The notes beneath the pieces are model-generated. The model saw nothing but the letters and a program-made list of their open reading frames with translations, had not been told where the DNA came from and made no database searches. A stretch of 64,000 nucleotides of DNA from positions 1,575,001 to 1,639,000 of the forward strand of contig NZ_CP036281.1 of assembly GCF_007750395.1 (NCBI RefSeq), written 5' to 3'. The stretch comes from Polystyrenella longa (GTDB taxonomy: Bacteria > Planctomycetota > Planctomycetia > Planctomycetales > Planctomycetaceae). Numbering within the stretch: position 1 is the first letter of the stretch; each line of letters begins with the position of its first letter. Positions 1-64,000 of the stretch are shown in pieces. The position numbers and the translations under genes were made by a program.

Positions 1-778
1 ACTCGTCTTGCACTTCTACATCGAACACTTCTTGGTCGAAATGGTCCGAGAGGGCATCGGCGATTTGCTCATAGAGACGTTCGCCCACGGTGGAGGAATC
101 TTCGCCTTCTTCCGCTTCATAAGATTCTCTCAACAGGATCAGGTGAAGAGGAATGCTGTCCGCCATCGTAACGGAGAGTTGGACGGTGGTGGTCTTGCCT
201 TCAACTCGCCGAACTAGCTTCGTCAGATCTTCCACAAGAATCTGGTACCGGAACAGAACTCCTTCCACAATGACCCTTCCGTCTGTCCTGTCTAGGACGA
301 CTTGACCGTGATCTGCTCTTTTAATCCTATTCATAGAGAAGGTCAGTGCATTCTCAATATCGACGTGACGGATATGTATCCAACCGGGATGATCCTTTAA
401 TGCTCGATGACGCCCTCGAAGCAATACTGTTAAGCTGTTTTGTCTTATGTATTGACTGGCAACGAGAGAAGCGAACCCCGCCGCAAAAACAGTTCCGGAA
501 AGATACCATGGGTTTCCGAATCCGAAGTCGAAAAAGAAGGACACGATGGCATAAGGTACGGAGATGACGACAGCTAACAGTCCCAGGACGGCAAGTAAAG
601 TTGATAGAAGTTTGAGCCAGTTCATCAACCGCCGCGAGTTGCCAGTCGGCAGGCAATACGAAAAATCGGCGTCCCACGGATCACTGATTCTGGACTCATG
701 CATCCGTCGGAGGGACGCCACCATCGCGTCATACCTGAAGTCATTTTCGAATTGAGTGAGTGGAGTTTTGGAGGCCAT
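1..778 (-). CDS. Membrane protein of unknown function, 3' end outside window
   Basis: An open frame runs leftward from ATG at 776-778 to the window edge without a stop, giving at least 259 residues. About 50 polar N-terminal residues are followed by two hydrophobic segments near residues 55-80 and 88-108, then a soluble domain with an acidic end. In-frame ATG codons at 623-625 and 332-334 are alternative starts, but the upstream frame has sensible codon use and stays open, so the longest form is preferred. No strong ribosome-binding site precedes any of them. I do not recognise the family. It is divergent from the GntR regulator across a 237-nt gap. Only the C-terminus is missing. Confidence 0.6.
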   Translation of the reverse strand, partial: MASKTPLTQFENDFRYDAMVASLRRMHESRISDPWDADFSYCLPTGNSRRLMNWLKLLSTLLAVLGLLAVVISVPYAIVSFFFDFGFGNPWYLSGTVFAAGFASLVASQYIRQNSLTVLLRGRHRALKDHPGWIHIRHVDIENALTFSMNRIKRADHGQVVLDRTDGRVIVEGVLFRYQILVEDLTKLVRRVEGKTTTVQLSVTMADSIPLHLILLRESYEAEEGEDSSTVGERLYEQIADALSDHFDQEVFDVEVQDE

Positions 779-916
779 TACTCTTGTGCTTTTACGAGAT
801 GTTCAGGGCCCATTTATCCTACCCGGTTTTGTCCGAATGTACACAGGTTTTGTGATGGCTTTTTGGTCGTCGCTCCAGAGAATACCCCAATTTGCTCCTT
901 GTGTGTGCTAGTGTAG

Positions 917-928
917 ATTGTTAACAAT
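917..928. promoter_or_regulatory. Perfect palindrome, candidate GntR operator
   Basis: ATTGTTAACAAT is a perfect 12-bp palindrome 88 nt before the GntR-family gene and inside the divergent intergenic region. Its core TTGT-TA-ACAA fits the TNGTNNNACNA/TTGTNNACAA style of sites bound by FCD-type GntR regulators. Autoregulation, and control of the divergent membrane protein gene, is inference from position. Confidence 0.45.
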
Positions 929-1015
929 TTACGGGCGAGGTGTAATTCCTGGCTATCCCAGTCCCCGTTTTAGTGATGACTACCGACTCAAAAAATCTGT
1001 TAAGAAGCAATTGAT

Positions 1016-1633
1016 ATGGAACCACAACTCGTACGCGGGCTGGGCGAACAGATCGTCGAGCGACTGCGAGAAGACATTTACTCCGGGCGTATCGCCGAGG
1101 GAGAACGGTTGCGCGAGGTCGATCTTGCCGAACGGTTCTCCGTCAGTCGCGGCCCTATTCGCGATGCCTTGCGACAGTTGTCGTGGGAAGGGATTGTGCA
1201 TACCGACCGTAACAGAGGGGCTCAAGTGGCGGCCTCGGCTCCGAATGAAATTCAGGAATTGATCATTCCGCTCCGCCGCACGATTGAAGGTTACGCGGTC
1301 CGACTCTTTCTGGACGATTTAACCGACGCCGACTTTGATCGCTGGGACAACATTCTGGAAGAGATGCGGAAAGCTTGTCGTGCTCGCGATTTCGCAACGG
1401 CTTCCGAACAGGATATCGCCTTTCATCGCTTTCTGGTGGAACGGTCTAATTCGCCCGACCTGTTGGCGACCTGGTCGGTGATCGTTTCCCGCGTTCGTGG
1501 GCACTTTCGTGAGTCGCATCTTCGGTATACCGATCCGATGGACATTTACCGCGAGCACACTCCTTTGATTAACGCATTCAAATCGGGGGACTCCCAATTG
1601 TCTATCCAGTTGCTCGAAGCCCATATTCGATAA
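1016..1633 (+). CDS. GntR family transcriptional regulator, FCD (FadR-like) subfamily
   Basis: The 205-residue protein has an N-terminal winged-helix DNA-binding domain (about residues 8-72; the stretch with LREVDLAERFSVSRGPIRDA is typical GntR) and an all-helical effector-binding FCD domain (about 80-205). Such proteins are dimeric one-component regulators, usually repressors released by a small organic acid or sugar acid. It lies 96 nt upstream of a same-strand catabolic cluster containing an enolase-superfamily dehydratase, a deacylase and a symporter, which is the usual setting for FCD regulators. A palindrome at 917-928 may be its own operator. The effector cannot be read from sequence; an intermediate of the downstream pathway is a reasonable inference. 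Confidence 0.9.
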   Translation: MEPQLVRGLGEQIVERLREDIYSGRIAEGERLREVDLAERFSVSRGPIRDALRQLSWEGIVHTDRNRGAQVAASAPNEIQELIIPLRRTIEGYAVRLFLDDLTDADFDRWDNILEEMRKACRARDFATASEQDIAFHRFLVERSNSPDLLATWSVIVSRVRGHFRESHLRYTDPMDIYREHTPLINAFKSGDSQLSIQLLEAHIR

Positions 1634-1729
1634 ATGGCAATCAATTAATTTCGATCTTTGAATTGATCAAACTGAATAAATCACTGCTGAACCATCGCCT
1701 CATAAAAAGAAGAGGCGGGAGAGAACAGA

Positions 1730-4700
1730 ATGAAGTTCATTTCCATAATCAAACCGCTGCGACTGACGATGGCCACCCTGGTACTTCTGGGGATAGGGGC
1801 ATTGATGACCAATGTTTGTGCGGAAGAAAACGAAACCGAGGCTCCCGTTCTATCGGCCAAGCAGATCGAGTTCTTTGAAACAAGTATTCGTCCCATCCTG
1901 CAAAATCGATGTGTCGAATGTCATGGACCGAAGAAAACCCACGGGGCTCTTCGTCTCGATGGACATGCGGCGATTCTGGAAGGGGGAGACAGTGGACCGG
2001 CACTCGTTCCCTTTAAGCCCGAAGAAAGCCTCCTGATAGATGCTGTACGTCGCGAGTCATACGAGATGCCACCTGACGAAGAACTTCCATCCGCAGAAGT
2101 CGAACTTCTGACCGAGTGGATTAAACAGGGAGCCTACTGGCCCGCGACGGACAACGATGCTAGTCATACCGGTCCTGATTTTAAATCACACTGGTCGTTC
2201 CAACCGATCACCGATCCCGCTGTGCCCGAAGTTCAGAACAGTGACTGGCCTCAGAACGATATCGACCGATTTATCCTATCCAGTCTTGAAGAACATGAGT
2301 TGGAGCCTTCCACGCCTGCGGATTTGTCGACGGTGCTTCGGCGTTTGAAATGGGATCTGGTGGGGTTGCCTTTAGAGTTTGCTGAAGTCGAACGCTTTCG
2401 CCAAATGGAAGAAAATGGCGATTCACGCAAGTCCATTATCAATCAGTATCGAGATGAGTTACTTGCATCGCCACATTACGGAGAACGCTGGGGGCGGCAT
2501 TGGCTCGACCTGGCACGATATGCGGATACCAAAGGGTATGTCTTCTTCGAACGACCCACATTCCATAACGCGTTTACTTATCGTGATTATGTGATTCAGA
2601 GTTTCAATGAAGACAAACCTTACTGGCAGTTTGTGAAAGAACAGTTAGCGGCGGACCAGCTCGAAGACGCACCTTACGATGCGCAGGCGGCGCTCGGGTT
2701 TATCACCGTCGGCCCGCATTTCAAAAACGAAGTTCACGACATCATGGCCGACCGGATCGACGTGGTCACACGTGGATTCCTCGGGCTTACTGTGGGCTGT
2801 GCCCGTTGTCACGATCACAAATACGACCCAATTCCGATAGAAGACTACTATTCCTTCTATGGGATTTTCAGAAACTCGGTGGAACCACTGCATCTTCCGT
2901 TTCGTGCGGGAGAGCACATTCCGGAGAATCTGCAAGCTCAGGCAGACGAGATCAAACAGGCGGCGATCACGCTCGAAGAACATTACCTGACGCAATACCG
3001 CAAAGTCCTCGAAACGGGCCGCGAACGATTACGCGAGTACATGCAGGTCGCGCAATCACAACGCAGTGGTCCCGATACCACCAACTTCGATGTGATTGTC
3101 GATGGCGACGATCTCAGTCCGCAGTTACTGCTCATCTGGAAACAGTATCTGGAAGATACGGAGCAACAGCAGGATCCGGTATTTGTCCCCTGGCATCGTC
3201 TCGCCAGACTTACCACAGAAGAATTTCCGGAACAGGCATCGCATGTTCTGAACGAACTGGTTGAACAACAGAAGACGGAACCGGGCTCAACAAACCAACT
3301 GCTGTTGGATCGCCTGCAAGCGAGCCCGTTAACTGGCTTCGAAGCAGTCATTGATGTCTATATGCAAGTGCTGAATGAAGTCGGGGGGAAACCCGCTGAG
3401 CAACTGACGGCAGAAGAGCAAGCAGTGAATCAGATCATCGCCGGTGCGGATTCGCCCCTGCGGACCCCTTATCACGGGTTCAAGTTGCTGCGCCTCTTCC
3501 CGGATCGAAAATCGCAGGCAAAAGTCAACGAATTAAACAATGCGATGGATGCCGTGCGAGCGAAGGCTCCGACGGAGTTGGCCCAGATGCTCGTCGTGAA
3601 CGACGCAGAACAAATCATCGAACCGCGCGTTCTCAAACGAGGCAACGCGGCCATGCCAGGGGATATCGTTACTCGCCAGTACCTCCGGTTCTTCGGCGAT
3701 GTTTCGAATGCTCCTTTTAATTCGGGCAGTGGTCGTCGTGAACTGGCGGAAGCAATAGTCGCTACAAATAATCCACTAACTGCGCGTGTGATCGTGAACC
3801 GTGTCTGGCAACATCATTTCGGAGAAGGGCTCGTAAGGACTCCCAGCGACTTCGGTATGCAGAGTAGTCCGCCGACCCACCCCGAGTTGCTCGATCATCT
3901 TGCAACCTGGTTCGTGCGGGAAGGGGGATCGATCAAGAAATTGCACCGTTACATTCTTGCCTCCTCAACTTGGCAGCAGTCCTCCACAAGTCACGAAATG
4001 GGCGAACAGGTTGATCCCGAGAACAAACTGTTGTGGAGAATGAACCGCCGCCGGTTGGATTTTGAAACAATGCGAGATGCCTTACTGGCCGTTTCCGGTC
4101 GACTCGATCTGACGGTTGGTGGCCCTTCGGTTAACGGGATCATGGAAGAGAACAACAAACGCCGCACAATGTATACGCACATCAATCGGCAGGATCTCCC
4201 TTCAGTCATGCGGATGTTCGATTTTCCACCTCCCGATGTCAGCAGTGGCTCCCGGGATAAAACGACTGTTCCGGGACAGGCACTCTTCCTGATGAATCAT
4301 CCCCTGGTGCTCGCCAGCGCAGCGGGATTGTCAAACATGGCTACCAGTTCAGAGAACATGGAGGCGGGCGTTCACACTCTGTTTGAGAATATCCTGCATC
4401 GGAAACCGACCGCAGACGAAATAACCGACATGCAGGCATTCCTGAATAGCGAACTCCAGGAGCATGAACAACCTCTTGAAATCGTGAAGTCACCCTGGCA
4501 ATACGGTTACGGAGCCTATGACGAAGCGAACTCGCTTTTGACTTCGTTTACACCGTTACCGCATTGGACGGGAGATCAATTGCAGGGCGGCACTAATTTA
4601 CCTGATAGTAAATTGGGGTGGGTTTACCTCAATTCTACCGGCGGGCATCCGGGGAACAACCTGCAACATGTCGCGGTCGTCCGCTGGACGGCACCGAAAG

Positions 4701-5119
4701 CGATGACCGTTTCGATCAATGGATTATTCAAACATACCCTCACGCCCGGCGATGGCGTGCGGGGACGTATCCATGTCGGCGGAAAGCAGATCGCAGGGCC
4801 GTGGGTGATTCATCAATCGGAAGTCCGAACAGATGTGGAGACCGTATCTCTGAAAGAGGGCGAATCGCTCGACTTCGTCGTTGATATCCTGAAGGAACTG
4901 AACAACGATATGTTCGAGTGGTCCCCCGTCATTACGGAGATACCCGCTCAGCTGGCGGCGGTGGAAGGGGCTCAACCGAATGTCACAGAGAAACCGACCC
5001 CGACGACTTGGAACTATACTGAAGAGTTCCACGATCCCAATGGTCCGACACGTATCTCCCCTTGGCAAAGCCTGGCACAGATACTGTTGTTGTCCAACGA
5101 GTTTCAGTTCGTCGATTAA
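1730..5119 (+). CDS. Planctomycete PSCyt1/PSCyt2/PSD1 multidomain cytochrome-like protein
   Basis: The 1129-residue protein starts with a signal peptide (about 1-31) after a GGGAG ribosome-binding site. The PSCyt1 region carries a c-type heme motif CVECH at 61-65, and the DUF1549 (PSCyt2) region ends in a second CARCH motif near residue 357. The DUF1553 (PSD1) region starts near 663. The family-typical end LLLSNEFQFVD is separated from the main PSD1 block by an extra beta-rich segment of about 150-200 residues (about 905-1110), so this protein carries an inserted domain. These proteins are almost always paired with a DUF1501 protein, as here. Function is unproven; periplasmic electron transfer linked to breakdown of complex organics is the usual inference. 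Confidence 0.92.
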   Translation: MKFISIIKPLRLTMATLVLLGIGALMTNVCAEENETEAPVLSAKQIEFFETSIRPILQNRCVECHGPKKTHGALRLDGHAAILEGGDSGPALVPFKPEESLLIDAVRRESYEMPPDEELPSAEVELLTEWIKQGAYWPATDNDASHTGPDFKSHWSFQPITDPAVPEVQNSDWPQNDIDRFILSSLEEHELEPSTPADLSTVLRRLKWDLVGLPLEFAEVERFRQMEENGDSRKSIINQYRDELLASPHYGERWGRHWLDLARYADTKGYVFFERPTFHNAFTYRDYVIQSFNEDKPYWQFVKEQLAADQLEDAPYDAQAALGFITVGPHFKNEVHDIMADRIDVVTRGFLGLTVGCARCHDHKYDPIPIEDYYSFYGIFRNSVEPLHLPFRAGEHIPENLQAQADEIKQAAITLEEHYLTQYRKVLETGRERLREYMQVAQSQRSGPDTTNFDVIVDGDDLSPQLLLIWKQYLEDTEQQQDPVFVPWHRLARLTTEEFPEQASHVLNELVEQQKTEPGSTNQLLLDRLQASPLTGFEAVIDVYMQVLNEVGGKPAEQLTAEEQAVNQIIAGADSPLRTPYHGFKLLRLFPDRKSQAKVNELNNAMDAVRAKAPTELAQMLVVNDAEQIIEPRVLKRGNAAMPGDIVTRQYLRFFGDVSNAPFNSGSGRRELAEAIVATNNPLTARVIVNRVWQHHFGEGLVRTPSDFGMQSSPPTHPELLDHLATWFVREGGSIKKLHRYILASSTWQQSSTSHEMGEQVDPENKLLWRMNRRRLDFETMRDALLAVSGRLDLTVGGPSVNGIMEENNKRRTMYTHINRQDLPSVMRMFDFPPPDVSSGSRDKTTVPGQALFLMNHPLVLASAAGLSNMATSSENMEAGVHTLFENILHRKPTADEITDMQAFLNSELQEHEQPLEIVKSPWQYGYGAYDEANSLLTSFTPLPHWTGDQLQGGTNLPDSKLGWVYLNSTGGHPGNNLQHVAVVRWTAPKAMTVSINGLFKHTLTPGDGVRGRIHVGGKQIAGPWVIHQSEVRTDVETVSLKEGESLDFVVDILKELNNDMFEWSPVITEIPAQLAAVEGAQPNVTEKPTPTTWNYTEEFHDPNGPTRISPWQSLAQILLLSNEFQFVD

Positions 5120-5244
5120 CTGAGACAGTGACTTAATTGAGACAGAGTACGTCAGAACTCAGAGACCTTCGTCTCAAGGTTTTGAAAAACCTTTGAACTT
5201 CATTCAATTTCGACCTGGGTTTATTCCAGAAAATGGTGAGATGG

Positions 5245-6657
5245 ATGCATATCTTGAATGAGAATACCGACAACTGGAATCGTCGCGAAATGCTTACCCG
5301 CTGTGGGATGGGCATGGGGATGCTGGCATTGGCCGATCTTGCCCGTTCGGAAGCAGCCACAACCTCCAATACGGCAAGTCTCGCGACGGCACAGCACAAA
5401 CCACATCATGAGGCGACCGCAAAGCAGGTCGTTCACCTCTTTATGAATGGTGGTCCGTCTCATGTCGATACATTTGATCCTAAGCCACTGCTGACGCGAT
5501 TTCATGGCAAGCCTCTGCCGAACCCCGCCTTACCTACGGAGCGCAAAACGGGTGGAGCATTGGGTTCCCCTTTCAAATTCAAGAAGTATGGTCAATCCGG
5601 CACCGAGGTGAGCGAGCTGTTCTCTCAAACAGCAGAGCACGTCGATGACATGTGTGTCATCCGTTCAATGCACGCAGACATCCCCAACCATGAACCATCA
5701 CTCATGTTGATGAACTGTGGGGACAATACACTGCCGCGGCCCAGTTTTGGTTCCTGGGTCAATTACGGGTTAGGTTCGCTAAACGAGAATCTGCCAGGCT
5801 TCGTGGTTCTTTGTCCGAATGGGTTTCCCGTCGTTGGTCCCAAGAACTGGCGTTCGGCATTTCTTCCGGGGGCGTATCAGGGAACCCATATTGATACGAA
5901 ACAGACGCGGGTTTCATCACTGGTGGAGAATATCACCAATCCCCAGGAACCAGACCGACAGCGTAAACAGCTCGACTTATTACAGAGCATGAACTCCCGA
6001 CATTTGGATAACCGCGGCCACGATCCGAACCTGGAAGCCCGGATTCAATCGTATGAACTTGCCTATCGTATGCAGTTCGAAGCGTCCGATGTTTTTGACC
6101 TGAGTAAAGAGCCGAAATACATTCACGACATGTACGGTGATGGCCTGCAGGGGCGCCAGTTAATGATCACCCGCCGATTGCTCGAACGGGGAGTTCGATT
6201 CATTCAAGCCTGGCACAGTGGTGGACAGGAATGGGACAATCACAGCGGGATTGAACCGGCACTCCGGCGTCTGTGTGGCATGTGGGATCAACCGATCGCC
6301 GCTTTCCTGACTGACTTGAAACAACGGGGTATGCTCGACTCGACTCTCGTGCTATGGGGAGGCGAATTCGGAAGAACTCCTGTCGCTGAGCTCCCTAATC
6401 TGGATGGTCGCGATCACAATCATTACGGTTTCTCCACATGGCTTGCTGGGGGAGGAGTGAAAGGGGGCCACGTCCACGGGGCGACCGACGAAACCGGATT
6501 CGCCGCGCAGGATAATAAAGTCCACGTTCACGACCTTCACGCCACCATGCTTCATCTGCTTGGTCTCGATCACGAACGGTTAACTTACCGTTACGCAGGC
6601 CGCGATTTCCGTCTGACCGATGTTCATGGTCGTGTGGTCAAAGAGATTCTCGCCTGA
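5245..6657 (+). CDS. DUF1501 (sulfatase-like) Tat-exported protein, PSD1 partner
   Basis: A protein of about 470 residues of the DUF1501 family, which has a sulfatase/alkaline-phosphatase-like fold. The N-terminus carries a twin-arginine signal (NRREMLTRCGMGMGMLALA), so it is exported folded. Typical blocks follow: FMNGGPSHVDTFDPK, LVLWGGEFGRTP and GRDHNHYGFS, with Asp/His residues in the places of the metal ligands. The frame is also open from ATG at 5233; the ATG at 5245 has GGTGAG just upstream and gives a more usual Tat leader. It follows the PSD1 gene by 125 nt, the standard planctomycete gene pair. Substrate and whether it is catalytic are unknown. Confidence 0.9.
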   Translation: MHILNENTDNWNRREMLTRCGMGMGMLALADLARSEAATTSNTASLATAQHKPHHEATAKQVVHLFMNGGPSHVDTFDPKPLLTRFHGKPLPNPALPTERKTGGALGSPFKFKKYGQSGTEVSELFSQTAEHVDDMCVIRSMHADIPNHEPSLMLMNCGDNTLPRPSFGSWVNYGLGSLNENLPGFVVLCPNGFPVVGPKNWRSAFLPGAYQGTHIDTKQTRVSSLVENITNPQEPDRQRKQLDLLQSMNSRHLDNRGHDPNLEARIQSYELAYRMQFEASDVFDLSKEPKYIHDMYGDGLQGRQLMITRRLLERGVRFIQAWHSGGQEWDNHSGIEPALRRLCGMWDQPIAAFLTDLKQRGMLDSTLVLWGGEFGRTPVAELPNLDGRDHNHYGFSTWLAGGGVKGGHVHGATDETGFAAQDNKVHVHDLHATMLHLLGLDHERLTYRYAGRDFRLTDVHGRVVKEILA

Positions 6658-6737
6658 TCTAAAATTGGTCGACAATATTTGTCTAAATCAGTTATCCATT
6701 TAACCCTTCCAGTCTTATCCACGCTTCAGGTTCATTC

Positions 6738-7856
6738 ATGAAAATCGAACAAGTTGTCTGTCAGATTCTCCGCTCCAAGTCCGTGACTAATAAAACAGCC
6801 AGTTGTCAGGATTCCGTTCTCGTTCGTGTTCGTACCGACACCGGATTAGAAGGGATCGGAGAAGCTGATTCCTCTCCCGAAGTCGTCAAAGCGATTATCG
6901 ATGCCCCTTATTCCCACAACGTCGCTTGTGGGCTGCGGGAACTCCTCATCGGCGAGAATCCACTGGAGACCGAACGGCTCTGGCAGAAGATGCATCGCCA
7001 CACGCTCTACTTTGGCCGGACCTCCGTGACGATCACGGCAATGAGTGCGATCGATATGGCTCTGTGGGACTTGAAAGGAAAACATTACGGCGAACCGATT
7101 CACCGCTTGCTGGGTGGAAAGCATCACGACAATTTCCGTGCCTACGCCTCGATTCTGTTTGGTAAAGATGGCCAGGAAACACGTGAAATCGGTCAACGCT
7201 GGGTTGATAAAGGGTACACGGCAGTCAAATTCGGTTGGGAACCAATGGGGCAATCGGAGCAACTCGACATTGAACTGGTTGCAGGGGCTCGCGAAGGTAT
7301 GGGCGATGCGACGTTGTTGATCGACGCCGGTTGCGTATGGGACGCACGAACCGCGTTACGCCGGGCGAACGCCTTCGCTGATTACAATATCGAATGGCTC
7401 GAAGAACCACTGCATCCGCACGACGTTGAAGGATACAAATGGCTGCGAGATCGTTCACCGGTCCCGATTGCGGCGGGTGAAGAAGAGTGTGGTCGTGAGT
7501 CATTCCGACCCTTGATCGACAACCGGGCCTTGGATGTTTATCAAGTCGATCTTGCTCGTAACGGATTCACTGATGCGTCTTACATCAAACAGCGTGTGCA
7601 GGAAATTGGTGCCCGTGTTTGCAATCATTGTTATACCAGTCCGCTGACCGTAGCCGCCAGTTTGCACTGGTTAAGTACGTGTAAGGATGCGTTCATCTTC
7701 GAGGACTGCGTGGAAGACGAACCGATTCGTAACGAATTGACCCTCGAAAAAGTTCAGGCAGAGGATGGCTGGATTACCGTTCCCGATCGTCCCGGTCTGG
7801 GAGTAACTCTCAACGAAGACTTCGTTGCTGACCTGATCGTGGCAGAATCGAAATAA
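6738..7856 (+). CDS. Mandelate racemase/muconate lactonizing enzyme family dehydratase
   Basis: The 372-residue protein belongs to the enolase superfamily, with the N-terminal capping domain (about 1-125) followed by the barrel. Metal ligands fit the family: Asp196 in LLIDAG, Glu222 in WLEEP and Glu248-250 in AGEEE. A general base His297 lies in CNHCYTS with partner Asp271, as in the mandelate racemase subgroup. Lys164 is present in AVKFGW, but the second residue of the usual KxK pair is Gly, so the Lys-side base is atypical. Expected chemistry is proton abstraction alpha to a carboxylate, most often dehydration of a sugar acid. The exact substrate cannot be named. It sits between the DUF1501 gene and a deacylase gene. 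Confidence 0.88.
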   Translation: MKIEQVVCQILRSKSVTNKTASCQDSVLVRVRTDTGLEGIGEADSSPEVVKAIIDAPYSHNVACGLRELLIGENPLETERLWQKMHRHTLYFGRTSVTITAMSAIDMALWDLKGKHYGEPIHRLLGGKHHDNFRAYASILFGKDGQETREIGQRWVDKGYTAVKFGWEPMGQSEQLDIELVAGAREGMGDATLLIDAGCVWDARTALRRANAFADYNIEWLEEPLHPHDVEGYKWLRDRSPVPIAAGEEECGRESFRPLIDNRALDVYQVDLARNGFTDASYIKQRVQEIGARVCNHCYTSPLTVAASLHWLSTCKDAFIFEDCVEDEPIRNELTLEKVQAEDGWITVPDRPGLGVTLNEDFVADLIVAESK

Positions 7857-7903
7857 CTCGGTACCTCCGCCTACTTCCCCTCCAACTTTCTTCCATCGAA
7901 AAT

Positions 7904-8941
7904 ATGAACATGAGCAAATCGCCTATCCGGTCCAGTATTGATTATGAACAACAGGGCAAACAGTGGGGTACGTTATCCGTTCCCTATTCCTATAATTTAA
8001 GCGGTTGGTCACAACTGCAAATCCCGATCGCGCAGATCGCCAACGGAGAAGGGCCGACAGTTCTGTTGATGGCAGGGAACCACGGGGATGAATACCCGGG
8101 ACAAATTGCCATCATGCGATTGATGCGGGAGTTAAATGTGGAACAAATCAACGGTCGCGTGATCATGATCCCCATTCTGAACGTACCCGCATCGAAAGCC
8201 TCCACACGACTTTCCCCCGTAGATGGGAAAAACCTGAACCGCTGCTTTCCTGGAGACCCGGTTGGAACGCTCACCGAGGTCATCGCCCATTACCTGACAA
8301 CAGAACTTTTCCCGCAAGCCGATGTTGTCATCGACTTACACACTGGCGGGCGGGGTGTTTACTTCTATCCCTGTGCCCATATGCATCTGGTCGATGATCT
8401 TGAACAACGTCAGAAGATGGCTCGAGGAGCGATGGCCTACAATACTGACTTCGCCTTTCTTTATGCCGATATCGCCGGTACAGGGCTGTTACCGGTCGAA
8501 GCCGAAAGTCAGGGCAAGGTCGTTATCACGACGGAGCTGGGGGGAGGCGAAGTGACTTCACAACCGTTGCATCAACTCTCTCAATCTGGCTTGCGAAACG
8601 TGCTCGTCCATCTCGGACTGGTTGAAGGGGAAGTGCAGACCCGAGAAAGCCTGGGCCTCGCCCCGACTCGCTGGATCGAAGCTCTGGATGCAAAGGATTA
8701 TCTGTTCTCTCCCGAGTCGGGCCTTTATGAGAGCCTGGTCGATGTTGGACAGGATGTTGCCGCGGGCCAGCCGCTTGGTGCACTTCATTTCCCGGAACGT
8801 CCCGATCGCGAACCGACTATCATCGAAGCGCATTCGGACGGTATTCTGATTGCTCATCGCGGTCCGACTGTGACTAATCAGGGGGATATCCTGGTCTGCC
8901 TCGCACACAATGTATCTCCTGATGTCTTGAAAACCTTCTGA
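7904..8941 (+). CDS. Succinylglutamate desuccinylase/aspartoacylase (M14-like) family zinc deacylase
   Basis: The 345-residue protein matches the AstE/AspA group. The first zinc motif is NHGDE (His60, Glu63), the third ligand is the His of DLHTGG near residue 146, and NRCFPG is the conserved substrate-binding turn. The C-terminal beta domain (about 245-345) is typical of the DoeB-like branch, which removes N-acyl groups from amino acids. The start may be ATG 7904 or ATG 7910. It follows the dehydratase by 47 nt and precedes a symporter, so it probably acts on an imported acylated compound. That link is inference from gene order only. Confidence 0.85.
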   Translation: MNMSKSPIRSSIDYEQQGKQWGTLSVPYSYNLSGWSQLQIPIAQIANGEGPTVLLMAGNHGDEYPGQIAIMRLMRELNVEQINGRVIMIPILNVPASKASTRLSPVDGKNLNRCFPGDPVGTLTEVIAHYLTTELFPQADVVIDLHTGGRGVYFYPCAHMHLVDDLEQRQKMARGAMAYNTDFAFLYADIAGTGLLPVEAESQGKVVITTELGGGEVTSQPLHQLSQSGLRNVLVHLGLVEGEVQTRESLGLAPTRWIEALDAKDYLFSPESGLYESLVDVGQDVAAGQPLGALHFPERPDREPTIIEAHSDGILIAHRGPTVTNQGDILVCLAHNVSPDVLKTF

Positions 8942-9013
8942 TCGAACTTCCGCCGACGCTCGTTGGCATTCATTCCCTCTGCTCTCACCGTTCCTCTTAC
9001 GGAAGACCAATAA

Positions 9014-10729
9014 ATGACCCTCTGGGACTGGTTGATCGTCCTCGTGTTGAATGGTGCGATCATTGGATATGGATTTTACCTGTCACGAAAAACCACTTCG
9101 GGAAGTGAATGGTTCCTCGCGGGACGTTCGCTACCCTGGTGGGGGCTCGGGCTGTCTATCGTCGCGACGGCGATTGATAACGCGGACCTCGTGTCCGTCA
9201 CCGGGCATGTGTATAACAATGGGATTCACATTCTCACGGTATTCACGATTGCCACAGCGCTGGGTTGCTGTCTTTCCGCGTTTCTCATCGTTCCCTGGAT
9301 GTACAAACTGGGATGTTACACCAATGCGGAGTTTCTCGAATATCGCTTTGGGAAATCCCTGCGCCTGTTTAGCGCGTTGATTCAAATTCAATACCGCACG
9401 GCGATTCTCGGCCTCATGGTCTGGTCCTTCTACCTCATGCTTATAGGCATGGTGGGTCTGGAACCAACAATGGCTTGGGCACTGATTGTGCTACTCGTGC
9501 TGCTGACGGCCGCGTATACTGTTTGGGGAGGTCTGGCGTCTGTTGTCTGGACCGACGCCCTCCAGAGTCTGATCATCTTTGCTGGCAGTGTTTGTATTTT
9601 CGTTTCTGTCTGGAACGCCGTGGGAGGATGGGACGGATTACGGGAGAAGCTGGCAACCCTACCTGATCCGCAATGGGTTCAGGAAAAAGGGTGGGTTGGA
9701 TCTAAAGAAGACGCCCCTCCAGAGGGAGCGGAATCGCAACAACTCGAAAACTGGATCCACATGGGGGAATTTGTCGACCCCGCTGACAATACTCATCCTT
9801 TCGGAATCATGCTGGGCTGGACGATCATCGGTGTCGGATATTACACCGTGAATCACACTCAAACGATGCGGTTAATGGGAGCCCGATCACTCTGGGACAT
9901 GAAAATGGCCTCCATCTTCGGCGCGGCTCTCGGCATTCCACTCATGCTGACTGTGATGCTACTTGGTCTATTCGGGAGAGTTTTGTATCCCGATTTCACC
10001 GCGGGTGACATGAAGGCCGACGCTCTCTTTCCGATACTGGCAAACGACTTCCTGACGATGGGGTTAAAAGGGCTGGTGATGGCGGGGATTGTTTCCGCGA
10101 CCGTCAGTACTTTCGATTCCATGGGATCAGCGCTATCGGCTCTATTCACCCGAGACATTTATGCTCGCTGGCTCAGACCCGGCCAATCGGAAGCTCATTA
10201 CTTGAAGGCGGGACGAATCGCCACCATCGGCGTGTTGATGCTCGGGTTTCTGTACATTCCTTATATTATCTCCTACCGGAATATGATCGACGCCACACAG
10301 GCCCTGGTCTCCGTGTTTGTAACACCTCTGTTTGCGATCTACCTGATGGGAACGTTAACCTCAGTACCGAAGCAGGGCGGGTTGGTAGGATTGATTGTGG
10401 GCGGAACCTTTGGAATGTGCTGTTTCCTGCAACGTCAGGATTGGTTGGAGTCTCTCATCGGTACAGAGTTACCAGAGATTATGGTGAATCGCTGGTACGT
10501 TTATGTCTGGTCGATGGGTCTCACCGCAGGCAGCATGTCGCTCACCTACCTTTTCTGGAAACCGCAACCCGTGTCCGAACTTATCAATGACACAGTACTC
10601 CATTCTGAACTTCCCCCCGTTCTGGAGCATCCCTTTTCCAAACCGGTGCCTGTCTGGTTGCAACCCCGCTGGTATGCATTAGTACTGATCCTCTTTAATG
10701 TCTGGTTTACCTTCTACTTCTTCTGGTAA
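9014..10729 (+). CDS. Sodium:solute symporter (SSS) family transporter
   Basis: The 571-residue polytopic membrane protein has about 13 hydrophobic segments. The first helix is followed by the family-typical SEWFLAGRSLPWWGLGLSI stretch and a conserved region around VSATVSTFDSMGSALSALFTRD, both hallmarks of SSS carriers. A hydrophilic loop of about 60 residues (about 215-275) is longer than in sugar or proline carriers. GGAAG lies 9-10 nt before the ATG. Members use the sodium gradient to import sugars, amino acids or organic acids. Its place between deacylase and esterase genes suggests it imports the pathway substrate. Confidence 0.9.
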   Translation: MTLWDWLIVLVLNGAIIGYGFYLSRKTTSGSEWFLAGRSLPWWGLGLSIVATAIDNADLVSVTGHVYNNGIHILTVFTIATALGCCLSAFLIVPWMYKLGCYTNAEFLEYRFGKSLRLFSALIQIQYRTAILGLMVWSFYLMLIGMVGLEPTMAWALIVLLVLLTAAYTVWGGLASVVWTDALQSLIIFAGSVCIFVSVWNAVGGWDGLREKLATLPDPQWVQEKGWVGSKEDAPPEGAESQQLENWIHMGEFVDPADNTHPFGIMLGWTIIGVGYYTVNHTQTMRLMGARSLWDMKMASIFGAALGIPLMLTVMLLGLFGRVLYPDFTAGDMKADALFPILANDFLTMGLKGLVMAGIVSATVSTFDSMGSALSALFTRDIYARWLRPGQSEAHYLKAGRIATIGVLMLGFLYIPYIISYRNMIDATQALVSVFVTPLFAIYLMGTLTSVPKQGGLVGLIVGGTFGMCCFLQRQDWLESLIGTELPEIMVNRWYVYVWSMGLTAGSMSLTYLFWKPQPVSELINDTVLHSELPPVLEHPFSKPVPVWLQPRWYALVLILFNVWFTFYFFW

Positions 10730-10771
10730 GAACGACTTCTATTAACTGGCAGACTCCAGGAGAGATATTGA

Positions 10772-11596
10772 ATGAACCGTCGACTTTTCGTTTGGCTTAC
10801 GTTCGTCAGCTTAACGTGCTGTCCCTTTGCCGCAGCCCAGGAACAATTGAAACCGCTGGATATCAGTTTCACCGCGAAGCATGATGGTAGCGAGCAGCAA
10901 TACATATTATTGTTCCCGCCTGAGTTCGATAAAGCTGCTTCGCATTCGTTGATGATTGCCCTGCACGGCCATGGATCGGATCGCTGGCAGTTCATTCAAA
11001 GTCCACGCGGGGAGTGCGCCGCTGCGCGAGATGTGGCGGCCAAGTACGGGATGATCTTTCTCGCCCCCGATTACCGAGCGAAGACTTCCTGGATGGGGCC
11101 GACTGCAGAAGCGGATGTGCTTCAGATTCTGGAAGAGGTCAAAGCCGAATATAAAATTGATAAGACTCTCATCATGGGCGGATCGATGGGAGGAAGCTCG
11201 GCTTTAACTTTCACAGCCCTTCATCCCGAACGGATTGACGGGGTGGTCGCCCTCAACGGAACAGCCAATCATCTGGAATACGAACAATTTCAGGAGTTTA
11301 TTGCGGCTTCGTACGGGGGCACGAAAAAGGAAATACCGGAAGAGTACAAACGGCGCAGTGCCGAATACTGGCCGGAGCGGTTCACCATGCCCATCGCGAT
11401 GACCACAGGCGGTCAGGACACGCTCGTTCCTCCAGAGAGTTGCCAACGGTTGGCGTCGATTCTGAAGAAGCTGCACCCCCACACGCTCTTGATTCATCGT
11501 CCTGAAGTGGGCCATTCCACTAATTACAAAAACTCGGTGGCGGCTCTGGAGTTTGTCTGCAGTAAGTTATTCTCTTCGGAGAAGCAGGCCGATTAA
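10772..11596 (+). CDS. Secreted alpha/beta hydrolase (esterase)
   Basis: The 274-residue protein has a signal peptide (about 1-22, cleavage near AAAQE). The alpha/beta-hydrolase triad is visible: Ser138 in the nucleophile elbow GGSMGG, Asp216 in GGQDTLVP and His248 in PEVGHST. The oxyanion-hole stretch IALHGHGSD is at about 62-70. It resembles the feruloyl/acetyl-xylan esterase and PHB-depolymerase-like group more than lipases. A good AGGAG site precedes the ATG. It is the last gene of the 1016-11596 cluster and is followed by a strong terminator. It may free an acid or sugar outside the cytoplasm for the symporter; that role is inferred. Confidence 0.85.
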   Translation: MNRRLFVWLTFVSLTCCPFAAAQEQLKPLDISFTAKHDGSEQQYILLFPPEFDKAASHSLMIALHGHGSDRWQFIQSPRGECAAARDVAAKYGMIFLAPDYRAKTSWMGPTAEADVLQILEEVKAEYKIDKTLIMGGSMGGSSALTFTALHPERIDGVVALNGTANHLEYEQFQEFIAASYGGTKKEIPEEYKRRSAEYWPERFTMPIAMTTGGQDTLVPPESCQRLASILKKLHPHTLLIHRPEVGHSTNYKNSVAALEFVCSKLFSSEKQAD

Positions 11597-11616
11597 CAGT
11601 AAGGAATGAGAGAACG

Positions 11617-11660
11617 AAAAAAGCCAGACACCGTTATCGATGTCTGGCTTTAATTTTTGA
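11617..11660 (+). terminator. Rho-independent terminator ending the catabolic cluster
   Basis: The perfect stem AAAGCCAGACA / TGTCTGGCTTT (11620-11630 with 11641-11651), a 10-nt loop and a following T-rich stretch lie 20 nt after the esterase stop. A-rich bases before the stem may let it also work on the opposite strand for the convergent gene ending at 11754. Confidence 0.85.
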
Positions 11661-11753
11661 TCATCACTTTTTAGATGATGTTCGCCTCAACTATGGAATG
11701 TTGTACTTTAAAACCGCCACAGTGATCTTCGCCACAGTAATCTTGAACAAGAT

Positions 11754-12422
11754 TTAGTTCTGGCGAGTCTGCTGGAACTTGGAATCGTTGACGGCACTTT
11801 TGACGTCCCGACGCTGTGGTGAGGCAGCGTTGCTGCGAGCAGCCTCTGTAGAAGCGGCTTCATTGGATGGGCCACTGTTGGATTTCCAGTTCGCTACGTT
11901 CCAGGCGGGGTAAGTCTGGGCGACGCTGTATCCCAGGTCTTCCAGAATTGTTCGCAATTCGCGAGCAGTCATGTTTTCGTTGGCAACAACTCGTTGCATT
12001 ACGAAACGACGGTTGCTGGCAATGTAGGCGAAGAATTTTCCGTTACCCAGACGATCATTCTCAGACAGAAGTCGGAGTAAGGAAAGTCGGGGAACATCGC
12101 CTGGTGATTTGGGAAGCTCGTCCAACCAGGCCATTACCCAGATCGATTTACCGTTCTGGCTGATTACGGCAGACATGGAAAGTTCCCACTCTTCTTCCTT
12201 GTGCATCGCTTTGAACTGGAAGTCATAGCGGGACTCTTCCTGTACCGTTTTCAGTCCCAATCCACCCAGCATGTTTCCAAGGTCTTCGTTCGTCAGTTGA
12301 CGAGCTGGGACAGCGGAGGAATCCGCCGCCTCGGCAGAGCTGGTCATACCGACTCCCACTGCCAATACTAGCAGCATTCCACAACAGGTGATTCCTGCAG
12401 TACGCGTCCACACGTTACTCAT
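11754..12422 (-). CDS. Exported YbjN-like protein
   Basis: A 222-residue protein with a signal peptide (about 1-33, cleavage near SAEAA). The start at 12422 is chosen because AAAGGAG lies 7 nt before that ATG; the frame is open further upstream, but that part looks non-coding. The central region (about 40-165) has the alpha/beta pattern of the YbjN/CesT-like sensory-chaperone fold, with LSLLRLLSENDRLGNGKF and a C-terminal helix TARELRTILEDLGY. The tail (about 180-222) is Ser/Ala/Asn-rich and probably disordered. The family assignment is by pattern and is tentative; no catalytic residues are seen. It is convergent with the esterase gene. Confidence 0.6.
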   Translation of the reverse strand: MSNVWTRTAGITCCGMLLVLAVGVGMTSSAEAADSSAVPARQLTNEDLGNMLGGLGLKTVQEESRYDFQFKAMHKEEEWELSMSAVISQNGKSIWVMAWLDELPKSPGDVPRLSLLRLLSENDRLGNGKFFAYIASNRRFVMQRVVANENMTARELRTILEDLGYSVAQTYPAWNVANWKSNSGPSNEAASTEAARSNAASPQRRDVKSAVNDSKFQQTRQN

Positions 12423-12596
12423 CAGACACTCCTTTGTCTTTGACTCTGTTTGTCTTTGTCTCGAAGTTTGACTGTTCAGGCAGGCGTTGGATTTGCAGTT
12501 ATCCTGCTCTGGTGACTCAATGTTCTGGGGGGGATGATTGTAACTTTTGCAAAGACCCCGTTGGGTTCCGTCCCACATTTCGTCAGGACAGTTCCC

Positions 12597-14054
12597 TCAC
12601 ACCAGCAGCTCCTTGAGGCAAATTTGCGACCAGGTCTCGAAATCATCAAGTTCCTGCCGTAATTCGTCCGGTGTGGCAAACCCTGTCTCTTGTATCGACT
12701 CTTCCCGTGGGTGAACTTTTGCCGATTCTAACTCAAATACGTGGACAACACCCAAATGGACCCGACCCACTTCGGTTTCGTCGTCATTAATCATTCCGAC
12801 GCATTCTTCTGTATAGGCAGACGCGAGATCAACTTCTTCCTCAATCTCCCGACGCATTCCTTCGCGATAGACCGATTCCGCATGGGAATCAATCGAAGAA
12901 ATGTGGCCGCCGATGCCGATCGAGCGTTTTTTCTTCAACCGGCTTTCACCTGAGGTACCACCTCGGCGATAGTAAAAAATCTTGCCTTCGTGGCGGAAAA
13001 TGCAATAAGGAATTAACTGCTTGTAGCTGGGATCCTCTTCCATCTCGTTGCGGGGGAGGTAGCTCGTATGCATCGGATCCAGCAAGGTTTTCAAGTACCG
13101 ATCCATGTCATCGGAAAATCCCTGGAAATGTCCCAGTTCGTGGAAAAGTAAGGTGGGAACGACGAGGACATGTTCAACATCCTGATGGGTCTCGGTCACG
13201 AGAGGCTCCTGAAGTGGTGAGAGGAGAATATGTGAAGTAAATAGAATAGAAGACTTAAGTGATATTGGGGATTTGGTTCCCAGAAGTTGCTGAACAGCGA
13301 CACCGATATCCGGTTGACGCATCAGCGATTCGCCGACCAGCATCGCCTGTACGTTTGCTTCCACCAATCGCTGAACATCGGAATGGGTTTTGATACCGCT
13401 CTCGCTGACGAATACAACATCGGTGGGAACCTGTTTTCGCAGGCGGAACGAATGTTCCAAATCAGTTTTGAATGTCTTTAAGTTACGATTGTTCACACCG
13501 ACCAGCTTCGGATTCAAACTGAGTACCCGATCCAGGTTTTCCGGTTCGTACAATTCGATAAGGGGTTCCATGCCAAGTTCCACCGAATAACCGTACAAGT
13601 CAGCCAGTTGTTCCTGCGGAAGACATTCGGCGATCAGCAGGATCGAGTCGGCTCCCGCGGCGCGGGCTTCAATTATCTGATACCGATCCAGAATAAATTC
13701 TTTTCGCAGCACTGGGATCTGCACGGCCTGCCGGACCGCTTTGAGGAAATCGAGATGCCCCTGAAAGTATTGTTCATCAGTTAAGACACTGAGGCAGTTG
13801 GCTCCGTTCGATTCGTATGTTTGTGCAATCTGAACTGGGTCGAAGTCGGCTCGTATTAAACCAGCGGAGGGCGAGGCCTTTTTCACTTCGGCGATCAACC
13901 CGACATTCGAGGCATTCCGAAGAGCCTGCACGAAGTCGCGCACTGGCGGAGCACTGTTCAGTTGCTCGCGCAGACTTTCTTCTGAGGTCTGCTGGCGTGC
14001 GCGGTCAATTTCTCCTCGTTTCGTCTGCATAATTTTTTCAAGTACATTGGACAC
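12597..14054 (-). CDS. trpC: Indole-3-glycerol phosphate synthase fused in frame to a Nudix-type phosphoesterase
   Basis: A 485-codon frame from GTG 14054. Residues 1-260 are a complete TrpC barrel with its catalytic motifs: Lys in [10 protein letters not shown], Lys in RKEFILD, Glu in LLIAE, Asn in VGVNNRNL and SESGI near the phosphate site. It closes the indole ring in tryptophan synthesis. Residues 286-485 match the COG4112 Nudix-type phosphoesterase family, with a Nudix-like stretch [13 protein letters not shown]...REIEEEV. The linker 261-285 has no homology I recognise. An AGGAG-GTG start signal sits exactly at the domain junction (13197-13210), so the second domain may also be made alone. 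TrpC is normally a single domain of 255-270 residues. Confidence 0.88.
13197..13210 (-). promoter_or_regulatory. Internal ribosome-binding site and GTG start for the Nudix domain
   Basis: On the minus strand AGGAG (13206-13210) is followed after 6 nt by GTG (13197-13199), in frame with the trpC ORF. Translation from here would give a 200-residue protein beginning with a Thr-Glu-Thr-His stretch just before EHVLVVPT, which is where free-standing COG4112 proteins normally start. This suggests separate translation as well as, or instead of, a real fusion. Confidence 0.6.
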
Positions 14055-14510
14055 GCGTGCTCGACCTCATTCCTGGCTTATCGATGTGGATATTCAAGCA
14101 GGGCAGGAAGAAAGAACCCGCCTCTGGGATGTTGCTTCTGTCGAAGAATACAGGGATTATTCGGCATCATACCCGTTTTCAAACAAGATCGAAACCAATC
14201 CGTTCCGGTCGATTCTCACAGGGGACGGAATGACGTTGGAACCAGTTTAGAATCCATCCTGAAACCTGGTTACGACTATTGTTTTACCTGCAGAGTATGC
14301 GTAAGTTTGATCTCTCAGAGGGTTTCAGGAGAACTTCTGGAAAAGCCCTGTCGGTCATGGCCTGACGACATACATATTCTGTAAACTGCGTTCTCGATAA
14401 AGAACAAAGATTTCCTTACTGAGTCGCTGCTGCCGCTTGAGTGATTTTCTCTGCCGGATCAGTTTTCTCTTTGCTGCTCACTTTTCCCAAGTTGTATACC
14501 GGTTTCGATT
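14055..14510. other. Intergenic region between trpC and the CPBP gene
   Basis: 456 nt without a convincing gene. It holds the trpC leader (GAGG about 10 nt before the GTG) and repeat copy A at 14247-14330. A 67-codon plus-strand frame at 14047-14250 has no ribosome-binding site and no recognisable product. Confidence 0.5.
14247..14330 (+). repeat. Dispersed intergenic repeat, copy A (84 nt)
   Basis: The copy starts TTAGAATCCATCCTGAAACC and ends CAGAGGGTTTCAGGA. The two ends are inverted repeats (TCCTGAAACC / GGTTTCAGGA), so the element can fold with its ends paired. Copies B (35666-35748) and C (18673-18756, inverted) share the ends and parts of the core. It is non-coding and lies 181 nt upstream of the CPBP gene. 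Confidence 0.75.
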
Positions 14511-15371
14511 ATGTTTGCTGTGACTGAAGAAGCACAACCCATGGAAATTCTGGCGACGCTGCTGATGGGCGCAGTCATGTTTCTGGGGTTCTGGGCGTGG
14601 TACCGGTTATCTCAGGATCGCTTGTTGCAATATAAGTTGATTGCATCGCTACAAAAACCGAAAGTTCTCGATCAACCGATGACGGGACAAATCGCGTTCT
14701 TCTGTTTTCTTGCCTGGCTTGGCGTCTTGCTAGTTTCCCGGGCGTATGTGGGCGAATTACTGGATGCACTTCATCTGCCACAAAGTTCAATGCCTGCCGA
14801 GTGGCAATTACCATACCTGGTAATTGTAACGGGTTGTCAGTTTTACGCGATGTTGACGGTTCTCGTTTTCGCCCACGTGCGGGGACATGTCCGATTGGCG
14901 GATTGTGGTTTCCGGGCGGATGATCTCGCGGATCAAATCAAGGCGGGCGCCTATTGCTTCCTTCTGGCGATGCCACTCATCTTGATAACCATTCTGATTA
15001 CCTATTCATTTCGAAACGAAGAGAATGCTCATGACTTGATCAAGATGATGAAAGAGCAGGGGACTCTGCCTAATATTCTGATGATCGGTTTCTCGGCAAT
15101 CTTCCTGGCTTCCATCACAGAGGAGATGCTGTTTCGCGTTTGTGTTCAGGGTGCGTTTCAGCAATTTCGGCCTGTCCTGGCGATCGTCTTCACGGCTCTG
15201 TTTTTCGCTCTCGTCCACGGCTTTCCAGATTCGTTGCCACTCATACCGCTCGCGCTCATCCTGGGCATGCTTTATTATTATAAAGTGAGCTTCCTCGCTT
15301 GCGTCGCCATGCACTCCATTTTCAACGCCTATAACTTTGGGCTGACGTTGCTCGTCACAGTTGGGCAGTAA
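14511..15371 (+). CDS. CPBP family intramembrane metalloprotease
   Basis: The 286-residue polytopic membrane protein has about 7-8 hydrophobic segments. The three CPBP (Abi, Rce1-like) motifs are present in order: EEMLFR near 204-209, FFALVHG near 229-236 and HSIFN near 267-271. Members are glutamate-dependent intramembrane proteases, involved in prenyl-protein processing in eukaryotes and in bacteriocin immunity or unknown roles in bacteria. The start may be ATG 14511 or ATG 14541; neither has a clear ribosome-binding site. It stands alone between the repeat-bearing gap and a convergent nitrilase-like gene. Confidence 0.9.
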   Translation: MFAVTEEAQPMEILATLLMGAVMFLGFWAWYRLSQDRLLQYKLIASLQKPKVLDQPMTGQIAFFCFLAWLGVLLVSRAYVGELLDALHLPQSSMPAEWQLPYLVIVTGCQFYAMLTVLVFAHVRGHVRLADCGFRADDLADQIKAGAYCFLLAMPLILITILITYSFRNEENAHDLIKMMKEQGTLPNILMIGFSAIFLASITEEMLFRVCVQGAFQQFRPVLAIVFTALFFALVHGFPDSLPLIPLALILGMLYYYKVSFLACVAMHSIFNAYNFGLTLLVTVGQ

Positions 15372-15428
15372 ACAAACTGCCAGACAGCGAACGGGCTATT
15401 TTCTTAAGGAATGTGCTAAAGCGTCTGC

Positions 15429-16373
15429 TTAAGGAGTATTGGCTTCCCGATACGTCTCCGGTCGTCGATTACGCACCGATCGACGAGTCTTCTTCAGTTT
15501 GTCGAGGTCGATGGTCATGATGGCAAAACTATCCTCAGCACCCTCCTGCATGATCTCCCCGTCGCGATCAATTAGCAGCGACTGATTGGGATGAGAAAAA
15601 ACGACATACGCCTGGTTCTCGTATGCTCGTACTTGCATTAAACGTGTGTTCCAATCCCCCCAGCTTCCGTAGGAAGGGCACGCAATCAAGTCGGCCCCGT
15701 TCAATGTTAACTGTCGTGCGGGTTCAGGAAGTTGACGATCAAAACAGATCATCATTCCTACCTTCAATTCCTGTTTGGATTCAGGATCATGAATGGAGAA
15801 TACAGGGTAGTCGCTTCCCGCTGTATATCCTGGTGGATTGACTTCGTATCCCTGATGGAAATGTGTCTTATGATATTTTCCAACTAACTTGCCATCAGGG
15901 TCAAACAGTGCTGCCGTATTGAATGTCTTCTCCGTGACGCTGTCGGCTTCCAGAAATCCCAGTATCAGATAGATTTTCAAATCGATCGCCAGTTGCTGAA
16001 ATCGCTGAATGAACTTGCCGTCAATTGGCTCTGCCAGTTCCTGGAATCGGTTGGTCAGCTCTTTTTTACGCTCCGGATCTTCTTCGTGAATCACTTCATT
16101 AACGACATACCCCTCGAGCATGCCTTCCGGAGTGATCACGAGTTCGGCCCCCGCTTCCACTGCACGACGCATCTCTTTCTCCAACCGGACGGCATTCGCT
16201 TCTTTATTCCACTTTTTAGGAACGAACGAGATGCTGGCGACCTTCAGCGTCGCCGAGACGATTTCTTCCGCAGCGGGTTCCTCGGCGACAACTAATCGAC
16301 TGGAACAACAAAGAGGTAGAATCAGGGCAATAGAAAAGGCAATCAGGAAACATCGACGGGAATCATCGTTCAT
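15429..16373 (-). CDS. Secreted carbon-nitrogen hydrolase (nitrilase superfamily)
   Basis: A 314-residue protein. The nitrilase triad is complete: Glu83 in VITPEG, Lys169 in KYHKTHF and Cys210 in MMICFDRQLPE. Residues 1-30 form a signal peptide with a hydrophobic core and a Cys-Cys pair, so the enzyme is likely outside the cytoplasm, which is uncommon for this mostly cytosolic superfamily. Expected activity is amidase or carbamoylase hydrolysis of a small C-N compound; the substrate cannot be told. The closest-looking branch is the N-carbamoylputrescine/beta-ureidopropionase type. It is convergent with the CPBP gene, with 57 nt between them. Confidence 0.88.
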   Translation of the reverse strand: MNDDSRRCFLIAFSIALILPLCCSSRLVVAEEPAAEEIVSATLKVASISFVPKKWNKEANAVRLEKEMRRAVEAGAELVITPEGMLEGYVVNEVIHEEDPERKKELTNRFQELAEPIDGKFIQRFQQLAIDLKIYLILGFLEADSVTEKTFNTAALFDPDGKLVGKYHKTHFHQGYEVNPPGYTAGSDYPVFSIHDPESKQELKVGMMICFDRQLPEPARQLTLNGADLIACPSYGSWGDWNTRLMQVRAYENQAYVVFSHPNQSLLIDRDGEIMQEGAEDSFAIMTIDLDKLKKTRRSVRNRRPETYREANTP

Positions 16374-16770
<397 letters not shown>

Positions 16771-16780
16771 TCTTAATATC

Positions 16781-16817
16781 AAAGGACTTACAGCAATTCG
16801 CTGTGAGTCCTTTTTTT
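16781..16817 (+). terminator. Terminator after tRNA-Leu
   Basis: The hairpin AAAGGACTTACAGC / GCTGTGAGTCCTTT has a 5-nt loop and runs into seven T residues directly after the tRNA. Confidence 0.85.
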
Positions 16818-16850
16818 GTGGAGCGTCTTTTGGCGTATGACAGCGGGAAA

Positions 16851-17063
16851 TTAATCTGTTGGGCCGATGTATGCGAAGCGGGGAGTCGGAGTGCCGTCGA
16901 CTGTGACCAACTCTTCGAACATTTCCCGGGGTCTGACCCACAGGCCTTTATCGCCGTAGTCCTGACGGTATACGACGAGTTCTTCCATCGTCTCACTATG
17001 CCTCGCAACTTCGAGGACCAGGTATTCATTCCCTTTGTAATGGCGGTATCGTCCGGGTTGCAT
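16851..17063 (-). CDS. DUF1653 family protein
   Basis: A 70-residue protein consisting almost entirely of the DUF1653 domain: GRYRHYKGNEYLVLEVARHSE at the N-terminus, LVVYRQDYGDKGLWVRP in the middle and a C-terminal PRFAYIG. It is a small beta-rich cytosolic protein found widely in bacteria as a stand-alone domain; no biochemical role is established. It converges on the tRNA-Leu terminator. No strong ribosome-binding site is seen before the ATG at 17063. The assignment rests on near-complete family pattern and length. Confidence 0.85.
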   Translation of the reverse strand: MQPGRYRHYKGNEYLVLEVARHSETMEELVVYRQDYGDKGLWVRPREMFEELVTVDGTPTPRFAYIGPTD

Positions 17064-17423
17064 GGGAGCGCTTTCTAGTAATTCTCGGATTGAAGAGGGA
17101 GGATATCCAAATTGGAAAACAGATACTCGTTGATAGCAATGGCTTCGAGCCGACTATTTGAAATGGAGAAAATATCGATTGCGAGGAGCGTTTGAAGAAG
17201 AGTAGATCGTTGTTATTGTGAGATTGAGATTGGTCGGCGGACTTGGTGTTGCTCTGTTAGTTAGGTTAGGATGACATAAATACAACATTGATCACTACAA
17301 TATTGATCGAAGCGAAGGATAATAAAACCCTCTCGTAATCATGGAGGTAGATCGATCCTGTCGTCAAGGATGTTTCATAATTACAGAAGCTGCACTTCGT
17401 AAAAGATCATGGGGGAACTCGCA
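17064..17423. other. Intergenic region between DUF1653 and HdeD genes
   Basis: 360 nt, A/T-richer than the neighbouring genes, with no frame of note. It presumably holds the two divergent promoters; I could not place them with confidence. Confidence 0.4.
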
Positions 17424-18014
17424 ATGAGTCAGGATAATCAACTTAGTATGAACTCGTTACATCTGGTCGGGGCAGAGGAACTCGGCAAACGCTGGGGATG
17501 GTTCCTCGGTTTAGGAATCCTGTTAGTCGTCCTGGGAGTCATCGCTCTCGGTGCCTCGGTCACGATGACATTAGCTACGATGGTCTTTATCGGGTGGTTG
17601 ATGATTATTGGAGGCATTCTGCAAACCGTCCATGCTTTCACCTGCAAGGCGTGGAGTGGATTTTTTATCGATCTGCTTAGCGGGATTCTTTACACCGTGA
17701 TTGGTTTCATGATCGTGGCGAATCCTGGGTCAACAGCGATTACTCTGACTCTATTAATCGCCATGTTCCTCATCTTTGGTGGTCTGTTTCGTATCATCGT
17801 AGCGATTGCGGTTCGTTATCAAAACTGGGTTTGGCTGCTGTTGAACGGCGTAGTCAGCCTGATCCTGGGGATTGCCATTTGGCAACAATGGCCTCTTTCA
17901 GGGTTGTGGGTGATTGGCGTCTTCGTCGGAATTGATATGTTGTTGAATGGTTGGTCGCTAGTGATGCTCGCCTTTGCTGCTAAAAGTTTGCAAAGTGAGG
18001 AACCACAGGCGTAA
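17424..18014 (+). CDS. HdeD family (DUF308) membrane protein
   Basis: A 196-residue protein with six hydrophobic segments in three repeated pairs, each with the GIxLxxLGxxAL style of the HdeD/DUF308 family. In enterobacteria HdeD is an inner-membrane protein linked to acid resistance at high cell density; elsewhere its role is not known. ATG 17424 is chosen because GGGGGAA lies 6 nt upstream; the frame is also open from ATG 17409. The next gene starts 2 nt after its stop, so the two are almost certainly cotranscribed. Confidence 0.85.
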   Translation: MSQDNQLSMNSLHLVGAEELGKRWGWFLGLGILLVVLGVIALGASVTMTLATMVFIGWLMIIGGILQTVHAFTCKAWSGFFIDLLSGILYTVIGFMIVANPGSTAITLTLLIAMFLIFGGLFRIIVAIAVRYQNWVWLLLNGVVSLILGIAIWQQWPLSGLWVIGVFVGIDMLLNGWSLVMLAFAAKSLQSEEPQA

Positions 18015-18016
18015 CG

Positions 18017-18478
18017 ATGAAAATTCTTTTCCTTCATGGTTGGCACAGCGTTGTCGGTGGGGTGAAACCGACATCGCTAAAGAACGCTGGCCATCAGGTA
18101 CTCAATCCCGCGCTCGATGATGACGATTTCGGTTTAGCGGTGCGAACAGCCCAGCAGGTTTACGACGATGAGCATCCCGATGTCATTGTCGGTTCATCAC
18201 GCGGCAGCGCGGTAGCGATGAACCTTCAAAGTGGCCAGACGCCGTTGGTACTACTATGTCCCGCCTGGAAGAACTGGGGCTCTGTAGCCACGATAAAATC
18301 GAATTCGCGCGTGCTTCACTCCCGGGCGGACGACGTAATTCCCTATGCCGACAGTGAAGAATTGATCGCCAACAGCCAACTCGATTTGAAGTCGCTGATC
18401 GAAGTCGGCACGGATCACCGGTTGGCTGAACCGGAACCGTTGCAGGTCATGTTGAAAGCGTGCCTGGAGTTGCAATAA
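18017..18478 (+). CDS. Small alpha/beta hydrolase (YqiA/RBBP9-like)
   Basis: A 153-residue protein with a compact alpha/beta-hydrolase core. It opens with the oxyanion stretch FLHGWHS (about 5-11), then the nucleophile elbow GSSRGSA with Ser61, an acid Asp105/106 in SRADDVIP and His134 in GTDHRLAEPE. The short length and the absence of a cap domain fit the YqiA/RBBP9-like group of small serine esterases. It begins 2 nt after the HdeD gene, so a shared operon is near certain. The substrate is unknown; the link to HdeD suggests an envelope or stress role but is only positional. Confidence 0.75.
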   Translation: MKILFLHGWHSVVGGVKPTSLKNAGHQVLNPALDDDDFGLAVRTAQQVYDDEHPDVIVGSSRGSAVAMNLQSGQTPLVLLCPAWKNWGSVATIKSNSRVLHSRADDVIPYADSEELIANSQLDLKSLIEVGTDHRLAEPEPLQVMLKACLELQ

Positions 18479-18625
18479 GGTTCCCAAAGCTGCTTCGGAA
18501 CAAGAATTCTGCAGAGTGAGATTTATTTTTCGCCATTAAGCAGTGAAAGGAACGGGTCGGTAGGGAAACGCTAAGGGGGACTGGTCATCAGGATGATTGG
18601 ATTCTGTGCGCCTGTCGATTTGGGA

Positions 18626-18654
18626 TTGACAGGAAAAAACGCTCGTTAGATACT
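18626..18654 (+). promoter_or_regulatory. Candidate sigma70-type promoter for the methyltransferase gene
   Basis: A perfect -35 hexamer TTGACA (18626-18631), a 17-nt spacer and a -10-like GATACT (18649-18654). The predicted start of transcription is near 18661, giving a leader of about 140 nt that includes repeat copy C. Confidence 0.4.
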
Positions 18655-18672
18655 TCACGCCTCTATTAGCGG

Positions 18673-18756
18673 TCCTGGAACCCTCTGATGGATCTCATTG
18701 ATCCCTTATTATTAGGCCCAATAACAGTCACAGCCGGGTTTCAGGATGGGATCTAA
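18673..18756 (-). repeat. Dispersed intergenic repeat, copy C (84 nt, inverted)
   Basis: Read on the minus strand it starts TTAGATCCCATCCTGAAACC and ends CATCAGAGGGTTCCAGGA, matching copy A without gaps over the same 84-nt length. One end carries a C-for-T change (GGTTCCAGGA), so its terminal pairing is slightly weakened. Confidence 0.72.
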
Positions 18757-18803
18757 TTTAACACGTCAGGCGTCGCTTGAGCAGGCAGAAGGGTGAGGAG
18801 TAC

Positions 18804-19496
18804 ATGGACGGTCAATCTTTGGATATTCAACACAATCAGCGTTTCTGGGATGGAAACAAGTCCGCCTATCAGGGGGCGAAGAACTCCGCTGTGTTGATCG
18901 AGCTGACGCGTGGTTTTCTCGGAAAAAGGATTCTCGACGCCGGGGCCGGCGATGGGACACTGGTTGCGACACTTCGAAAAGAACTTACGAATACCAAGAC
19001 GGTTGGTGTCGATCTTGCGCCCAAAAGTGAAATCGTGGAGCGCGGCGACCTCACAGACCTTCAATTTACGAGTGGCGAATTCGATACCGTGTTCTGCGCA
19101 GAGGTCATCGAGCATCTTACCCCCGAAACGACGGGGAAAGTGCTGGCCGAATTGACAAGAGTATTGAAACCAGATGGGCACCTGGTCCTGACGACTCCGT
19201 ATAACGAAAAATTGTCAGAACTGGAAATCACTTGCCCTGAGTGTGAATGTCATTTCCATCGGTGGGGACACGTACAGAATTTTATCGAAGACGATTTTCG
19301 TACATTAGCGCTCGCTGCGGGGCTTACACCGCTCGAAGTCTACCCCGCGCGATTACCCCGGCTGCGTCGCTTTCGATATCTCGGCGGGAAACTCTTGAAG
19401 TCGAAGGCTCTCTCCTCGCTGCGGAATTCGAAACGAAAACAGACGCTGATTATGGTTGCGAAAAAGATGGCCAATTCGAATAAAAAAGCCGCCTGA
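18804..19496 (+). CDS. Class I SAM-dependent methyltransferase
   Basis: A 230-residue protein. Motif I is ILDAGAGDG; an acidic residue of motif II lies in VGVDLAP, motif IV is FDTVFCAEVIEHL and motif VI LKPDGHLVLTTPY. The region ITCPECECHFHRWGH adds two Cys and two His before helix E, as in some methyltransferases acting on lipid- or sugar-linked substrates. ATG 18804 is preferred since GAGGAG lies just upstream; a TTG at 18777 is also in frame. The basic C-terminus (about 185-230) may contact membrane or nucleic acid. The substrate is unknown. Its stop is followed at once by a G13 tract. Confidence 0.82.
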   Translation: MDGQSLDIQHNQRFWDGNKSAYQGAKNSAVLIELTRGFLGKRILDAGAGDGTLVATLRKELTNTKTVGVDLAPKSEIVERGDLTDLQFTSGEFDTVFCAEVIEHLTPETTGKVLAELTRVLKPDGHLVLTTPYNEKLSELEITCPECECHFHRWGHVQNFIEDDFRTLALAAGLTPLEVYPARLPRLRRFRYLGGKLLKSKALSSLRNSKRKQTLIMVAKKMANSNKKAA

Positions 19497-19497
19497 C

Positions 19498-19510
19498 GGG
19501 GGGGGGGGGG
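19498..19510 (+). repeat. G13 homopolymer tract
   Basis: Thirteen consecutive G bases begin 2 nt after the methyltransferase TGA codon. It is the longest homopolymer I see in the window. Such tracts slip easily in replication, and their length is often misread in assemblies. Confidence 0.9.
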
Positions 19511-19815
19511 CTCGGGATACTGGACCCTTTCACCATTCCCTGAAAAGAGGGAATTGGTGTTGGAACCTGCCAGCGATCGCTTCGGTCACTGTTCGATTGT
19601 CATCCGGTCCCATGCATTGTGTAGCCTTTTCTGGCCATGAGTCCTCGCAAGATACGCCTCCTCCGCTTATTCCTTCCTACGTAAGTCTGGAGAATCTCGC
19701 CACCGCTGCGCCGAAGAAGCAGGGTTCGCAAAGGTATTGTTCGTCTGGTATTCTGGTATAAGAAATGAGTGAAACAAATTTCGAATACTTCGAGAACGAA
19801 TCAAGGAAATACAAC
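19511..19815. other. Intergenic region after the G tract
   Basis: 305 nt with one hairpin (19531-19559: CACCATTCCCT paired with AGGGAATTGGTG across a short A-rich loop, one bulge). The hairpin has no T-run, so it is a weak terminator candidate or a leader structure for the downstream oxidoreductase. No gene is seen. Confidence 0.4.
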
Positions 19816-21177
19816 ATGCCTGCCAAAGATAGTCCCCCCCGCAATGAGGTCACTCGCCGCCAGTTCCTAAAGACCACTGCTATCGCCAGTGCTTCGACCT
19901 TTGCCGCTCCTGCGTTTTTGAGAGGTCAGAATCTGAATGATAAACTGGACATCGCCGTCATTGGTGTCGGCGGACGTGGTGGCAGTAACCTGCAGAATGT
20001 CTCTTCCGAAAACATTGTCGCTCTCTGTGACGTGAATGCTCAAAATCTCGGACGCGCTGCCGAGAAACATTCCCAAGCGAAAAAGTTCGTCGACTTTCGG
20101 CAGTTGTATGACAAAATTTCCAACTACGACGCCGTCGTCGTTAGCACATCAGAACATACCCACGCCTTCGCGACCTTACCCGCATTGCAGGATGGCAAAC
20201 ATGTCTACTGCGAGAAGCCATTAACACACAGCATCTCCGAAGCCCGCATTATTCGAGAAGCCGCTATGCAGGCGGGAACAGCGACGCAGATGGGAACCCA
20301 AATTCATGCGGGTGACAACTACCGTCGTGTTGTGGAACTGATCCAGAGCGGTGCGATTGGCAACGTAACGGAAGCTCATGTATGGGTTTCCCGTGCCTGG
20401 GGCCGACATGAATCACGTGAGGATTTTGAAGCCGCGAAAGACATTGTCTTTGCGCAAGACCGGCCTGCAGAAGCCGATCCCATTCCCGAACAACTGGACT
20501 GGGATCTCTGGTTGGGGCCTGCTCCCGCTCGACCTTATAACAATGTCTATTTCCCGGGCCCGAAATGGTATCGCTGGTGGGACTTTGGTAACGGAACCAT
20601 GTCCGATTTGGGAAGCCATTGGATCGATCTTCCCTTCTGGGCACTCAAACTGAAAGCTCCACTGGCAATCGAAGCCCAGGGGCCAGTCCCGCATGCTGAA
20701 ATCGCCCCCGCGTCGATGCAGGTGACTTACGAATACGGTGCCCGTGAAGAAATGCCGCCCGTGAAACTGACTTGGTATCAAGGCAAAAATAAACCGGCCA
20801 TCTGGACGGAAAACGGAATTCCCCAGTGGGGCAGCGGAGTGCTGTTTGTCGGTGACAAAGGAATGCTCCTGGCCGACTACGGTAAGTACGCCTTATTGCC
20901 TGAGGAACAGTTTGTTGACTTCAAAGCTCCGGAACCATTCATTCCGAATTCAATCGGTCACCATGCCGAGTGGATTGACGCCTGTAAAACAGGGGCTCCA
21001 ACGACATGCAACTTCGAGTATGCCGGCTGGCTGACTGAAGCCAATCATCTGGGGAACGTTGCTTATCGAACGGGGTCTCGTCTCGAATGGGATGCCGAAA
21101 AAATGAAGGTCACCAACACGGATAAAGCGAATCAGTTCATTAAACGGGACTACCGCTCCGGGTGGACATTGAGTTAA
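19816..21177 (+). CDS. Gfo/Idh/MocA family oxidoreductase, Tat-exported
   Basis: A 453-residue protein. A twin-arginine signal [19 protein letters not shown] opens it, followed by the NAD(P)-binding Rossmann start [13 protein letters not shown] and the hallmark [12 protein letters not shown]. The C-terminal alpha/beta domain carries the [22 protein letters not shown] block common in planctomycete members. ATG 19816 is chosen because AAGGAA lies 9 nt upstream; the frame also opens at ATG 19765. The family oxidises or reduces sugars and related polyols; exported forms are frequent in planctomycetes and presumably carry a tightly bound cofactor. Its stop overlaps the next start (TAATG). Confidence 0.9.
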
Positions 21178-21632
21178 TGCAGATTCTTATTGATGCGGAT
21201 GCATGCCCGGTTAAAGATGAAGTTTACAAGGTGGCGAAGCGTTACGGAATTCCCGTGACGCTCGTCGCCAATGCCGGGATGTATGCGCCTAAAGCGAGCT
21301 GGCTGGAGCTGATCATCGTCAAGCAGGGGGCCAATGTGGCTGATGATCTGATCGCCGAGAAGGCGACCGCGAAAGACATCGTCATTACTGCCGACATTCC
21401 ACTTGCGTCGCGATGTCTGGAAAAAGGTGCCGCCGTCCTCGATCATCGGGGAGGGGAGTTCACCCGGGAGAATATCGGTTCCATTCTTGCCGGACGGGAA
21501 GTCGGAGAACATCTTCGCGCCGCAGGAGTCGAAACAAAAGGACCGCGCCCATTTGATAAACAGGCACGGTCCAATTTTTTACAGACTTTCGATCAGGTGA
21601 TCCAGAAACGTCGCCGCTCTTCCGGTCGGTAA
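21177..21632 (+). CDS. YaiI/YqxD family (UPF0178, DUF188) protein
   Basis: A 151-residue protein matching the family end to end: ILIDADACPVKDEVYKVA at the start, a central GANVADDLIAEKA, then ITADIPLASRCLEKGA and DHRGGEFTRENI. The fold is PIN-like, with acidic residues (Asp6, Asp8 and those of VADD and TADIP) clustered as in a nuclease site, but no activity is established for the family. The start ATG overlaps the stop of the preceding oxidoreductase gene by one base, so translation is coupled. The track-length form from 21162 lies inside that gene and is not needed. Confidence 0.9.
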   Translation: MQILIDADACPVKDEVYKVAKRYGIPVTLVANAGMYAPKASWLELIIVKQGANVADDLIAEKATAKDIVITADIPLASRCLEKGAAVLDHRGGEFTRENIGSILAGREVGEHLRAAGVETKGPRPFDKQARSNFLQTFDQVIQKRRRSSGR

Positions 21633-21638
21633 ATCGAA

Positions 21639-23063
21639 TTATTTACCGGGGCGTCGGGCTGGTTTTGGTTTCCGTTTGGGTTTGCCTTTGAACGGCTTTT
21701 TGGTTCGAGGTTTTCCGAAAGAGCTTTCCGAGCTTTCGGAACTACTCTTATTGAATTTCTTCCGTCCCGGTCGTCCCTTGAATTTACGTTCTCCACTGGG
21801 CGAAGAGGTCGGGCCTTCTTTTCGTTGGAACTTACGTCGTTGTTGAGGACGTGGATCCCGAAGTTCATCTTCAGTTCGAGTATCCTGATCATTAGCTCCA
21901 CCCTGAAGAGGTTGGAACGTATTCGTCAGTATTTCAATCTGACTCTCGGTAAGCCGTTCGATGTCGCGGAGACCTCGTTTTTGCCCGGGTTCGCAGAACG
22001 TGACTGCGATTCCAGTCGCTCCCGCCCGGCCGGTACGACCAATGCGATGGACATAGTCTTCTGCTTCCTGTGGCATATCAAAATTGATGACGTGGGTAAT
22101 GCCATCGACATCAATACCGCGGGCAGCCAGGTCGGTTGCCACCAGAATGTGAGTCTTGCCAGTTTTGAAACCGTTCAAAATCCGTTGACGGGCTGCCTGT
22201 GATTTGTTGCCGTGGATTGCTTCCGCTTTGATTTTGCCTTGATGCAATTTTGTCGCTAGCAGATCCGCCCCCCGTTTGGTTCGGGTGAAGATGATGGCCG
22301 ATCCAAAGTTGGAATCTTCCAGCAACTGGAGCAATAAATCCCGTTTTTTGTTTTTAGGCACCATGTAGGCGACCTGTTTAATATTCTCGACGGTCGAACT
22401 GTTCGGAGATACTTCTACACGAATCGGATCGACCAGCAGGCTATTCGCCAACTGCGAAACTTTCTGGGGCATCGTAGCCGAGAAGAAGAGTGACTGCCGT
22501 TCATCGGGCAAGGTTTTGATGATCTTCTTGAGGTCGGGAAGGAAGCCCATGTCGAGCATTCGGTCCGCTTCGTCCAGCACGAAGATTTCCAGTTCATTCA
22601 AGTGAATGAAACCCTGGTTCATCAGGTCGAGCAAACGTCCCGGTGTTGCCACCAACAGGTGAACTCCTCGGTTGAGTGCCTTAGTCTGACGATGCTGGCT
22701 CACGCCGCCATAAATGACCGCGTGGCGGAACTTCATGTTGCGACCATAAGTCTGAATGCTCTCGCCAATTTGAATGGCCAGTTCCCGGGTAGGGGAAAGA
22801 ATCAGAACTCGGGGGCAGTTTGGTTTTGCAGACCGACGATCTTCATCAAGGAAGCTTAAAATCGGAAGCGAAAAGGCGGCCGTTTTACCGGTTCCTGTTT
22901 GTGCGCAACCAATCAGGTCGTGGCCGTTAATAATATGAGGGATCGATTCCGCCTGAATAGGAGTCGGTACGTCGTACCCTTCCTGTTCCAGGGATTTCAG
23001 AATCGCTTTACGTAATTTCAGATCAGAAAATGATTTGGTAGACTCGGTCAAGGGAGGTCCCAT
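21639..23063 (-). CDS. DEAD-box ATP-dependent RNA helicase (RhlE-like)
   Basis: A 474-residue protein with all helicase motifs: Q-motif region (about 12-40), Walker A AQTGTGKT (54-61), PTRELA, GGV and TPGRLLD, the DEAD box (near 163-166), SAT, then IIFTRTKRGAD, VATDLAARGID and HRIGRTGRAG in the second domain. The C-terminal 90 residues are rich in Lys, Arg, Gly, Ser and Pro, an RNA-binding tail typical of RhlE-type enzymes. It unwinds short RNA duplexes and probably helps in ribosome assembly or cold adaptation. It converges on the YaiI-family gene with a 6-nt gap. Confidence 0.93.
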   Translation of the reverse strand: MGPPLTESTKSFSDLKLRKAILKSLEQEGYDVPTPIQAESIPHIINGHDLIGCAQTGTGKTAAFSLPILSFLDEDRRSAKPNCPRVLILSPTRELAIQIGESIQTYGRNMKFRHAVIYGGVSQHRQTKALNRGVHLLVATPGRLLDLMNQGFIHLNELEIFVLDEADRMLDMGFLPDLKKIIKTLPDERQSLFFSATMPQKVSQLANSLLVDPIRVEVSPNSSTVENIKQVAYMVPKNKKRDLLLQLLEDSNFGSAIIFTRTKRGADLLATKLHQGKIKAEAIHGNKSQAARQRILNGFKTGKTHILVATDLAARGIDVDGITHVINFDMPQEAEDYVHRIGRTGRAGATGIAVTFCEPGQKRGLRDIERLTESQIEILTNTFQPLQGGANDQDTRTEDELRDPRPQQRRKFQRKEGPTSSPSGERKFKGRPGRKKFNKSSSESSESSFGKPRTKKPFKGKPKRKPKPARRPGK

Positions 23064-23560
23064 TCGGTGGAATAAAAGATCAGCGCAGTCTGCCGTGCTG
23101 TCGGCGAAGACAATCTACCGGCAAAATTTAAAACTGCATCCGTTGAAGGGCGCACAAGAACACAATGTTTTGATTGCTCTATCTGGTAACGGATTCAGCT
23201 GCGCGATAGTACGCCCCGGCGTTTAAGCGGGGGGATTAATCCTGCGAATGAGTCATAGCGCAGCTAGACGAATCTATCGATTTCGGATTCGTCGAAGAAA
23301 CACCGGTTCAGTGGTGTTTAGTGCGTTAGAAACGGAAGCCAGCTGTCTCAACTCAGCACAACAGGGCTGGCGGGGTGAACAAGGTTCAACTGTTTCTGCG
23401 GTGCGGCGATTATAACTCCAATCGGCTTCCGTACTAGTGCCGATCTCGGCTTCTTTTCCACATTTTGCGATCTGGCCATCAAAATCATTAAAAAAACCTC
23501 TCACCACTGCTCATAAGAACAGACTGGGAGAGGTTTTTGTTTGGAAAAATGCCAGTTTGA
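23064..23560. other. Intergenic region between helicase and oxidoreductase genes
   Basis: 497 nt holding the helicase promoter region and, at its right end, the terminator of the minus-strand gene that ends at 23561. The frames inside have no ribosome-binding site or recognisable product. Confidence 0.4.
23486..23537 (-). terminator. Terminator of the 23561-24943 gene
   Basis: On the minus strand AAAACCTCTC (23528-23537) pairs with GAGAGGTTTT (23493-23502) across a loop of about 25 nt and runs into a T7 stretch, about 24 nt after the gene's stop. Confidence 0.75.
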
Positions 23561-24943
23561 CTAAACTGGGTACTCAGTCTCTTTGAACAGACCGGGCAGA
23601 GGAACCGGGTAAGTACCATCTTCGAAAGCTGTCAGCGGAGCAGGACTGTCCAGAGTCAACTGATCGACGTTTGGAGCGAACTCGTGCTCAGAATTCAGGA
23701 TGTCATCCCGAGTAATCAAACGGCCGGTATGAGAAGCCATGCGACCCATTGATGTGATCAGGCTGGCTTCGGCACCCCGATGCACTTCGTTGTAAGGGGT
23801 GTCATTGCGAATCGCTTCGATCAGGTGATCCCATTCCAGTTGGTACGGGTTACGTTCTGGTTGTGGATAAGCCCACACGAGGTCGTCGTTGGTCTCGTTG
23901 TAGCCAGAATAGATGCGGCACTTCGCGGGAATGTGACCTGCCGTGGAAATGACTGCGGAACCTTTGGTTCCATGAGCATAACTGGCAAACTTGGGCACAC
24001 AACCAGGCATGGTGCGACCGCGAAGGAACAGCTTGGTTCCATCGGCGAAGGTGTATTCGACATTGTAGTTGTCGAAGTTCTGGTCGACGTAATCGCCTTT
24101 GTAATGCCGTCCACCAGCACCTTCAGCAGAGACCGGCCAGGCATCTTTCATCCAGCAACTTTCGTCAATGTTATGAATGAGGAAGTCACTATAGGCACCA
24201 CCGCTGAGCCAGAGGAAACCGTGGAAATTACGAATCTGATACATCAGTTCAGACTCGCCTTCTGGTTTTCGTTCCGTAAAGGCTGTTCCGGTCAGTCCCG
24301 CCATACGATAAGCACGGAGTTCAAGGATATCGCCAATCTGACCTTCTTTGATTCGGTCGTACAACTCGCGACGGGCATCGCAATGGCGACACATCAGGCC
24401 AACGCCAACTTTCAGGTTTTTTTCGATGGATTTATCTGCGAGGTCAAACATCTTCCGGGTGGTCGGGCCGTCGACGGTCACCGGTTTTTCCATGAAGACA
24501 TTAAGACCTTTTTCAATGGCGTAACTGAAATGCACCCAGCGGAAAGCAGGGGGAGTCGTTAGAATCACTACGTCGCCTGGACGAAGAGAATCCATCGCCT
24601 GTTTGTAAGCATCAAATCCGATGAATTTCCGATCTTCCGGAATGTCCATTTGCTTTTCGTGAGCCTGCTGCAGCTGATTGAAACTGTTGGAAAGTCGGTC
24701 TTCAAACACATCGGCCATCGCAACCAGTTTGATCGGTCCGCTGGTCGTGGCCAGAGCGTTGGCTGCCGCTCCCGAACCTCGTCCGCCACAACCGACCAAG
24801 GCAAGCTGGATCGTATTGTCTTCGCCAGCAAATAAGCCGGACTGCGAAAGAGTGGTGCCAACCATCGCGGTTGCCCCGGCTATCTTGCCGGAGTTTTTCA
24901 GGAAGTCGCGACGCGATGTAGAAACGTTTGAATGCTCGGTCAT
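23561..24943 (-). CDS. Gfo/Idh/MocA family oxidoreductase, Tat-exported
   Basis: A 460-residue protein. A Tat signal TSRRDFLKNSGKIAGATA is followed by the Rossmann start LALVGCGGRGSGAA. The conserved FMEKPVTVDG block carries the Lys-Pro pair used by the family. The later part has LSGGAYSDFLIHNIDE and NVEYTFADGT typical of planctomycete secreted members. It is a second, divergent paralogue of the gene at 19816 rather than a copy: lengths and motif spacing differ. The likely substrate is a sugar or polyol; which one is unknown. It is a single gene with its own terminator at 23486-23537. Confidence 0.9.
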   Translation of the reverse strand: MTEHSNVSTSRRDFLKNSGKIAGATAMVGTTLSQSGLFAGEDNTIQLALVGCGGRGSGAAANALATTSGPIKLVAMADVFEDRLSNSFNQLQQAHEKQMDIPEDRKFIGFDAYKQAMDSLRPGDVVILTTPPAFRWVHFSYAIEKGLNVFMEKPVTVDGPTTRKMFDLADKSIEKNLKVGVGLMCRHCDARRELYDRIKEGQIGDILELRAYRMAGLTGTAFTERKPEGESELMYQIRNFHGFLWLSGGAYSDFLIHNIDESCWMKDAWPVSAEGAGGRHYKGDYVDQNFDNYNVEYTFADGTKLFLRGRTMPGCVPKFASYAHGTKGSAVISTAGHIPAKCRIYSGYNETNDDLVWAYPQPERNPYQLEWDHLIEAIRNDTPYNEVHRGAEASLITSMGRMASHTGRLITRDDILNSEHEFAPNVDQLTLDSPAPLTAFEDGTYPVPLPGLFKETEYPV

Positions 24944-25339
24944 GTGTTTGATATCCCAGTTACTTGATCGGAAAAATATTCAGCTTTGATTCAGGTAGGA
25001 TCATTCTGAGGGAGGGTGAGGGGTTCGGTGGGAACTCGCATTGGATCTCACTATCTTCTTTCATCCCCGCAGATGTTGCAAGGTGCGGAATCAAAATAGT
25101 CGCACTAATTATCGCTGGACAATTGGAGACGCTACTTACTTAAATCGCCAGTCTAATGTTCCGTGAGGGGATTTCAGATAGCGAAGGGAGCAGATATTCC
25201 CCCTCCATAATTATGTACGAAACAATCATCCAAAACGCGAAAAAAAAGGTCGATCAGGACCACAGATGGGTTTGATCGGCCTTTTGATCTGGAACGGACT
25301 ATGGAGCCAGGGAGCAGTGATGAAATACAAAACTGAAGT
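24944..25339. other. Intergenic region between oxidoreductase gene and topA
   Basis: 396 nt holding the topA terminator (25238-25276) and presumably the promoter of the oxidoreductase gene. No frame or other structure stands out. Confidence 0.4.
25238..25276 (-). terminator. topA terminator
   Basis: On the minus strand AAAAGGCCGATCA pairs with TGATCGACCTTTT (one mismatch) across a short loop and continues into a run of T residues, about 65 nt beyond the topA stop codon. Confidence 0.75.
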
Positions 25340-28030
25340 TTAACTCTCCTCTTTTTTGGCCGTCTTTTTAGCCGCTTTTTTCTTTGCGGACTTCTTCTTG
25401 GTAGCTTTCTTTTTGGCCGCTTTTTTCTTCGAGGCCTTCTTTTTGGTGGGTGTCTTTTTGATCCCTTTTTGTTCGGCCTTCTGGTTGATCAGTACAACTG
25501 CCTCTTCCAGCGTGATGGAATCAATGTCTTTCTCTTTGGGAACCGTCACATTGATACGACCATACTTGATGTAAGGACCATATCGTCCGTCGAAAATAGC
25601 AACCGGCTTGTCTTCTTCGGGGAAGTTCCCCAGCGTTTTAATCGGTTCGGGAGCCGCTTTCCGTTTCGCCGTCTTCAACATTTCAATCGCGGCGTCGAGC
25701 GTCACATTCATGACGTCATACTTCACGCCGTCGATTTCCGTGGTGCCATCCTTACCGAATGATTTGAAGATTTTGTCGTGCGTGACATAAGGGCCAAACC
25801 GGCCGACCCCGGCATTCACCACTTTGGTTGTTTCAGGGTGTCGCCCCAGGCGTTTGGGAAGTTCCAATAACTTCTGTGCCATCTCCAAACCGACGGTGGT
25901 CGCATCGATGTTCTTGGGGATACTGACTCGTTTCGGTTTCGTTTCTGCTTCTTCGTCGATATCCCCCAGTTGCACATACGGACCGAAGGGGCCACTTTTT
26001 ACATAGATCGGCAGTCCATCTTCATTGGAACCGAGCGACTGTGGTCCCTGTGCTTTGAGGAGAACCAGCTTATCAACCGTTTCGCCCGTCAATTCAGCAG
26101 GAGGAATTTCATCGGGAATGGAAACCGTAATCGACTCCCCATCTTCCATCATGCGTTCGACGAATGGGCCATACTTACCAACTCGAATATCGGTGTCGAT
26201 GTTTCTGAACTTCAGCGTACAGGCTGCCCGCGGGTCAATCGTTTCCTCTTTGACTTTGACCTGATTGCTGAGTCCTTCTTCACCTTGATAGAACCGCTCC
26301 AGGTAGGGAAGCCGTTCCCCGTCGCCTGTCGCAATGTCGTCGAGGGACTGTTCCATTCTCGCTGTGAAATTCAGGTCGACCAAGTTCGGGAAGAAGAGTT
26401 CCAGCAGATTGGTGACTGCCATGCCGAGGTACGTCGGAATCAACTGATTTCCGGATTTAATTGAATAACCCCGGTCCTGAATCGTACCGATAATGCTTGC
26501 ATACGTAGATGGTCGCCCAATCGCTTCCGATTCCAGTTTGCGAACAAGAGAAGCCTCCGTATATCGCGCGGGTGGTTTTGTTTCGTGACTGATCGCCTCT
26601 GGGTTATCACACTTAAGTTTGTCTTCCTTTTTCAGCGGCGGCAGAGCCGATTCCTGGTCGTCGAGTGCGGCTTCAGGGTCGTCAGATCCTTCCACATACG
26701 CCCGGAAGAAACCGGGAAAGACAACGTGCCGGCCAGAGGCGCGGAATTCGGTGTTTTCAGATTTAATCGTCACTGATTGGAAGAGAAGCTTGGCTTCTTC
26801 CATCTGCGTGGCAACCGTTCTTTTCCAAATCAATGCGTAAAGTTTGGCTTCCTGTCCGGTCAGTCCCAGCTCCTCGGCAGTCTTCATTTTAGTACCCGCA
26901 GGTCGAATCGCTTCGTGAGCCTCCTGCGCGTTTTTAGACTTATTGGAGAACTGGCGAACTTCCGAGTACAGATATTCGTCGCCGTAGCGGTCATTCACGC
27001 ATTTACGGGCGGCCGTGATCGCTTCCTGTGAAAGGTTGACACTGTCAGTACGCATGTAAGTGATCTGACCGTTTTCATACAACCGCTGCGCGACTCGCAT
27101 CGTGTCCCGGGCGGACATATTCAATTTTCGGTTTGATTCCTGCTGCAGCGTACTCGTCGTGAACGGCGGGTAAGGTCGTCGAACCTGATTTCGTTCTTCA
27201 ACATCGCTGACCTGCCAATCGGCCGTCTTCAATTTAGTGACAAGTCCCGTCGCGTCCGACTCATTCAAAAGAACAACATCGGAGCCCTCTTTGAGCTTCC
27301 CCGTGTTCTCATCGAAATCCTTACCCGAGGCGACTTTCTTTCCGTCGACTGTCGAGAGGGTTGCTTCGAATTCCTGATTTTCTGTGGTTTTCAGCAGTGC
27401 TTTCAGGTCCCAATAGGTACCGCTATGGAAAGCAATTCGCTCCCATTCCCGCTGGACGAGAACGCGCACGGCCACCGATTGCACTCGGCCCGCTGAAATT
27501 CTGGGTTTGACTTTTTTCCAGAGGAGGGGGCTCAGGGTGTATCCGTACAGGCGGTCGACCACTCGGCGAGTTTCCTGTGCCGCTACGAGATCCTCGTCCA
27601 GTTCCCGTGGATTCCCGATCGCCTCAAGAATTGCTTCTTTGGTGATCTCGGAGAAAACCATCCGCTTAACGGGGACTTTGGGTTCCAGCAACTGAATCAG
27701 GTGCCAGCCGATGCTTTCTCCTTCGCGGTCTTCGTCCGTCGCGATCAGGAGTTCCTCGGACTGGGCAAGGTCGTCTTTGAGCTCTTTAATGAGCTTCTTT
27801 TTCTCTTTGGGGACCACATAAAGCGGCTCAAAATTGTTATTCACGTTGACGCTCAGCGTCGCCCAGTCCTCTTTTTTAACCGCTTTGGGAATTTCGCTTG
27901 CGCTGGCTGGCAAATCGCGCACGTGCCCCATACTCGCCTTCACAATATAATCGGGGCCCAGATAGCCCGAGATTTTTTTTGCCTTGGCGGGCGATTCTAC
28001 AATTACCAGAGCTTTTTTCTTTTTGCTCAC
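25340..28030 (-). CDS. topA: DNA topoisomerase I (type IA)
   Basis: The enzyme relaxes negative supercoils by single-strand passage. The TOPRIM domain opens with ALVIVESPAKAKKI and has the DEDREGE metal site; the catalytic Tyr is in QITYMRTDS. GTG 28030 is preferred: it follows GGAG at 11 nt and puts the catalytic Tyr at about 325, close to Tyr319 of E. coli. The frame stays open to 28171, adding 47 residues unlike any TopA. Instead of Cys4 zinc fingers the C-terminus has several FGPYV/YGPYI-type repeats, then about 40 residues made mostly of Lys and Ala, a DNA-holding tail also seen in actinobacterial TopA. Confidence 0.93.
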   Translation of the reverse strand: MSKKKKALVIVESPAKAKKISGYLGPDYIVKASMGHVRDLPASASEIPKAVKKEDWATLSVNVNNNFEPLYVVPKEKKKLIKELKDDLAQSEELLIATDEDREGESIGWHLIQLLEPKVPVKRMVFSEITKEAILEAIGNPRELDEDLVAAQETRRVVDRLYGYTLSPLLWKKVKPRISAGRVQSVAVRVLVQREWERIAFHSGTYWDLKALLKTTENQEFEATLSTVDGKKVASGKDFDENTGKLKEGSDVVLLNESDATGLVTKLKTADWQVSDVEERNQVRRPYPPFTTSTLQQESNRKLNMSARDTMRVAQRLYENGQITYMRTDSVNLSQEAITAARKCVNDRYGDEYLYSEVRQFSNKSKNAQEAHEAIRPAGTKMKTAEELGLTGQEAKLYALIWKRTVATQMEEAKLLFQSVTIKSENTEFRASGRHVVFPGFFRAYVEGSDDPEAALDDQESALPPLKKEDKLKCDNPEAISHETKPPARYTEASLVRKLESEAIGRPSTYASIIGTIQDRGYSIKSGNQLIPTYLGMAVTNLLELFFPNLVDLNFTARMEQSLDDIATGDGERLPYLERFYQGEEGLSNQVKVKEETIDPRAACTLKFRNIDTDIRVGKYGPFVERMMEDGESITVSIPDEIPPAELTGETVDKLVLLKAQGPQSLGSNEDGLPIYVKSGPFGPYVQLGDIDEEAETKPKRVSIPKNIDATTVGLEMAQKLLELPKRLGRHPETTKVVNAGVGRFGPYVTHDKIFKSFGKDGTTEIDGVKYDVMNVTLDAAIEMLKTAKRKAAPEPIKTLGNFPEEDKPVAIFDGRYGPYIKYGRINVTVPKEKDIDSITLEEAVVLINQKAEQKGIKKTPTKKKASKKKAAKKKATKKKSAKKKAAKKTAKKEES

Positions 28031-28805
28031 GATGGCCGATACTCCAGTTCCAGTGTGCTGAGGTTGGTCGAGCATGCTGGTTGGATAAGAGTGCTGCGGA
28101 AATGTCAGGCGAAACCGGTACAGATTCCCAGTTTCGGTATAATTTAAGTACTTATATAGTTGTGTCGTCATTACTGAGATCGGGCTGTCACTGGTATTGT
28201 CTTACGGTAGATACCGTTGACTGCCCTGGGTCACGTCGAAAAGCCATCCCCTTGGAGGTCCTTCGGGAAATTACCTATCTTTTCTCAAGTCGATTATTTA
28301 ATTCTCGCTAACACGCTGCTCTTGCTTCGGTTGCGTTGAAAGCTACAATGCGGGACGATGTTCAGGCTTTCGTGTTCTGTCGAACAGGCTGTCCGGCCCA
28401 ATTTCGTCAGTAGAAACGGTTGTCCTTTTAAGGAAGCTTTTTCCAACAGGAAACTGCCTGCATACCATACAAAGTGAAAGAGGTTGTCCAGCTTTTCTGT
28501 CTGGTTGACTCTTTTTTGCGAATGAGATTAATCTGACAATCGCTGTCAGATATGTTTCAATCGCTTCCAAAAACAATAAACTTGTATACTGTACCAATCT
28601 CAAATAACGCCGTTTTATCGGATGATGTCAGAGTTGAACCTTTTAATAAGAGGTTCCAATAATACTGACGACCAATCCAAACCTCGGCGTCCGGGAATGG
28701 TTTAATCGGCAATCCATAAACCATTGTTCCGGTCGCTGTCAAGGCTCTTGGCATTTCTGACATCGTCCCATCTGTACCTTTATCTAAAGAAACAGCTCGC
28801 GTCCC
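28031..28805. other. Divergent intergenic region topA / SurA-like gene
   Basis: About 775 nt, unusually long for this window. Minus-strand frames at 28343-28603 and 28557-28763 lack ribosome-binding sites and family features. I found no repeat copy here. It should hold both divergent promoters and perhaps an untranslated leader or small RNA that I cannot demonstrate. Confidence 0.4.
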
Positions 28806-31466
28806 ATGAGTTCTCCATTCTCGATTTTCCGAAAATATGCCAAAGAATTGACCGTCGCTCTCATTGGATTGTCGATGTTCGCTTTCATCGTGCTCGACAT
28901 GCTGCGACCAGAGCAGTTACCGGTCGTCATTGGGGCATTATTGGGAGCCATTCTGTTCTTCTTCGTCGGTAAAGCATCCGGACGTCGCGTGATCTACACC
29001 GGTGTCGGCATGCTCGCCGGAGCGATCCTGGGAGCCCAGTTTACTGGCTTTGCCACCCCCGAGGCTCCGGTCACGATTCAAGACAAACCGATGGACCAGG
29101 TGGAGCTGAATAAACTCCTCGAACAACGCAACATGGCGAATCAGTTCATTGGTCAGGCTCAATACCAGTCAATGGGTGAACAAGCTCTGCAGATGCAGGG
29201 GGGCGGTTTTCGCTTCGGTTTTGGACTGGAACCCCGTCAGGATGTCGTTCTGGGTTCTGTTCTGCGAGATATCGGCACCGATTTGCGAGTGGCCGTAACC
29301 GACCAGGTCATTGGTGATTTCATTAATGAGATCACTCAGGAAAAAATGACGACGAAAGTGTACCAGGAAACGCTGGACCAAATGAATGTGACAGGGCCCG
29401 CCGTTTACGAAGCAATTCGTAGCGAACTGAAAGCGATGCTCGCTTACAAATTGCACATCCGACACCTGAACCCAACACCCGCCGACTATTGGGAAACTTT
29501 CCGTAGAACTCAAATTCAGCAGGAATTGCAGGTCATTCCGATAGCGACATCCAATTTTATTCCCGAAGTGAATAACGATCCCACCGACACCGAAATTGAA
29601 GAATACTTCGAACGATTCAAAGATCGACTTCCCGGCGAACTAACCGCGAGCTCACCCGGTTTCCGTGTGCCTCGTAAGGTGAACTTGGAATACCTGATGG
29701 CAGATCGCACCACTCTGCAGGACGAACTGGCCGCTAAAGTAGAAGTCGCCGACGAAGAGATCGAAGCGTTTTACGAAGAGAATAAAGAGACTTACCGCAA
29801 CATCAATGCCTTCCCAGCGGAAAGCGAAGATACCGCAGCCCCCTCCGGTCCCGAAATGACCGCTCCTGAAACAAATTCAACTCCCGCCGAGACGGAAGAG
29901 CCAGCGGAGAGTGAATCTCCGGAGCCAGAATCGACGGAGCCAGAAGCCACACCGGAAGAAGCCCCTGCCGAAGAAAAACCCGCTGAGGAAAAACCAACCG
30001 AAAAGCCAGCCCCTGAAGAGTCTGCTACTGAAACCGAAGCAACTCCTGAGCCGACTCCCGAAGCGACTGAAGAACCCCAGTCTTCACTGCTGCAGTCTAG
30101 CTCCAGTGCTTTAGCTTCTGTGCAGGACGAAGCTGGATCTGCCAGCGATACTGCTCCTGCAGAAGCAGCAGCTCCCGCTGAGGAAGAAGAGAAACCAGCA
30201 GCCGAAGAAAAACCGGCAACAGAAGAAGCAGAAGCTGCTTCGGAAACACCCGCTGAAGAAACTCCGGTAGAAGAAACTGCCACTGAAGAGGTTGTAACCG
30301 AGGAAGTGGAAGAGTTTCGTCCCTTGGATGAAGATCTCCGTGCTGAAATTCGGGAGCAGTTGGTTAACCAGAAAATCAACAAGTTAATGTATGAGCAGTT
30401 GGAAGTGGGTCTTGGTAAAATGCAGGGACTGGCCGAAACCTACCGCGAAAAAAGCCTCGAAATGCAAGAGAAAATTCAGAAAGAAAACAAAGACTTGACT
30501 CGTGACGAGTTGAACACGCGATTACAGGCCGAACTGAAACCTGTTCGTCAGGAGATGACGGCTGCGTTGAAAAAAATCGCAGAAGAAACGGGCTTGGTTT
30601 ATCGATCTACTGGTCTGGTTGATATCCGTCAATTGAGTACTCCTGAGGAAGAGGCGGAATTCGATCCCGCACTCGAAATCGGAAACTCGACACGGGCTGC
30701 TTCTCCCGATCAGACGTTCTCGCCGAATAGCGACCCTGTCTGGTACACCGTTTTCCAACCACAGTCGGATCTCAAATACGTTCCGTTCCACACGTCCGGA
30801 GTCTTTTTGGACAATAATCACTACGCTTATTGGAAAACTGAAGATGTAGCGACTCATGTTCCTCCTTTGGAAGGGGACGTTCGCAAAGCCGTTATTGCGG
30901 CGATCATCAATGACCGGGCAAAAGGACCCGCACTGAAACGTGCTCAGGAAGTCGCCGAAAAGATTCGGAACAACGATGGGAAAATTGCTGAATCGATTAC
31001 TGATATGACTGTTACCGGCGAAGAAGGTTCTGAAAAACTCAACTTCATTCGCATTGAGCCATTTTCCTGGTTGGTGGAAGTCTCAACTCGCGGTCAACAG
31101 AGCTTTGCTCCGCAGACTCAGGTCCAACTCAATTCCAATATCGAAGGGCTCGAAGCCGTTGGTGAAGAGTTCATGCAGTTAACCTTCGATGGTATGGAAG
31201 TCGGCGATGTGAAAGTTGTCCCCAACAGTGGTGGAGAAATATTCTACGTCGTTAAAGTGGTTTCTCGTGAACCATCTGAGGAAGCACAGATGACGACGTT
31301 GTACTCCAGCTTTACAGACTCGCTGAATCGCTCACTCCGTCTTCAACAGTTCCTGGGGCCATCACAGTATGCTCGTTCCATTCTTGAAGAGAATCAAGAA
31401 GTTCGACAGAAATACATTCAGGCGATCTTCGATAACTATGGTGTGAAGTTCAGCCAGTTGAATTAG
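28806..31466 (+). CDS. Membrane-anchored SurA/PpiD-like periplasmic folding protein
   Basis: An 886-residue protein. Two or three hydrophobic segments (about 15-35, 38-55 and 62-80) anchor it. Residues about 90-340 have the helical SurA_N/PpiD chaperone pattern, including TDTEIEEYFERFKDRL. Residues about 340-500 are a low-complexity Glu/Pro/Ala/Thr stretch. The C-terminal part (about 500-886) resembles the rest of a PpiD-like protein, but I see no clear parvulin active site. A role in folding exported proteins is inferred. A terminator follows, so it is separate from the ABC operon downstream. Confidence 0.6.
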   Translation: MSSPFSIFRKYAKELTVALIGLSMFAFIVLDMLRPEQLPVVIGALLGAILFFFVGKASGRRVIYTGVGMLAGAILGAQFTGFATPEAPVTIQDKPMDQVELNKLLEQRNMANQFIGQAQYQSMGEQALQMQGGGFRFGFGLEPRQDVVLGSVLRDIGTDLRVAVTDQVIGDFINEITQEKMTTKVYQETLDQMNVTGPAVYEAIRSELKAMLAYKLHIRHLNPTPADYWETFRRTQIQQELQVIPIATSNFIPEVNNDPTDTEIEEYFERFKDRLPGELTASSPGFRVPRKVNLEYLMADRTTLQDELAAKVEVADEEIEAFYEENKETYRNINAFPAESEDTAAPSGPEMTAPETNSTPAETEEPAESESPEPESTEPEATPEEAPAEEKPAEEKPTEKPAPEESATETEATPEPTPEATEEPQSSLLQSSSSALASVQDEAGSASDTAPAEAAAPAEEEEKPAAEEKPATEEAEAASETPAEETPVEETATEEVVTEEVEEFRPLDEDLRAEIREQLVNQKINKLMYEQLEVGLGKMQGLAETYREKSLEMQEKIQKENKDLTRDELNTRLQAELKPVRQEMTAALKKIAEETGLVYRSTGLVDIRQLSTPEEEAEFDPALEIGNSTRAASPDQTFSPNSDPVWYTVFQPQSDLKYVPFHTSGVFLDNNHYAYWKTEDVATHVPPLEGDVRKAVIAAIINDRAKGPALKRAQEVAEKIRNNDGKIAESITDMTVTGEEGSEKLNFIRIEPFSWLVEVSTRGQQSFAPQTQVQLNSNIEGLEAVGEEFMQLTFDGMEVGDVKVVPNSGGEIFYVVKVVSREPSEEAQMTTLYSSFTDSLNRSLRLQQFLGPSQYARSILEENQEVRQKYIQAIFDNYGVKFSQLN

Positions 31467-32127
31467 GGACTCGCATCCCACCCAGAGCAATCGGGCCTTT
31501 TCTTCCGTCGCGAAAAACACGTGAAGAAAGGGCCCGTTCTCATTGGTATTCTGAAAACGGTTGCAGAAAGTGAACCTTCATTGGGGAGATGAGGGCTGGA
31601 TGTGAGACGCGTTTAGAATTCTCAGATCGACTTCTCCGAACTTTTCCAACAGTCATCTCATACCAAACGTATCGCACCATAGAACTGGTCTGGAAGAAAT
31701 AAGTTACCCGTCTCAATTTCAGAGCATCGTATTCGCAAGCTTTCGGTCGAATCTGTAGAGCAGGGCAGGAATTCATCGGGAGTGAGTTGCCCCAACAGGT
31801 AACTGCTGAGTACAACATACACTTACTCTTTCTTCCTGCCTGCCACGTTATTCCTCAGGGTAACGTCATCCCTTAAATAAATTGGGTCGCTACGATGTTG
31901 AATCTGCGACCGACTGTCATTGCAACACATTCCGATAACGTCCCGTGTTGCCCATTCTTCAAGTCCTCTGTACTTCAATTATCTCTTAATTCAATTGATG
32001 TTGTCGTGTTTAAAATGTCTTGATTCTGATGTATATATCACAGTTGACCCTACAGTAACTTCTTCTAGTGTTGACCGATTTTAATCCCATATAAGTCTGT
32101 TTCCTGCCCGACTCAGGAGTATCACCG
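31467..32127. other. Intergenic region upstream of the Gld-type ABC operon
   Basis: 661 nt. After the terminator at 31492-31541, the rest holds no convincing gene; the 92-codon minus-strand frame at 31540-31818 lacks a ribosome-binding site and overlaps the terminator. The region from about 31970 is AT-rich, as expected for promoters. Confidence 0.4.
31492..31541 (+). terminator. Terminator of the SurA/PpiD-like gene
   Basis: CGGGCCTTTTCTTC (31492-31505) pairs with GAAGAAAGGGCCCG (31523-31536) with one G-T pair, 26 nt after the stop codon; the T-run is short. Confidence 0.65.
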
Positions 32128-32898
32128 ATGGAAAATTCTACCGCGAAACCTGTTGCCAAAACGAATGGGGCAGCCGTGATCGAATCCCGCGGTTTGAGTA
32201 AGTACTACGGCCCATTCATCGCGACCGAAGACGTCACCTTTTCCGTTTCCCAAGGTGAGATTGTCGCCTTCCTCGGGCCGAATGGTGCCGGTAAATCGAC
32301 CACCATGAAAATGCTGACCGGTTTTCTGGCTCCCTCCAAGGGGGAGTCACGCATCGCCGGCCATTTAATGCAAGAGCAGGAAGAACGGATTCTGGCCAGC
32401 CAGAAAATCGGCTACCTACCCGAGAATGGCCCACTCTACAACGAAATGACTCCCGCGAGTTTTCTGAAATACATGGGTTCTGCCCGTAACCTGTCCGGTT
32501 CAAAGTTACAGGAACGGCTAGATTACGTTTGCGAACAATGCTCATTGAACACGGTTTGGAATAAAGCGATTAGCAAGCTGTCTCGTGGTTATCGACAGCG
32601 GGTTGGTATGGCGCACGCCCTGTTACACGACCCCGAGGTTCTGATTCTCGATGAGCCTACCAGTGGGCTCGACCCGAACCAGGTCCATGAGGTCCGGACA
32701 TTAATCCGGAATCTCGGTAAATCAAAAACCTTGTTGCTCTCGACCCATATTCTGAGCGAAGTCGAAGCGGTCTGCGACCGTGTGCTTCTCATCAGCTCCG
32801 GTCGATTAGTCTTTGACGGATCCGTTTCGGAAATGGCAGGGACTGAGAACAATCTCGAAGACCGTTTCCGCGAGTTAACCGGCAATTGCAAAGTGTGA
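32128..32898 (+). CDS. ABC transporter ATP-binding protein, GldA-type
   Basis: A 256-residue ATPase with Walker A GPNGAGKST (about 49-57), signature LSRGYRQR (about 151-158), Walker B LILDEPTSGLDP (about 172-183) and the switch His in LLSTHILSEVE. It is of the ABC-2/GldA type that pairs with a GldF-like permease and a GldG-like auxiliary protein. Both are encoded next door as one fused gene, and a DUF4340 protein follows. In Bacteroidetes GldAFG is needed for gliding; planctomycetes and many non-gliding bacteria also carry the set, so an envelope export role of unknown substrate is the safer call. Confidence 0.9.
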   Translation: MENSTAKPVAKTNGAAVIESRGLSKYYGPFIATEDVTFSVSQGEIVAFLGPNGAGKSTTMKMLTGFLAPSKGESRIAGHLMQEQEERILASQKIGYLPENGPLYNEMTPASFLKYMGSARNLSGSKLQERLDYVCEQCSLNTVWNKAISKLSRGYRQRVGMAHALLHDPEVLILDEPTSGLDPNQVHEVRTLIRNLGKSKTLLLSTHILSEVEAVCDRVLLISSGRLVFDGSVSEMAGTENNLEDRFRELTGNCKV

Positions 32899-33005
32899 TT
32901 TCGGTGATCGTTTATCAAACACTCCGTGACAAACAATAAAACAATTTCTCTTCAGGAATCAGCCTTCGGGCTGCGACTTAACAGGAATCCAGAGGAACAA
33001 CATCC

Positions 33006-35639
33006 ATGTTGCGAATGCATGTACTGAAAGCGGTGTTTCAGCGCAACGTACAGAGCTATTTTTCGAGCGCTCTTGGTTACTTGATCATTGTAGTGTTCGT
33101 AGTCGCCGGTGCGTTTCTGGCTTTCAATCCGCTTTTCTTCACGAACAATCTGGCGAATCTCGATCAGCTCAGCCTCTACTTCCCGATGCTGCTCCTCTTT
33201 CTGATCCCAGCGATCACCATGACCACCTGGTCGGAAGAGAAGAAGCTGGGAACCGAAGAGCTGCTCTTTACTTTACCTGCGTCCGACGTCGAAATTCTGC
33301 TGGGAAAATACTTCGCCAGTCTGGCTGTATATACCGCGGGGCTCTTTTTCTCAATCAGTCACGTCATCGTGCTGATGGTCATCGGTGAGCCCGATATCCC
33401 ACTCATGATCGCGACCTATCTCGGCTACTGGCTCGCAGGCGCGTCACTCATCAGCGTCGGTATGTTTGCTTCCGCACTGACGAATAACGCGACGATTGCT
33501 TTCGTCTGGGGAACGACTCTCTGTGCCGTTCCCGTATTCATCGATCGCATTGCACCCGGTAGTGAGGTTCTGCGGGGACTCAGTCTCTCCAGCCAGCTCA
33601 GCGACTTCACCATCGGGCTGATTCCTTTAAGCGGCGTTCTGTATTTTGTTTTTCTGACCATCTTCTTCCTCTATCTGAATTACATCCTTATCAGCCGACG
33701 TCACTGGTCGAATTCAGCACGGGAGCATATGGGCGGACATTACATGATTCGGGGGGCTTCGATTGGAGTACTGCTTTTCGCCCTGCTGTATTCGAATAAT
33801 GTCGTCGGTCTGCTGTCCATGCAGGCCGATGCGACCAGCGAACAGATCTACAGTCTGTCCGATACCACTCGGAACATGATTGAGGAGATCGATGAAAATC
33901 GACCAATAACGATTCAGGCATTCATCAGCAAAAACGTTCCCCGCGAATATGTCGATGCCCGCAGCAAATTGATCGGTCTCCTTAAGCAGTATGGCAAGCT
34001 CGGCGGTAGTAGCATCGATGTCCGAATTGTCGATGTAGAAGTCTACAGCGATGAAGCAGAAGAAGCGGAAATTCTTGGAGTTCAACCCACGAGTGTCGTA
34101 ACAGAACAGGATGGCCGCCGGCAGGAAATTCGTATCTACATGGGCGTCGTCCTGACCAGCAGCTACGACGAAGTCGTCATTCCTCTCGTTGGTCCCGGGA
34201 CCCCCATCGAATACGAACTCACACGATCTTTGCAAACTGTTTCCAACAATGAGCGATTAAAGCTGGGTGTGTTGACCACGGATGCCAACGTCATGTCTGG
34301 AGGAAACAGTTGGGAAATCATCCGGGAACTCAAACAGCAATATGAAGTGGAACAGGTTTCTCCCGACACCGAAATTAACGCAGAAGAAATCGATGTCCTG
34401 TTGGCCGTTCTGCCATCGTCGCTGACCGAGCCGCAAATGAAAAACCTTGTTGACTATGTCAAATCGGGTGCACCGGCAGTGATTCTGGATGACCCTATGC
34501 CGATCGCATTCGGTTCCGCCTTCGGGGGAATTTCGAACGCGCCCCGCCAACCCAAACCAGCCCCCGGTGGAGGCATGATGGGGATGCAGCAACAACAGCC
34601 CGAACCCAAAGCGAGCGAAGGACAAGCGACGACTCTGCTTGAATCGTTGGGACTTATCTGGCAATACGATCAGATCGTCTGGGACACATTCAATCCGCAT
34701 CCTCAGTTTGAAGCGGTGCCTCCCGAGTTTCTGTTTGTCACCTCCAAAAGTGGCAACGCGCAGGCGATCAGTTCCGCCAACCCGATTACGAGTGGCCTGC
34801 AGGAGGTCCTGGCTTTCTTTTCGGGAACAGTCAAACCTGCCCCCAACAGCAACCTCGACTACACACCGCTGCTGGCTACAGGCGAAAACTCTGGCCTGAT
34901 GGGTTGGGATGAATTCACTTCTCCCAGCTTCAACATGTTCCAGAGAACTCCTTCGATCCAAATCAAACCCGATCGATCTTACTTTAAAGATCCAGAGACG
35001 CACGTCATTGCCTGCTATGTGAAGGGCGAAGACCGAAATGTCGTCTACGTCGCCGACATCGATATGATCTCGGACTTCTTTTTCCAGGAACGACGGGCCA
35101 ACAATTTAAATGTGACTCTGGATAACGTTACTTTTATATTGAACTCGATCGATCAGGTCGCTGGCGTCGAAGATTTCATTCCGCTACGCAAACGCCGTGC
35201 TAAACATCGCACGTTGACTTACGTCGAGAAAATGACTTCTGCCTTTACCAGCCAGCTCACTAAAGAGCGGGAAACGGCAACCAAAGCGGCGGAAGAGGAA
35301 CTCACCGAACGACGTAAAAGTTTGCAGGAAAAAGCTGAAGCCATTCGGACGAATACGGAAATGACAGACCGTCTCAAACAGATTCGTCTGGAACAACTCC
35401 AGCAGAGCGAACAGCGTCAAATGGAAGTCGAAGAGACCAAAATCGAACAGGAAAAAGAATCCCGTATCGAGAAAGCTCGAGCAGAATCGCAGCGAAAAAT
35501 TCGGCATGCGGAAAATAAGATTCGTTACTGGGCAACCTTCCTCTCGCCGTTACCCGCTCTGTTGCTCGGCATTATGATCGTCAGCATGCGGTTGGTTTCA
35601 GAACGAAGAAGTATCTCAACCGAACGACGCGTAAAGTAG
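33006..35639 (+). CDS. Fused ABC-2 permease and GldG-type auxiliary protein
   Basis: An 877-residue protein. The N-terminal ~245 residues are a six-TM ABC-2 permease of the GldF type, starting VLKAVFQRNVQSYFSSALGY and with TWSEEKKLGTEELLFTLPAS. A further TM (about 250-270) opens the GldG-like periplasmic part (about 280-730), including the ABC-type uncharacterised transport domain. Residues about 755-840 form a highly charged coiled coil, and a last TM sits at about 850-868. Elsewhere gldF and gldG are usually separate genes, so this is a fusion. The start may be ATG 33006 or 33012. It is cotranscribed with the ATPase gene (107 nt apart). Confidence 0.88.
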   Translation: MLRMHVLKAVFQRNVQSYFSSALGYLIIVVFVVAGAFLAFNPLFFTNNLANLDQLSLYFPMLLLFLIPAITMTTWSEEKKLGTEELLFTLPASDVEILLGKYFASLAVYTAGLFFSISHVIVLMVIGEPDIPLMIATYLGYWLAGASLISVGMFASALTNNATIAFVWGTTLCAVPVFIDRIAPGSEVLRGLSLSSQLSDFTIGLIPLSGVLYFVFLTIFFLYLNYILISRRHWSNSAREHMGGHYMIRGASIGVLLFALLYSNNVVGLLSMQADATSEQIYSLSDTTRNMIEEIDENRPITIQAFISKNVPREYVDARSKLIGLLKQYGKLGGSSIDVRIVDVEVYSDEAEEAEILGVQPTSVVTEQDGRRQEIRIYMGVVLTSSYDEVVIPLVGPGTPIEYELTRSLQTVSNNERLKLGVLTTDANVMSGGNSWEIIRELKQQYEVEQVSPDTEINAEEIDVLLAVLPSSLTEPQMKNLVDYVKSGAPAVILDDPMPIAFGSAFGGISNAPRQPKPAPGGGMMGMQQQQPEPKASEGQATTLLESLGLIWQYDQIVWDTFNPHPQFEAVPPEFLFVTSKSGNAQAISSANPITSGLQEVLAFFSGTVKPAPNSNLDYTPLLATGENSGLMGWDEFTSPSFNMFQRTPSIQIKPDRSYFKDPETHVIACYVKGEDRNVVYVADIDMISDFFFQERRANNLNVTLDNVTFILNSIDQVAGVEDFIPLRKRRAKHRTLTYVEKMTSAFTSQLTKERETATKAAEEELTERRKSLQEKAEAIRTNTEMTDRLKQIRLEQLQQSEQRQMEVEETKIEQEKESRIEKARAESQRKIRHAENKIRYWATFLSPLPALLLGIMIVSMRLVSERRSISTERRVK

Positions 35640-35665
35640 TGAATTCCCGACAACGGAATTATAAA

Positions 35666-35748
35666 TTAGAATCCTCCTGAAACTGGGTTGGAGCTGCTCT
35701 CGGGCCTGCAAAGCAAGAGACAACTTGACTCATCAAAGGGTTTCAGGA
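35666..35748 (+). repeat. Dispersed intergenic repeat, copy B (83 nt)
   Basis: The copy starts TTAGAATCCTCCTGAAACTG and ends CATCAAAGGGTTTCAGGA, matching copy A at both ends with a one-base deletion after TTAGAATCC. It lies between the GldFG-type and DUF4340 genes inside an operon, ending 69 nt before the DUF4340 start, so it is transcribed with them. Confidence 0.75.
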
Positions 35749-35817
35749 CTGATAAATAGTGATTTCGAATCACGTTCCCAAAACTTAATACATCATTCCC
35801 CAGGGGATGCAGAGACG

Positions 35818-37611
35818 ATGAATCAGGAATCAAAACGAACAGCCATTTACGTTGGCCTTGCTGCGGCCGCCTTGTTAATCGCCTTATGGGCGGAAGCGGC
35901 AATCCGACCGGCCGAATTACAGGAATTTGCCAAAGTCGGTACGGAATTCTATCCGGAATTCAAAGACCCGACCGAAGCAGCTTCGCTGTATCTATATACA
36001 TACGACGAAGAAAAGGCGGAATCGCCCGAGTTCTCGATCGTATTCAAGGATGGGGCTTATCGAATTCCCCGCTACAACGACTATCCCGCTGATGCCGAAG
36101 AGAAACTGGCCAAGACTGCGGCTTCACTGATCGGACTGGAACGCGACGCCCTCGCTGGACGTCGATCATCCGAACACGAACGTTACGGAGTGATCGCTCC
36201 CCGCAGTTCGGAAAGTGCCAAACTCGAAGGCCGCGGCAGCCGCATCACAATCAAAAACGAGCAGGGTGAAACCCTGGTCGACTACATCATCGGGAAACAA
36301 GTTGAAGGCGAGACGAATCAATTTTACGTCCGTCAGCCGGATGAAAAAGAAACATACAAAGTTCGTCTGGATATCGATCTCTCTACCAAATTCAGTGACT
36401 GGGTCGATCAGGATTTGCTCAAAATCAGTCAGTCTGATTTACGTGACATCGAGTTGAACCGTTACTCCGTTGACCCCCAAACAGGTGGTCTGACTCAGGG
36501 AACAATCAGTGAATTGACTCGTCCAGACGCCAATTCCGATTGGGAACTTGCTGGTTTTGAAAGTGAAGAGCAACAGGTGAATCAGGACCAGATCCGCACC
36601 ATGAGCTCGACGCTCGACAATCTGGAACTGCTCGGTGTCCGCCAGAAACCACAAGGAGTCAACGCGAACGTTGAAATCGATCAATCCATCGTACAGAACC
36701 AGTTGATCTTCCAGGGGCTAGTACAGGACCTCGCTTCTCGTGGGTTCTATGTCGCTCCCAATGAAAACGAAGAATACTATCTGTACGCAGATCAGGGAGA
36801 GGTTGGTCTCGGTGCCTCTAATGGACTCGCCTACACACTCCGATTCGGTGATGTCTTCAGTGGTTCTCTCGAAGAGATTGAAGCTGGGTTTCTCTCCGAT
36901 GGCAGCAAAGAAGAAGATACCAATGAGGCTACTGTCGAAGCAGAAGCATCCACAGCTCAGGGCGAAGTGGAAAACCCGGATGAGACTGAAACTGAATCCG
37001 CCGACGAGAATAAATCGGACAATCTCAAACAGGGTCGGTATCTTTTCATCTCGGTTGATTTCGATGAATCCCTGCTCGGAGAAGCTCCCGTCGAGCCAAC
37101 CAAACCTGTGAAACCGGAAACACCTGCTGAAGAAGAAAAACCTGCTGATGAGCCTGGTTCAGAAGAGCCTGTTTCGGAAGAGGAAGCAGCCGAGAATTCC
37201 AATCAGCCTGCCGTCGCTGAACGGCCCGAGGATGAATCGGCACCGGAAGAAGAACCCCCAGCTGAAGAGGCCACTACGGAAGAGGAATCGACCGAAGCCG
37301 AAACTGCCGATCCCGAGGCCGAATACCAAGCCGCTCTTGAGCAGTACGAGGCGGATTTCCAAGCTTATGAAGCCGCTCTTGAGGCGTATAATCAGCGAAA
37401 AGAGGACGGCCAGAAGAAAGCTGCCGAGAGTAACGAACGGTTCGCCAGTTGGTATTATGTGATCTCGGAAGAGAGCTTTGCCAAGCTGCATGTTCCCCAA
37501 GAGGATCTTCTGCAGCCCATCGGAGCTGAAGATGCGGCGGGGTCCGCCGGACAGCCCCAACTACCTCCCGGCCTGAATTTACCTAACTTCAACCTGCCAC
37601 AGGGAAACTAA
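35818..37611 (+). CDS. DUF4340 domain protein, membrane-anchored
   Basis: A 597-residue protein. An N-terminal TM (about 10-28) is followed by DUF4340 segments, including AGRRSSEHERYGVIAP and DYIIGKQVEGETNQFYVRQPD. Two low-complexity acidic stretches interrupt the second half (about 355-400 and 420-530), rich in Glu, Ala, Pro and Thr, and a last conserved part holds FASWYYVISEESFAKL. ATG 35818 is chosen since AGGGGA lies about 10 nt upstream; the frame opens from TTG 35725 inside repeat copy B. DUF4340 proteins are regular partners of GldAFG-type ABC systems; the molecular role is unknown. Confidence 0.85.
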   Translation: MNQESKRTAIYVGLAAAALLIALWAEAAIRPAELQEFAKVGTEFYPEFKDPTEAASLYLYTYDEEKAESPEFSIVFKDGAYRIPRYNDYPADAEEKLAKTAASLIGLERDALAGRRSSEHERYGVIAPRSSESAKLEGRGSRITIKNEQGETLVDYIIGKQVEGETNQFYVRQPDEKETYKVRLDIDLSTKFSDWVDQDLLKISQSDLRDIELNRYSVDPQTGGLTQGTISELTRPDANSDWELAGFESEEQQVNQDQIRTMSSTLDNLELLGVRQKPQGVNANVEIDQSIVQNQLIFQGLVQDLASRGFYVAPNENEEYYLYADQGEVGLGASNGLAYTLRFGDVFSGSLEEIEAGFLSDGSKEEDTNEATVEAEASTAQGEVENPDETETESADENKSDNLKQGRYLFISVDFDESLLGEAPVEPTKPVKPETPAEEEKPADEPGSEEPVSEEEAAENSNQPAVAERPEDESAPEEEPPAEEATTEEESTEAETADPEAEYQAALEQYEADFQAYEAALEAYNQRKEDGQKKAAESNERFASWYYVISEESFAKLHVPQEDLLQPIGAEDAAGSAGQPQLPPGLNLPNFNLPQGN

Positions 37612-37679
37612 TTCTTTCCGACGTAACTGACGTCTTCTCCTTCACAGGTTGAACGTCATTAAATTGAATTCCAAACAGG

Positions 37680-37717
37680 AATCCCGCCGATATTGATTTT
37701 GGCGGGATTCTTTTTTT
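37680..37717 (+). terminator. Terminator of the ABC operon
   Basis: The perfect stem AATCCCGCC / GGCGGGATT has a 12-nt loop followed by C and seven T residues, about 70 nt after the DUF4340 stop. Confidence 0.88.
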
Positions 37718-37744
37718 GTCGGTTTTAGTTTGGAGTGCGGGGAT

Positions 37745-38254
37745 ATGTGTTCAGGTATGAGGAGTAAACTGTTACTGCTCACGTTCCTGGCAGCCGGTCT
37801 GTATCAGTCACCGTTGCAGGCGCAGCCCGCCTTTGGTCCGCAGATCTCCTTCAACCAGTTTCAGTTTGGGCGAGTCACTCCGAATCAAATCAACTTTCCG
37901 AGGACGAATCTGCAATCCAATACACAGCCTCAGTTGCAGTTTAATAACTTACAATTTCCCAGCTTCGCCACACCGATTAGTGATCAGCAGACCCATGGAA
38001 ACCGGCCAGCCAGTAGCTTAAGGCCCAATCGATCTGCACCAACTCGGTCTCAGCAAGCGTTGGCCCAAACCCCGCCGCTTCAAGTGTCGAGGGCCTTCCG
38101 TGAACGAACTCGAACCGCCGAAATCTCGTCTATTCGCCAACGGCGCCAGGCGATCAATCCGCTGCGAGCTCAAGTACTCCGAGCCGCTCGCAATGATCAA
38201 CAGAATCGGGCCCGACTCCTTGCATCTCAACCGAGTGATTCTCGCCGAAACTGA
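37745..38254 (+). CDS. Exported Gln/Asn/Pro-rich protein of unknown function
   Basis: A 169-residue protein. A signal peptide (about 1-27, cleavage near LQAQP) is followed by a region rich in Gln, Asn, Phe and Pro with loose repeats of the style FNQFQFGRVTPNQINF. The C-terminal 70 residues are rich in Arg, Ala and Gln (RQRRQAINPLRAQVLRAAR). ATG 37745 has GGGG and GGAG close upstream; ATG 37757 is an alternative. I do not recognise a family. The composition suggests a disordered envelope or surface protein. It has its own short transcription unit after the ABC operon terminator. Confidence 0.6.
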   Translation: MCSGMRSKLLLLTFLAAGLYQSPLQAQPAFGPQISFNQFQFGRVTPNQINFPRTNLQSNTQPQLQFNNLQFPSFATPISDQQTHGNRPASSLRPNRSAPTRSQQALAQTPPLQVSRAFRERTRTAEISSIRQRRQAINPLRAQVLRAARNDQQNRARLLASQPSDSRRN

Positions 38255-38427
38255 GGCTTGGCCATCTGGATCACTGAGGCACTCGCTTTACCATTAAGAT
38301 CTGGGATTTCTTCCTGCGGTGGTTTTGTTACAATTCCTCCAGAAAAAGCGGCCCTTCCGTCAGAATCTCATCGATTTTCCTTCGCCGCTCTGTATCCTTC
38401 CGCCAGGAGACAAAGGACTGTCCCGCC

Positions 38428-39162
38428 GTGAAAATTCGTAGTCGCCTGCTGACCAAAATTGCCGCCCGCACCGTCGTCTTTATGACGCGGACTCTTTTCC
38501 GCACCCTGCGCATGGAAATTTATACTCCCTTCGATCTCGAGATATATACTTCGAAAGATCGACCGGAAAACCATATATCTTCGGTGTGGCATGATCAGCT
38601 GCTGTTCTCGACCTTCGGCGTTAAGTCGGTCAATATTTCTGCTCTAGTCAGTCGGCATCAGGATGGCGAATACCTGGCCGAATCGATGCGATGCCTCGGG
38701 TTCGGCACGATTCGCGGTTCGTCCAGTCGTGGAGCGGTTGCTGCCTTGAAAGAAATGGTGAGTACCGGTTCTGGAGGACAGCGCCTGGTGATGACCCCCG
38801 ATGGTCCGCGTGGGCCTCACCATGAATTGAAAAACGGAGTGGTCTACATTGCGTCCCGCTCTGGCATGCCCATTATTTGCGTGGCGACAGTTTCCGCCAA
38901 GCATTGGTTGGTGAAAGGGAGCTGGACGAATCTGGTCATTCCTAAACCGTTCAGCCGAGCCGTGCTGGTCGCCAGCGAACTGATTTCCATTCCGCCCGAT
39001 CTCAACAAAGAAGAGATCGAAGAGTATCGCCAGCGAATTCAGCTTCGCATGGAGCAAATGGAGACCGAGGCTTACGCCATCCTCCACGGGGAACGAACCC
39101 GCCCCTCGCATATGGAAAACGATGAGTCAAGTGCTTCATCGGATGTGCGTCAGGCTGCCTGA
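38428..39162 (+). CDS. Lysophospholipid acyltransferase family protein (DUF374)
   Basis: A 244-residue protein matching DUF374, a branch of the LPLAT acyltransferases: SVWHDQ near 53-58 holds the His-x5-Asp-like site, followed by LVSRHQDGEYLAESM, FGTIRGSSSRGAVAALKEM and the strong MTPDGPRGPHHELKNGVVY. These proteins acylate lipid or lipid A-type precursors at the inner membrane. The start is GTG 38428, with AAAGGA 10 nt upstream. It ends at the same point as the convergent sigma-factor gene (stops abut at 39162/39163). The tail after residue 225 is polar and non-conserved. Confidence 0.86.
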   Translation: MKIRSRLLTKIAARTVVFMTRTLFRTLRMEIYTPFDLEIYTSKDRPENHISSVWHDQLLFSTFGVKSVNISALVSRHQDGEYLAESMRCLGFGTIRGSSSRGAVAALKEMVSTGSGGQRLVMTPDGPRGPHHELKNGVVYIASRSGMPIICVATVSAKHWLVKGSWTNLVIPKPFSRAVLVASELISIPPDLNKEEIEEYRQRIQLRMEQMETEAYAILHGERTRPSHMENDESSASSDVRQAA

Positions 39163-39747
39163 TTACTGCTGGAGATTATCGTCCCATAAAAATTGCAATT
39201 TCTGGCGAAGCTCAGATCGTGCGCGATGAATTCGGCTGCGGACCGTGCCGACAGGGCAATCGATAATTTCGGCGATCTCCTCGTACTTCAAGCCTTCGAT
39301 TTCCTTCAAGACGATGACTGTACGCTGATCGTCCGCCAGCTCATTTAATGCGCGTTGAATGGCCGACTGATTCTCGCTCGTTTCCAACTGGTGAGATGGA
39401 TGACTCTCCCGGTTGTGATCGTCCGGTTCGATGCCTGCCTTTTCTTTGGCTGTCTCCAGCGACGTGGTCGCCAGCTTTCGTTTTCGTTTCTGGGTGAGCA
39501 CGTTATTGATTGCGATGCGGCACAACCAGGAATAGAACTGGGACTTTCCCTGGAAGGTATGCAGCTTCTGAAAGACCTGCACGAAGGCTTCCTGTACTGC
39601 GTCCTGGGCATCCTGCTCGGAGTTAAACATCCGCAGCAGCGTGTTGAAGAGACGATCCTGATATCGCAGAATCAATTGGTCGAACGCATCTGCGTCCCCC
39701 TGCAGAAACTGTTCAATCAGTTGTTGGTCTTCAACACTCACTGGCAA
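39163..39747 (-). CDS. ECF-type RNA polymerase sigma factor
   Basis: A 194-residue sigma-70 family member with the two-part ECF layout: region 2 (about 18-85; GDADAFDQLILRYQDRLFN, then YSWLCRIAINN) and region 4 (about 130-188; LKYEEIAEIIDCPVGTVRSR). The start is a TTG at 39747 or the GTG at 39741; an in-frame stop just upstream rules out anything longer. No anti-sigma gene lies next to it, so its control is not visible here. The linker between regions 2 and 4 is unusually long and polar (about 85-125). It is convergent with the acyltransferase gene. Confidence 0.9.
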   Translation of the reverse strand: MPVSVEDQQLIEQFLQGDADAFDQLILRYQDRLFNTLLRMFNSEQDAQDAVQEAFVQVFQKLHTFQGKSQFYSWLCRIAINNVLTQKRKRKLATTSLETAKEKAGIEPDDHNRESHPSHQLETSENQSAIQRALNELADDQRTVIVLKEIEGLKYEEIAEIIDCPVGTVRSRIHRARSELRQKLQFLWDDNLQQ

Positions 39748-40054
39748 CCCAGACTAAGACAAGTCCACATGAAAGGGTGACAGTCCAACATCCGGACTCC
39801 TACCCAATAGCGCAGACATGTGTGAATCGATAATCCCGAAAAGTGTTTTCCAATCAGGATTTATTTTATGGCGAAAGATACTCCGTCGCTTGGAACAGTA
39901 GTGACTTTTTCACAGGTGGGAAATGGAGATGGGACAATTTCAATAACCTGCGGACTTTGATCGATATCCGCTGTAAGTGGACGCTAATTATTGTACAGTC
40001 AACGAGAGCCATCGTCGATGCGACAGGATTGTGGGACTGAATTGTTCCCTCGGG
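39748..40054. other. Intergenic region between sigma factor and panC genes
   Basis: 307 nt. It should carry the sigma-factor promoter. A 30-codon plus-strand frame (39868-39960) with a weak AGGAT-like site is the only coding candidate and is not convincing. Confidence 0.4.
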
Positions 40055-40915
40055 TTAATGTGACAGGCTGACCGTGCTGTTGTCAATCAATCGGGTTGAT
40101 CCGGCATACGCAGCGACGAGTAAAACCATCTCGGCCAGCGGTGCCTGAAGTTTCTCTAACGTCTTCGTATTCGCAATGCTGAAGTAGTCAGGCTTAAGCC
40201 CCGTCTCGGTGATTTCGACAATCGCTTGCGTTACGAGCATCTGAAAATCAGTCTCTCCCGTTCGAATTCGATCCGCAGTGCTCTTCAAAACCCGTGAAAG
40301 TACGAGTGCCTGCTCTCGTTCCGTAGAGGAAAGAAATTTGTTACGGCTGCTTAAAGCCAGTCCGTCGGGATCGCGCCAGGTGGGGACTGTCACAATTTCA
40401 ACTGGAAGGTTAAGATCCTCGACCATTTTGCGAATCACCATCTGCTGCTGGTAATCCTTCTGACCAAAATAGGCCCGGTCTGCCTGCACAATGTTAAATA
40501 GCTTCATGACGACGGTCGTCACGCCCTGAAAGTGAGTAGGGCGATGTTCCCCTTCCAGCAGACCAGTCACTCCTTCAACATCGACCACCGAACGAAACTC
40601 GGGGGGGTACATCTCTTTTGCCGAGGGGTGAAACACAATTGCGGCACCGTATTCGTCACACAATTCCAGATCTGCTTCTAATGTGCGCGGATACTTGTCC
40701 AGATCTTCATGGGGGGCAAACTGAGTTGGGTTCACAAAAATGCTGACGATAACGGTCTCACATTCTGCGGCAGCCGCTTCTATTAAGGCCGCATGACCTC
40801 GATGCAGGGCACCCATCGTCGGTACAAACCCGATTTTCGCCTCATCGCCATTCTGTTTTCGACAAGTAGAAATGGCATCCCGAACTTCCGGGATGGTCGT
40901 AAGGAGGCGCGGCAC
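40055..40915 (-). CDS. panC: Pantothenate synthetase
   Basis: A 286-residue enzyme that joins pantoate and beta-alanine using ATP, the last step of pantothenate (coenzyme A precursor) synthesis, in the cytosol. Motifs are standard: GFVPTMGALHRGHAAL (the HIGH-like ATP site), FVNPTQFAPHEDLDKYPR, FGQKDYQQ and the KMSKS-like GLALSSRN. The start is GTG 40915. Length agrees with the family (about 280). The gene stands alone; panB and panD are not in the window. The downstream stop lies about 300 nt from the sigma-factor gene. Confidence 0.96.
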   Translation of the reverse strand: MPRLLTTIPEVRDAISTCRKQNGDEAKIGFVPTMGALHRGHAALIEAAAAECETVIVSIFVNPTQFAPHEDLDKYPRTLEADLELCDEYGAAIVFHPSAKEMYPPEFRSVVDVEGVTGLLEGEHRPTHFQGVTTVVMKLFNIVQADRAYFGQKDYQQQMVIRKMVEDLNLPVEIVTVPTWRDPDGLALSSRNKFLSSTEREQALVLSRVLKSTADRIRTGETDFQMLVTQAIVEITETGLKPDYFSIANTKTLEKLQAPLAEMVLLVAAYAGSTRLIDNSTVSLSH

Positions 40916-41093
40916 GGAATAGTTCCAGTCTAAGCGGAAGAAATAAGAAGCGTTAGTTCATGAGCATTACAACCCCGCTCTGTCCTTGTCGCAGTCCGAC
41001 GATCGAAATCAGTCGAGCAGGAGAACTTGCCGGCAGGGTGGTTTCACGAACCCAGTAAACATTAAGCGATCGATTTGTATTCGGAGATATGCT

Positions 41094-42047
41094 TTAGAAA
41101 TTATACCGTCGTGGGTCGAAGTCCGCATTTTGCAGGCCGACGTTCGTTTTCAAATTGGTGTACTTGTACATTTCTACGAGAACTGCCTCACCCCCGTTCG
41201 GATTAAATCCTTTATTAACCAACTGCACCGGCAACAGGGTTTTCTTATCGATCCACAAAGTCGATTCCTGAAAGCGGGGAATATTTCGTGGCCGAGGATG
41301 CACTGTTTTAAACGCGTAGTAGGTCGCTGTTGAACTCTGGTTCAACTTGGCATCTTTGTAGAAGTAAACTTCCAAGTCAGCATACTTGAGATCGTCTTTC
41401 CACATGGTGACGATCCCCTCCAGCAGACCTTTCAGACCAATCTCCGTAATCGGGTGGCGGCTGTACTCCATAGCTTTAGGGTCGCGAGGAGGCAAGCTAA
41501 CGGAAGAAGTCAGCAAGCTAAGCGCTCCGGTCAGTTTCACTTGTATCTGGTCCTGGTTAAATCCCTGACTATACAGGACCTGATCAGCCTGCGGACTCCC
41601 ACTCAAAAATTGAAGGTGCACGCTGAAAGGATTGGGGCGATGTTTAATTTTCATCTGCTGGCGTACGGGGCCTGTTCTGTCTACCAACTCGTATTTTTCA
41701 AAGTCCGCCGTGTAGTCCTGTAGTTTATTAACTTCTTCCTGGCATTTCTCTAATTGCTTCAGCATTTTTGCCAGTTTGGGATTGGCCACTTCGGTGACGA
41801 CATCGCTCACCGGGCGAACACGATTGTCCACGACTTTCGGGTTTTGCTCTCGATTTTGCTTCAATGCAGAAGTGGAGCGTTGAACCTGATTCGGCTCTTC
41901 CGCCTGCAGCAGAGAGTTCGCAGCAAGGAAGGAAAGAGAGAGCATCCCCACAACGGCCAATTTTGATTTCGTTCTTTCAGAACTCAAGCAGCGACAGGAT
42001 TCGTTCTTAGAAGAATTCCGAAAATAGCTTTTGGTCTGATGAAGCAT
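41094..42047 (-). CDS. DUF1571 domain exported protein
   Basis: A 317-residue protein with a signal peptide whose hydrophobic core is near residues 30-48 after a long basic n-region. DUF1571 spans about 95-315, with YTADFEKYE, the QMKIKHRPNPFSVHLQF stretch and LLGTKL-like lipoprotein-carrier features; it resembles the LolA/LolB beta fold. AGGAAA lies 8 nt before the ATG. The family is planctomycete-rich and has no proven role; binding of lipid or lipoprotein in the periplasm is a fold-based guess. It is divergent from the Asn/Gln-rich protein gene across a 678-nt gap. Confidence 0.82.
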   Translation of the reverse strand: MLHQTKSYFRNSSKNESCRCLSSERTKSKLAVVGMLSLSFLAANSLLQAEEPNQVQRSTSALKQNREQNPKVVDNRVRPVSDVVTEVANPKLAKMLKQLEKCQEEVNKLQDYTADFEKYELVDRTGPVRQQMKIKHRPNPFSVHLQFLSGSPQADQVLYSQGFNQDQIQVKLTGALSLLTSSVSLPPRDPKAMEYSRHPITEIGLKGLLEGIVTMWKDDLKYADLEVYFYKDAKLNQSSTATYYAFKTVHPRPRNIPRFQESTLWIDKKTLLPVQLVNKGFNPNGGEAVLVEMYKYTNLKTNVGLQNADFDPRRYNF

Positions 42048-42725
42048 GGAAAAGTTTCCTGTTTTGACTGGCGAAGAACGACGGGTTCATGAAATCAGAG
42101 GGAAGTGATTTCGAACTGTCTGAAGCAGCGAACACATCTTATTTATACGAACTAAGACCCGCGCCGCAAACCCTACGCATTTCGGTTGAATACGATCATC
42201 TGAAAATACCACAGGAGCGTCGCACTCTGTTTCCATTCAAGAGCTGGTCCGACTACACATAATTTATAAGTTAATGGAATGTTCGCTCTTAACAAGTGCA
42301 AAAAAGGGGCCAATTGAGAGAACTGTCCGTTGAGGAACTTTAAAATGAGTAAATAGAAGGGAATAGGTCATGCTGATTGCTCCTGATTGTTTGTGCTGGC
42401 TAATTCGTGCTGCCGCTCGGGCGCCCGTTCGCCCCACTTTCTCCACGTTAGGTGATCTCCCTGATTGTCCACGAAATCGAGTCCCTTGAAATTATGATGA
42501 AATGTAGACCGCTTGTATTATTTGCAATTGTTGTACTTTCCCGTTTGGAATAGGATAACCAATATCGGGGATCATGGATCCGTTCCCCTTCCAATTGCTG
42601 TCCAGCTGGAGCAGGCTGTCAGTCGGATATCCGTCGATCGGATTACATCGACGGGAAATCAATGATCGAGATGCGATGACGAGAACTGCTCCGCGTTTTA
42701 TTGAAGCGAAAGAAGGGATTCTTTC
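42048..42725. other. Divergent intergenic region DUF1571 / Asn-rich protein
   Basis: 678 nt with no convincing gene on either strand. Both flanking genes have their ribosome-binding sites at its ends. It is long enough to hold both promoters and an untranslated leader or a small RNA, but I see no decisive structure. Confidence 0.4.
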
Positions 42726-44003
42726 ATGCGACAAACTTCGAGTGGCCCATTAACAACCATCCTGATGTTGGTTCCGTTAGTCGTTGTGCCCCTGTTAGCG
42801 ATGTTTGGCCTACCGTCATTCTCCTCAAGCGAGACCGCGCCCTCTCCCGAGCTGCAAATCAACGCACTTCTCGGACAGCCCAGTTCGGATGGCATACCGG
42901 AAGGAGGCCTGCAGGCCCAACCTAACGCCGGTCAATATCCTCCGCCTGGTCAAGCGACTTCAGGGCTTTCCCTTTCAGGTCATTCTTATACCAATTCTTC
43001 CAGTGCCACCCCGAATGAGAATATGGCCATGCAATCGGGCCTCAACAACCAGCCCGGTGCTACGAATCAAGGATTCAATAATCAGCCTGGAAATAACCAA
43101 CCTGGAGGTAACCAGTCGATGATCGGTTTGTCTTCAGGATCCGGTCGAAGTACGCCGCAGGCGTTTGACAATTCATCTGGGAATAATTCCGGTCTCGCCA
43201 CGAATAATCCGTCCGCAACTTCATCCGGCAACACGCCTGATATCCATACTCTCAGTAACAATTCCCAAAATGGTCTCGGCCTCGCGATTGGGACCAGTGC
43301 CCGGTTGAACAACAATAATGCTGAAACAGCCAGTCCGGGTAATCCAGCATCTACTGAGCCTCAGTCCAATCCACGTAATCCGTTCATGGGCGATACCAGT
43401 GCTGCCGGAGCAACCGGGGCCGCAACGGCGAGTAACTTTCAGAATCAGCCTGCCGCTTTCGATCCCGGTGAATTCGATCCTGACGGCGCTTTAACGGAAA
43501 CGCAACCTGTCCCTCTTCAGGACAATGCGGTTTTCCAGAATCAACAGAACAACAACCCGGTCGCCAACGCTGGTTTCGGAACGGACGGATTTCCACAACA
43601 GCAGTCGAACAACATCATGCAATTGTCTGGACAGGCTGAAAGTCAGGCCCAACAACAACCAGCAGCGATAAATAATTTTAACAATATTCCAACTGGAAAT
43701 GTCCCAACTGGAAACAGTGCCGCTCAGCCCACAGCGATGGCGGCTACCGAGTCCGGTTTAACGTGGCAATCGGCTGTGCAGTTGTTAAACAAATGGGGGA
43801 TCGATAATTTTATGCTGCAACCCGGGGCCGAAGCGGGGCAGTTCAATTTCAGCTGTTACTACACGCCCTCGGAAGATTCCCGAATTACATTCCGGTTCGA
43901 AGCAGAATCATCACAGCCGCTCAAAGCGGTTGAAAATGTCCTGCAGCAGATCCAGCAGTGGCATATTCAGCGACAACAAGCTGTTCAGAACCCGCAGCAA
44001 TAA
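42726..44003 (+). CDS. Membrane-anchored Asn/Gln-rich protein of unknown function
   Basis: A 425-residue protein. One N-terminal hydrophobic segment (about 10-30) is followed by some 300 residues very rich in Asn, Gln, Ser, Gly and Pro, with loose NNQPG-type repeats, and then by a folded-looking C-terminal domain (about 345-425; WQSAVQLLNKWGIDNFMLQP and FRFEAESSQPLKAVENVLQQ). AAGGGA precedes the ATG. Such a layout, anchor plus long disordered spacer plus small domain, suits a periplasmic or wall-spanning tether. No family is recognised. It lies 78 nt upstream of scpB on the same strand. Confidence 0.7.
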   Translation: MRQTSSGPLTTILMLVPLVVVPLLAMFGLPSFSSSETAPSPELQINALLGQPSSDGIPEGGLQAQPNAGQYPPPGQATSGLSLSGHSYTNSSSATPNENMAMQSGLNNQPGATNQGFNNQPGNNQPGGNQSMIGLSSGSGRSTPQAFDNSSGNNSGLATNNPSATSSGNTPDIHTLSNNSQNGLGLAIGTSARLNNNNAETASPGNPASTEPQSNPRNPFMGDTSAAGATGAATASNFQNQPAAFDPGEFDPDGALTETQPVPLQDNAVFQNQQNNNPVANAGFGTDGFPQQQSNNIMQLSGQAESQAQQQPAAINNFNNIPTGNVPTGNSAAQPTAMAATESGLTWQSAVQLLNKWGIDNFMLQPGAEAGQFNFSCYYTPSEDSRITFRFEAESSQPLKAVENVLQQIQQWHIQRQQAVQNPQQ

Positions 44004-44081
44004 CGGTCGAATACACCAACTAATTCGAGTTTTGGCACAGTCCAAGCCAGATAGCATCCAACGAGATCGAGGATTCAGGAC

Positions 44082-45089
44082 GTGTACTCTTCCCCCATCA
44101 GTCTGAGAAATACTGCAGCTGATGACTGGAGCAGGAGAGCGACATCCCATTCGATAGATGAATGGAAGCAGGCCCGTCTTCGCCGTGGCGCTGCTACCGA
44201 AGTCCAACAGGCACCGCTGGTCGAGAGCTTGCAGGGCCGCTCTCGTAAGGAAGCCCGCCTCGAAGCTGTCTTGTTCGTTGCAGAGGGATCATTGTCCGCC
44301 CGAAAACTGGCTCAATTTGCGACGTTATCCGATCACAAAGAAGCCCGTGTCTTAGTCGAAACATTGAATGAGGCCTACCAACGGTCCCAGTGCAGTTTTC
44401 GTATCGAGTGTGTCGCGGGTGGGTTTCGCATGCTGACCCGGCCTGAATTCGCTTCCTGGCTCGACAAGCTTCACGATCGCAAAGCCGAAGTCCAACTTTC
44501 CTCTCCCGCGATGGAAACACTCACCATCGTCGCCTACAGGCAGCCTGTGACGCGCGCCGATATCGAAGCTGTTCGCGGAGTTCAGTCGACCGAAATCCTG
44601 AAACTGCTCATGGAAAAGGGACTGGTTCGCATTACGGGCGAAGACGATTCGCTCGGGCGTCCGTACCTCTACGGAACGACCAATCTCTTCCTGGAATCCT
44701 TTGGCCTGAGCAGTCTCAAAGATCTTCCCATGCGGGAAGAGTTCGAAGTTAAAGAGGAACCCGTCGAAGAGGAAGAACCTGAAGCCGAAGACGAGGAGAC
44801 ATTTGAAGAAGTCGCGACGAATGAAATCGTCAGCGATGAATCCATCGACACCCAGTCAGATGAATCAGCTGAAGACACCGTCAAAGATGTAATCGTCGAT
44901 GCAGAGGAACTCGAAATCGAAGATGATTCCGAAGATGATTCCGAAGATGATTCCGAAGATGATTCCGAAGATGATTCCGAAGATGATGACGAAGACGACG
45001 AACTGGACGAGGAAGAAGACGAGGACGACGAGGATCTGGAAGATGAGGACTACCTGGAAGACGACTCCTCAGACGAGCAAGTCGCTTGA
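44082..45089 (+). CDS. scpB: Segregation and condensation protein ScpB with acidic tail
   Basis: A 335-residue protein. Residues about 55-220 are the ScpB double winged-helix region (RKEARLEAVLFVAEGSLSARKL at the start, later LTIVAYRQPVTRADIEAVRG and GLVRITGEDDSLGRPYLYGT). ScpB dimers bind ScpA and the SMC protein to form the bacterial condensin. The last ~110 residues are almost pure Glu/Asp with five copies of an EDDS-type repeat (see the DNA repeat at 44919-44987), absent from standard ScpB of about 180-220 residues. The N-terminal 50 residues are also extra. ScpA and SMC are not in this window. Confidence 0.92.
   Translation: MYSSPISLRNTAADDWSRRATSHSIDEWKQARLRRGAATEVQQAPLVESLQGRSRKEARLEAVLFVAEGSLSARKLAQFATLSDHKEARVLVETLNEAYQRSQCSFRIECVAGGFRMLTRPEFASWLDKLHDRKAEVQLSSPAMETLTIVAYRQPVTRADIEAVRGVQSTEILKLLMEKGLVRITGEDDSLGRPYLYGTTNLFLESFGLSSLKDLPMREEFEVKEEPVEEEEPEAEDEETFEEVATNEIVSDESIDTQSDESAEDTVKDVIVDAEELEIEDDSEDDSEDDSEDDSEDDSEDDDEDDELDEEEDEDDEDLEDEDYLEDDSSDEQVA
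44919..44987 (+). repeat. 12-bp tandem repeat in scpB
   Basis: Five perfect copies of GAAGATGATTCC plus a partial sixth encode Glu-Asp-Asp-Ser repeats. Copies are identical even at silent positions, which points to recent slippage or unequal exchange. Confidence 0.95.
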
Positions 45090-45145
45090 GGTCGGCTCTT
45101 TTGCTCTCTCTGTCTTGGCTATCTCGTTATCTGGCTGTCCCGTTT

Positions 45146-46255
45146 TTAAGTCTTGGCCGCTTTGGCTGAACCTGTTCCGGGAGGCGTCGGTTGATTGACA
45201 TGCCGTGTTAATTGCGGAGGTTGTTTCGATAACCAGATGCCGTAAACGATGCCAATCGCCACGATCAGCAGGCTCACCCACTGCGAGATCGTCATCGAAG
45301 TATCAAACTGGCCCATTTCATCCCCGCGAATGAATTCGATGAGGAACCTCGTGATCGGATAAATGATCAGGACGAGCAACGTCACCTGGCCATCTTTCGC
45401 CCGTCGATGAAAATACGCAGCTGCCAACACGGACAGAATCAGCGCGTTGACGGAGCTGTAAATCTGGCTGGGGTGGAGCGGAATCGTTTGAAGTGCTTCG
45501 GGGGAGAGAAAACCACGTTTCACGAGAGACATATAAGGGACGCTGTTTTGTGGGAAGGTGATTGCCCAGGGAAGCGTACAGCGGTCGCCCCAGCAGCAAC
45601 CATTGAACAGGCAACCGATTCGTCCAAACGCCATCCCCAGCAGCATAGAGGGAGCCGCGATGTCCGCAATCAGTCTGGGGGAGTACCCCTTCAGATAACA
45701 GCGAGCAAAGAACGTGAGTGTACCCGCGATTAAGCCGCCATAGAGTACCAGTCCGCCATCGGGCAGATTGACCAGAGCAAAGAAATAACCGGGCAGGGAA
45801 TTAACTCCCTGAAAAACAGATTCTGAATATTGAACGACGAAGAAGAGTCGAGCCCCGACAATGCCCATAAATACGACGGCAAAAGCGGTATCCCACATCA
45901 CTTGTTTGGGAATTCCGACTGACTCGGCCCTCCGTCCGGCTGTCCAGCCACCGGCAAGGATTCCGAGCATCACCATGAACCCATAACCAAACACCGGGAT
46001 CCCCTGAGGGATTCGTGAAGCGAAATTCGGGAGCAGAAAGATTACGACGGACCCAATCGCCCAGGTCACCAACGTGGAACGCAGGATCGAGCTTTTCTCT
46101 TCGTCCGATTTATTCTGCCGGCTGAACCAGAGCAACCCTCCGTTAAACAGGGTCCAGATCAACAGAACCAGCCCAAATCCAAAGAGAGGAATTTCTCCCA
46201 ACGGTCCAAGATTGACGGAACCATCCAGAGTTATACGAAACAGTACCTGACGCAT
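45146..46255 (-). CDS. lgt: Prolipoprotein diacylglyceryl transferase
   Basis: A 369-residue inner-membrane enzyme with about seven TM segments that attaches diacylglycerol to the lipobox Cys of prolipoproteins, the first lipoprotein maturation step. The Lgt signature is seen in GRIGCLFNGCCWGD, with DGGLVLYGGLIAG and PSQIYSSVNALIL also matching the family. The N-terminal ~60 residues form an extra TM region before the core. It would act on the lipoprotein encoded at 60726. It is convergent with scpB (56 nt). The C-terminal ~30 residues are polar and not conserved. Confidence 0.93.
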   Translation of the reverse strand: MRQVLFRITLDGSVNLGPLGEIPLFGFGLVLLIWTLFNGGLLWFSRQNKSDEEKSSILRSTLVTWAIGSVVIFLLPNFASRIPQGIPVFGYGFMVMLGILAGGWTAGRRAESVGIPKQVMWDTAFAVVFMGIVGARLFFVVQYSESVFQGVNSLPGYFFALVNLPDGGLVLYGGLIAGTLTFFARCYLKGYSPRLIADIAAPSMLLGMAFGRIGCLFNGCCWGDRCTLPWAITFPQNSVPYMSLVKRGFLSPEALQTIPLHPSQIYSSVNALILSVLAAAYFHRRAKDGQVTLLVLIIYPITRFLIEFIRGDEMGQFDTSMTISQWVSLLIVAIGIVYGIWLSKQPPQLTRHVNQPTPPGTGSAKAAKT

Positions 46256-46406
46256 GAGGGGCTCAATTCAGCGTGAACGCGATCCAACGAGAGCGGCCCG
46301 CACACCGCAGGCTCCGCACACCCTCATTATTCAAGGGCGGCGTATTTTAGGCAAATCGAGAGCAGGGAGCCAGCTTGATTGAGAGATGGCTTAATTGCAG
46401 TTTCCT

Positions 46407-46976
46407 TTATGATGAAGACTCGTCGAACTCAGTACCAAACTTTGCTCTTGCTGTATCAAGAACCTGTTGGTTTCGAAACGGCCAGAAAAGCTGATAGGCT
46501 TCACGGAGATGTTCGCGTTCATTTCGAGAATTCCTGACCCAAAATGAGAATATCGGGATTGAGAATATCATGAAGTAAAACGCGACCGCCAAGCATAATA
46601 ACTGTAATGTGGGCTTATTGAGAGCGGATGCAATCCAAATCAATATTCCTGAAATCGTGGAGAAACTCCAAGCCATTATCCAATCAAACTTGTCCACACG
46701 CTTTCCCCATTTTCCATATTCCTGCTCAGTTTGAAGAAACAGATGGACGCGAGAGAGCTCATCAAGGAATTCTTTGGGACATGACCATGATGGTGGCGCA
46801 ATTGGTGTTTTTCCCAGCTCCAAAGTCATGTAATACTTTTTAATCCCTTGGACTCCTTCGTCATCTGATTTAATTTCCCGTAACGTGTCTGAGAACTTTT
46901 TGATGCCAAACACTTTATCTGCAAGGACATCCTCGATTCGCTCCATTAAGATTTTACGAGCTACATTGTCGATCAT
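46407..46976 (-). CDS. Two-TM membrane protein of unknown function
   Basis: A 189-residue protein with a charged N-terminal half, two closely spaced hydrophobic segments (about 102-122 and 127-150) and a short basic-acidic C-terminus. The open frame continues to 47180, but that part overlaps the amidohydrolase gene and looks like a shadow; ATG 46976 is preferred although no clear ribosome-binding site is seen. The two-TM hairpin with a cytosolic N-domain is loosely reminiscent of SLATT-type membrane effectors, but no diagnostic motif is visible. The gene is more AT-rich than its neighbours, suggesting possible transfer. Confidence 0.5.
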   Translation of the reverse strand: MIDNVARKILMERIEDVLADKVFGIKKFSDTLREIKSDDEGVQGIKKYYMTLELGKTPIAPPSWSCPKEFLDELSRVHLFLQTEQEYGKWGKRVDKFDWIMAWSFSTISGILIWIASALNKPTLQLLCLAVAFYFMIFSIPIFSFWVRNSRNEREHLREAYQLFWPFRNQQVLDTARAKFGTEFDESSS

Positions 46977-46987
46977 GAACTTCGTAC

Positions 46988-48022
46988 TCAGGCATTTACC
47001 TTCGGTAAGCGGTAGAACTTCTGGGCGTTTTCGCAGAACAGTTTTCGTTTGAAGGACTCGCTGCGGTCTTGGGTGATTTCGACGAGGGCAGAGTACCACT
47101 CCTGATAGCTTGCTCGGAGGGTGCAGACGGGCCAGTCGCCGCCGAAGAAGATACGGTCTTCGCCGAAGGTATCCATACATTCATTGACCACGGGAGCGAG
47201 GTCGGCCGGCTTCCAGCCCGATTCTTCAGCCGTTGCAACGATCCCTGAAATCTTGCAGACGGAATTCGGATGCGCAGCCATCGCCTTGAGGCCCGCTTTC
47301 CAATCGTCGTGCAGTTGGGTGTTCAGCTTGGTGACCGGCATGTTACCGCAGTGATCGAGGATAAACCGGGTATCGGGGCATTTGCCCACCAACTCGGCGG
47401 CGTCGCCCACTTCGGCAGGTCGCATGCAGAGATCGTAACTTTTGTCGTGTTCACCGAGTAGTTTCATGTTTTCGATGAACTGCGGTTTCAAACATGTTCC
47501 CGGCTTGCGATCGGCGTCGTGCAGGACGGTTCGAACTCCTTTGAAAAACTCATTTCCCATGAACTGTTCCACATAAGATTTGAACTCGCCTGACTGTGGA
47601 GATCCACCGATGACGGCACCGGTCATCTGGTTGTCGTCTCGCTCGCAGAGATCAAATACGTATTCCGCTTCGGCCGTTTGCTGATCAGCAGCCACGTTGA
47701 CTTCCATGTAGACGGTTTGAGCAATGGGAACCTGGGAAGTCGCTTCTCGATATTCGGGGAGCAGAAAATCTTTTCCCAGAATCTCCTTCGCAGGACCCTG
47801 CATCCAGGGAAGAGTGAATCGATTGAGGTCCCACAAATGTTGATGCGTGTCGATCACGGGAATAGCGGAGTTCACAAGCGAAGAACCTTCCGTAGTTGAA
47901 AAAGGAGAGAGGACTGCCATTGCTCCCAATGTGGCGGCGGAAGACTGCAGGAATTGGCGGCGGCTGAAACTGGCTGCGGAATTCGTGGGGGAAGTCTCTT
48001 GGTGGTCAGGACGAGCGCGCAT
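46988..48022 (-). CDS. Tat-exported amidohydrolase 2 family protein
   Basis: A 344-residue protein. The twin-arginine signal FSRRQFLQSSAATLGAMAV (about 19-40) is followed by the metal-dependent hydrolase barrel: the first HxH site in DTHQHLWD (His60, His62), His of ILDHCGNM near 245 and the late Asp of FFGGDWPVC. The family (amidohydrolase 2, COG3618, L-fuconolactonase-like) hydrolyses lactones or amides. Tat export is in line with several other sugar-handling enzymes of this window. It overlaps in position with the frame of the adjacent two-TM gene only on paper; the real genes are 11 nt apart. Confidence 0.9.
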   Translation of the reverse strand: MRARPDHQETSPTNSAASFSRRQFLQSSAATLGAMAVLSPFSTTEGSSLVNSAIPVIDTHQHLWDLNRFTLPWMQGPAKEILGKDFLLPEYREATSQVPIAQTVYMEVNVAADQQTAEAEYVFDLCERDDNQMTGAVIGGSPQSGEFKSYVEQFMGNEFFKGVRTVLHDADRKPGTCLKPQFIENMKLLGEHDKSYDLCMRPAEVGDAAELVGKCPDTRFILDHCGNMPVTKLNTQLHDDWKAGLKAMAAHPNSVCKISGIVATAEESGWKPADLAPVVNECMDTFGEDRIFFGGDWPVCTLRASYQEWYSALVEITQDRSESFKRKLFCENAQKFYRLPKVNA

Positions 48023-48199
48023 GGCAGAAGGACTTTCTCAGGAGAGATGCATGAATCGGGTACGGAGATGACACCGTCAGGAGAGTGGAAATTCTCGGGC
48101 TCGCCTGATTCGATCTTAATTCAGCATAAACGGACGGGAAGGGGGGAACAAGAGTTGAGCTTCCGGATCTCGCAGGCATTTTAGAGGGCACCAGGACAT

Positions 48200-48916
48200 T
48201 CAGCAGTCATCCATTTCCAGCGGGCGGGTCAACAGGATCTCCCTTTTCCAATCCGGTTCGTGAATTGGCCAGCCATGGAGGCTCAGGTTGTCCGCCTGAT
48301 CCTGATGACGTTTGTTGTGGCAATGACATTCCTGCCAGCAGCGAAGTTCTGCTGATTGCACGGGAGGAGGCGACGGCAGCCAATTGCTGCGACGGCTTGT
48401 TCGTTGACCGTGGTCGAAAATCGTGACGATCAACGGATCAGCCAGATCCAACAGCCTTTGCGCAATCAAATGATGGCTGGCGGTAGAAAAGCTCTGTTTT
48501 AATTCGAAGAGATCGCATCCCGTTTGAGAAACGGTATTCCCAAACCAGCACTCCGGAAGCAGCAACCGGGTCGCAAAAAGGTTCGCCAGTGCTTCGCGAG
48601 AGGCTGGGCCGGCGGTGAGTTCTTCTTCCTCGATCCAGTCAGACCAGCGATCGGATAGTGACTCGCCGAGCTCGTGTGCGAGAGCCCACTGGACCCGTTC
48701 GGGACGATCATCCGGTTTCAGAAAAATCGTTGGCTTATCATGAATACGTTTGAGCCGACCTCGCTCCTCCTGACGGGCGTTCAGCACAATTTCCCACCCC
48801 AGGTGCTGAGCAAGATGGAACGCATTTACTGGCGGTTCATCGATTCCCGCCAAGGAGAGCAATTCGTTAACAACTATGTCGAGAGATAGGTGGATTTCAT
48901 TCAGAGAAGTCATCAT
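48200..48916 (-). CDS. ImmA/IrrE-like (M78) protein with altered active site
   Basis: A 238-residue protein. Residues about 25-130 follow the M78 layout: PVNAFHLAQHLGW, then the helix WALAHELGESL in the place of the zinc HExxH, followed by ANLFATRLLLPE, a strong family mark. In M78 proteases the motif is HExxH; here the last His is Glu (HELGE), so zinc binding may be altered or lost. Known members cleave repressors in stress or mobile-element control. The last ~80 residues include a Cys/His cluster (CWQECHCHNKRHQDQ) that could bind metal. No adjacent XRE repressor gene is seen. Confidence 0.75.
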   Translation of the reverse strand: MMTSLNEIHLSLDIVVNELLSLAGIDEPPVNAFHLAQHLGWEIVLNARQEERGRLKRIHDKPTIFLKPDDRPERVQWALAHELGESLSDRWSDWIEEEELTAGPASREALANLFATRLLLPECWFGNTVSQTGCDLFELKQSFSTASHHLIAQRLLDLADPLIVTIFDHGQRTSRRSNWLPSPPPVQSAELRCWQECHCHNKRHQDQADNLSLHGWPIHEPDWKREILLTRPLEMDDC

Positions 48917-49480
48917 CGGCAGCGGGCGAATCCTGGCAAGAACTGAAAATCGGAGAAGAAAAAATAGTGTACATAATAATAGTTATGTGTTCAGGATACC
49001 AGATAAAACGGTGTCGAAATTTGATTTCATCGCAACTGAAGCGACTCCAACCTTGTCGATTTGGTTCTGTGAAAATGGGAGAGCTGTGGAGACTTTGTTT
49101 CCCTTGCTCGAAATGCCTGTTAGAGGAATCGTAGCTGTCATAACTTTTACTGAAACCCGAAACGACCAGCCCGCCAGTTGCCGGGTGGTTGCGGTCAATT
49201 TCCCCTTGTCAGACTTCCGATTCTTAATAAGGAAACAGAAGGGTCTTCCGGTAAACGAAAAAACAGATGCCGGAAAACCGATTCAATGGAATTCTCCAGT
49301 AAACCTCCACACATGCTGCTCTCCCAAGGCGGGAATGCGAGCAACAATGATGTACGTACCCTCGAAATGTTGCCAACACTCGAGATCGAGGCAAACTGGA
49401 TTGTTTCAGTGAGCGAGAAATGACTCGCCCTGTTTGATTCTGTTTCCAGGAACGTGCTCCACCTATCGAGAATAAGCCTT
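48917..49480. other. Intergenic region upstream of the HlyD-like gene
   Basis: 564 nt. A 178-codon plus-strand frame (48876-49412) overlaps the IrrE-like gene's start and has no ribosome-binding site, family features or sensible composition; I treat it as non-coding. No other structure stands out. Confidence 0.4.
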
Positions 49481-50626
49481 ATGACAGATAAAACTCCCCG
49501 TCCTGAAAACCAGATAGAGTCGACCTTGCCATCTCGACCAGCCCCGCTCGGGCGGACTGTGCTGCTGGCCTCCCTTGTTTTTGGCGTCGTACTCAGTGGC
49601 GTGATCTATTTGAAGAATCGCGACGCCGTCGCCTACACGGGTTACCTGCAGGCGAACGCGGTGGCAATTAAAGCTCCGTTCACGGCCCGCATGGAACGCT
49701 TGCTTGTCGAGGAAGGAGAGGCTGTTGTTCCGGAAGTACCGCTCTTCTCATTGATGGATGACAAATTGGAACGCCGTAAGGATTCCAAACAGCGGCAAAT
49801 TGCTGTCCTTCGCTCGGAACTGGAACGTGCTCAGGCGGAAGCGAAAATCGAAATTGCAGACCGCATGAATAAAATCGAGAATGAACTGCTCGAAACGAAA
49901 TTGAAGTCGGCCAACCTGTTGAAAGAACAGTTTGCTTACGAAATGGAAGACATCGCCTGGTCGGAATACTCGGACAGTTCGATCGAGGTCGCCAGCCTAC
50001 AGCGTTCTCCCGGAACCGACTATCCAATCACACCGGCAAACGACAACGAACGGAAAATCGAAATCCTTCTCCGTCGTGCCGCCATGCAAAATGCAAACGA
50101 AGTCATCACTTCCCAGGTAGAGTTATGCCAGCGACGAATGCGGGAACTGGAAGACCAGAAACAGAACCTGCCTAAAGTGGTCGAAGTCTCCGTGGGTGTG
50201 GAATCACTGCAATCGAAATTAAATGAAGAAGAACGCGAGTACCGGGAATTGCTTAATCAGCTTCAAGAGCAGGAAGTTCGCTCTCCTGGTTACGGACTGA
50301 TCGGCCTGTTTGAAGCACAGCTTGGAGAGACGGTTGAAGAAGGTGATCTGATTGTCTCGTTGTACGATCAGGAACAACTGTATGTGACTGTCGACATTCC
50401 TTCACACGATGTGCATCGATACCAACGCGAAGAAAAACTGAAACTGAGCTTCCCTGATGGAACCCATTCACGGGGTCGTATTGTTAAAATCGCTCCCCAT
50501 GTCACCTCGCCCGAACATCAGGATGCGACACCTTCGCGACAGACTTTGGTGCGGCTCTGGTTGGAACCGGCGGATGCCCTGTGGCCAGCAGCCCCGATTG
50601 GAAGTCAGATTGAAATCACTCGGTAA
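49481..50626 (+). CDS. HlyD-like periplasmic adaptor (membrane fusion) protein
   Basis: A 381-residue protein. One N-terminal TM (about 27-45) is followed by a short biotinyl-lipoyl-like half (AVAIKAPFTARMERLLVEEG), a long coiled-coil hairpin (about 88-255), the second lipoyl half (VRSPGYGLIGLFEAQLGETVEEGD) and a beta-barrel part (LYVTVDIPSHDVHRY). This is the classical membrane-fusion adaptor order for export pumps and type I secretion. The start is ATG 49481; an upstream in-frame ATG (49454) is less likely. No permease or outer-membrane partner is adjacent, which is unusual for the family. Confidence 0.85.
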   Translation: MTDKTPRPENQIESTLPSRPAPLGRTVLLASLVFGVVLSGVIYLKNRDAVAYTGYLQANAVAIKAPFTARMERLLVEEGEAVVPEVPLFSLMDDKLERRKDSKQRQIAVLRSELERAQAEAKIEIADRMNKIENELLETKLKSANLLKEQFAYEMEDIAWSEYSDSSIEVASLQRSPGTDYPITPANDNERKIEILLRRAAMQNANEVITSQVELCQRRMRELEDQKQNLPKVVEVSVGVESLQSKLNEEEREYRELLNQLQEQEVRSPGYGLIGLFEAQLGETVEEGDLIVSLYDQEQLYVTVDIPSHDVHRYQREEKLKLSFPDGTHSRGRIVKIAPHVTSPEHQDATPSRQTLVRLWLEPADALWPAAPIGSQIEITR

Positions 50627-50878
50627 CTTACCGTCAGGAAAAAGGTTACCGTCTTCTGCACTGGGTAATTTGGTCGTTTGACGATGCGAAATCGCATCAA
50701 CCAGTCGTGATGCGTTGTGCGAGGATTCTATTTTTTCAAAAAGTCAAAGCGGATTAGCGTGGAAGGCAGTTGCGAAAATTGCCTATAATTGAGCCAGAGC
50801 AATGATGCTCTACGTTCGTTCGCAGGACGTCGATCTTTAAAAACATGACGATCAGGAGCAGAAAGAAAGGACAGGACC

Positions 50879-51058
50879 ATGTTAGGACTCGTTGCCGATT
50901 TCATGGAAACGGCAGAGGCAGAAGAAGTCGATTTTATTAAAGAGATTCGACTCCGCACCTGGGCCCGACAGAATTACCAATCTCCCGGAGACAGAGGGAA
51001 CAATTTGCATCCTGTCGTTCTGGATGAAATGCAAAAAATGGATTCTGAATCCGAATAG
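50879..51058 (+). CDS. Small acidic protein, 59 residues, unrecognised
   Basis: An open frame from ATG 50879 to TAG 51056-51058. Ribosome-binding signals are good (AAAGGA and AGGAC in GAAAGGACAGGACC just before the ATG), and a strong terminator follows about 55 nt after the stop. The protein has a helical-looking first half (VADFMETAEAEEVDFIKEI) then a basic, aromatic stretch (RLRTWARQNY) and an acidic end. It has no TM or signal peptide. I do not know the family. The combination of good start signal, own terminator and gene-like composition argues it is a true small gene. Confidence 0.65.
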   Translation: MLGLVADFMETAEAEEVDFIKEIRLRTWARQNYQSPGDRGNNLHPVVLDEMQKMDSESE

Positions 51059-51114
51059 TTGAACCGGCTGCCTGATCTCGTCATCATTAAAGTCGAAAAC
51101 AATAAAACAGAGAA

Positions 51115-51150
51115 ACCCCCAGCTGTAAAATGCAGTTCTGGGGTCTTTTT
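51115..51150 (+). terminator. Terminator after the small protein gene
   Basis: CCCCCAG (51116-51122) pairs with CTGGGG (51138-51143), extended by an inner CTG/CAG stem, followed by TCTTTTT. Confidence 0.8.
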
Positions 51151-51274
51151 ATGCGCTTTCCCTGAGATCGATGTGGTACCTTTTAATATCGATAACTCCC
51201 GAAATCAGGGGGGAGAGCACTATCTCCGAATTGTTGCGAGACTACCCACTTCTGCCTTCCATCAGGATTCCTGA

Positions 51275-51694
51275 ATGAGCACCACCCAACAACTTTTTCG
51301 TCCGCTGGTGACGTTCCTGGTCACGGTACTGACGTTCGGGTTTATTTTCGTCCTGCTCTCGGTCGTTTTGATGGAATTTACGCCGTTTGAAGGGGTCTTC
51401 TTCACTTTTATGGTGGCGTTTCTGGCGGGAGCAACGACCGGTTTTTTCGTAACTGCGTTGCGATCCTCTCTTTATCCTCGTTTAATGATTCCGCTGTACT
51501 GTCTGCTCTTATTCGTCCTCATGGGCGGGGTGACGGTTGGTCTTGCGCTGTGGCAAGGCCTGGACGATCCATGGTTCCGGCTCACTTATTCGCTCATTAT
51601 GGCGGTTGGTTCCACCTCGGGCGCTTTCTTCGGAGTCGCTCTACTGCAGTACTTCAAAAACCCGGCTAACAAATCGACAAAAACGAGCGTTTGA
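51275..51694 (+). CDS. Four-TM membrane protein of unknown function
   Basis: A 139-residue protein with four hydrophobic segments (about 12-35, 42-63, 70-92 and 103-127) and short loops; the C-terminal tail is basic and probably cytosolic. AGGA lies about 8 nt before the ATG. I do not recognise a family; the glycine-rich third and fourth helices are typical of small conserved inner-membrane proteins. It follows the small-protein gene's terminator, so it has its own promoter, and precedes the large MscS-type gene on the same strand by about 310 nt. Confidence 0.7.
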   Translation: MSTTQQLFRPLVTFLVTVLTFGFIFVLLSVVLMEFTPFEGVFFTFMVAFLAGATTGFFVTALRSSLYPRLMIPLYCLLLFVLMGGVTVGLALWQGLDDPWFRLTYSLIMAVGSTSGAFFGVALLQYFKNPANKSTKTSV

Positions 51695-52004
51695 TTCACT
51701 TCAAATAAAGACTCCGTCAACCACTCTTCGGTTCTTTCTGGTGGCACCACAGAATTATGGCGACAGACCGCTTCAGGATAATTCCGAGGTTCAGGTGGGA
51801 AGCCTGAGATAGGCCTGTTTTCATTGATCATTCTTTCAATAACAAGCCTGTTTTCTAAGGGATCTCGTTCACAATTGAAAACCTGCTCTTGCCGGATGGT
51901 TGCGAACTCACGAAACTGAAGATCATACGACCGGCATCGCACAGGAAGTGGCTGAACACCGGTATTCATTCGTTAGGGTGCTTCAACGGACTGTCCATAT
52001 TTCA
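51695..52004. other. Intergenic region upstream of the MscS-type gene
   Basis: 310 nt. The long frame of the downstream gene stays open to 51900, but that part lacks gene-like composition. No terminator or promoter could be fixed. Confidence 0.35.
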
Positions 52005-55000
52005 ATGACTTCTGATATTCATTTTTCTCGTTTGATAACCTGGCGCTCCTTCTCTTTTCTGGTGCTGGGTCTCACCCTCGGTTTAGTACAACCGACGATT
52101 CTTCACGCGCAACCTGCGCCGGAAAGTGTAGGTGAGAAAGCCGAGACCGCTACAAAGCAGACTCCCTCCGATGTTCTCGCCGAGGTCGATGAGCTTGTCT
52201 CCCAAGTCACTGCCAATCCGGACGCGGATGACGCCACCAAAACCAAAGCGGAAGAACTGAAGAAAGAAATTCAGCGATCGCTGGATGTCTGGCGACAGAA
52301 ATGGGAGTTGACCGGTATAACGCAGCAGGATATCAAAACGACTCCTACCGAAGCGCAGAAAATGAAGGCGGAGACGGAGCAACTCCGCAATGAGCCACCC
52401 AAACAATGGAACCCGAGCACGCCCGCTACGGAACTGGAACAGGAACTGGAAGCGCTGAAGACGAAGCTCCAGGCCTTGCAGGAAGAATCGACCAAACTGG
52501 CGACGCAGGCAGAGAAAAGAAATACCCGTCGTCAGGAGATCCAGGAGCAACTGGATAAACTCACCGCTGAAGAAGCCACGGTGACAACCACATTGCAGGC
52601 CAGTCAGGTCAACGAAAGCTCGCCACCCCTGGAAAAGTTGCAACAGCTCAATAACCAAACCATGCGCGTGAGGATTGGACAGCAGCGAAAGGCTCTCGAA
52701 ACAGAACTACAACAGCTCGAAGTTCAACAGTCGGTTGACTGGACTCGCTTGAAAACAGAACTGACTGAATTGCAGCTAAGCAAAGTTCAGGAAAACGTTC
52801 GTCTGCTTACTGATGAGTATCAAAAAGCCCGTAAACGCGAAGCGGCCCGAGCCGTAAAAGAAGCCGAACAACAAAACCAGGAATTTGTTAAGGCTTATCC
52901 TGAACTGCAGTCAATCGTCACTCAGAATCAGGAGTGGGCGATAAAAAACCAAGAGCTCATAGGAAGTCTGACGAAGGCTGAAAATAGTCTGACTGCAAAC
53001 AATGCAAACCTGACCGAGCTTGATCTTCAGTATCAACGGGTTTCACGATTGGTAGAGCAAGTCGGACATACGGGGCCGATTGGAATTATGCTGCGTAACC
53101 TGAAATCAGAAATGAAAGGTGACGAAGATTATGCTGCGGGCATTCCGAAACGAAATGAAACCCTGGCGGACGTTCAGCTCAAAATCTTCCAATTGGAAGA
53201 ACAGAAATCGACGATAGTGCAGCCCGATCTCTTTGTGCAGAACTATCTCCCTAATGAAGATGCCGAAAAACAACAAATCGCGATCGACGCGATTCGTAAA
53301 CAGCGAGAAACCTTAAAAACGCTCTCGCACAACTACAATCAATTTTACGATACGCTGTACAAGTTGAATGTGATCGATAAGAAATTGATCGCAAAACAGC
53401 AGGAGTTCACTTCCTATATTAACGAAAGAGTTCTGTGGATTCGCAGTTCGCCAATTCTCTCGTTACAGGAATTGAAGGCCGACGACAAATCCTTTCACTG
53501 GTTGTTCAGTCTGGACGGTTGGCAACAGGTTTGGACGCAATCTCTTAATCGTGTACGACAGGCCCCCTTGCAGTCGGTCAGTATTATTCTGCTATGGTCG
53601 CTCCTCCTGATTCTTGGGGCCCGCTGGCGACGACAACTGGCGGAAATCAGTAAACAAGTCACGCCGAATGCCTTTTATAAGTTTTATCCCACCGTTAAAG
53701 CGACGATTCTTTCTTTGCTGATTGCGATCGTCTGGCCCCTCTTTTTCTGGGGGTGGGCTTGGCAATTGGACCAGCAGTCTTACCAGGAGTCTTTTCCACA
53801 GACGTTGATTCCCGCGTTGAACCTAGTTGGAAACTGGTTCTTCGCGATTGAATTTATTCGTCTGTTGTTCCGCTCCAAAGGGCTCGCAGATTCCCATTTT
53901 CAATGGAACTTTTCATCTATGCTCACAGTCCGGCGAAACATTCGCTGGCTAATGATGCTTTCTGTTCCTTTGGTATTCCTGGGTGGTTTGCTGCAGGGAA
54001 ACGAAATTGATGAGGCCCATGATGCCTGGGAGCGTGTTGCTTATATCTTGTTTCAATGCTGTCTTACGATCTTCTTATTCAACATCTTCCGGCCTTCCTC
54101 TGGTCTGTTTCAGACGATTGTCGATTACAAGCAGAATGCCTGGATGGATCGGCTTCGTGGACTGACTTGTCTGTTGTTGGTTTCAATTCCAGTGACGCTT
54201 ATCGCGTTCAGCTTCCTGGGCTTTCACTATACCGCTTTCCAACTCAATAGTGTTCTCGGTACGACGGCCTGGTTTTTAATCGCCCTGTTCGTCGTTCGCG
54301 CACTGGCACACCGTTGGATTATGCTTGGTTATCGCCGGTTGAGCATCCTGCGGTCACAGCAGAAACGGGAACAGCAAAAAGAAGCGGAAAAGCAAGCACA
54401 GGAAAATACGGAACCCGGCGCAATGGCCGAGGCGCCTATCAAACTTGAAGAAGAACGCCCAATCGACCTTCGTTTCAGTTCGCATCAGATTCGTCGCTTA
54501 TTGAACGCTACTTTGTGGACTGTCGCCTTCCTGGGCGTCTGGTTGATCTGGCACGATATGATGCCCGCACTTTCTGCACTGGATAGCTCTGAGCGGTTTG
54601 CAGTCTGGCATACAACTAATCAGGTGACCGACCCCGAGACCAACAACACCATTGATGTCATTGAACCGGTGACGATCTTTGATTTGGCGCTCGGGCTGGC
54701 GGTTGCCCTCTTGACCGTAGCGGCAACCCGGAACATTCCCGGTTTGCTGGAGATGACTATTCTGGAACAGCTTCCGATTGATGCGTCCGTTCGTTACGCC
54801 GTCACGACCATCGCCCGGTATGTCTGTATCCTGTTAGGGGGGATCGTCGGCTTCCAAGTCGTCGGCGTCGCGTGGTCCCAAGTGCAATGGATGGCAACCG
54901 CATTGACCTTCGGTCTCGCGTTTGGTTTGCAGGAGATCTTCGCGAACTTTATCTCGGGCATCATCCTGTTGTTCGAACGCCCGATCCGGGTTGGAGACAT

Positions 55001-55580
55001 CGTCACTATTGATTCTGTCTCCGGGATCGTTTCTCGAATTCGTATGAGGGCAACTACCATTACGGACTGGGACCGCAAGGAATATGTCGTTCCCAACAAA
55101 GAATTCATTACGGGAAGACTTCTCAACTGGACACTAAGCGATCCCGTGAACAGGATTGTTATCGAAGTCGGTGTTGCTTATGGTTCGGATCTCGAAAAAG
55201 CGACCGGCATTCTGAAACGTCTGGCGGTAGATCACCCGGAAATTCTGGAAGATCCTCCACCCGTGGTCACATTCGATCGCTTCGGTGACAGCACACTGAA
55301 TTTGATTATGCGTGCCTACTTGCCCAGCCTGGAAAACAGGTTGATGACAATTCATCAATTGCACATGCAAATCAACTCGGAGTTCAACGCCGCGGGTATC
55401 GAGATCGCCTTCCCACAACGAGATTTGCATATTCGTTCTATGCCACCCGGGTTTGGGCAACAGGCTTCTGATAACAGCAAGTCCCACGAAGGAAATGGCA
55501 ACGGTCACAATCCGAAGCCTCCCACCGAACCTCAGGAAGCATTCGCCAATACTGCTGCCGACCCCGGAGTGGATGATTAA
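52005..55580 (+). CDS. Large MscS/MscK-type mechanosensitive channel
   Basis: An about 1190-residue protein. A signal peptide (about 1-36, end near LHAQP) leads into a long periplasmic coiled coil rich in Glu, Gln and Lys (about 60-490), followed by around ten TM segments (about 520-980). The C-terminal MscS core has the pore helix and FGLQEIFANFISGIILLFE block, the beta domain with FERPIRVGDIVTID and YVVPNKEFIT. This is the MscK/KefA layout, a channel that releases solutes on osmotic downshock. The start at ATG 52005 is chosen to begin at the signal peptide; the frame opens earlier at 51900. Confidence 0.92.
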   Translation: MTSDIHFSRLITWRSFSFLVLGLTLGLVQPTILHAQPAPESVGEKAETATKQTPSDVLAEVDELVSQVTANPDADDATKTKAEELKKEIQRSLDVWRQKWELTGITQQDIKTTPTEAQKMKAETEQLRNEPPKQWNPSTPATELEQELEALKTKLQALQEESTKLATQAEKRNTRRQEIQEQLDKLTAEEATVTTTLQASQVNESSPPLEKLQQLNNQTMRVRIGQQRKALETELQQLEVQQSVDWTRLKTELTELQLSKVQENVRLLTDEYQKARKREAARAVKEAEQQNQEFVKAYPELQSIVTQNQEWAIKNQELIGSLTKAENSLTANNANLTELDLQYQRVSRLVEQVGHTGPIGIMLRNLKSEMKGDEDYAAGIPKRNETLADVQLKIFQLEEQKSTIVQPDLFVQNYLPNEDAEKQQIAIDAIRKQRETLKTLSHNYNQFYDTLYKLNVIDKKLIAKQQEFTSYINERVLWIRSSPILSLQELKADDKSFHWLFSLDGWQQVWTQSLNRVRQAPLQSVSIILLWSLLLILGARWRRQLAEISKQVTPNAFYKFYPTVKATILSLLIAIVWPLFFWGWAWQLDQQSYQESFPQTLIPALNLVGNWFFAIEFIRLLFRSKGLADSHFQWNFSSMLTVRRNIRWLMMLSVPLVFLGGLLQGNEIDEAHDAWERVAYILFQCCLTIFLFNIFRPSSGLFQTIVDYKQNAWMDRLRGLTCLLLVSIPVTLIAFSFLGFHYTAFQLNSVLGTTAWFLIALFVVRALAHRWIMLGYRRLSILRSQQKREQQKEAEKQAQENTEPGAMAEAPIKLEEERPIDLRFSSHQIRRLLNATLWTVAFLGVWLIWHDMMPALSALDSSERFAVWHTTNQVTDPETNNTIDVIEPVTIFDLALGLAVALLTVAATRNIPGLLEMTILEQLPIDASVRYAVTTIARYVCILLGGIVGFQVVGVAWSQVQWMATALTFGLAFGLQEIFANFISGIILLFERPIRVGDIVTIDSVSGIVSRIRMRATTITDWDRKEYVVPNKEFITGRLLNWTLSDPVNRIVIEVGVAYGSDLEKATGILKRLAVDHPEILEDPPPVVTFDRFGDSTLNLIMRAYLPSLENRLMTIHQLHMQINSEFNAAGIEIAFPQRDLHIRSMPPGFGQQASDNSKSHEGNGNGHNPKPPTEPQEAFANTAADPGVDD

Positions 55581-55603
55581 GTGAGGCAGGGAACGTTCAA
55601 CAT

Positions 55604-55975
55604 TTACAATGCCATCGGCCACTTGGTTATCGGTCCCGTGGCGTTGTACGGCAGAGCTTTCAGGTACTCATAAACCCAGGCACATTTCCCCGATTCCGTC
55701 TCGGTTTGAATGCGTCGATATAATCCTTCATCAACGCATTCATACTGGTCGAGATCGAAGAACATCTCAGGGGGAATCGCAATGAGGTAACCCTCAAACC
55801 ACGATTCTGTTAAATCGATATCGATATCGATAGCGGCTGGGTAATCGCCCAAATCGTACAGCAGACCCCGTACGCGATCCGGTTGAATTGGTTCAGCACC
55901 AGCGGGAAATCGGTGTCCGGGTTGGAGCAGACCGTACACAAACAGCAGTTCCAGATCAGCATTATTTGCGGCCAT
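55604..55975 (-). CDS. Gamma-glutamylcyclotransferase-like (AIG2/YtfP) protein
   Basis: A 123-residue protein of the GGCT fold. The conserved start FVYGLLQPGHRF corresponds to the family's YGSL loop. An acidic residue in the middle (DQYECVDEGLYRR) fits the catalytic Glu, and the end AWVYEYL matches the last strand. Members split gamma-glutamyl or similar amine-linked groups to give 5-oxoproline; many have unknown substrates. It lies 20 nt from ubiX on the same strand and converges on the MscS-type gene with 23 nt between them. Confidence 0.82.
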   Translation of the reverse strand: MAANNADLELLFVYGLLQPGHRFPAGAEPIQPDRVRGLLYDLGDYPAAIDIDIDLTESWFEGYLIAIPPEMFFDLDQYECVDEGLYRRIQTETESGKCAWVYEYLKALPYNATGPITKWPMAL

Positions 55976-55995
55976 CAGTTCCCGTTCCGTCAGCT

Positions 55996-56631
55996 CTACT
56001 TGCCGTCGCCCCAGCGTTGCATCAGCGTGTTTGGCAATTCGAGTTGATCCAGAATTCGAGCAACGACGAAATCGACGAGGTCATCCACCGTCTCGGGCTG
56101 TCGATAAAATCCCGGCATGGCGGGCAAGATAATGGCGCCTGCTTCGCTAAGTGTCGTCATGTTGCGAAGTTGAATTGTACCCAGAGGTGTCTCACGAGGT
56201 ACGACAATTAACTTACGTCGTTCTTTGAGGTGAACATCAGCCGCTCGCTGGATCAGGTTTCCTGAGAGCCCATGAGCAATACTGGAGAGCGTTCCCATCG
56301 AGCAGGGGACTATCGCCATACCCGCAGTGCGGAACGAGCCACTGGCCATCCCCGCACCGAAATCGAGATGCGTGTAATATGAGAAGCGGTCTTCTGCTGC
56401 TTTAGTCCACTCCGCATCAGGGTAAAGATCGTCGAGCGTGACCTGTTTCAAGTCGAGTGTTCGGTTCACTTCTGTTTGGAAAACGATACCGGCCGAGGGG
56501 CTGATCGTCAGATGAACTTCACATCCACTCTGGAGCATCACTTCCATTAACCGAAGCCCGTATCGGGAGCCACTTGCCCCGGTCATCGCCAGCACATAGG
56601 GAAGCTTGTTCGGAATCGTTTCAGAAGTCAT
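55996..56631 (-). CDS. ubiX: Flavin prenyltransferase UbiX
   Basis: A 211-residue enzyme that joins a dimethylallyl group to FMN, making the prenylated cofactor used by UbiD-type decarboxylases. The family pattern is complete: AMTGASGSRYGLRLME at the start (FMN site), the IVPCSMGTLSSIAHGLSGNLIQRAADV block and VPRETPLGTIQLRNM. The start overlaps the menG-like gene's stop by 4 nt (ATGA), so the pair is coupled. No ubiD gene is in the window. In menaquinone makers the cofactor often serves a UbiD-like step in quinone synthesis, which fits its neighbour. Confidence 0.94.
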   Translation of the reverse strand: MTSETIPNKLPYVLAMTGASGSRYGLRLMEVMLQSGCEVHLTISPSAGIVFQTEVNRTLDLKQVTLDDLYPDAEWTKAAEDRFSYYTHLDFGAGMASGSFRTAGMAIVPCSMGTLSSIAHGLSGNLIQRAADVHLKERRKLIVVPRETPLGTIQLRNMTTLSEAGAIILPAMPGFYRQPETVDDLVDFVVARILDQLELPNTLMQRWGDGK

Positions 56632-57365
56632 TCGCTATCAGGTTTCGGTTTAGTGCCCCAGTAAAGTCCGGCGACCCCGAAGGTAAGTGGACGCCACTCG
56701 ACCTCGGTCAAGCCTGCTTCCCGCATCAGTTTCATCAAGTCTTCTCCATAAGGAAACTCGGAAACGGATTCGGGTAAGTAATTGTAGGCCGACTGTTGAT
56801 TACGGGCCAATAATTGCCCGATGCGTGGCAGGATATTTCGAAAATACCAACCATACATTCCCCGCAGCAAACCGTTGGAGGGCATGGCGAACTCCAGGAT
56901 GACCACTTTTCCACCCGGAAGGCAGACCCGCGTCATCTCACGCAGACCGCTCATCGTGTCGGCCACATTACGCAGCCCGAACGCAACCGAGACGATTTGA
57001 AACAGGTTCTGCTCAAAAGGTAATTGCTGGGTATCTGCTTCGAGAAATTGCACCGTCTGTCCGTTGGTTCGACTCGGTTTGTCGATCTGCTTTTCTAAAG
57101 CGATCGTCAGCATCTGATGGGTAAAGTCACTGCCGACGATGGGCGTCTCGGAGGTTGCTTTTTTCGAGAAAGCAAACGCCAGGTCACCCGTTCCCGTACA
57201 GACATCCAGAATGGGGGCGTCCCCGTGCGGTCGAATGGTACGCACAGCTCGCCAGCGCCAGTAATAATCGGTACCACCTGAAAGCAGGTGATTCATGAAG
57301 TCATATCGCTCTGAGATTTCGCCAAACATCTGGCGAACCCGCGATCCTGATTTATCGACATTCAT
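56628..57365 (-). CDS. menG: Demethylmenaquinone/ubiquinone methyltransferase
   Basis: A 245-residue enzyme of the UbiE/MenG group. The family opening VRQMFGEISERYDFMNHLLS is at about 10-29, SAM motif I is ILDVCTGTGDLAFAF, and FGLRNVADTMSGLREMTRVC and LPRIGQLLARNQQSAYNYLPES are both highly typical. It adds the ring methyl in the last step of menaquinone synthesis. ATG 57365 is chosen for fit with the family; an in-frame TTG at 57480-57482 would add 39 unrelated residues. It is translationally coupled to ubiX. Planctomycetes use menaquinone, so MenG is the better name. Confidence 0.93.
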   Translation of the reverse strand: MNVDKSGSRVRQMFGEISERYDFMNHLLSGGTDYYWRWRAVRTIRPHGDAPILDVCTGTGDLAFAFSKKATSETPIVGSDFTHQMLTIALEKQIDKPSRTNGQTVQFLEADTQQLPFEQNLFQIVSVAFGLRNVADTMSGLREMTRVCLPGGKVVILEFAMPSNGLLRGMYGWYFRNILPRIGQLLARNQQSAYNYLPESVSEFPYGEDLMKLMREAGLTEVEWRPLTFGVAGLYWGTKPKPDSE

Positions 57366-57585
57366 AAACGAAACAGCTTCCAGAGGATGAGATTCAGAGG
57401 GAGAGGGGGGATCAGAAACTTGTGCTGGTAGCCAGCCAGTTCGATTTGAATCTAAAAGTCCTTTAGAGACTTTGTGATTCAATCAATCCCGTTACTTTCA
57501 GAGAGTGATACGATCGCTTTTAATGTACGGATTGTGACTGCAAGCGAGTGTTCATTTTAACTGGCCAATCCTGCTTTTTCAGGGA

Positions 57586-58101
57586 TCAGGCCGCAAATTT
57601 AAGCGAATGGAACAAACAAAGCGCGACGGCCGTCGCGTCAGCGACGTCATTCGGTTCCGGAATTTGCTCGAGCTTGAGTTCAAACGTCACTGCGTGTTGA
57701 ATCTGCTCTTTGGAAGCTTTACCGCTACCGGTCAGCATCTTCTTAATCTGCGTCGGCGTATAATGCACAATCGTCATTTGGCGCGAAGCAGCCACGTAAA
57801 GAATCGCTCCCCGCGCGTGAGCCAGCATGAGGGCGCTTTTCGGATTCTTAAAGGCAGTGAAAACCTGCTCGATCCCCATCATGTCGGGTTCGAATTCTTC
57901 CAGGATTTCTTCCAGGCCCGTACCGATTTCGACGACCCGTTCGGCCAAGGTTAGAGAAGCCGTCGACCTAATGATGCCCCCTTCGAGCAGAATCGGCTGG
58001 CGGCCTCCCGGAGGAACCTGCAGTAGCGAGTAGCCCGTCCTGTTCAACCCGGGGTCAATACCCAGGTAACGGATCGGTTTTGGCTGTACAGGCTGATTCA
58101 C
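57586..58101 (-). CDS. ruvC: Holliday junction resolvase RuvC
   Basis: A 171-residue endonuclease that cuts Holliday junctions with RuvAB during recombination repair. The four acidic catalytic residues are in place: Asp16 in LGIDPG, Glu78 in MGIEQVF, and Asp152 and Asp155 in EPNDVADA. The length is typical. It lies 37 nt downstream of cysS on the same strand, a likely operon; ruvA and ruvB are not in the window. No oddities. Confidence 0.95.
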   Translation of the reverse strand: MNQPVQPKPIRYLGIDPGLNRTGYSLLQVPPGGRQPILLEGGIIRSTASLTLAERVVEIGTGLEEILEEFEPDMMGIEQVFTAFKNPKSALMLAHARGAILYVAASRQMTIVHYTPTQIKKMLTGSGKASKEQIQHAVTFELKLEQIPEPNDVADATAVALCLFHSLKFAA

Positions 58102-58138
58102 AATCAGTTCTTCCTCCGTATGGCCATTTCTCGTAATT

Positions 58139-59686
58139 CTATCCGCGCTTCCAACTGGTTTTTTCAGGGCGGTCTTCCAGCACGATCTGGAGATTATTCA
58201 ACCCATCGCGAATCTGATCGGCTATCGCCCACTGTTTCTCCGCACGGGCACTGGCTCGCAACGAGATAATCAGTTCCATCAGATCATTCGCCAAACCATC
58301 GTCGGCACCTTCCTTCGCGATGGGTTTGATGAAGACCCCCAACAGGTTGGACAACTCTTTAAACAGAGTCATTCCCGTAGTGAGGGCATCGAGAGAGGCC
58401 GCTGTTTTTTCCGTCTCCAGTTTTTGCTCGGCTATGAATCCATTTAACAGACGAATCATATCGTGGAGGAAACCAATCGCTCCCCCCGTGTTGAAGTCGT
58501 CTTCCATCGCTTCCCAGAAGCGATCCCGAAGTTTGGTAAGCTCAGCGAAAAATTCGGCAGGTTCGCCCGAGAGATCAACGGTGTTTGCTTTGGTCGTCGA
58601 CGCTTTCAGGTCGTAGAAACTGTTTCCAGACACACGCTCATAGGTTTCGAGCAGACGATAAAACCGATCCAGCCCTTTGCCTGTTTCCAGAATACGCTCG
58701 TCGCTGAAATCAATCGGGCTACGATAATGCGTCGCCAGCAGGAAGAACCTTACAGTTTCGGGGTGATGTTTCTCAAACAGCTCTTTAACAGAAGCAGCCC
58801 CTTTGGAGCCGGCCAATTTATTCGCTTCTTGCGCTTCTTTCTGTTCCGATAGATCGCCGTGACGGTCATGTCCGCCACCCAACTTACCTGCCTGGGATCC
58901 GGCCTGCATCAAACCGTTATGCAACCAGTATTTGGTGAAGGGTTTGCCGGTGCAGCATTCGGATTGAGCAAGTTCGTTTTCGTGATGTGGGAACATCAGG
59001 TCGAGTCCGCCGCCGTGGATGTCGAGCGTTTCTCCCAGGTGTTTTTTGCTCATCGCGGAGCATTCAATGTGCCAGCCGGGACGACCAGCGCCCCAGGGAC
59101 TCTCCCAGGCGGGTTCATTCGGTTTTGATTTTTTCCAGAGAGCGAAGTCAGCCGGGTTTCGTTTCTGATCCGCCGATTCGACGCGGGTTCCCGCGAGCAT
59201 TTCATCGATGTTCCGTCGGCTCAGTTTACCGTAGTCATCGTCCTGTTCAACGGCGAAGTAAACATCTCCGTCCAACGGGTAAGCGTGCCCTTTGTCCACA
59301 AGATCGGAAATCATATCCAGCATTTCCTGAATATGTTCCGTCGCATAGGGGAAGAGATCGACCGAATCGACACCCATTGTTTCCAGGTTGTCGAAGTAAT
59401 CCTGAGTCATCTCTTTCGCCAGTTTTTCGACCGTCGTTCCCAACTCGTTCGCTTTATTAATCAGCTTGTCGTCGATGTCGGTGATGTTAATCACGAATTT
59501 GACATCGTACCCGCTGTAAACGAGAAACCTTTTGATCGTATCAAAAATGACCGGGCCGACCATATGGCCAATGTGCGCCGGTTTGTAAACGGTTGGACCG
59601 CAGAGGTACATGTTTACTTTACCCGGCTCAACCGGCTCGAAATTTTCCTTGTCCCGCGTCAGCGTGTTGTAAACCCGTACGGCCAT
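58139..59686 (-). CDS. cysS: Cysteinyl-tRNA synthetase, divergent KMSKS loop
   Basis: A 515-residue class I synthetase loading Cys onto tRNA-Cys. The HIGH motif is in [16 protein letters not shown], and zinc ligands are visible in [13 protein letters not shown] and PHHENE. In place of the usual KMSKSLGN, the loop after the [10 protein letters not shown]-type strand has a ~25-residue Gly/His/Asp/Glu-rich insertion and then [16 protein letters not shown]: the first Lys and last Ser remain, the second Lys is lost. ATG 59686 is chosen since family homology starts there; the frame opens at 59770. It is likely cotranscribed with ispF and ruvC. Confidence 0.93.
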
Positions 59687-59801
59687 CTTCGTTTCTGCTT
59701 TCTCTCTATTATGATCTGTCTTCTTGGTTTCGAGTGTTTTCTTCACTCTCCAAAAAAAATGCAAGGTCAACCCGTGGTGTAACCGCGGCCGGCACTCCTA
59801 T

Positions 59802-60299
59802 TCAGGAATCGGCTTGCTGCACCAGCACGACGACGGTCGCCTCCATTGCCTGTCGCTCGCCTACGGGGCCGACTTTCTCACCCGTTTTGGCTTTCACATT
59901 AATCTGTGACTCTTCCACACGTAGTAACCGGGCCAGGTTCGCCCGGATTTCCGCTTTATAAGGAAGAAGTTTGGGAGCCTGTGCGTGGATGATGCAATCC
60001 AGATTGACGACTTGCCAACCTTGATTCGCTAGCTCACTGACGGCGGCCTCGACAAATTTTGAGGAATCCGCCCCTTTCCATTCGGGATCGGTATCGGGAA
60101 ACCATTCTCCAATATCACCCAAACCGACAGCGCCCAGCAGGGCATCGGTGATCGCGTGCAATACGATATCGGCGTCGCTGTGACCAACGAGACCGTGGGT
60201 GTGCTCAATCGGAATGCCTCCCAGAATCAGGGGTAATCCCGTATCCAGCCGATGCACATCGGTTCCTAAACCGACCCGAAAAGACACAGCATGCTCCAA
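59802..60299 (-). CDS. ispF: 2-C-methyl-D-erythritol 2,4-cyclodiphosphate synthase
   Basis: A 165-residue enzyme of the MEP isoprenoid pathway that closes the cyclic diphosphate with loss of CMP. Zinc ligands are Asp14 and His16 in LGTDVHRL and His48 in IVLHAITDALLGA; GHSDADIV and the late KAKTGEKVGPVGE are also diagnostic. The length is normal. It is upstream of cysS on the same strand, 115 nt away, as in many bacteria where ispF and cysS are neighbours. No other MEP gene is in the window. Confidence 0.96.
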   Translation of the reverse strand: MEHAVSFRVGLGTDVHRLDTGLPLILGGIPIEHTHGLVGHSDADIVLHAITDALLGAVGLGDIGEWFPDTDPEWKGADSSKFVEAAVSELANQGWQVVNLDCIIHAQAPKLLPYKAEIRANLARLLRVEESQINVKAKTGEKVGPVGERQAMEATVVVLVQQADS

Positions 60300-60725
60300 A
60301 TCCGTTGTAAGTGATTCTAAAACAGGGGGTTACAGCGTCACTCCCAATGGACGAGCTCCCTGATTTGTCAGGCAGAATCATAGCTATCGAAACCAAATCA
60401 GGCAATCAGAGTCTGTAAAGCATCTTGGTGAGACTAGGAAGGCAGGGGTGATGCGGTCGATCTGGCCTCGGGGCTTTCCCTTTCACGGAGAGATTCCTGT
60501 CCAAAGTGGTCTTAGTAAAACCCCTGATTGACACAAAATTTGAATTTGCATAGACTTCCCGCCTCTCGCTCAGATTCTCTCCTCAATTACGCCTCTCTTT
60601 TTTCAACGAAGAAGAGAAAACAACCAGCGCTACGGCTACAGGAAGTAGCCCGTATAACGTGGTTGAATTGAGAATGCTTTTCTGAAGAGACCTGGTAGAA
60701 ATTGATTCCTGATCGAAATATTTGA
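60300..60725. other. Divergent intergenic region ispF / lipoprotein gene
   Basis: 426 nt without a gene. It contains a near-perfect sigma70-like promoter for the lipoprotein gene (60528-60556), leaving a leader of about 160 nt in which I see no clear fold. Confidence 0.45.
60528..60556 (+). promoter_or_regulatory. Candidate sigma70-type promoter for the lipoprotein gene
   Basis: A perfect -35 TTGACA (60528-60533), a 17-nt spacer and a -10-like TAGACT (60551-60556), pointing at the lipoprotein gene 170 nt downstream. Confidence 0.5.
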
Positions 60726-61688
60726 ATGTCGTCGCTTCCTGCATTGGGAAGTGGGGCTCATTATTTGGTCAACAGATTCAATCGGCAGAAAAGGAGTTCT
60801 GTTTTGCCTCTCGGATTTCGCTGCAATTTGACATTCTTACTGTGCATGGTCATGTTGACTGTGCTCACAGGGTGTCCGATGTTGCAGATGAATCAATCGA
60901 AGACGGCAGCCGACTTCTTTAAGTCTGCGGAGAATGACCGCAATATTCCCGAGACAAATTTCACCACCATCGACCTCGAAGTCGTCACGGTTCACCGGCC
61001 AGTGGGCGACCCTTTGCTGGGCGACCAGTTATGGAACGAAGTCGACGAGATGAGCGCACTCCTGGATGTGGAGATGCGAAAGAGCCTCGAGAAAAACGGA
61101 ATTCGTGTTGGCGTCATTGGTAGCACTTATCCGGCCGCTCTCGAAGAAATGCTCGGTTTGACCACGCGCGAAAAAGAAGCCTTCGGGGAAGAGGAATACG
61201 GTTTCAGCAAAAGACCGTTAACTGTCCGCTCCGGTGGCGAAGCGGAAATCGTCTGTAGTTTGGCGAAACGAATCGAAGGGATTCGTATTCCGATGCTTGA
61301 TGGCGATGAAGTCCGCGATTTTCCCGAGAATTCACATTGCAAGTTACGTGTCATTCCGAAACGTAGCCAGGATGGCTGGATCAAGTTGCAGGTTCTTCCG
61401 GAAATTCATCACGGAGAACGGGCCATGCGACCCACGGGAAGTACCACGGGGTGGGATCAGAAATTCTCCCAGAAGGTCCTTCCGATTTTCAGCCAACGCT
61501 TTGAAGTCGAACTGAACGTAGGCGAGATGGTCATCATTACCAGCGATGGCGACAATCCGCATTCGCTGGGACAACACTACTTCCGTAGCGAGCAGGAAAC
61601 GGGCGACATGCAACGGATCATCCTGATCCGCCTGGCAAGCATGAATAAATCGGGCGCCATCCTTAAAACCACACATATGGTGGAGTAA
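60726..61688 (+). CDS. Lipoprotein of unknown function
   Basis: A 320-residue protein. A long basic n-region leads to a hydrophobic core and a clear lipobox LTGC with Cys50, so it should be lipidated after Lgt action and anchored in a membrane. The mature part (about 60-320) has the alternating pattern of a beta-rich domain, with VVTVHRPVGDPLLGDQLW near the start and LPIFSQRFEVELNVGEMVII near the end. The style recalls outer-membrane biogenesis lipoproteins, but I do not recognise the family. A strong promoter lies about 170 nt upstream; the gene stands alone. Confidence 0.75.
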   Translation: MSSLPALGSGAHYLVNRFNRQKRSSVLPLGFRCNLTFLLCMVMLTVLTGCPMLQMNQSKTAADFFKSAENDRNIPETNFTTIDLEVVTVHRPVGDPLLGDQLWNEVDEMSALLDVEMRKSLEKNGIRVGVIGSTYPAALEEMLGLTTREKEAFGEEEYGFSKRPLTVRSGGEAEIVCSLAKRIEGIRIPMLDGDEVRDFPENSHCKLRVIPKRSQDGWIKLQVLPEIHHGERAMRPTGSTTGWDQKFSQKVLPIFSQRFEVELNVGEMVIITSDGDNPHSLGQHYFRSEQETGDMQRIILIRLASMNKSGAILKTTHMVE

Positions 61689-61715
61689 GCGGTTGGAGAC
61701 TGAACGGCAAAATTA

Positions 61716-62042
61716 TCAGGGTTTCAACTCATCCCCCTGAACCTCTTGTCGAGCGGTATGTCGAATGTGCAATATTTCGACTTGCATCTTTTTAATCGTG
61801 AAAAAGATGCGATATTTGTATGCTTTACCACCAACGAGAAGCTCTCGAATGATCGGTTCCTTTTGGTCGCTGATTTCGTAGACAGGACATCGATCTGGGT
61901 GATGTTCCAAAGTGTCGATCTGGGCCAGTAATTGGCCATACCATACTCTTCCAGCTCGAATCGCTTTGTTTGATTTGAACCAGGCGAAGACCTCTTCGAC
62001 ATCATGCTCTGCACGTGCCGATAGGCGGACTTGATATCCCAC
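61716..62042 (-). CDS. RelE/ParE family toxin
   Basis: A 108-residue protein of the RelE/ParE fold: VRLSARAEHDVEEVFAWF at the start, a central DTLEHHPDRCPVY and the C-terminal RELLVGGKAYKYRIFFTI and VEILHIRHTAR pattern. ParE members block gyrase and RelE members cut mRNA on the ribosome; this one cannot be assigned between them by eye. Its gene follows the Phd-like antitoxin with a 4-nt gap, antitoxin first, as is standard for type II modules. Both share one transcript. Confidence 0.88.
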   Translation of the reverse strand: MGYQVRLSARAEHDVEEVFAWFKSNKAIRAGRVWYGQLLAQIDTLEHHPDRCPVYEISDQKEPIIRELLVGGKAYKYRIFFTIKKMQVEILHIRHTARQEVQGDELKP

Positions 62043-62046
62043 GAAC

Positions 62047-62349
62047 TTATTCCTGTTCCATACCGTATTTCTGAGCTAACTTGTTTAGTGCGAGTCGGGC
62101 TGGCTTCGAGCGACCGGAACGGGAATCGGCGAGTCCTTCTTTGATTGCAGCGATCGTTTCGCTTCTCTCGTTCCTTTCTGCGGTCTCCACCAGTTTCTGA
62201 TAGGCAGCGGCATCCTGAACGACGACTTTAGCCTTTCCATTCACTGTCAAAACAAGCGGTTCGCCAGACTCAAGTAGCTTGTCCAAGTATTGAGATGACT
62301 GACGTTTGAAATTCGTCAGCGAATCGATTCCATCACTTAAATCAAACAT
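62047..62349 (-). CDS. Phd/YefM family antitoxin
   Basis: A 100-residue protein. The N-terminal DNA-binding half (about 1-55) has the Phd/YefM pattern LTNFKRQSSQYLDKL and GEPLVLTVNGKAKVVVQDAAAYQKL; the C-terminal half, rich in charged residues, would wrap the toxin. AGGAGG lies just before ATG 62349, fixing the start; a longer frame to 62367 is not needed. It represses its own promoter in known members; an inverted repeat sits 18 nt upstream of the start. Confidence 0.9.
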   Translation of the reverse strand: MFDLSDGIDSLTNFKRQSSQYLDKLLESGEPLVLTVNGKAKVVVQDAAAYQKLVETAERNERSETIAAIKEGLADSRSGRSKPARLALNKLAQKYGMEQE

Positions 62350-62367
62350 GGTTCCTCCTAGCATCAA

Positions 62368-62385
62368 ATTGAATGTTTATTCAAT
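62368..62385. promoter_or_regulatory. Inverted repeat, candidate toxin-antitoxin operator
   Basis: ATTGAAT-GTTT-ATTCAAT: perfect 7-bp arms with a 4-nt centre, directly upstream of the antitoxin ribosome-binding site, where Phd/YefM proteins normally bind to repress the operon. Confidence 0.6.
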
Positions 62386-62553
62386 GTTACGTGATGATAA
62401 GGGAGCTAGAAAGTGCAGATTTGAGGATTTCGATAATTTCTTTGGGCGATCAATTCGATGAAAGATGTAATAGCAGTCACAGATATCTAATGTTATAAAG
62501 TGGCTCTTCTTACTATCTTAAGCACATCTATTCTAACTCAAAGGACCCCCTCT

Positions 62554-62967
62554 ATGGGCATGATCAAAGAATTCAAAGAGTTCGCGATGAAGGGAAATGT
62601 CATGGACATGGCCGTCGGTATCATCATTGGTGCCGGTTTCGGAAAAATCGTCTCTTCGTTAGTGAATGATATCATTATGCCTCCCATTGGATTGTTAATG
62701 GGAAATGTCGACTTCTCCGAATTAAGTTACGAAATCGCGGCGGAAGGAGCGGACGGGGAACCAGTAGTAATCAAATACGGGCAGTTCGTGAACACCGTTC
62801 TCGACTTTGTCATCATTGCCTTTGTGATCTTCCTGTTCATTAAGCAGATGAACCGCCTCAAAAGCAAAGAACCCGATCCCACCCCCACCGAGAAAAAATG
62901 CCCTAAGTGCTTACTGCTTGTCCCCATTGAAGCGTCCCGCTGCGGCCACTGTACTTCGGAGATTTAG
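62554..62967 (+). CDS. mscL: Large-conductance mechanosensitive channel with zinc-ribbon tail
   Basis: A 137-residue protein. The family start [20 protein letters not shown] and first TM (about 17-45), the loop, and the second TM (about 75-100) are standard for MscL, a pentameric emergency valve in osmotic shock. The tail holds two CxxC pairs (CPKC and CGHC), a zinc-ribbon type end known in some MscL branches. The start is ATG 62554, with AAAGGA 8 nt upstream; the frame opens at 62500. With the MscS-type gene at 52005 the window carries both mechanosensitive channel classes. Confidence 0.95.
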
Positions 62968-62993
62968 TCAATAATCATTCGAAAAGGAGAATC

Positions 62994-63203
62994 GTGAGTT
63001 ACATGCTGAATCCTGCTTCGCCTGTTTATCAGTCTTCCGATCAACAATCGAAAAAGGAACAGTTTATGATTCTTGCATGTGGAATGGGTTCTCCATGGAT
63101 ATTAGTCTTTTATTACGGCCGAATGTTGGCACCCGTGCTGGGGGCTTGTCTCATGATTTCCCCTTTCGTTCTTCTCCTGTGGAATGCCTGTAAGCAAAAC
63201 TGA
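62994..63203 (+). CDS. Small two-TM membrane protein
   Basis: A 69-residue protein starting at GTG 62994 with an excellent AAAAGGAG site 4 nt upstream. After a polar N-terminus (about 1-22) come two hydrophobic segments (about 24-41 and 44-63) and a short basic tail. It lies 26 nt after mscL and before a strong shared terminator, so it is cotranscribed with the channel gene. I do not recognise a family; a role in osmotic response is inferred from position only. Confidence 0.7.
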   Translation: MSYMLNPASPVYQSSDQQSKKEQFMILACGMGSPWILVFYYGRMLAPVLGACLMISPFVLLLWNACKQN

Positions 63204-63232
63204 AGCACAAAGAATTTTACCGACGCAAAAAA

Positions 63233-63265
63233 ACGCCTCCGCGAAATCTCACGGAGGCGTTTTTT
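63233..63265. terminator. Bidirectional terminator between mscL unit and aldolase gene
   Basis: The perfect stem ACGCCTCCG / CGGAGGCGT (63233-63241 with 63252-63260) has A7 before it and T6 after, so it can end transcripts from both sides of this convergent pair. Confidence 0.9.
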
Positions 63266-63356
63266 ATATTTATCAAGGCACGCTCGTTGGCGGTCCAAAA
63301 CCACGTATTGAGCGTTTGTCAGGCTACCAGTTGCGGCCCCATCGTGGCGAATGCCA

Positions 63357-64000
<644 letters not shown>

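Follow-up and report, generated by a model that had tools for sequence, protein, structure and literature searches.

A TrpC-Nudix reading frame in Polystyrenella longa that looks like a very young, probably incidental gene fusion

Introduction

The genome of Polystyrenella longa Pla110 (6,125,480 bases, accession CP036281, as given in the genome particulars of PMC7716846) contains a reading frame that runs without interruption from trpC into a gene for a Nudix-fold protein. How did these two genes come to share one frame, and does the junction represent an established two-enzyme protein, a recent change, or an error in the sequence? A preliminary description of the locus had left open a young fusion that still makes its second product alone, a pair of genes whose separating stop codon was lost, or a base-calling artefact. 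We addressed the question by sequence and structure comparison, starting from the window, that is, the whole 64,000-nucleotide stretch of DNA that was analysed. Targeted literature searches, which reached a part of the literature, returned no description of a TrpC-Nudix fusion.

Results

The frame opens with GTG, encodes 485 amino acids and contains no internal stop. As had been proposed, TrpC and a Nudix protein are read in one frame; we place that frame on the minus strand, where the preliminary description had given none, where TrpC comes first, then a linker of 26 codons, then a Nudix protein of 200 residues (Table 1).

Table 1. Features of the joined reading frame, in positions of the window
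Feature	Position	Strand	Basis or remark
Continuous ORF, TrpC + linker + Nudix	12597..14054	-	485 codons; sole stop-free spanning match among those listed
TrpC domain (indole-3-glycerol phosphate synthase), residues 5-257	13284..14042	-	PF00218, NCBIfam
Linker, 26 codons (260-285), probable former intergenic gap	13200..13277	-	length, GC3, pLDDT
CCCC run 5' of the out-of-frame TAA; possible place of a one-base mutation or sequencing error	13267..13270	-	sequence
TAA, +/-1 base relative to the TrpC frame; sole stop triplet of the linker in all frames	13255..13257	-	sequence
AGGAG, Shine-Dalgarno-like	13206..13210	-	same in both congeners
GTG, codon 286; in congeners the separate Nudix gene starts here	13197..13199	-	congener comparison
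Nudix-fold part, 200 aa + stop, TM1382-like	12597..13199	-	3E57 match, profile, Foldseek

The TrpC and Nudix assignments made earlier were recovered, by PF00218 for the first and by PDB entry 3E57 for the second. The TrpC part matches PF00218 over its full length (profile positions 1-254 of 254, E 1.9e-93, 312.8 bits against a gathering score of 27), which places it by sequence among the indole-3-glycerol phosphate synthases. The NCBIfam TrpC equivalogs NF001373 and NF001377 also exceeded their cut-offs, and several other NCBIfam models fell below theirs. The model for bifunctional TrpC-TrpF proteins, NF006945, missed its cut-off (274 versus 380 bits), its match stopping at protein residue 259, which is position 259 of 461 in the profile. 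A second enzyme lies C-terminal to TrpC in those proteins as it does here; the partner there is TrpF, whereas here it has a Nudix fold and the fusion is known from one genome only among the matches listed.

Residues 286-485 constitute a Nudix-fold protein by sequence and by AlphaFold model. The sole PDB sequence match up to an E-value of 1 was 3E57 (E 7.6e-21; 4.2e-33 with a profile), the structure of TM1382, which we take to be a putative Nudix hydrolase of Thermotoga maritima. The predicted structure of this part (pLDDT 90.1) matched 3E57 in Foldseek with TM scores of 0.80/0.87 and 30% identity across the whole Nudix half, and the PDB structures that followed were further Nudix structures; the model has the Nudix fold. 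The resemblance to TM1382 thus extends over both sequence and fold, but TM1382 is free-standing whereas its counterpart in P. longa is joined to TrpC. The Pfam NUDIX family PF00293 remained below its gathering score (18.0 versus 21.1 bits, E 0.0031), and was detected at E <= 1 in 10 of the 18 members of the family to which the Nudix part belongs, with a best value of 0.0016. The Nudix box motif is G-x5-E-x7-R-E-U-x-E-E-x-G-U; the family differs from it in spacing, with a longer loop, and its GGHIS and R-E-x-x-E-E elements do not vary across the 18 sequences. Literature text searches returned no described substrate for TM1382 (searched as TM1382) and no paper for the term COG4112, the family name put forward in the preliminary description.

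We then compared the junction with that of relatives. Both congeners, represented by the MAG contigs PABD01000038.1 (NAT128) and JAGQQC010000097.1 (HKST-UBA56), carry trpC and the Nudix gene in the same order, with the same CAGGAG-N6-GTG before the latter, and are 84-86% and 81-82% identical to the window across the junction; they differ in having an in-frame TGA shortly after TrpC, which the window lacks. A search of 170 genomes of the family, whose list is ordered by E-value and headed by the junction-spanning matches, had 26 one-frame spanning matches among those listed, of which 25 contained one to three stops and only that of the window none. Stops were likewise present in 17 of the 18 spanning matches listed for 397 genomes of the class (E <= 1e-120) and in 8 of the 9 listed in a profile search of 392 genomes of the phylum (E <= 1e-100), thresholds strict enough for distant cases to escape and applied to genome sets that overlap with each other and with that of the family. 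Finally, 44 of 45 trpC-Nudix locus pairs had an in-frame stop 0-19 codons beyond the TrpC match, in a sample that includes three duplicates (L055, L056 and, probably, L057) and is skewed towards same-frame pairs because the loci were taken from the best-scoring matches. One apparent second fusion, an open frame of 566 aa in genome G014, was rejected: its two parts lie in different frames and a stop follows TrpC.

Among the matches listed, the stop-free state was therefore found in one genome and not in further lineages. Because the congeners and the other spanning matches listed carry a stop after TrpC, this comparison indicates that the fusion is derived rather than conserved, and so far confined to one genome among those matches. 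The preliminary description had reasoned that its proposal would fail if every close relative made only one short TrpC product. The relatives examined do encode such a TrpC, and this excludes an old, conserved fusion, but not a new loss of a stop. Its first two readings, a young fusion and a lost stop codon, amount to the same event, which the relatives support; the artefact it had offered as a third is the less likely account.

To place the two genes in a wider context, we examined their arrangement in 59 genomes, comprising that of P. longa, 36 relatives of the same family and 22 genomes of other families. By hand count, trpC and the Nudix gene lie on the same contig and in the same direction in 20 of the 36, within about 250 nt of each other in 19 of these and 1.2 kb apart in the remaining one (G021). 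In 12 others they are on different contigs, three have one gene only and one has neither. None of the 22 genomes from other families showed an adjacent pair. Judged from this gene order, trpC and the TM1382-like Nudix gene are old neighbours, arranged this way in many members of the Planctomycetaceae. Chance alone would put about one third of neighbouring pairs in a shared frame, and the observed 5 of 20 is near that.

The gene that follows (11754-12578, minus strand) had a relative in 43 of 56 loci with the Nudix gene; two of these 43 (L067 and L112) had no trpC match, and the Nudix gene may be more tightly tied to this gene than to trpC. Its product had no Pfam match above cut-off. By eye it resembles an exported protein, with a hydrophobic stretch after an internal ATG; the listed ORF is probably over-long at the N-terminus, an internal ATG (protein beginning MSNVWTRT) being the likelier start. 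Elsewhere in the window, tRNA-Leu (anticodon taa, 16687-16770, plus strand) was the only tRNA gene found, and the listed ORFs that overlap it are unlikely to be genes.

Measured from codon 260 to the GTG, the linker is 78 nt long, compared with 81 and 102 nt in the two congeners, and has no in-frame stop. Third-position GC content is 0.556 in TrpC and 0.555 in the Nudix part but falls to 0.35 over codons 262-287, a low value which suggests that the linker was formerly intergenic DNA. An open linker is by itself unremarkable, since 46% of shuffled linkers also lacked an in-frame stop. The TAA at linker nt 20 (counting from 0) lies one base out of frame, and the in-frame TGA of congener G001 is at nt 21. 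A one-base insertion or deletion in the TrpC tail, perhaps at the CCCC run, is a plausible cause of the stop loss, but the argument from stop placement is weak: among shuffled linkers the probability of a stop is 0.032 at exactly nt 20 and 0.127 no more than 2 nt from nt 21, and for an out-of-frame stop anywhere in the first 24 nt it is 0.419. Alternatively, the stop may have gone through a substitution or through some larger change in the gap. From the comparison with the congeners the gap evolves fast, and the three linkers align no better than shuffled sequences (87, 210 and 125 of 500 shuffles reached the respective scores). Programmed frameshifting was also considered and set aside, as inspection by eye revealed no slippery heptamer in the linker.

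AlphaFold modelling of the whole chain (pLDDT 86.0, pTM 0.57) gave two confident domains and values below 50 at residues 262-291, in part because the underlying alignment has no rows across the linker.

Immediately before the Nudix part, AGGAG is followed after a 6-nt spacer by GTG, in frame and exactly where that part begins. This bears out the internal start signal proposed at the domain junction, as well as the suggestion that free-standing Nudix proteins begin there: the Nudix genes of both congeners start at this GTG. Only one other in-frame AGGAG or GGAGG with a start codon occurs in the ORF, at its last codon. When the codons of the gene were shuffled, such a site fell within codons 262-296 with a probability of 0.026; this value and the identity of CAGGAG-N6-GTG in both congeners argue that the signal is more than chance. 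Its retention fits continued production of the Nudix part alone, as far as can be read from sequence.

RNA structure at the internal start was examined as a further feature and rejected (z -1.04; 32 of 200 shuffles folded equally well or better). CTCCT and AGGAG in the linker (13197-13230, minus strand) could pair in P. longa and mask the internal start; the fold is no better than that of shuffles, and by eye the pairing is not seen in the congeners. Between 12400 and 14600 we detected no promoter-like sites and two terminator-like sites, fewer than the shuffle mean of 2.6, neither of them within the linker.

As a control for sequence quality, we set 864 kb of the P. longa genome against 1.13 Mb from congener G002. 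An initial comparison, which still included shadow frames, yielded 53 ORFs totalling 18,300 aa; none of them was split between frames, and 13 had stops in the alignment. Restricted to non-overlapping ORFs, the comparison again comprised 53 orthologous ORFs, now 19,844 aa in total and with the TrpC and Nudix genes among them, and again none was split. In-frame stops appeared in the alignments of eight: three with a single stop within the first 25 columns, one with a stop two columns from the end, and the remaining four with two to four stops each. In our judgement these eight reflect wrong starts, wrong ends or non-genic frames; setting them aside leaves 45 ORFs and 16,701 aa. The TrpC-Nudix ORF was the sole P. 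longa ORF that joined two adjacent ORFs of G002; one other gave short partial matches to ORFs on two different contigs.

Discussion

Together, these observations appear to suggest that the fusion is of recent date. We consider it probable that loss of a stop codon in the P. longa Pla110 lineage joined two old neighbours, with little effect on fitness, and we would expect two products from the joined frame. In this scheme the trpC stop would have been lost, perhaps because the short tail of TrpC gained or lost one base and the old stop thereby fell out of frame. The Nudix gene would have happened to occupy the resulting frame, across a short, AT-richer gap that offered no further stop in that frame. 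On completing TrpC, ribosomes would then continue into the Nudix part, giving a TrpC-linker-Nudix chain in which the two enzymes fold separately, and the retained AGGAG-N6-GTG would still permit initiation of a free Nudix protein. The composition of the linker and the uniqueness of the fusion suggest a recent and probably near-neutral change. A more pointed version, in which the cell makes both the fused enzyme and the free Nudix protein from a just-born fusion while the unfused parents persist in sister species, is one that we offer tentatively and with some doubt.

The most substantial competitor to a real stop loss is that a base was missed, for instance in the CCCC run, or miscalled, so that P. 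longa in truth has two genes. A single missing base would indeed leave the only stop triplet of the linker one base out of frame and near the position of the stop in G001, as observed, and the stop-free state is a singleton among the matches listed in the genome searches. According to a survey of frame transitions (PMC3711429), many singletons among them are likely to be errors; for singleton frameshifts with BLASTp validation, sequencing error was the expected cause, not a real indel. That point concerns frameshifts within genes and counsels caution for a gene junction. Against an error stand the absence of any split frame from the control, which makes an artefact less likely, the modest length of the CCCC run (four C) and the rapid evolution of the gap, where a real change needs no special cause. 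An error thus seems unlikely to us, and a real change in a fast-evolving gap the more likely explanation of the sequences compared. A still less probable proposal, one that we regard as very unlikely, accepts the fusion as real and holds that it is functional and selected, joining TrpC and Nudix so as to unite related reactions or their regulation. The frequent adjacency of the two genes in the family and the intact appearance of both domains speak for it, and there is precedent in PMC4921024, which records fusions of TrpC with TrpF as well as a Nudix fusion from which a function in the thiamin pathway arose. The confinement of the stop-free state to one genome among the matches listed and the intergenic-like linker speak against selection, as do the near-chance sharing of frames among neighbouring pairs, the separation of the genes onto different contigs in a third of the same-family relatives and the lack of adjacent pairs in the 22 genomes compared from other families.

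Recent stop loss in the Pla110 lineage is therefore the reading that we prefer, and the fusion appears very young and is probably incidental: an ordinary evolutionary step caught early, gene fusion by stop loss being a known kind of event. If the sequence is right, the locus offers a clean first step of gene fusion in an operon-like pair, with the upstream stop lost, the downstream start kept and the unfused pair still present in sister species. A "TrpC-Nudix" architecture entered in annotation would rest on one genome and is not to be taken as a sign that the Nudix protein acts in tryptophan synthesis. As a clue to what that protein does, the older neighbourhood of trpC, the Nudix gene and the conserved third gene is more useful than the fusion itself.
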